Source: an uncultured Dyadobacter sp. | GTDB taxonomy: Bacteria > Bacteroidota > Bacteroidia > Cytophagales > Spirosomataceae | Direction of reading: 5' to 3' | Length of the DNA: 23,541 nt | NCBI GenBank assembly: GCA_946481035.1 | Contig: CAMLNK010000001.1 | Location: forward strand, 1 to 23,541 | Shown: positions 1 through 23,541 of the stretch, piece after piece | How the letters are laid out: each line of letters starts with the position of its first letter | Numbering within the stretch: position 1 is the stretch's first letter | Notes under the pieces: model-generated | The model's database searches: none | Seen by the model: only the letters and a program-made list of their open reading frames with translations | Told to the model about the DNA's origin: nothing | Program-made: the position numbers and the translations under genes

Positions 1-2
1 TA

Positions 3-686
3 GGCACCGGTACTTTGCCCGCTATGAAAATCAATAGCCTCGCACTCGACCAGGACGGGTTTGTCTGGTTTGCGAGTGCAAAAGGCGTGGGTTATTTCAT
101 ACCGGATGGCGTTCTGGAAGCAACTCGCGTGGATGCGATACTCCCCATTTACGGCCAGCGCAGGCTTTTTAACAATGAAGAATGCACCGCCCTCGCCGTC
201 GAACCGGGCAACCGGAAATGGATCGGCACACGGACGGGACTTTACCTTTTCAACGCGGACGGTACCGAACTGGTCCGAAAATTCACATCTGCCGACAGTC
301 CGCTTCCGTCGGATATAATCACGGCTCTCCGGTTTGAAGCGGAAACCGGTTTGTTATTCGTCGATACCCCTGCCGGCATGGTTTCTTACCAGAGCGACGC
401 CAAAGCGCCGGCTGAAAGCCTGAACCGTATCATCATTTTTCCTAATCCCATCCGGCCCGGTTATTCGGGCAGTGTAGGCATCAGTGGCCTGACCGGCCAG
501 TCGACCGTCAAAATCACCGACCTGGCGGGCCGGCTCGTGTTCGAAACGCATTCGGAAGGCGGCCTCGCCTCCTGGAACCTGAACGATTACACGGGGCGCC
601 GCGCACGGGCTGGAATATATATTGTATTCGTCGTGTCGGTCGACGGCACTGAGCACCAGGCGGGTAAATTGGCAATTATTAATTAA
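3..686 (+). CDS. porZ: PorZ-like T9SS propeller protein, C-terminal part (5' end outside window)
   Basis: The frame is open to the left edge, so this is the 3' end of a longer gene; the TTG at 15 and ATG at 24 are internal codons rather than starts. Two repeats of the two-component-regulator/ligand-binding propeller type are visible (NSLALDQDGFVWFAS and CTALAVEPGNRKWIGT). They are followed by a C-terminal domain of about 82 residues beginning FPNPIRPGYSG (base 438), with KITDLAGRLVFET and an AGIYIVFV strand. This 'PNPxRPGY' ending is characteristic of PorZ, a surface beta-propeller protein that works with the sortase PorU when T9SS cargo is attached to A-LPS. Only the end is seen, so another secreted propeller protein with the same sorting domain remains possible. 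udk follows after 47 bases and is probably co-transcribed. Confidence 0.75.
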   Translation, partial: GTGTLPAMKINSLALDQDGFVWFASAKGVGYFIPDGVLEATRVDAILPIYGQRRLFNNEECTALAVEPGNRKWIGTRTGLYLFNADGTELVRKFTSADSPLPSDIITALRFEAETGLLFVDTPAGMVSYQSDAKAPAESLNRIIIFPNPIRPGYSGSVGISGLTGQSTVKITDLAGRLVFETHSEGGLASWNLNDYTGRRARAGIYIVFVVSVDGTEHQAGKLAIIN

Positions 687-733
687 AATCATAAATTAAT
701 CCAGCGTTCAGACTAGCGGATGCAGCAGACTAT

Positions 734-1387
734 ATGACGTCGAATCAGGAAAAAACGCCTTACATTGTAGGTATCACCGGTGGCAGCGCATCAGGGAAAA
801 CCTATTTTATGAAAAACCTTATCGACGCGTTTGGTGAGGACGAAATCACACGGATTTCGCAGGACAATTACTACCGCCCTATCCATGAAATACCGCGCGA
901 CGAAAATGGCGTGGAGAATTTCGATTTGCCCGAGACGATCGACCATCACCTTTTTGCTGAACACCTTGCCGTTCTCAGAGCAGGCCGTTCCGTACAGCAA
1001 AAAGAATATACGTTTAACAACCCGCTCATTAAACCGGAAATCCTGGTTTTCGAACCAAAACCAATCATTATTGTCGAAGGCATTTTTGTTTTCTACTTCC
1101 CTGAAATAGCGCGGCTTATTGATTTGAAAATTTTTGTCGATGCGAAGGAACATGTTAAAATAAAACGGCGGATTATTCGTGATAATAACGAGCGTGGCTA
1201 CGACCTCGACGACGTTCTTTATCGTTGGGAACATCACGTCGCCCCGACTTATGATAAATTTATACTTCCCCTTCGCGCAGAGGCGGATATGATCATTAAT
1301 AACAATTCCCGGTTCGATACCGGCTTGCAGGTATTAATTGGCTTTTTGAAAGGAAAGCTGAAAGAACAATACAAACATTCATCATAG
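734..1387 (+). CDS. udk: Uridine kinase
   Basis: Cytosolic P-loop kinase of 217 residues that phosphorylates uridine/cytidine to UMP/CMP in pyrimidine salvage; the length is normal for the family. Visible motifs are the Walker A loop GGSASGKT at residues 16-23, the nucleoside-binding QDNYY at 43-47, NFDLPETIDHH near 75, the Walker-B-like IIIVEGIF, and the lid-type Arg-rich segment KIKRRIIRDNNERGYD. The ATG at 734 lies shortly before the first beta strand (YIVGITGG), so there is no spare N-terminal extension. It lies 47 bases after the PorZ-like gene and 24 bases before a lipoprotein gene on the same strand, suggesting one transcript. Some family members act on related nucleosides, but the full motif set makes uridine/cytidine kinase the best call. 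Confidence 0.93.
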   Translation: MTSNQEKTPYIVGITGGSASGKTYFMKNLIDAFGEDEITRISQDNYYRPIHEIPRDENGVENFDLPETIDHHLFAEHLAVLRAGRSVQQKEYTFNNPLIKPEILVFEPKPIIIVEGIFVFYFPEIARLIDLKIFVDAKEHVKIKRRIIRDNNERGYDLDDVLYRWEHHVAPTYDKFILPLRAEADMIINNNSRFDTGLQVLIGFLKGKLKEQYKHSS

Positions 1388-1411
1388 TCATCGCAAAATT
1401 CAAACGAGTTA

Positions 1412-2128
1412 ATGAAGAATTCTTTACACACAATTTGCAAAACCTTTGCTAAACACATCACTATTCTTGCAGTAGCTTCCATCGCTTTCACTGCCTGCGA
1501 CGATGCTACCGAACCTGCTGACCCTTACGAATACTACCCGCTCACAATTGGCCATTATGTAGTCTACGACGTCAACCAGGAGATTTATTCTACCGGCCAG
1601 ACGGCGCCGGTTCTAACGAAATGGCAGGAACGGGATGAGGTAGACAGGATTGCTTCGGATTCGGCGGGGATCGTGACCTACATTATTGCAAGGTCAACGC
1701 GTAATACTTCGGCCGATTACTGGCAAAAGGTGAAAGAATATGCCGTGCATAGGTACCCCGACAAGCTGCTGACCAATATCGATAACCAACCTTTTTTGTC
1801 GCTCACCTTTCCGATCGATTCGCGCACGACCTGGAATGGCAACAGCTACAACAGCCTCGACGAGCAGGATTGTTATTATGAGCCGGGAGTTAAAACCGTC
1901 AAAATCGGAGAGCAGTCGTTCGACAATGTGCTGACGGTAGTTGAGCGCAAAGACACGTCGATCATCAACAAGTATGTGACTATCAAGCAGTACGGTTCCG
2001 GCATAGGCCTTATCTCCGATGACCAGACCGCCTTTGAATTTTGCCAAAACGACGATTGCATCGGATCAGGGAAAGTTGAATCAGGCATTCATAAAACGCG
2101 CAAGATCATCGAATTTGGCAACCGTTAG
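1412..2128 (+). CDS. Outer-membrane lipoprotein of unknown function
   Basis: A 238-residue protein with a lipoprotein signal peptide: positive start, hydrophobic stretch ITILAVASIAF, then the lipobox FTAC with Cys29. The residues after Cys are acidic (CDDATEPAD), which resembles the charged export signal that sends Bacteroidota lipoproteins to the cell surface. The mature part starts with YYPLTIGHYVVYDV, a beginning common in uncharacterised Bacteroidota lipoproteins. It contains several Cys (DCYYEPG, FCQNDDC) that could form disulfides. I do not recognise a catalytic motif. The gene follows udk by 24 bases and is probably the last gene of the PorZ-like/udk transcript. No clear terminator is seen between its stop and the downstream promoter-like motif near 2194. 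Confidence 0.8.
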   Translation: MKNSLHTICKTFAKHITILAVASIAFTACDDATEPADPYEYYPLTIGHYVVYDVNQEIYSTGQTAPVLTKWQERDEVDRIASDSAGIVTYIIARSTRNTSADYWQKVKEYAVHRYPDKLLTNIDNQPFLSLTFPIDSRTTWNGNSYNSLDEQDCYYEPGVKTVKIGEQSFDNVLTVVERKDTSIINKYVTIKQYGSGIGLISDDQTAFEFCQNDDCIGSGKVESGIHKTRKIIEFGNR

Positions 2129-2193
2129 TCATTCCGCCGCGACCGGCAGAGTCATATAAAACTTGATTTTTTCATATTCGTTTTGAATATTAT

Positions 2194-2223
2194 TTGCAAA
2201 TTCAATTTATCTGTCTAAATTTA
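2194..2223 (+). promoter_or_regulatory. Bacteroidota-type promoter of the lasso peptide locus
   Basis: TTG at 2194-2196, 19 bases of spacer, then TAAATTTA at 2216-2223. This matches the Bacteroidota housekeeping pattern TTG-N19-TAnnTTTG at all but the last base. It lies in an AT-rich gap 40 bases before the precursor ATG, giving a short leader. There is no other candidate this good between 2129 and 2263. It is a motif match only. Confidence 0.45.
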
Positions 2224-2263
2224 CGACGGATACTGGTATTAATCATTCATTAACCGATAAACA

Positions 2264-2419
2264 ATGAAAACATTGACATCGCACTCTACACAGACAAAAA
2301 AGTCTTATCGCAAGCCGGTCCTGGTTCAACACGGAAGTGTTAGCAAGTTGACTAAAGGTAAATTGGGAAGCCAATTAGATGACGATACTGGCGAAATGAA
2401 CTACGCACCGGACGCTTGA
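2264..2419 (+). CDS. Lasso peptide precursor (RiPP leader plus core)
   Basis: A 51-residue ORF. Residues 15-30 read YRKPVLVQHGSVSKLT, which fits the lasso leader consensus Y-x-x-P-x-L-x-x-x-G-x5-T that is bound by the RRE (B1) protein. The conserved Thr30 would be the penultimate leader residue. This predicts cleavage after Lys31 and a 20-residue core, Gly32-Ala51, beginning GKLGSQLDDD. Gly1 of the core could be joined to Asp8 or Asp9 to give the usual 8- or 9-residue macrolactam ring; Asp10 and Glu14 are less likely acceptors. The tail is acidic and contains Met, Tyr and Pro (EMNYAPDA). A lasso-cyclase gene begins 41 bases downstream on the same strand, and a promoter-like motif lies 40 bases upstream. 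The leader match and gene order are seen directly; ring size and processing are inferred. Confidence 0.87.
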   Translation: MKTLTSHSTQTKKSYRKPVLVQHGSVSKLTKGKLGSQLDDDTGEMNYAPDA

Positions 2420-2460
2420 TTTAAGTGACCGGAGATCCTGGCTTTTTGGATTTGTACTAA

Positions 2461-4395
2461 ATGCTGATTCAAGGTGTTATCTCATTAGGAGCAACTTTTC
2501 AGCCACAAAAACGAACAGCAGGGAAATCGATTAATTGGAGTACCGGGATCTTAGAGTATCCAAGCTCCTACAATGAGTATTCTTTTTGTGAGACTACAAT
2601 TGTTGGTTTCGAAGGATATCATCAAAACGATGTCAAAACATGGGGTGCAAATGCTCCGTTTTTGGCATCGTTTTTTGATTTTAGGGCCTACCTCAAATCA
2701 TCCGGAAACAGGCTCGGCATAGGGGTCTGGTACCAGGAGGCGGAAAAAACGCTGCACCTTGCCAGAAATCTTTTTGGCACACATCCATTGTACTATTTGT
2801 TCATCCCCGGCCAGTTTTGCCTGTTTTCTACCGATTTACATGCACTTCTGGAATCGGCGAAAGGCAGAACAAACGTCACTTTAAATGAAAGCCGCCTTCG
2901 ATCATTTCTCACTTTTGGGCGGGATATGTTTATCGACTATAATGGGGACACATTTTACAAAGAAGTAAAATGTGTATTACCCGGGCAGATACTATCGGTA
3001 ACACCCGATGGATGTTCCTCTGCTCCCTACACCCAGTTTCAGCTGCCTCAAAGCAACAACTCGCTGGCCGGTTATGGTCAGCATTTCAGGACACTTCTTG
3101 AGCATGCCGTTCGCAATTCTCTCCCGTCCGACCAGTCGCCTATCGGGTCACACCTGAGTGGAGGTCTGGATTCTTCATCGATCAGCACTTTTGCCAGAAT
3201 GCTGGCGCCAGAAAGCCCATTACACACGTTTTATTATGACACGCAGGGAGCCGGCTCCGACGACCGGAAATATGCCCTGGAAATCGCCCGGAATATCGGC
3301 TCTGATCATCGCGAGATTGTGATATCGGACGACCAGCTTGGCGCGGTCGTCTCGCATACCAGGATCCTTGGATACCCTCAGGCCGCATTTGTTCCGCCTA
3401 CGTTTTACGACGGCGTCTTCAAACTCGCTGCACAACTCGGATGTAGTACCGTGATGAATGGCAATGGCGGGGACTCTATTGTTGGCAGCGGCTTTGAATA
3501 CCTCAGTGTACTCTTCCGAGAAAAAAATTGGCCGCTTTTAAAAGAATTACTTGCCAAACGGACCCAATACTATACCAAAGCCGATCAGCACAAAAACTGG
3601 GATCAGCTGAGCTTCGGGCAGCAAAAAAATATTGTTGAACAAAATTTTCTTTACCACAGGCTCTCTGCATCCATCAGGACAATGAGCGCCGGTCAGCTGC
3701 GCATTTTGTATCGCGAGCTTTCGGCGCATTTCGACCTGGCTCCCGGATACTTTGCTACGCGTGCGCTCCGCGCCTTCGTGAAAAAGCTCAAAGGTTACGC
3801 GCTTCCGCCCAATTCACTTTTGCGGCAGGATTTTCTAAATGCGGCGGACAGCACATCCGGTCAAACGAAGCTACTTTCCAACGCTTTACGTGGCGATCTT
3901 TCAGATACATTCCGGCATTCATTCGAGGAAATTTTCAACCAGCATACGATATGCCAAAACGAGAGCAGGGCTATTCTGGGCCGCCATTACGGATTCGAGA
4001 GCCGTTCTCCCTTTTTAGATAAATCGCTTTTCGAATTATGTATGTCTATCCCGGAAATCGTAAAATTCGGTGATGGATCCGGGCGAATGCATTTCCGCGA
4101 GGCCATGAAGGGTGTATTACCAGAAAACGTGAGGCTGAGGGCACAGAAAGCGCATGTCGGGAGACGAGGAAAAAGCGCTACCCTCCAACTTTACACCCAG
4201 GCGCAAGAAATGCTTTATGATACGAAGGATATCTGGCAGTACGTCGACAAAAGCAGATTTGAAGATACACTCAAATTCCTCCAAACCGACCATTTGCCTA
4301 TGGAAGACTACAACCGAAGCCTGTTCCATGTAACAAGAACGATTTCGGTTGCAGCCTGGTTTGAATGGCTTAAATCTGAAAGAATCCTGCAATAA
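2461..4395 (+). CDS. Asparagine synthetase-like lasso peptide cyclase (C protein)
   Basis: A 644-residue protein of the AsnB/McjC family. Lasso cyclases adenylate the side-chain carboxylate of the core Asp/Glu with ATP, then close the isopeptide bond to the core N-terminus. Visible: a degenerate N-terminal amidotransferase-like domain (about 1-210) in which the catalytic Cys2 of true glutamine-dependent synthetases is absent (start MLIQ); the PP-loop SGGLDSS at 233-239; the second ATP-site motif NGNGGD at 333-338; and FESRSPFLD at 512-520 followed by a Lys/Arg-rich C-terminal segment. A TAA immediately before the ATG (2458-2460) rules out an earlier start. The loss of Cys2 and the adjacent lasso precursor argue against asparagine synthesis. 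Its stop is 4 bases from the stop of the converging peptidase gene, so no B1, B2 or transporter gene follows. Confidence 0.88.
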   Translation: MLIQGVISLGATFQPQKRTAGKSINWSTGILEYPSSYNEYSFCETTIVGFEGYHQNDVKTWGANAPFLASFFDFRAYLKSSGNRLGIGVWYQEAEKTLHLARNLFGTHPLYYLFIPGQFCLFSTDLHALLESAKGRTNVTLNESRLRSFLTFGRDMFIDYNGDTFYKEVKCVLPGQILSVTPDGCSSAPYTQFQLPQSNNSLAGYGQHFRTLLEHAVRNSLPSDQSPIGSHLSGGLDSSSISTFARMLAPESPLHTFYYDTQGAGSDDRKYALEIARNIGSDHREIVISDDQLGAVVSHTRILGYPQAAFVPPTFYDGVFKLAAQLGCSTVMNGNGGDSIVGSGFEYLSVLFREKNWPLLKELLAKRTQYYTKADQHKNWDQLSFGQQKNIVEQNFLYHRLSASIRTMSAGQLRILYRELSAHFDLAPGYFATRALRAFVKKLKGYALPPNSLLRQDFLNAADSTSGQTKLLSNALRGDLSDTFRHSFEEIFNQHTICQNESRAILGRHYGFESRSPFLDKSLFELCMSIPEIVKFGDGSGRMHFREAMKGVLPENVRLRAQKAHVGRRGKSATLQLYTQAQEMLYDTKDIWQYVDKSRFEDTLKFLQTDHLPMEDYNRSLFHVTRTISVAAWFEWLKSERILQ

Positions 4396-4399
4396 TCGG

Positions 4400-7300
4400 C
4401 TAACGAAGAATATTCACCCTCCCTGTAATTGTTTGTTCGGAGCCGTCGCTTTTGCTCACGATCGCTTTATAAACGTAGGTCCCGGAGCTAACAGCTGACG
4501 TCCAATACCAGTCCGAAAGCGTTGAAACCGGCTTGAACTTGTGTTCCAGAAGCTTGGTGCCTCTTGCATCATAGATAATGTACCGGACCTGCTGAACAGT
4601 TTCCATACTGATACCTGTTACACGGAAACGCACGTAGTCCGTGGCCGGGTTAGGCGAAGCTATCAGCGCTATTCCCGCCTGTCCTTCACCTATTCTGAAA
4701 TTAATCTGATACGGATTTACAGCAGTGTTACCGGCGTTGTCCTGCGTATTAACCAGGATTTCATAGCTGCCGGCTGTGGAGAAATTTGAGCGATATTCTA
4801 CCTGAACGACGCGATCTGCCAGCTTGGTAATTATGAGATTCTTGTAAGCCACTTTCTGAAAATCGCAAGTGTTATCGACGCACGGCTTAATGAAAATATC
4901 CATCAGATTGGTATCGGCCGACATAAAGCGGTCGTCGGTCAGGATGAACTTGATCGTCGGTTTAACGCCTACATCTTCGCCATCCTCGATCACCCGCTCG
5001 TTGAAGGTCACATTCAGCACCGGGGCTATAATGTCCTTCACCCTTTCGGCCGGGTAAATATGTTGCGATTTCGCCACTTCCCAATCGACTAACAGCTCCG
5101 CACTATTGTTGGATTCGTTCAATTCCTGGATCACATTGGCCCGGTCCAATCTTACCTGTACCGATTTCAGTGCTCCTTTATTTGGGAAAGTAATCTTTAT
5201 TGTATCGGAATACGGCATTGACGCGACAGTCTGGCTTTTCACTTCGCTGGTGCCGTTCTGAAATGCATAGGTGAGCTCCACGGGTAGCTTCTCATCCGCA
5301 TTGTATTTTCCCTGGTTCTTGATGGAGATCGCGGCAGTCAATGTGGCTGACTTCTCGATTGTCTTATCCGGAGACTCGGAATAAATCAGGATACTTTCGT
5401 CCGGATCAACCGAGTAGTCGGGTGAAGCGACGTAGATCATTTTAAGCGCAGGATCGCCTTGCAGCAATGCCTGATGAACGTTCGCAACTTCGTATGCACC
5501 GTAACCTTCCGCAAAAATCCGTTTGGCAACTTCCATCTGAATTCTTCCTATGGACTGCTTCGACGTGTTCGCATCCAGGAAAAGCGCTGTATAAAGCTTA
5601 TCCAGGTAATTGCTGGTCGAAGAAACATAAGTATCAAAGGTATTCGCGATCAGCGCTACCGTTCCTCTTTTCGGGGCCAGTATCCAGTCGAGTGACAACG
5701 CAATTCTGTCCGACGACGACGGGCTCATATTAAAACGCGCACTGAACACGTTCCCTACCCCGCAGCCATTGAAATACAACAATGGGTATTTACCCTGGTT
5801 GTTATAAGCGCGTGCCGCGTCGGTAATGTAGCCAATGTCGAGGTCGGTAACCGTGGTAGACCCATGTCCGAAATAGGTCAGGAGCCCTACTCCCGCATTA
5901 ATTTCCGGTGTGATATTAACCGACTCCACCTCACTGATTCCCTGTTGTTTTACGAAAGGCGTAACTTTTGCGCCAATGTATCCCTTTTCCGCCTGCGGCG
6001 CGAGGCCTGCAAGAATATTTTTAAGCTGGGTTATTTCGGCCGATGATTTGCCCCCGTTCAAGTGGAGAATATTTTTCTTCCAGCTCACGTCCTGGACATT
6101 GCTGTGCTCGTATTCTTTTACCTTGGCCAGATAGTCGTAAACGTGCTGATTCGTAATTGCAGAAAGCCTTCCGACCGGTATGGCAGGCACTTCCTTTGGA
6201 GCTCCGGCGAGTCCTTCTATCAATAATATGTCCGATCCTGGAAACCCGATGGTCGGAACTTCATCGGGCAGCTCGCGCACCATTCTTTCGTTAAATGTGA
6301 TCGACTTACCCATCAGAAACAAATACTTTTCACGGTTTCCGTCCGAAAGCATATAATCTACAAACCGCCGTATCCCGACCGGGCTTGGTTCGCCGTAATT
6401 AAACTGATCGTAAATGTCGGTGATCTTCATTACCAGCGGAACAAATGCTCCTCCCTCGGCTGATGCACGATAGGCGGCGTACGCTTTCGCGCCTTCTTCC
6501 AGTGTTTGGTTTGTAATGATAATGTAGTTGTATTTCTTAACGTCCGGTTTAGCCAATGCGATTGAACTGATCTTAGCGGCAGCAATAGGGAGGGTTTCGT
6601 TCGTCAGGAGCACTTTTAATGCCTGATCTTTGATACGCGGCATTGTAAAGTCGGCTCCTGTACCGGGAAGGATTCTGGGAACGTCCGGATTGGAGATGTC
6701 GTATACTTTGCTGGTAGCGGAAGTACCCGCAATTTTTACGTGTGTGCTAGCATCCGATGTTTTCGGAAAATTAAATTCAAGGCTCTTTTCAGTGCCAATG
6801 CTGTTGCTCTGGTTATAAGTGATGGTATAGTAAGCCAGCGAAAATCTGTCACGTGTGTCTGATGCCACAGATTTCAACAGAAGCACGCCGCTGCCATCGG
6901 TGTTGAGGTCGGTTTCGGCTAGTTCAAATGAATATAATGAAGCGACAAAATTGGCATTGGGAATAGCTCCGACTTTCCGAACGGTGCCTTCTGTTTTGCC
7001 TGCGTATACTTCAATCGACCGGGAGTTATTGCTCCGGCCGTGCACCATCATTTTCACCTGCGGCTTCATTCCCGCTACCCGCTTCGTCAGTTGGAAGTTG
7101 TAGGTAACAGATTTGCCGGGCAGGACGGTAACGCCCGTTTTGCTCGCACCATTTTCAAAGAAGCTGTTAAAAAAACTGGCCCTGATGGCGCTAAGGGTGC
7201 TAAGGGAATATTCGTTGGCAAAGGCCTTCACGTCCGTCTGCAGATGCGACTCCGTTGCAGCACCACTTCCTGATGCAGTTCCAACCATTTCGGCTCGCGC

Positions 7301-7708
7301 ACCATTGACTTTTCCGACGGTAAGGAAATACGAACTTTCGTCGGAATACAAGCTCGTATAAGGATTTAACCGGCTGCTCATCGGTCGGTACAAAAGCGAA
7401 TCGATAGCGCCGTCATTGGGGACCCCGTAGAACAGAATTTCGTTATTTGCTACGCTGAGAATCGCAACTTGCCTGCCCCGATGCCATAACTGAAGTTTTT
7501 CGGGCTGACTAACCGGAAAACCGGCCGGCAACGCAGAGAACGGTACTTTATAAACTCCCTTCTGGGATACTTTCAGCTTCACATACGGCTGATCGTACGC
7601 AATCCATTCATTTGTATATGGCGCACCCCATTGGGCAAAGGCTCCATGACACATTCCTATCCCAAACAACAGAATAAGTTGCAAATACCGTAAAACTCTC
7701 AGTGACAT
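4400..7708 (-). CDS. C25-family cysteine peptidase with T9SS sorting domain (PorU2-like), copy 1
   Basis: A 1102-residue secreted protein. The signal peptide ends near AFA-Q (residue 25). A PorU-like N-terminal beta region follows (NEWIAYDQPYVKLKVSQKGVYKVP), then the gingipain-fold C25 domain. The catalytic pair is present: His615 in YFGHGS and Cys649 in FNGCGVG, 34 residues apart and close to the spacing in gingipains. After it come a CARDB-like beta region (ITFPNKGALKSVQVRLDRANVIQELNESNNSAELLVDW in overview) and a T9SS C-terminal domain from SPNPATDY (1018-1102). It is probably exported by T9SS and active at the cell surface. Flavobacteria-type genomes name such proteins 'putative sortase PorU2'; PorU itself usually has a different Cys context, so a sortase role is uncertain. 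It is paralogous to the gene upstream (7766-10720). Only 57 bases, mostly a terminator, precede it, so its own promoter is unclear. Confidence 0.82.
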   Translation of the reverse strand: MSLRVLRYLQLILLFGIGMCHGAFAQWGAPYTNEWIAYDQPYVKLKVSQKGVYKVPFSALPAGFPVSQPEKLQLWHRGRQVAILSVANNEILFYGVPNDGAIDSLLYRPMSSRLNPYTSLYSDESSYFLTVGKVNGARAEMVGTASGSGAATESHLQTDVKAFANEYSLSTLSAIRASFFNSFFENGASKTGVTVLPGKSVTYNFQLTKRVAGMKPQVKMMVHGRSNNSRSIEVYAGKTEGTVRKVGAIPNANFVASLYSFELAETDLNTDGSGVLLLKSVASDTRDRFSLAYYTITYNQSNSIGTEKSLEFNFPKTSDASTHVKIAGTSATSKVYDISNPDVPRILPGTGADFTMPRIKDQALKVLLTNETLPIAAAKISSIALAKPDVKKYNYIIITNQTLEEGAKAYAAYRASAEGGAFVPLVMKITDIYDQFNYGEPSPVGIRRFVDYMLSDGNREKYLFLMGKSITFNERMVRELPDEVPTIGFPGSDILLIEGLAGAPKEVPAIPVGRLSAITNQHVYDYLAKVKEYEHSNVQDVSWKKNILHLNGGKSSAEITQLKNILAGLAPQAEKGYIGAKVTPFVKQQGISEVESVNITPEINAGVGLLTYFGHGSTTVTDLDIGYITDAARAYNNQGKYPLLYFNGCGVGNVFSARFNMSPSSSDRIALSLDWILAPKRGTVALIANTFDTYVSSTSNYLDKLYTALFLDANTSKQSIGRIQMEVAKRIFAEGYGAYEVANVHQALLQGDPALKMIYVASPDYSVDPDESILIYSESPDKTIEKSATLTAAISIKNQGKYNADEKLPVELTYAFQNGTSEVKSQTVASMPYSDTIKITFPNKGALKSVQVRLDRANVIQELNESNNSAELLVDWEVAKSQHIYPAERVKDIIAPVLNVTFNERVIEDGEDVGVKPTIKFILTDDRFMSADTNLMDIFIKPCVDNTCDFQKVAYKNLIITKLADRVVQVEYRSNFSTAGSYEILVNTQDNAGNTAVNPYQINFRIGEGQAGIALIASPNPATDYVRFRVTGISMETVQQVRYIIYDARGTKLLEHKFKPVSTLSDWYWTSAVSSGTYVYKAIVSKSDGSEQTITGRVNILR

Positions 7709-7713
7709 AGCTC

Positions 7714-7755
7714 AAAAAAATAAAAATAAGGGCATGGATATTGCCATCCATGCCC
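7714..7755 (-). terminator. Intrinsic terminator between the two C25 peptidase genes
   Basis: A perfect 10-bp inverted repeat, GGGCATGGAT (7730-7739) and ATCCATGCCC (7746-7755), with a 6-base loop. Read on the minus strand, the hairpin comes 10 bases after the stop of the 7766-10720 gene and is followed by a T-rich run (complement of 7714-7729). It should terminate that gene's transcript shortly before the start of the second peptidase gene at 7708. Confidence 0.85.
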
Positions 7756-7765
7756 CCGGATAATA

Positions 7766-10720
7766 TTACAACTTGATTACTTTCTTGGTGTATTTATCGC
7801 CATTTACAGTGGTAACTTCAACGATATATTCACCCGGAGAGACGTTAGAAAGATTCACCCGGCTACCAGTGCCATTGTCCTGCACCAACCGGCCGTTGAT
7901 ATCGACCAGCTTCCATTTGCTGATCTTAGTCGGCACGTCCAGCTTGATTTCGAAATACTCAGTTGAAGGATTCGGTGATACCGACATTGCCGAAGTTTTG
8001 TCGAGCTCGACGGAAACAATTCTTGACAATGTTTCTTCCCCTTTCTTAACAGAACCATCTACCATCGAATCAAAATCAACTTGTTTCAAACGGTAGTAGC
8101 TGATGCCCGCTAAGGGTTTCGAATCCGTAAACGAGTAAGAAGCCTCAGAATTTGAATCGCCTTTACCCTCTACTCTGCCGATTTCCTCGAAATTGCGGGC
8201 GTTATAGCTTCTTTCAACAATGAAGTGACTGTTATTTCTTTCAGAGGCAGTTTTCCAGGTTACTTCCACCTTGGTTCCCGCGGGCTTCGCATTGAATGAA
8301 ATCAAATTAACCGGCAGCGGAGCCTCATTGATCAGGATCTTAAGTGCAGGGTCGCCTTGCAGCAATACCTGATGAATGTTCGCACGGTCTGCATCATAGA
8401 ACGCAGCTACGCGGCTGTTCTGAGCAGGGTTATAAGTATAGCCCTTTATGGTTTTGGTTTGCAATGCAACTTCCTGCAAAATCTGGCCAATTGATTTGCG
8501 TTCTTTATCCGTTTTCGAGAAAATCAGCGGATAAAGGCGATCAAGGTATTCGTTTGACGTGCTCGCGTAAGCGTCCCAGGTATTTCCGAATACAACGATT
8601 GCCCCTTTACCAGGCGTGATGAGCCAATCGAGCGAAAGAGGCCGTGAAGAACTGGTATTCTGCGTAGCGCCGAAAAGGTTACTGAAAATGTTGTTCACAC
8701 CGCAGCCATTATAAAACAACACCGGATACTTGGTTGTATTGTTGTACGCTTTGGCAGGGTCGGTAACATACCCCGGGTTGAGGTCGGTACGGTAGGTTGA
8801 ACCATGCCCGAAATAGCTGATCATACCCAGGCCCGTTCCATTCAGTTCGGTACCGATATTCACTTCCTCGATGACATCGGCCGCTTGCGTCTTGATTTTC
8901 TGTATTACAGCTCCATTAAAAGGGGAAGTGTTAACGATATTACCAATAGTCGAAAGATACCCCGAGAACTGACTGATCTCGCCGGAATCTTTACCACCAC
9001 TCACGTGCATCACATTCTTTCTCCATGCGATGTCCTTTTGAGCTTCATAATCTTTTATTTTTTGAAGGTAGCCATTTACCTCGGCGTCTGTCAGACCCGA
9101 AATACGGCCCACGGGAATTGCCGGAACGTCATCAACCGTGCCGCGGAGGCCATCTACAAGCAGAAGATCGGAGCCGGGGAAGCCGACTGTCGGAACTTCG
9201 TCGGGCAGCTCTTTCACAATTTTGTCAGGACGGGTAATTGACTTCCCGATCAGCAACAGATATTTATCCTTGTTGCCATCCGAAATCAGGTAATCTACAA
9301 AACGTTTTATACCGACCGGGCTTGGCTCGCCATAGTTGAACTGGTTGTAGAGGTCCTTGATCTTGATCACCAGCGGCGCATACTTGGTTCCGGGCGAATC
9401 GTTTTGGCGATAGTCTGCATAAGCCTGTGCTGAACTAATCAGGTTATCGGCCGCTACGATCAGATAATTGTAGGCCGCCGGATTGATTTCCTGGAATGTT
9501 ACAGTCGAGATATTGGCTGCCTGAACATTGATATTCTGAGTGTCATTTGTTGTCAGCAATTTCAAAGCGCCACCGTTGCGGGTCACCATCAGGTTGGATG
9601 CACTTCCCTGGATAATGCGCGGCGAGTCGACATTTGAAATATCATAAAACAAGCCGTTGGCCGGAGGATTTAAAATAGGGATTCTCGACTTTGACCCCAA
9701 AGCAGCCGACGGGAAGTTGAACTCATAAGAGTTTAAGCTCTGGGCGTCGATGGTCTGGTTATATGATATCGTGAAGTAACTTACCGAAAACCAGGACGAT
9801 GGAATTACACTCTGAAAACCCAGGGTACCGCCGTTTGCATCATAGTCTTGCGCCGGATCAAGGTCAAAATTCACCTCCAGCGGAGCAAAGTCAGATGTAT
9901 TAGAAGTAGTAACCTGACGCAGGGAAGATGAATTTTTGCCCACCTTGATCTGAACCTGCGCACTTCCGCCCCGGCCGCTCAGCAATATTTTGACTTTTGG
10001 AATAAAACCTCCATGTACATTCTTCGCTGCAAAATTAAAATTAGAAGCAGGGATAGATGGCTGCGCATTTGATACCGGGTTGGCCGTATAAACCGGGCTC
10101 GTAGCCTGAACACCAACCGGAAGCCGTGTTCCTGTTCCGGTTTTCCCGTCTTCAAAAAAACTATTGAAGGTAGTCGGCCGTGTCGAATAGAAGGTGAAGT
10201 GCGTGTACTCCGTCTGATAAGTTTTCAATTCAACCTGATTGTGAAACTCAGACGCAGGTACACCAAGGTCGACCGATGTGTTTTCTACTTCGGCACGCAA
10301 ACCATTATCTGTTCCGATCGTTAGAAAATAGGCACTTACATTGGAAAAGGTGCTGAAATACGGGTTTTTGCGGGAAACCGGCAAACGGTACAGCAATTCG
10401 TCGGATGCTCCGTCATTGGGCACCCCATAAAAAAGTATTTCCGTGTTATCGGCTTTCAGAATGCTCACCTGATTTCCGCGATGCCACAGTTGAAGCTTCG
10501 CTTTATCGGCCGACTGAAACGCCGCAGGCAATGAAGAAATGGCAATACGATGAATACCCTTGGCAGACACTCCTACACGCACCCACTGCTGCCCGTATTT
10601 GCCCGCAAGCCATTCATTCCCATTAACTCCGCTCCATTTTTGGGAAAATACATTGGATATGCCAAGACCAAAAACCAGTAAAAGCACACCAAAAAGTGAA
10701 GTAAACTTTTTTAACCTCAT
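7766..10720 (-). CDS. C25-family cysteine peptidase with T9SS sorting domain (PorU2-like), copy 2
   Basis: A 984-residue secreted protein. The signal peptide ends near VFS-Q (residue 26). The N-terminal region parallels the downstream copy (NEWLAGKYGQQWVRVGVSAKGIHRI). The C25 domain keeps His639 (YFGHGS) and Cys673 (YNGCGVN), 34 residues apart. Blocks FNYGEPSPVGI and LPDEVPT are shared with the other copy. From about 800 there is the linker LPVNLISFNAKPAGTKVEV and a fibronectin-like stretch with SYYRLKQVDFD, then a type-A T9SS sorting domain from SPNPSTEY (915-984), which ends KKVIKL. It is likely exported by T9SS to the cell surface or medium. Sortase (PorU2) or general protease activity cannot be told apart here. 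A good promoter motif lies about 105 bases upstream (10825-10854), and a strong hairpin follows the stop. Confidence 0.83.
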   Translation of the reverse strand: MRLKKFTSLFGVLLLVFGLGISNVFSQKWSGVNGNEWLAGKYGQQWVRVGVSAKGIHRIAISSLPAAFQSADKAKLQLWHRGNQVSILKADNTEILFYGVPNDGASDELLYRLPVSRKNPYFSTFSNVSAYFLTIGTDNGLRAEVENTSVDLGVPASEFHNQVELKTYQTEYTHFTFYSTRPTTFNSFFEDGKTGTGTRLPVGVQATSPVYTANPVSNAQPSIPASNFNFAAKNVHGGFIPKVKILLSGRGGSAQVQIKVGKNSSSLRQVTTSNTSDFAPLEVNFDLDPAQDYDANGGTLGFQSVIPSSWFSVSYFTISYNQTIDAQSLNSYEFNFPSAALGSKSRIPILNPPANGLFYDISNVDSPRIIQGSASNLMVTRNGGALKLLTTNDTQNINVQAANISTVTFQEINPAAYNYLIVAADNLISSAQAYADYRQNDSPGTKYAPLVIKIKDLYNQFNYGEPSPVGIKRFVDYLISDGNKDKYLLLIGKSITRPDKIVKELPDEVPTVGFPGSDLLLVDGLRGTVDDVPAIPVGRISGLTDAEVNGYLQKIKDYEAQKDIAWRKNVMHVSGGKDSGEISQFSGYLSTIGNIVNTSPFNGAVIQKIKTQAADVIEEVNIGTELNGTGLGMISYFGHGSTYRTDLNPGYVTDPAKAYNNTTKYPVLFYNGCGVNNIFSNLFGATQNTSSSRPLSLDWLITPGKGAIVVFGNTWDAYASTSNEYLDRLYPLIFSKTDKERKSIGQILQEVALQTKTIKGYTYNPAQNSRVAAFYDADRANIHQVLLQGDPALKILINEAPLPVNLISFNAKPAGTKVEVTWKTASERNNSHFIVERSYNARNFEEIGRVEGKGDSNSEASYSFTDSKPLAGISYYRLKQVDFDSMVDGSVKKGEETLSRIVSVELDKTSAMSVSPNPSTEYFEIKLDVPTKISKWKLVDINGRLVQDNGTGSRVNLSNVSPGEYIVEVTTVNGDKYTKKVIKL

Positions 10721-10824
10721 AAGCTCAAATTTAATAGTGCATAAATTACACTGTTAGTGTATATAATAAACGATAAACTCTTTAATGATTGCAACGCGCG
10801 AACCGGAAATGTATTATAGTTAAA

Positions 10825-10854
10825 CAAAAATACAATAATTTCAAAACAGAACAA
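10825..10854 (-). promoter_or_regulatory. Bacteroidota-type promoter for the C25 peptidase gene
   Basis: On the minus strand, TTG (complement of 10852-10854), a 19-base spacer and TATTTTTG (complement of 10825-10832) match the full TTG-N19-TAnnTTTG pattern. The predicted transcript would have a leader of about 100 bases before the ATG at 10720. It is a motif match only, but the best one in the divergent intergenic region. Confidence 0.55.
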
Positions 10855-10955
10855 TGTACGACAAACCCGCTGTTTTAAAGAAAGTATTATTTCTACAAAA
10901 GGTAAATGACGTTACCGCAGGCATGATTTTTTCAACCCAAAAATAATTTCATCCT

Positions 10956-10963
10956 TATATTTG
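10956..10963 (+). promoter_or_regulatory. -7 promoter element for the collagen-repeat lipoprotein
   Basis: TATATTTG matches the Bacteroidota -7 consensus TAnnTTTG exactly and lies 44 bases before the ATG at 11008. No clear TTG is present 19-21 bases upstream (that stretch is T-rich, ending in TTC), so only half of the promoter is supported. It faces away from the minus-strand promoter at 10825-10854, and together they make 10721-11007 a divergent promoter region. Confidence 0.4.
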
Positions 10964-11007
10964 TCCACAACAAGTACTCTAATATTCTAACCAAACCAAC
11001 GATCAGT

Positions 11008-11601
11008 ATGTTGAAACGACTAATTTTCTTTGCTTCGGTTGTCTTGATCGGCGTGACACTCGTAAACTGTGACGGCGACAAAGGCGATGTAGGACCAGCA
11101 GGTAAAGATGGGGCCGCGGGGCCCGCAGGACCTCAAGGCCCGAAAGGTGATACGGGCGTAGCAGGTAAGGACGCGCTCGGTGCGAGAATCATTACAACCG
11201 GTGCACTGAAAACAGACGCAGACGGAGGTTACGCATTCGGTATCAGCAATCTAACCCCTGCTGACACAACGATGCTTACAAACGCAGGTGTGTTCGTGTA
11301 CATCAAAAGCCAGAACTACTGGTGGTCTATTCCAGGTCCGGTGGGCTTTACGGCAACGGATACTACTACGTTCCACTTCCGCTACGCGCTTCGCAATGGA
11401 CGGACTTTCTTCGTTCAAATCAAGCCGGTTAGCTGGACAGGTGGCTCACCTACCGCACCTACGAGAGACCTTGAGTCTGTAAGGGTAATCCTCGTTCCGA
11501 CAGAGAAATTCAGACGCAGTGCAGCAATCGACTGGAAGAATTACGATGCTGTTGTCAAAGCCCTGAACCTTAACGAATCTGACGCGATCAAAGCAGACTA
11601 A
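11008..11601 (+). CDS. Collagen-like repeat lipoprotein
   Basis: A 197-residue lipoprotein. The signal peptide MLKRLIFFASVVLIGVTLVNC places the lipidated residue at Cys21. Directly after it come 11 uninterrupted Gly-X-Y triplets (residues 23-55, such as GPAGPQGPKGDTG), a short collagen-like stalk rich in Pro and in Lys/Asp pairs. A globular domain of about 140 residues follows (ARIITTGALKTDADGGYAFG to the end), with aromatic-rich strands (YWWSIPGPVGF, FHFRYALRNGRTFFVQIKP). Bacterial collagen repeats can trimerise, so a trimeric surface stalk displaying the C-terminal domain is plausible, but this is inference. I do not recognise the globular domain. The gene has a -7 element upstream and a strong terminator downstream, so it looks like a single-gene transcript. 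Confidence 0.85.
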   Translation: MLKRLIFFASVVLIGVTLVNCDGDKGDVGPAGKDGAAGPAGPQGPKGDTGVAGKDALGARIITTGALKTDADGGYAFGISNLTPADTTMLTNAGVFVYIKSQNYWWSIPGPVGFTATDTTTFHFRYALRNGRTFFVQIKPVSWTGGSPTAPTRDLESVRVILVPTEKFRRSAAIDWKNYDAVVKALNLNESDAIKAD

Positions 11602-11624
11602 CCAAGTTCTGCCGCAGACAGCAC

Positions 11625-11657
11625 AAAAAGCTGCCTTCACTAGGCAGCTTTTTGTTT
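11625..11657 (+). terminator. Intrinsic terminator after the collagen-repeat gene
   Basis: A perfect 11-bp stem, AAAAAGCTGCC (11625-11635) and GGCAGCTTTTT (11643-11653), with a 7-base loop, followed by a further T-rich run. It begins 23 bases after the stop codon. The A-run on the 5' arm makes it potentially bidirectional. Confidence 0.92.
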
Positions 11658-11711
11658 TTTCCCTCCTCAGTTTTGCAACATAGAAAGTTTTAATTGCCCC
11701 CTGCCAAGAAG

Positions 11712-11739
11712 TTGCAAATCGCCATAACTTTTATTTTTG
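11712..11739 (+). promoter_or_regulatory. Possible promoter of mqo
   Basis: TATTTTTG at 11732-11739 matches TAnnTTTG, and TTG at 11712-11714 could be the upstream element, but the spacer is 17 rather than 19-21 bases. It lies about 106 bases before the mqo start. The rest of 11658-11845 shows nothing else recognisable. Confidence 0.3.
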
Positions 11740-11845
11740 AAATTATACTATTTTCGAAACAAATATTGTCAGGACGATTGTTACCTAACAGTGATTTGTA
11801 CTTTTCCGGGCTTAGGCCCTCTTACCATATTCTCTTTTTTTCGTG

Positions 11846-13372
11846 ATGAATACCAAAAAGTCTTCAAAAACGAGCTCACCTGACGTGGTTTTGATTGGGG
11901 CAGGCATTATGAGCGCTACGCTCGGGGTTCTACTGAAAAAGCTTAATCCATCCATTACCATCTCCGTTTTCGAGCGCCTCGACCGCGTAACGGCGGAAAG
12001 CTCCGATCCATGGAATAATGCCGGCACCGGCCATTCCGCTTTCTGCGAACTGAACTACACTCCGCAACTCGCGGATGGTTCTGTTGAAACCAAAAAAGCT
12101 GTCAAGATTGCCGAGTCTTTCGAAGTATCGAAGGAGTTCTGGGCATATCTGGTTGAAAATGGGGTGATCGACTCACCTGACGCATTTATCCACAACATTC
12201 CCCATCTGAGCTTTGTTTGGGGTGAGGAAAACGTGGAGTATCTCCGCAAGCGCTACAAGGCGCTCACAAGCCATCACCTGTTCCACGGAATGGAATATAC
12301 CGAGGACCAGGAAACGATCGAAAGCTGGATACCGCTGGTGATGAACGGCCGCGATGCCAACCAAAAGGTGGCGGCCACCCGCATGGAGCTCGGCACCGAC
12401 GTTAATTTCGGCGCGCTGACGAAAGCAATGTTCGATTACCTCGAAAAGCAGGACGGTGTGAACCTTTTCCTCAACTATGAAGTGGACGACCTTTCACGCA
12501 AAAAGGACAACTCGTGGCTGATTGAGGTGAAGGACCGCGCCACGAAGAAAGAGAGCAAGATTACTGCCAAGTTCGTATTCATCGGCGCAGGCGGCGGCTC
12601 GCTTCCTTTGCTGGAAAAATCGAATATCCCCGAAGGCAAAGGCTTCGGAGGTTTTCCTGTGAGCGGGCAGTGGCTGGTGTGCAACAAGCCGGAAATCGTT
12701 GAAAAACACCAGGCGAAAGTATATGGTAAGGCTTCGGTAGGTTCTCCGCCGATGTCGGTTCCTCACCTGGATACCCGCATTATCGACGGCAAAAAAGCAT
12801 TGCTGTTCGGGCCATATGCTGGGTTTTCGACTAAGTTTTTGAAAAACGGCTCCTACCTGGATCTTCCGCTTTCCATTAAGCTGAACAATATCAAACCGAT
12901 GCTGGCGGCTGGATTGCACAACATTCCGCTCACGAAATATCTGATCGATCAGGTGAGACAATCTCCGCAGGACCGCCTGGAAGCCCTGAAAGATTATTTC
13001 CCGGAAGCGAAACTCGAAGATTGGGACCTGGAAACGGCTGGTCAGCGCGTTCAGGTGATCAAAAAGGATAAAAAAGCAGGCGGTGTTCTCGAATTCGGGA
13101 CTGAAATGGTAACCGCCGCGGACGGCTCACTGGCTGCATTGCTGGGCGCTTCCCCGGGAGCTTCCACGGCTGTATCGATCATGCTGGAATTGATTCACAA
13201 ATGCTTTGCAGAAGCGAAGTCGCCCGAATGGCAACGCGAATTCAAAAAGATCATCCCATCGTTCGGCAAATCGCTTTCCAAAGAAAAGGACCTGGCCGCC
13301 AAAACCCGCGCCTGGACCACCGAGGTGCTGCATTTGAGCGCCTCGCATCTGGAAGAAGAAGTGACTGCCTGA
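11846..13372 (+). CDS. mqo: Malate:quinone oxidoreductase
   Basis: An FAD-dependent, membrane-associated enzyme (508 residues, family-typical length) that oxidises malate to oxaloacetate and passes electrons to the quinone pool, in place of or beside NAD-dependent malate dehydrogenase. The N-terminal Rossmann FAD loop is VVLIGAGIMSATLG (GAGIMS at 18-23), with the ribose-binding acid Glu44 in VFERLD. It is followed by the diagnostic SSDPWNNAGTGHSAFCELNYTP. Further family blocks are FIGAGGGSLPLLEKS, GFPVSGQW, LFGPYAGFSTKFLK, and a C-terminal GTEMVTAADGSLAALLGASPGAST that completes the FAD site. The frame also allows a GTG at 11843 directly before the ATG; the ATG at 11846 is preferred. It is apparently monocistronic, ending at a terminator shared with the converging Uma2 gene. 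Confidence 0.95.
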   Translation: MNTKKSSKTSSPDVVLIGAGIMSATLGVLLKKLNPSITISVFERLDRVTAESSDPWNNAGTGHSAFCELNYTPQLADGSVETKKAVKIAESFEVSKEFWAYLVENGVIDSPDAFIHNIPHLSFVWGEENVEYLRKRYKALTSHHLFHGMEYTEDQETIESWIPLVMNGRDANQKVAATRMELGTDVNFGALTKAMFDYLEKQDGVNLFLNYEVDDLSRKKDNSWLIEVKDRATKKESKITAKFVFIGAGGGSLPLLEKSNIPEGKGFGGFPVSGQWLVCNKPEIVEKHQAKVYGKASVGSPPMSVPHLDTRIIDGKKALLFGPYAGFSTKFLKNGSYLDLPLSIKLNNIKPMLAAGLHNIPLTKYLIDQVRQSPQDRLEALKDYFPEAKLEDWDLETAGQRVQVIKKDKKAGGVLEFGTEMVTAADGSLAALLGASPGASTAVSIMLELIHKCFAEAKSPEWQREFKKIIPSFGKSLSKEKDLAAKTRAWTTEVLHLSASHLEEEVTA

Positions 13373-13394
13373 TTTTAGATTGATATAGAAATAT

Positions 13395-13427
13395 AAAGCC
13401 CCGGAATGTTCCGGGGCTTTTGTTTTA
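13395..13427. terminator. Shared (bidirectional) terminator between mqo and the Uma2-family gene
   Basis: A GC-rich inverted repeat, AAAGCCCCGG (13395-13404) and CCGGGGCTTT (13411-13420), with a 6-base loop, followed by TGTTTTATT on the plus strand. It starts 22 bases after the mqo stop. On the minus strand the hairpin is followed by TATATTTC, a weaker tract, and it sits next to the Uma2 stop at 13425, so it probably serves both genes. Confidence 0.88.
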
Positions 13428-14015
13428 TTCTGAAAACACTTCGGAAAGGTTGATAACAAGCTCCGGAAAAACAGCAGAGCACAGCAATTCACCATTATTC
13501 TTGGGGTGCTGACCTACAAACCTGCCCGATTCATCCAACAAAAAAATATTGACGTGGCTATATTCCGGATAAATCACCCAGTATTCCCGCACGCCACTTT
13601 CTTCATAAACATTAAACTTCTGGTCTATTTCCCTCAGCGAATTACCGGGCGACAGTACTTCAATTACCAGATCCGGGGCACCCAGACATCCTTTGTCGTC
13701 TAATTTTGACAAATCGCATATCACACAGATATCCGGCTGCAAGACTGTCGTAATCTCCTGGTTGCTTTTTCTATCTCTGACGGGCAGCCTTACATCAAAT
13801 GGGGCTGAATAGGCTTTGTAAGGGTGCCCCTTAATGTAATTACCTATCATTACGTTCAGGTTCCATACAATATCCTGGTGCCGACGCGACGGAGCCGGCG
13901 ACATTTCGTAGATATAACCCTTAATCAGTTCCAAACGCTCCTGAAACTGCCATTTCAGGTAATCCGCGTAAGTATACCGCTTGGTGAGGTCCAGCTGGTC
14001 GAAACTTGTGATCAT
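13425..14015 (-). CDS. Uma2-family (DUF820) PD-(D/E)xK nuclease-like protein
   Basis: A 196-residue protein of the Uma2 family, which has the restriction-endonuclease-like PD-(D/E)xK fold. The family is abundant in Cyanobacteria and Bacteroidota, and its biological role is mostly unknown. Visible motifs in order: ERLELIKGYIYEMSPAPS (Glu29 region), His46, LQPDICVI with Asp95, APDLVIEVLSPGNS with Glu119, and DQKFNVYEESGVREYWVI with Lys133. The Asp95/Glu119/Lys133 set fits an intact metal-dependent nuclease site. The start ATG (14015) fits the family, in which the N-terminal helix precedes ERxELIxG. It stands alone between the mqo terminator and the sugar epimerase gene, with no partner suggesting a defence or mobile-element role. 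The upstream gap 14016-14122 shows no convincing promoter. Confidence 0.88.
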   Translation of the reverse strand: MITSFDQLDLTKRYTYADYLKWQFQERLELIKGYIYEMSPAPSRRHQDIVWNLNVMIGNYIKGHPYKAYSAPFDVRLPVRDRKSNQEITTVLQPDICVICDLSKLDDKGCLGAPDLVIEVLSPGNSLREIDQKFNVYEESGVREYWVIYPEYSHVNIFLLDESGRFVGQHPKNNGELLCSAVFPELVINLSEVFSE

Positions 14016-14122
14016 GAGCCGATTCGTTTTTACAATATTACCAAATCCCCGTGCCTATTCCCACAACGAATGCCCTATCCTCTATTTCAATTCGTAAAAC
14101 GGCCAATTGAATAATCCACCGG

Positions 14123-14968
14123 TCAAAACGCCAGCGACCTCAGAAACTTCAATCCCTCGACCGCGATCGCTTCGCGCGAAGGCTCTACTTGCCGCCAGAT
14201 GGAAGCTGCTTTGGCGATGACCTTCACATCCGGCGTGAATGATTCGATCACGATATCGCCCTGGTAATGGATGCGGTCCAATGCAGCGAAAATGCGGTCC
14301 CAGTTGATCTGGTCGCCACCGGGTGTACCTCGATCGCTGCCGGAAGCGTGCAGGAGGCCCAGCCGGTTGCCTGCCTTTTGAATTGCAAGCGCGGGGTCCT
14401 TTTCTTCCAGATTCATGTGAAAACTGTCGAGGTGTACCTGCAATGCATCGCTTCCTACGGTTTCTATCATTCGCAACGCCTGCTCACAGGTGTTGATAAA
14501 ATCGGTTTCATACCGGTTCAACGGCTCAATCGCGAGCTTTACACCATGTTTTGAAGCAAAATCAGCCAAGGTTTTCAGGTTACTTCCTACAAGCTCCCAC
14601 TGCCTGCGTTTTTCATCGTCAGGAACGAACTCTGCCCTGCCTACCGCAGAATAAATGGGCCCTGCCACAAGCTTACTACCGAGTACCGGCGCAATGCGGA
14701 TAAGGGCTTCCACATACTCGATCGCCGTCACCTGGTCCTTACGCGTACCGCGCAGGTCGCGCCCCGGGCCGGTAGCCGCGCACACCGACCGGCATTCGAG
14801 CCCGTTATCATCCAAAGCCTTCCGCACAAGCACGGGATCGATATTCGCAGGATCCTCCAACGCAATCTCCACAAAGTCGAAACCCCAATTTTTAAACTGG
14901 GGAAAAAAAGAGGTGCTTTCGTTCGTGAATGGTGAAGAAAACAAATAGGTATTGATACCAAACTTCAT
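14123..14968 (-). CDS. Sugar epimerase/isomerase, D-tagatose 3-epimerase-like TIM barrel
   Basis: A 281-residue AP-endonuclease-2-type TIM barrel of the sugar phosphate isomerase/epimerase superfamily. The four metal ligands are all present: Glu148 (LAIEPLNRYE), Asp181 (VHLDSFHMN), His207 (LHASGSDRG) and Glu242 (IVIESF). Their spacing of 33, 26 and 35 residues is the same as in D-tagatose 3-epimerase (Glu152, Asp185, His211, Glu246 in the Pseudomonas cichorii enzyme, from memory). That favours epimerisation of a free ketose at C3; the real substrate cannot be read from sequence. There is no signal peptide, so it is cytosolic. It lies only 6 bases after the VCBS-repeat gene and is the last gene of a three-gene unit with the heme-binding propeller protein, which suggests a shared sugar substrate. 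Confidence 0.88.
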   Translation of the reverse strand: MKFGINTYLFSSPFTNESTSFFPQFKNWGFDFVEIALEDPANIDPVLVRKALDDNGLECRSVCAATGPGRDLRGTRKDQVTAIEYVEALIRIAPVLGSKLVAGPIYSAVGRAEFVPDDEKRRQWELVGSNLKTLADFASKHGVKLAIEPLNRYETDFINTCEQALRMIETVGSDALQVHLDSFHMNLEEKDPALAIQKAGNRLGLLHASGSDRGTPGGDQINWDRIFAALDRIHYQGDIVIESFTPDVKVIAKAASIWRQVEPSREAIAVEGLKFLRSLAF

Positions 14969-14974
14969 CAGTGC

Positions 14975-16183
14975 TTACTTCCCTTTTTGCTGTGTAAAAA
15001 TGCGTACGCCCTTCTTGTTGCCGGTGACGATATCGAGCAGGCCGTCTCCGTTCAGGTCTTCGACGGTTACGTGCAGACCTACCCCTGAATTGTCATCAAT
15101 ATCATGCCTGATCCACGTCGGGACTTTGCCGGGTTTATATTCAAACCAGGAAATAAATGGCGGTTCGAATTCGCCCGGATCATTTCCATTGTGCGCGAAA
15201 AAGCGTTTGCCTGTGATAAAATCGGGATGACCATCTTTATTAATATCTTTCAGCGCCAGGCCGTGCGTCTGTGAAATGGTCTTGTCGATGTCGTGATGAA
15301 TCCATACGGTTTCACCGCCTTCCCGTTTCTGCTCGTGCCACCATATGCCATAGTTGTGAGCCGAGGCGCTGAGTACGTCGTTCAGGCCGTCGCCATTCAA
15401 ATCCAGCACATACATTTGCGAGCAATCCTGCCCCAGGTCGGCCGGGTGGAACTTCCAGTCCTGGTCTTTGGGATACTTGGCAGGGCCTTCCGCCGGGCCC
15501 TCCCACCAACCGCTTCGCACGAGTACGTCCTTGCGTCCGTCGCCATTGATATCGCCATAACCGATCCCATGCGTGTACATGTGCGTGGAGTTGTTCGGAT
15601 CGTTGCTGATCACATATTTCTCCCAAGTCGTTTCGCCTTTTTTGGAAGGACATTTCAGCCATATCACCTTCTTGCCCGTCGGATCGTTGCAGAGCAAATC
15701 CAGCCGTCCGTCGCCGTCGATATCCACCAGTTGCGGCGACTCATTTCCTACCGAAGAATAAATGGTATGTACCGGCCAATGTCCCGGTTTGTTCTGCGGG
15801 TTTTCATGCCAGGCCGCAGCTTTGCCGGGCCAGTCGATGCGGATGAGGTCTATCCAGCCATCCTGGTTTACGTCCATAGCAAAATCCAGGAAAGAGTCGC
15901 TGTAACTGCCATTTACGATAAATTCCTGTGGTTTGGCCAGCTCGTGCTCCTTCCAGTCGGGTGCTTCGAACCAATAGGCGCCCGAGAGAATATCCTTTTT
16001 ACCGTCTTTGTTCACATCGCCCATTGCGGCACCTTCCGCGATGAACCGTTTGGTAAGTTCTGTTTTCTTAAATGTAACAGCCGGTCCGCTCTTCTTTTTC
16101 GTTTGCGCGGATGCATTTGTCCAGGCAAAGGCAACTATATTGATCAAACAAAACCACTTCAAAACTCTTCCGGTTAACAGCAT
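14975..16183 (-). CDS. Secreted FG-GAP/VCBS seven-repeat propeller protein
   Basis: A 402-residue exported protein with a signal peptide ending near ASA-Q (residue 27). Seven calcium-loop repeats of the FG-GAP/VCBS type are visible: GDVNKDGKKD, MDVNQDGWID, VDIDGDGRLD, GDINGDGRKD, LDLNGDGLND, KDINKDGHPD and EDLNGDGLLD. Each DxNxDG loop is followed by a hydrophobic strand, consistent with a seven-bladed beta-propeller that needs calcium. Trp-rich strands (YWFEAPDW, GWWEGPAEGP, WWHEQKREGG) suggest carbohydrate contact. No T9SS sorting domain or lipobox is seen, so it is likely periplasmic or outer-membrane associated. It sits between the PVC-type heme protein gene (32 bases upstream) and the epimerase gene (6 bases downstream), probably in one operon. 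It could be a binding protein or a sugar-active enzyme; no catalytic motif is recognised. Confidence 0.82.
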   Translation of the reverse strand: MLLTGRVLKWFCLINIVAFAWTNASAQTKKKSGPAVTFKKTELTKRFIAEGAAMGDVNKDGKKDILSGAYWFEAPDWKEHELAKPQEFIVNGSYSDSFLDFAMDVNQDGWIDLIRIDWPGKAAAWHENPQNKPGHWPVHTIYSSVGNESPQLVDIDGDGRLDLLCNDPTGKKVIWLKCPSKKGETTWEKYVISNDPNNSTHMYTHGIGYGDINGDGRKDVLVRSGWWEGPAEGPAKYPKDQDWKFHPADLGQDCSQMYVLDLNGDGLNDVLSASAHNYGIWWHEQKREGGETVWIHHDIDKTISQTHGLALKDINKDGHPDFITGKRFFAHNGNDPGEFEPPFISWFEYKPGKVPTWIRHDIDDNSGVGLHVTVEDLNGDGLLDIVTGNKKGVRIFTQQKGK

Positions 16184-16215
16184 CAGATTTATGGGTTAGG
16201 ATTAATACTCAAATA

Positions 16216-19200
16216 TCATTTTACCCCCAGCAGGTAATCGAGCAGCGCGTAAAAGTCCTTTTCGGGGATGATGTTGCGGAACTGGTCGGGCATGAGCGTG
16301 TATTTGGATGCCCGGTATTCTTTCATATCACCTTTCACCACCGAAAACTCCTGCCCCGTCATGTCCGCGAACACGATTGTTTCACCTTCTGTCCTGCGGT
16401 ACAAGCCCGTGAGGGTCTTTTCATTTTTCAATGTGATATTATAAGTACGAAATGCCTCAGTTATATTCCTGTTGGGATCAAGGATTTTTTGGGTTAATGC
16501 TTTATGCCCCCAGTTTCCGATGCCGTCGAGCTGCGGCCCGACAAGTCCGCCCGACCCCTGGATCTGGTGACAGCCGCTGCAATTCTGCACGAAAATCACT
16601 TTCCCCGCATCCGAAAAAGTAGCAGCAGGTTTGAAATTCGCAATGCGTGCATCGATCAGCTTCTGGCGCTCCTCGCGCTCGCCTGCTCCGATCGTGAGCA
16701 ATTCCCGCATTTGTGTCTGCTGGGAAGCATCCGCATTGTTGGTAAGCCGCTCCTGTACCGGCACCTCGGTGGCAATATCCGCACTAAGTTCCTGTTCTTT
16801 GAATGCATTAAGCAAATAGCTGATCCCTTCCGAAGTATTGGCCAGCACGGTTGCAATCACGATTTGAAGATTACGCGCTCCGCTCGCCAATTGCTTTTTC
16901 AAGGTCTCGTAAACAGACGGCGATGCTGCCTGGCCCATTGCAACCGCCAGTTTCTCCCTTAAAGCAGGCAATTCCGAAGGATCACTGAAAATACTCGAAA
17001 GCACATCCACATTTTCTTTTGGGTCAATATTCATCAATGCGCCAGCGGCGGTGCTCCTTACCGTGTAATCCATCCATTTGGCTTGCAAAATGCCTCTTAA
17101 TACAGGTTGAAGGGACTTAATGCGATACTCCCCTGCGATTTCCGCTGCTGTAATTCTTTGCTCCGAAACGGTGGACGGGCCTTTTTCCGGAATGACAACC
17201 ACCGCAGGGGCAAACTGCCCGATACCGACCGAACCCGTCTGCGAGCTGTCGACCGCTTCGATATACCCCATTTGCCCTTCATATCCAGCCAGATTGAACG
17301 TCGCGTTGCGAATAAGATCTTTGAATTGCATAATCTCCGTTTGGTTCACCCGATACTCTGCTATCACTTTCCCGGTGTCGGCCAGCCGGATTTTGACCGA
17401 GTTTTTCGAAATGCCCCTTTTTTCTGCGCGGTTATGGACATCGTTATCAAACACATTCATATTCAATTTTGCAGGCAGTTTGAATGGCACCGAATACAAT
17501 GCGGACTGCGGTGCATAACCTCCTTTTTCACTTAAAACGATGCGAAATGCGGGCATCACATCCACAAGGAAGCGTTCGGAAACCGACCACGAATTCACCG
17601 GATCGGCATTCTTGGCTACCTTTCTGATTTTCCAGGTTTCGGCTTCGGCAGAAATATTATTTAAAAACTTCCCGGCCAGCCGCTCGCCCCAGGCGATCAT
17701 TTTCGGACTTGCCGCAGCCCCGCTTTGCCGGATACCGGCCTGAATCGTCCGGTACAACGAAAGCTGTTTTTCGGGGTCATTAGCAAACTTCGCATTGATC
17801 AGATCTATCGCCTTTTCGACCTGATAAGGCGCCGCGAGCCGACCAATGTATTCCAGATTGTTCAAAAGATCTTTGGCGTCCAGCTCGTGCGTGAGCGTGT
17901 AGTCGAGCACAAACGCCGCGCCCGCGGACGAAGGCACATCGAGCAGTGCTTTGTTTAGCAATGCCAGTTGCGCATCGCTCCACCGCATTGCGGGAACACG
18001 CCACATCACGCTGGTATTTTTGAGGTTATTCCGCACACCCAGCAATGCGGTGTAACGTAAATGCGTGTCCTCCGGCGACGTTTTTTCATACAAATCCATT
18101 AGCAACGCCAGGTTTTCCGATTTGGGAAAATGCGTCAAAACCTCAGCTGCCGTCCGTTTCACAAACGGATCGCTGCTTTTCAACGCTTCGGTAACCAGGC
18201 GGTAATGTGCGTCGGAGATTATCCGGCGTTCGGTCAGGATACGTAATGCATGGATTTTCACCGTCTGTTCATTGCCTCCCAATGCATGATCAATCAGGCG
18301 ATCGTCCAGCGAACCGAGGCGGTGCAATATCCACAATGCATGTACGTAAGAAACCGCATCAGGATTATTTGCCAGAAGCCCCTTCACTGGTGTTACCGCC
18401 TTCTCTTTCCAGGTATCCACGAGCCTGTCGGCCACTTTCAGGCGGGTATTCAGCTGCGGATGTTTCAGTCCTTCCAGCAACTGCGCGATCGTCGCTTTCG
18501 ACCAATCGGTGACCGGCAAATTATCGTGCGGCTCGTTTCCTTTATAGGTTACCTTCCAAATCCGGCCGCTCACGCGGTCGCGGCCAGGGTGATTTAGGGC
18601 AACTTCGTAGTGCCCGATGATCCTGTTATAAAAATCGGCGATGTACAACGCCCCATCAGGCCCCACTTTAATATCCACCGGCCGGAACCACGGGTCTTTA
18701 CTAACCAGGAGCGGCTCCTCCTTTTTCGAAGATGGCGTCGAGCCATTGAAAGTGACTGTATTCCGGTCAATGCGGCAGGTGACGACGTCGCCGGTAAAGA
18801 AACTGCCCCGGTATTTGGCTGGAAATTGCGTACCGGTATAGTAAACAAGCCCTGCCAATGCCGTCGAGCCGAGGTCATAAGTCATCATCGCCGGCGCGAA
18901 ACCCAGGCCCACAGGCGCTTTCTTGCCAAAATGCGGGTAATCCCCGCCGGAAATCAGCTGTGTAATAGGCTTGGTATGACAATCCACGGAATACAAATAG
19001 CCCTTCTCATCATATGCATAGCCAAACGGATTCACCCGTCCGAATGTAGTCTGCTCCACATGGCTTCCATCCATTCTCACCCGGAAAGTATTCCCGGAGG
19101 TCATCCGGATCGAATCTCCATCCGTACCCGCTACATTCGAAACATTGGAAAAGCCATGGCACACATGCAGCCAGCCGTCGTACCCGCGCATAAGGTTGTT

Positions 19201-19788
19201 CACCATCCCGTGGGTATCCTTATGCCCGAAACCTCCGAGCAACACTTCTCTGCTATCAGCCTTGCCGTCGTTATTGTTGTCCTTGAAATGATATAGATTG
19301 GGAATACTGTACCCGATGGCACCGTCGGCGACAGGCATAATGCCGATCGGGATATTGAGATTATCGTCGAAATGCGTAAAAGTCTCCGCCCGGCCGTCGC
19401 CGTTCTTGTCTTCGAGAATGGTAATGCGGTCCTTCCCATCGCTTTCGCCGGCTGCTACCGGGTATTCCGATGATTGCGTGACCCACAATCGGCCGCGATC
19501 ATCGAATTCCATATTCATCGGCTTGGTAATGTCTGGCTCCGAAGCAAAAAGCGTTACTTCGAACCCTTCGGGCAGCTCAAAACTGAGACGTTCCTCCTCC
19601 GGTGTTTTGAAGCCGGTCGTCCTGATATGTTCCGCGTAAATATCTGTCCCGGTTTGCTGCGGCGCATTGGCAACCGTTACATTCTGCCCGGACTTGTTTT
19701 GGGGAGGTTTACAACTTTGGGTATTAACCAATAGGGAGGCTGTCAGCAAAACCACACCGGTTTTGACAGTACTTCGAAAAGGCACCAT
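16216..19788 (-). CDS. PVC-type heme-binding propeller/HEAT/cytochrome c lipoprotein
   Basis: A 1190-residue exported protein with three parts. An N-terminal lipoprotein-like signal has candidate Cys26 (NTQSC, a relaxed lipobox). Residues about 65-420 form a PVC-type/glucose-dehydrogenase-like propeller (FELPEGFEVTLFASEP, MEFDDRGRLWVTQSSEYP, VDIKVGPDGALYIADFYNRIIGH). Residues about 430-1010 are helical HEAT-like repeats with an inserted beta region. The C-terminal cytochrome c domain carries Cys1070-Ser-Gly-Cys1073-His1074 (NCSGCH), GPQLDGIGNWG, and a likely distal ligand Met1166 (YTLMPDQF). Such proteins are thought to oxidise sugars or related compounds outside the cytoplasm and pass electrons to covalently bound heme. 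The gene leads a unit with the VCBS protein and the sugar epimerase. No clear promoter was found in 19789-19893. Confidence 0.88.
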   Translation of the reverse strand: MVPFRSTVKTGVVLLTASLLVNTQSCKPPQNKSGQNVTVANAPQQTGTDIYAEHIRTTGFKTPEEERLSFELPEGFEVTLFASEPDITKPMNMEFDDRGRLWVTQSSEYPVAAGESDGKDRITILEDKNGDGRAETFTHFDDNLNIPIGIMPVADGAIGYSIPNLYHFKDNNNDGKADSREVLLGGFGHKDTHGMVNNLMRGYDGWLHVCHGFSNVSNVAGTDGDSIRMTSGNTFRVRMDGSHVEQTTFGRVNPFGYAYDEKGYLYSVDCHTKPITQLISGGDYPHFGKKAPVGLGFAPAMMTYDLGSTALAGLVYYTGTQFPAKYRGSFFTGDVVTCRIDRNTVTFNGSTPSSKKEEPLLVSKDPWFRPVDIKVGPDGALYIADFYNRIIGHYEVALNHPGRDRVSGRIWKVTYKGNEPHDNLPVTDWSKATIAQLLEGLKHPQLNTRLKVADRLVDTWKEKAVTPVKGLLANNPDAVSYVHALWILHRLGSLDDRLIDHALGGNEQTVKIHALRILTERRIISDAHYRLVTEALKSSDPFVKRTAAEVLTHFPKSENLALLMDLYEKTSPEDTHLRYTALLGVRNNLKNTSVMWRVPAMRWSDAQLALLNKALLDVPSSAGAAFVLDYTLTHELDAKDLLNNLEYIGRLAAPYQVEKAIDLINAKFANDPEKQLSLYRTIQAGIRQSGAAASPKMIAWGERLAGKFLNNISAEAETWKIRKVAKNADPVNSWSVSERFLVDVMPAFRIVLSEKGGYAPQSALYSVPFKLPAKLNMNVFDNDVHNRAEKRGISKNSVKIRLADTGKVIAEYRVNQTEIMQFKDLIRNATFNLAGYEGQMGYIEAVDSSQTGSVGIGQFAPAVVVIPEKGPSTVSEQRITAAEIAGEYRIKSLQPVLRGILQAKWMDYTVRSTAAGALMNIDPKENVDVLSSIFSDPSELPALREKLAVAMGQAASPSVYETLKKQLASGARNLQIVIATVLANTSEGISYLLNAFKEQELSADIATEVPVQERLTNNADASQQTQMRELLTIGAGEREERQKLIDARIANFKPAATFSDAGKVIFVQNCSGCHQIQGSGGLVGPQLDGIGNWGHKALTQKILDPNRNITEAFRTYNITLKNEKTLTGLYRRTEGETIVFADMTGQEFSVVKGDMKEYRASKYTLMPDQFRNIIPEKDFYALLDYLLGVK

Positions 19789-19893
19789 GCGATTAAAGAG
19801 GGATAAGCGGGTTAGGAATTTCTGAATAAATACTGTAATTAAACTCAGAACACCGCCTATTTTACTATCGCAACAAGGATTAATATTAGAAGC

Positions 19894-19930
19894 CGGGCCA
19901 TAATGCGCGTAACAGCCGCATCATGGCCCG
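19894..19930 (-). terminator. Hairpin terminator at the end of the S74/T9SS operon
   Basis: A long stem, CGGGCCATaATGCG (19894-19907) and CGCATcATGGCCCG (19917-19930), 13 of 14 pairs with one A-C mismatch and a 9-base loop. It starts 12 bases after the stop codon of the T9SS cargo gene on the minus strand. The following minus-strand sequence (CTTCTAATATTAATCC) is AT-rich but not a clean T-run, so termination strength is uncertain. Confidence 0.65.
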
Positions 19931-19942
19931 AAGGAAAGAATC

Positions 19943-20938
19943 TTAGTACTTTACAAAATGTGTTCGCTCTGAAGAACCGTCGCGGTATTCTACCTGTAAA
20001 ATGTAGCTTCCCGGTTTAAACCCCGTCAGCGACACATGTTTAGCATTCGAACCGGTCGCCGACAGGCGCTCCGTTTCTACGCCGCCCCCGGCATTCAGTA
20101 TCTTCACTTTCGCTACTTTCGACCAGTCTTTCACATCCATTTCAAGCCGGTCTGCTGCCGGGTTGGGAAAAATAGCCAGCGCATTCCCGTTCCATGACAC
20201 CATTCTGATCTGGCTGAAAGCGAAGCTACCGTCGCGATCAACCATTTTGAGCCGGTAATAGTTGTTACCTCCTATCGGATCACCATCCTGATATTCATAG
20301 CTTACCTGGCCCCTGTTGTCCCCTGCCGACTGCACGCGCCCCAGCGATTTCCAGTCTTTTGCATTATGGCTCCGCTGAATTTCAAAAAAATCGCTGTTTG
20401 TTTCCACAGATGTCTTCCAGCTCAACTGTATGCCCTTTTCCTTTTTCCAAGCGTCGAACCCAACAAGTGTCACGGGCAAAACGCTTTGCGCATTCACGAG
20501 CGTTAGCAACCGGATGTCCAGGTCGGCCACATCCTTGGAAACAAAATGCAGCCCGAGATCCCGGTTACTTCCGGTCATGGTCACAAATCCCGCCTCATCC
20601 GACCATGAATTCGCCAGTTCCAGCAGCGATTCCGTATTGCCATTCAGCTCCGTCGGGTCGTAAATCACGCCGAGATTACCGTGGAAATTGATCGGGTTAT
20701 TAAAAACATACTTCTTATTGATACTCGCATTGGGGTTTCCCGGCACAGGGGTATGCTCAACTGTGAGGGAATAATTGTTGCCGAGATTCAGGTCTGCCGT
20801 GGGGTTTAATACCAGGCTGTCCATCGACAATATTGTTCCGGTTTTCACATACATACTATTTCCCGTGACGATCTGTGACTTAGCCTGCACGGCACAAAAG
20901 ACAAGCAACAGGCTTGTGATAAGTTTATTTCTTTTCAT
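19943..20938 (-). CDS. T9SS cargo protein of unknown function
   Basis: A 331-residue secreted protein. The signal peptide is MKRNKLITSLLLVFCAVQAKSQ. The N-terminal domain (about 23-150) is beta-rich and unrecognised (ILSMDSLVLNPTADLNLGNNYSLTVE). It is followed by the common T9SS linker LPVTLVGFDAWKKEKGIQLSW, a fibronectin-like section ending NNYYRLKMVDRDGSF, and a type-A sorting domain IFPNPAADRLEM to HFVKY (256-331). It should be exported through T9SS and anchored or released after sortase cleavage. Its ATG overlaps the stop of the upstream S74 gene by 4 bases (ATGA at 20935-20938), the classic arrangement for translational coupling, so the two proteins are probably made in fixed proportion. 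A hairpin follows the stop. Confidence 0.85.
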   Translation of the reverse strand: MKRNKLITSLLLVFCAVQAKSQIVTGNSMYVKTGTILSMDSLVLNPTADLNLGNNYSLTVEHTPVPGNPNASINKKYVFNNPINFHGNLGVIYDPTELNGNTESLLELANSWSDEAGFVTMTGSNRDLGLHFVSKDVADLDIRLLTLVNAQSVLPVTLVGFDAWKKEKGIQLSWKTSVETNSDFFEIQRSHNAKDWKSLGRVQSAGDNRGQVSYEYQDGDPIGGNNYYRLKMVDRDGSFAFSQIRMVSWNGNALAIFPNPAADRLEMDVKDWSKVAKVKILNAGGGVETERLSATGSNAKHVSLTGFKPGSYILQVEYRDGSSERTHFVKY

Positions 20939-22068
20939 ATCTCTTCATGATTAAATCTGATTGGAATGTCTTCATATCTTTTCGACAGAAGTACTTTTCT
21001 CCTCTTTCGCGTCGCTGAATCAGGCCCGTTGCCGGCGAGCTGCATCTTGATTTTTTCAACTTCCAGGAGCAATGCCCTGTTCTTTTCCCGCAACTGTTGC
21101 GTCCTTCTCACCAATGCCTGAACAGCTATCAGGTTTACACCTTCCAGATCGGCCTGATTGATCGTCGTGTCGGTACCAATCGTGCCGTAACCGTCATGCC
21201 CGAACGCCTCAAAGAAATCCTGAGCCATCGGGCCGTAATGCCTGAAATATTTCGGGTCCTGTCCCTTGTAGTTCCAGGATGAAAGCGTCATCCTTCCGAT
21301 CTTTTCCAGAAACGCTTCGCCGTCGACCGGACTGAAATTCTCTTTCTTGTTTACATCAGACATTACTTGCCAGGAGTTCCCTCCTGGTGCCAGACTGACG
21401 CCTACATTGAGCGAACTGTTGGTGAAGAACTGGTATCCCCCCGAAAACCGCATCGAAATCTGATTGTCGGCAGAACTAGCCAATTGCAGGTTTTTGGTAT
21501 TATCACCAAATACAAAGGCGCCTGGCTTACCATTGGTAGAAACCAACGTCCCTAACGCCAGTGAGTTTGCCCCGCTGGCTATGGCGGACTCGCCATGCGC
21601 AAACGTACAAAATGCGCTGGCTTGCGAGCTGGCCCCGCTTGCAAATGAGGCCGTTCCTGAGGCGAGTGTCTTCAATCCAAAAGCAGATGCGCCCAATCCG
21701 GTGGCAAAGGCCTCGAAGCCGGATGCAAACGAGTATTTGCCGACAACCTGCGGATCAAAACCGCCATTTCCAACGCGCTCACCAATAGACCGGAATGCGC
21801 CTTTATCATGAAACCATTTCATTTTGAATTCCACCGGATCTGGAAAACCCGGATCGTAAAACGGATTATTATCCGGCGCCAACTGGGGCGTGCTTGACAT
21901 TACGGAGCCATCGTGCACGTGCAACATCGCCTGCGGTTGCGTGGTACCAATGCCTACCTGTGCTTGCGATGGCAAATACATCAGCGATAAGGCCGATGCA
22001 AACAAGGTCCTTCTTTTAATTAAAACTGATAAAGGGGATACAAATCGACTGCTAAAACTAATCCTCAT
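20935..22068 (-). CDS. YadA-head-like surface protein with S74 intramolecular chaperone domain, copy 1
   Basis: A 377-residue exported protein. The ATG at 22068 gives a signal peptide (MRISFSSRF..., ending near SQA-Q, then VGIGTTQP); a TTG at 22098 in the same frame would add ten polar residues and is less likely. The middle has YadA-head-type repeats with alternating SxA/TGLGASA/ASG strands (FASGFEAFATGLGASAFG...), a sign of a trimeric beta-roll. The C-terminal part is an S74 endosialidase-type chaperone: Ser237-Asp-Val-Asn-Lys241 (the Ser/Lys autocleavage pair), SSWNYKGQDPKYFRHYGPMAQDF, TIGTDTTINQAD, then a coiled-coil-like tail (TQQLREKNRALLLEVEKIKMQ). In phage tailspikes this domain folds the trimer and then cuts itself off. 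It follows copy 2 by 37 bases and is coupled to the T9SS gene. Confidence 0.86.
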   Translation of the reverse strand: MRISFSSRFVSPLSVLIKRRTLFASALSLMYLPSQAQVGIGTTQPQAMLHVHDGSVMSSTPQLAPDNNPFYDPGFPDPVEFKMKWFHDKGAFRSIGERVGNGGFDPQVVGKYSFASGFEAFATGLGASAFGLKTLASGTASFASGASSQASAFCTFAHGESAIASGANSLALGTLVSTNGKPGAFVFGDNTKNLQLASSADNQISMRFSGGYQFFTNSSLNVGVSLAPGGNSWQVMSDVNKKENFSPVDGEAFLEKIGRMTLSSWNYKGQDPKYFRHYGPMAQDFFEAFGHDGYGTIGTDTTINQADLEGVNLIAVQALVRRTQQLREKNRALLLEVEKIKMQLAGNGPDSATRKRRKVLLSKRYEDIPIRFNHEEI

Positions 22069-22105
22069 AGTGTGATCTACATTTAAATACCTAAGCAATT
22101 CACTT

Positions 22106-23158
22106 TCATTCGCCGGCCAACAGCGTCTCTATCTTTGCATGTCGAAAACCCACATGCCTCGACATTCTTTTGCGAAGCACCGAAACCTCCCGTTCGAGAT
22201 CGTCGTTTATTTTTTGAAGCTCGTCCGTCTCCTCAACCAGCGCCTGTATCGCAATCAGCGTAACACCGTCCATATCTGCTTGATTGATTGTCGTGTCCGC
22301 ACCGATCGTACCATATTGATCATGACCAAACGCTTTGAAAAAATCCTGAGCCATCGGGCCATAATGCCGGAAAGTCTTTGGATCCTGCCCTTTGTAATTC
22401 CAGGAAGAAAGTGGCATTTCTTCCATTTTTCGCAAAAATTGCTGCCCATCGACCGCAGCAAGGTTCTCCTTTTTCGAAGCATCGGAAACCACATTCCATG
22501 CATTGGCGCCGGCGGGTAGCGCCACGCCTGAAGTCTGCAGGTTATTTGTATAAAACCGATAGCCTCCTTCAAACAACATCCTGAATTGGTGGTTGCTGGT
22601 ACTTTGAAAGTTGAAAGTGCTATGTCCCATAATGAGGGCACCTGTCAAAGAATTGTTTTCCAAATGAGTCCCCACCGCGATGCAATTAGGGCCACTCGAC
22701 ATTGACATGTAGCCTTGCACAAACGAAAAATTATAGCCGGCAATCGTACCCTGTCCACTGGCAAATGCCCCAAAGCCTCCCGCACTGGCTCTCATACCTC
22801 TCGCGGAAGCCCCAAGCCCGGTTGCCAAAACATCAAAACCCGAAGCAAAGGAAAATTTGCCAACGGATGCCGGTTGAAGCGTCGTAGAGTATATGCCAGC
22901 GCCCAGAGCGCGAAAGGCGCCTTTCTCCGGTATCCATTTAAATGCATGATGCACCGGGTCGTCGTCAAAGTTCGCGAGATCGTAAAACGGGCTTTCTTGG
23001 GGAGGTAATGTAGGCGTTTGCGCGAGGAACGTCCCGTCGTATACGTGCAATCTTGCTTTCGGGAGGTTCGTTCCGATACCCAGCTGCGCAAAAGTCATAC
23101 TGCACCCCATCGCATACGCAAACCCCGCCCTAATGAATTTTAATAGCAGTTTTTTCAT
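22106..23158 (-). CDS. YadA-head-like surface protein with S74 intramolecular chaperone domain, copy 2
   Basis: A 350-residue protein with the same plan as its downstream neighbour. The signal peptide ends near TFA-Q (residue 24), followed by the family start LGIGTNLPKARLHVYDGTF. A region of ASG/GLGASARG head repeats covers about residues 95-165. The S74 domain carries Ser225-Asp-Ala-Ser-Lys229 (VVSDASKKENL), LSSWNYKGQDPKTFRHYGPMAQDFF and IGADTTINQAD. The tail (ETDELQKINDDLEREVSVLRKRM) looks like a coiled coil. The N-terminal halves of the copies differ more than the S74 halves. It is the middle member of a minus-strand tandem array, 24 bases after copy 3. I infer a trimeric cell-surface protein; the ligand is unknown. 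Confidence 0.86.
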   Translation of the reverse strand: MKKLLLKFIRAGFAYAMGCSMTFAQLGIGTNLPKARLHVYDGTFLAQTPTLPPQESPFYDLANFDDDPVHHAFKWIPEKGAFRALGAGIYSTTLQPASVGKFSFASGFDVLATGLGASARGMRASAGGFGAFASGQGTIAGYNFSFVQGYMSMSSGPNCIAVGTHLENNSLTGALIMGHSTFNFQSTSNHQFRMLFEGGYRFYTNNLQTSGVALPAGANAWNVVSDASKKENLAAVDGQQFLRKMEEMPLSSWNYKGQDPKTFRHYGPMAQDFFKAFGHDQYGTIGADTTINQADMDGVTLIAIQALVEETDELQKINDDLEREVSVLRKRMSRHVGFRHAKIETLLAGE

Positions 23159-23182
23159 CGATTTGATCTGTTCGGGTGCATA

Positions 23183-23541
23183 TTATCTCTTGCCAACAAG
23201 CTCACGTCTGTTCTTCCGCCTCAATGCAGATTGGGCATCGGCAAGTTGCGCCTTGATCGTCGCGATTTCTGCTAGCAGATCACTATTCATTTGCTCCATT
23301 TTCCTGACCAAAGCCTGAATGGCAATCAGATTCACCCCATCAAAATCCGCCTGATTAATCGTCGTATCCGTCCCGATTGTGCCATACACATCCTGACCAA
23401 ATGCCTTGTAGAAGTCCTGCGCCATCGGCCCGTAATGCCGGAATGCCTTCGGATCCTGACCTTTGTAGTTCCAGGATGTCAGGTTCATTTTGCTGATCTT
23501 TTGGAGGAAGTCTTCGCCATTGACCGGAGCGAAGTTTTCTT
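23183..23541 (-). CDS. S74 intramolecular chaperone protein, copy 3 (N-terminal part outside window)
   Basis: The C-terminal 118 residues of a third S74-domain protein; the frame is open through the right edge (reading ENFAPVNGEDFLQKISKM before the internal Met codon at 23488). It contains LTSWNYKGQDPKAFRHYGPMAQDFYKAF and TIGTDTTINQADFDGVNLIAIQALV, almost the same as copies 1 and 2. The Ser-Lys pair would lie just beyond the edge; only the ENF following it is visible. A short coiled-coil-like tail (KMEQMNSDLLAEIATIKAQLADAQ) ends in basic residues. It precedes copy 2 by 24 bases, so it is the first visible gene of the operon; the promoter lies outside the window. Confidence 0.85.
   Translation of the reverse strand, partial: ENFAPVNGEDFLQKISKMNLTSWNYKGQDPKAFRHYGPMAQDFYKAFGQDVYGTIGTDTTINQADFDGVNLIAIQALVRKMEQMNSDLLAEIATIKAQLADAQSALRRKNRRELVGKR

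Follow-up and report, generated by a model that had tools for sequence, protein, structure and literature searches.

The window, that is, the whole stretch of 23,541 nucleotides of uncultured Dyadobacter sp. DNA that was analysed, probably carries the half of a split lasso peptide pathway that supplies the substrate and closes the ring, with one shared hub encoded elsewhere in the genome acting in trans (we put the probability at about 0.85). In the proposed pathway the precursor gene A would be transcribed from its own promoter-like region and its product made together with the cyclase C, and a hub operon elsewhere would supply B1, B2, an HPr-kinase-like protein (K) and an NTP_transf_5 protein (N). 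B1, an RRE protein, would bind the conserved YxxPxL leader, the B2 peptidase would remove that leader, and C would activate core Asp8 (or Asp9) and join it to Gly1 to give a 20-residue lasso. K and N may decorate the peptide, the core of which ends in Ala and not in the Ser of paeninodin-type kinases. Less securely, the product might work at the surface of the cell in concert with the adjacent lipoprotein and PorU2. We infer trans action, the cut site, ring position, threading and tailoring. Genome mining usually seeks lasso enzymes beside the precursor, and the Dyadobacter pathway would look incomplete at both of its loci. The features of the window are collected in Table 1.

Table 1. Features of the putative precursor-cyclase locus and its neighbours in the window
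Feature	Position	Strand	Remarks
Lipoprotein	1412..2128	+	Cys29 invariant; conserved neighbour of the cyclase; alignment of 22
-7-like box (TAAATTTA) and 5' leader element (CGGATACTGGTATTAATCAT)	2208..2249	+	5' of precursor A
Precursor A	2264..2419	+	51 aa; NF033521 24.5 bits (cut-off 19)
Predicted leader of precursor A	residues 1-31		
Predicted core of precursor A	residues 32-51		GKLGSQLDDDTGEMNYAPDA
Lasso-type macrolactam cyclase C (AsnB-like)	2461..4395	+	644 aa; PF00733, NF033535
PorU2, putative type IX secretion sortase, C25 peptidase	4400..7708	-	1102 aa; NF052324, PF01364
Second PorU2-type C25 peptidase with T9SS sorting domain	7766..10720	-	984 aa

Precursor and cyclase in the window

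The precursor ORF contains Y15, P18, L20, G24 and T30 and matched the NCBIfam model lasso_leader_L3 (NF033521) over its cut-off. With the window's own included, 53 precursor homologues were obtained by protein search, and K13, Y15, P18, L20, G24 and T30 do not vary among them; hence this is no chance ORF, and judged by their sequences the ORF and its homologues have the anatomy of lasso precursors, beyond chance. Every precursor homologue that carries an organism name is from Dyadobacter.

The cut was predicted two residues past Thr30, following a rule that we take to hold here. Under this rule 49 of the 53 homologues start their core with Gly, and an acidic residue stands at core position 7, 8 or 9 in all 53 (at position 8 in 48). 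The window core has Gly1 plus Asp8/Asp9, which suits a lasso ring, where residue 1 is usually Gly and Asp or Glu stands at 7-9; it is predicted to close a Gly1-Asp8 (or Asp9) isopeptide ring, and ends in ...APDA. The calculated monoisotopic mass of the core less one water is 2077.89 Da ([M+2H]2+ 1039.95). Mean identity among the 53 precursors is 80% over leader residues 7-31 and 34% over core residues 32-51.

The cyclase ORF matched Asn_synthase (PF00733) with an E-value of 1.3e-39. Among the NCBIfam models it came closest to the lasso cyclase model NF033535, with a score of 190 bits (E 8e-56) that is below the cut-off of 525. Relatives found by protein search numbered 123 at E <= 1e-10 (120 among the matches listed). 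The motif SGGLDSS is present in all 36 aligned cyclases; a Cys within the first five residues occurs in one of the 36, which is not the window's, and the GATase match of the window cyclase is weak and below cut-off. The leader signature (Y15/P18/L20/G24/T30) and the AsnB-type cyclase without the glutaminase Cys, both claimed in an initial annotation made from the letters of the window, were thus confirmed.

We consider it exceedingly improbable that the protein is an ordinary asparagine synthetase or other amidotransferase standing next to an unrelated small ORF. Such an enzyme would keep the Asn_synthase domain, as this one does, and many of the homologues bear the database name asparagine synthase; against this stand the weak GATase match, the missing N-terminal Cys and a leader-bearing precursor beside C in 48/48 Dyadobacter genomes, and on these grounds a plain asparagine synthetase was rejected.

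It is also unlikely, although less so, that the pathway runs as proposed but the product of C is no true lasso, being cyclic and unthreaded or linked in some other way. The distance of C from the lasso cyclase model could be read in this way, as could several cores outside the main Dyadobacter group that start with Lys under the cut rule assumed above, whereas lasso chemistry is matched by the leader, by B1 and B2 and by the acidic residue that every precursor has at core 7-9.

Upstream DNA was compared for the window and 17 Dyadobacter loci, and the region 5' of A was near-identical in 16 of the 18 sequences. A promoter matrix built from 16 of the 18 (the window included, two left out) scored 68.7 at the window element, and a TTTG about 20 bases further upstream of the -7-like box resembles what we take to be the Bacteroidota -33 box. 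Ten further A-C loci, of which six are Dyadobacter, do not have the upstream element (best matrix score 8.4), and a promoter element common to A-C and hub was looked for and found absent, the matrix reaching at most 12.5 at 49 hub loci.

All window ORFs of at least 25 aa were scanned with seven profiles (B1, B2, kinase, N, A, C and lipoprotein; E <= 1e-3). A, C and the lipoprotein were the only matches, B1, B2, kinase and N having none, and the presence of B genes inside the window was therefore rejected; among the annotated neighbours no exporter was recognised. The locus is not a contiguous A-B-C lasso cluster, since the window is without B1/B2 and the genes lie apart in relatives. The initial annotation had described the locus as one without its maturation partners, which is true of the window, B1/B2 being encoded elsewhere in relatives. 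It had also treated the lipoprotein gene and the convergent gene as limits on the available space; the 4-base gap between the cyclase stop at 4395 and the convergent gene end at 4400 stood, and what was missed there is that both genes are also conserved neighbours.

A separate B1-B2-K-N hub

The Dyadobacter sample comprised 48 genomes of the genus, to which D. jiangsuensis belongs. A and C were each found in 48/48 and adjoin each other in every genome, so that the small ORF, for which a lack of conservation beside the cyclase in relatives had been named as a refutation, is conserved there. B2 was likewise found in 48/48 (49 rows) and is single in 47. DNA was read over 6-20 kb around B2 in the 48 Dyadobacter genomes and in one Arundinibacter, and B1, B2, K and N stand in the same order and on the same strand in all 49 hub loci, with an extra gene between B2 and K in Arundinibacter. 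Neither A nor C was found by profile within the 6-20 kb read around any of the 49 hubs. At the 26 loci read over 14-20 kb the hub is flanked by aldehyde dehydrogenase (24/26) and saccharopine dehydrogenase (23/26) genes.

Family assignments of the hub proteins were made on one Dyadobacter representative. B2 belongs to the NCBIfam lasso equivalog NF033537 (91.1 bits against a cut-off of 33), and the best family for B1 is lasso_PqqD_Bac (67.6 bits, below the cut-off of 80), the closest solved structure to B1 being TbiB1, a lasso RRE. K gave weak HPr-kinase family scores and N a strong match to PF14907; the HPrK-like gene is present in all 48 Dyadobacter hubs, with weak family scores, and is shortened in one of them (genome G045). 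One Cys and one His of B2 are identical in 49/49 hub loci and are taken for the catalytic pair; a sequence search for solved relatives of B2 returned none. The window organism's own hub we infer from these relatives.

Distances in the 48 genomes were taken between 49 B2 rows on one side and 54 rows for A and 55 for C on the other, once ten weaker matches to the cyclase profile (E from 1e-11 to 1e-26), none within 100 kb of a B2 row, had been dropped. The smallest B2-C distance on a shared contig was 0.36-4.8 Mb in 21 genomes, and in 26 genomes the two genes lie on different contigs. In the remaining genome, G005, it was 1.3 kb, in an additional compact, divergent cluster; the main A-C pair and main hub of G005 are on different contigs. 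The same-contig distances fall in 0.55-0.70 Mb in 15 of the 21 cases, as expected if both places are vertically inherited. For the 27 different-contig cases the contig ends force a distance of at least 100 kb in 23 and at least 18 kb in 26, these estimates being made from the hub's contig alone in 11 of the 27; in genome G050 a distance of as little as 5 kb is compatible with the contig ends. The initial annotation had offered three explanations for the missing enzymes, and the one that these comparisons support is action in trans, B1-B2 lying outside the A-C locus in 48/48 Dyadobacter genomes.

A very unlikely alternative is that the hub makes a different, linear phosphorylated peptide and that A-C are matured by other enzymes or by none. 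The comparison is with the linear polyphosphorylated peptides (LPPs) of Bacilli, for which the accessible part of PMC13381572 reports the enzymes of the paeninodin type but no cyclase. Considered by itself, the Dyadobacter hub is of this kind, no cyclase having been found in it in 48/48 genomes. Moreover, the leader model is below cut-off or silent in 9/48 genomes that do carry A, and a hub-specific precursor could therefore escape it too. Unlike the LPP case as described in that part, however, the Dyadobacter hub yielded no precursor, and each of the 48 genomes encodes a precursor together with a cyclase elsewhere. All 40 over-cut-off leader-model matches in Dyadobacter (39/48 genomes) are at A-C loci, B2 is nearly always single, and the same B1-B2-K-N genes lie between A and C in four Spirosoma loci, all of which argues for the hub serving A-C.

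Decay of the locus, in which A and C would persist as a relic without a product, was the third of the earlier options and is most unlikely. It would agree with the lack of B1 or B2 in the window and with genes that look broken in some relatives. The best cyclase match contains one counted stop in 4/48 Dyadobacter genomes; in three of these (G018, G021 and G035) the cyclase ORF is still 637-653 aa despite the counted stop, and in G046 it is 527 aa only. The open frame of the G045 precursor begins only inside the leader, and the K ORF of this genome is shortened to 236 aa. Broken-looking genes are thus perhaps present in 2/48 relatives (G045 and G046), and decay does not appear to be the rule. 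Against a relic stand the presence of A, C and hub in every Dyadobacter genome and the open A and C frames of the window itself. Between the window and D. jiangsuensis, dN/dS is 0.12 for the cyclase and 0.07 for the precursor, a sign of purifying selection by which decay of the window's pair is contradicted and was rejected. Across pairs, dN/dS of C is 0.07-0.12 in 5/5 (dS above 1 in three), and that of A, from about 50 codons only, is 0-0.34; the lipoprotein gave 0.05-0.16 in 4/4 and the hub genes 0.05-0.19 in 4 tests.

In a wider sample, 80 cyclase loci were kept out of 485 relatives in genome contigs. The genomes of 29 of these loci were searched, and both Transglut_core3 (B2) and PqqD (B1) were found over cut-off in 29/29. 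A family sample of 160 genomes, 20 of them Dyadobacter, contained the cyclase in 79. Strong C together with B2 occurred in 39 of the 140 non-Dyadobacter genomes, and at a limit of 15 kb these were 13 linked only, 7 mixed and 19 unlinked only, 32 cyclase rows with E above 1e-45 being left out of the count. The 19 unlinked-only genomes comprise eight with both genes on one contig at 0.34-6.3 Mb and eleven with different contigs only; some genomes counted as unlinked (G019, G029) also have a weak cyclase row within 15 kb of B2. One non-Dyadobacter genome has C but no B2. In 15 more B2 occurs and strong C is absent, although four of these (G090, G115, G116 and G167) have a less strong cyclase row no more than 15 kb from B2.

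Contiguous arrangements occur as well. In four Spirosoma loci (L024, L029, L030 and L031) the six genes form one unbroken block, and these four, like one Fibrisoma and one Runella locus, have A-B1-B2-K-N with C converging; in other Spirosoma loci at least one of these matches is absent, at the profile's reach or at a contig end. The Rhabdobacter locus consists of aldehyde/saccharopine dehydrogenase genes, B1-B2, then A-C, lipoprotein and PorU2, then K-N, and its position corresponds to that of the Dyadobacter hub. The Dyadobacter hub looks like this locus minus the A-C block, or the Rhabdobacter locus like the hub plus an inserted block.

A maximum-likelihood tree was built from 58 cyclases, namely those of 57 of the 80 loci and of the window. 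The window, 26 Dyadobacter loci and one Arundinibacter locus form one group (support 100/99; a few rows long-branched), no member locus of which contains B genes. The second cyclases of Dyadobacter sp. Leaf189 and D. crusticola fall inside the Spirosoma-type group, and each of these two genomes has two A-C pairs and one B2. The second pairs were apparently imported, and we regard imported A-C pairs alongside one B2 as the strongest genetic argument for a hub working in trans. If true, a shared B1-B2 hub serving imported A-C pairs would explain how new lasso peptides may be gained as two-gene cassettes.

The lipoprotein and PorU2 neighbours

Both peptidases downstream of the cyclase exceed the NF052324 cut-off of 450 bits, the nearer with 903.7 bits and the further with 612.1 bits, the latter also giving 39 bits to TIGR04183. 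At its start the window contains the C-terminal portion of a PorZ-like gene, which scores 208 bits where the cut-off is 260. When ORFs from 57 cyclase loci were clustered (56 of the 80 loci plus the window), the lipoprotein cluster was present in 45 and the PorU2 cluster in 47. The two clusters span Dyadobacter, Spirosoma, Runella, Arundinibacter and Rhabdobacter; the other genes flanking the cyclase loci mostly differ between genera.

The PorU2 and lipoprotein families occur in 118 and 117 of the 160 family genomes, respectively, against 79 for the cyclase, and the view that they are lasso-only genes was rejected on these counts. PorU2 lies within 12 kb of at least 53 of 150 lipoprotein loci among the matches listed, and among these 53 at least 48 lie no more than 20 kb from a strong C. 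Conversely, 74 strong C loci (cyclase rows with E above 2e-64 left out) have the lipoprotein in at least 53 cases, PorU2 in at least 50, both in at least 48 and neither in 19, among the matches listed. The pairing of lipoprotein and PorU2, and not their mere presence, thus follows the lasso cyclase across genera. The 19 loci with neither include extra copies in genomes where another C has the pair.

The structure model of the lipoprotein is a predicted beta-rich fold (mean pLDDT 88). Its best fold match is 4fvs (E 3e-5, TM about 0.4), a YmcC/LolA-like resemblance too weak for a function to be claimed.

The pairing with PorU2 and the lipoprotein suggests that the peptide acts together with surface sorting, and a sortase-like neighbour hints at a cellular job and not at an antibiotic. 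Tentatively, the peptide may serve as an inhibitor or regulator of PorU2, PorU2 may handle it, or it may be displayed together with PorU2 cargo. A broader arrangement is conceivable, although we would not favour it over its negation: A-C, lipoprotein and PorU2 might form one type IX sorting module in which PorU2 is regulated by the peptide or processes or attaches it, and the chromosomal B1-B2-K-N hub might mature the peptides of every A-C module, imported ones included. A genus-wide RiPP next to a putative T9SS sortase suggests a cellular role for lasso peptides that can be tested.

Relation to known systems

No open-licence PubMed Central paper was found on a lasso peptide with type IX secretion or on PorU2 with sortase, and neither the genus-wide hub nor the PorU2/lipoprotein partnership was met in the open-licence PubMed Central literature searched. 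The accessible parts of PMC12636315, PMC10352776, PMC8831229, PMC13315312, PMC6232779 and PMC11118758 do not describe the split system of Dyadobacter. A split lasso operon as such is already in print, going by the title of the work on cebulassopins, which PMC13352647 and PMC13381572 list among their references. By that title alone the cebulassopins have a lasso pathway with a split operon; the work is also one of those cited for clusters of several precursors with a common leader motif.

According to the part of PMC9266682 that was available, pseudomycoidin and paeninodin (psm and pade; Bacilli) are made by lasso pathways with a kinase, the pseudomycoidin pathway having also an annotated nucleotidyltransferase, PsmN. 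In the Dyadobacter relatives B1-B2 stand with a putative kinase gene and an NTP_transf_5 gene, a set that would resemble these pathways. Unlike the single cluster of those systems, however, A-C and B1-B2-K-N lie apart in Dyadobacter, and the target given there for the paeninodin-type kinase is a C-terminal Ser, whereas the window core has Ala at its end.

From Bacteroidota, the accessible text of PMC8831229 lists a putative lasso cluster with proteobacterial homologues in the symbiont Amoebophilus asiaticus (Aasi_0899-Aasi_0902); compared by this description only, it differs from Dyadobacter in being one gene cluster. A RiPP leader protease encoded away from its precursor is known from the unclustered lanthipeptide proteases (PMC8960859, as far as its available portion goes). 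The separated gene is a protease in that case, whereas in Dyadobacter the lasso RRE, protease and tailoring genes lie together away from the precursor.

DNA element and peptidase tandem around the precursor-cyclase pair

Among 18 upstream sequences from Dyadobacter, 16 carry the DNA element that lies 5' of the lasso precursor gene A in near-identical form; it was found neither at the separate operon that carries B1, B2, the HPr-kinase-like gene K and the NTP_transf_5 gene N, nor at ten other loci where A adjoins the cyclase gene C. The window also encodes a second PorU2-type peptidase (PorU2 being a putative type IX secretion system (T9SS) sortase), and a tandem of two such peptidases recurs in many Dyadobacter loci.

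Features of the window
Feature	Position	Remarks
DNA element TAAATTTACG.CGGATACTGGTATTAATCAT	2208-2249	5' of precursor A
Second PorU2-type peptidase	7766-10720	T9SS sorting tail; in tandem with the first, shorter than the first

Additional and broken-looking loci in relatives

Second A-C pairs were identified in Dyadobacter sp. Leaf189 and D. crusticola (loci L038 and L050); their cyclases cluster with Spirosoma-type cyclases, and B genes were not found within these two loci. Dyadobacter sediminis (genome G005) carries an extra cluster (L233), compact and divergent, in which genes resembling K, B1 and C accompany a B2 match of 26.9 bits, barely above the cut-off. A gene directly adjoining A in a Spirosoma cluster (L229, the same as locus L024) codes for a protein that is ice-binding-like and bears a T9SS tail.

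Broken-looking pathway parts were seen in two Dyadobacter genomes: the precursor and kinase genes of G045 (L306, L276) and the cyclase gene of G046 (L305) appear disrupted.

Weak cyclase-like matches in genomes without a B2 match

Weak cyclase-like matches occur close to a lipoprotein gene and a PorU2 gene in five genomes (G105, G127, G135, G143 and G157), in which the search of the family genomes gave no B2 match. These loci possibly represent a cousin system with other partners.

Other genes of the window

A small, exported-looking protein (11008-11601) contains a short collagen-like Gly-x-y stretch (PF01391 match below the cut-off). The stretch 20935-23541 encodes two proteins in tandem with endosialidase-chaperone-like (S74) parts, and a third ORF, similar to this pair by look, that is cut off by the window end.
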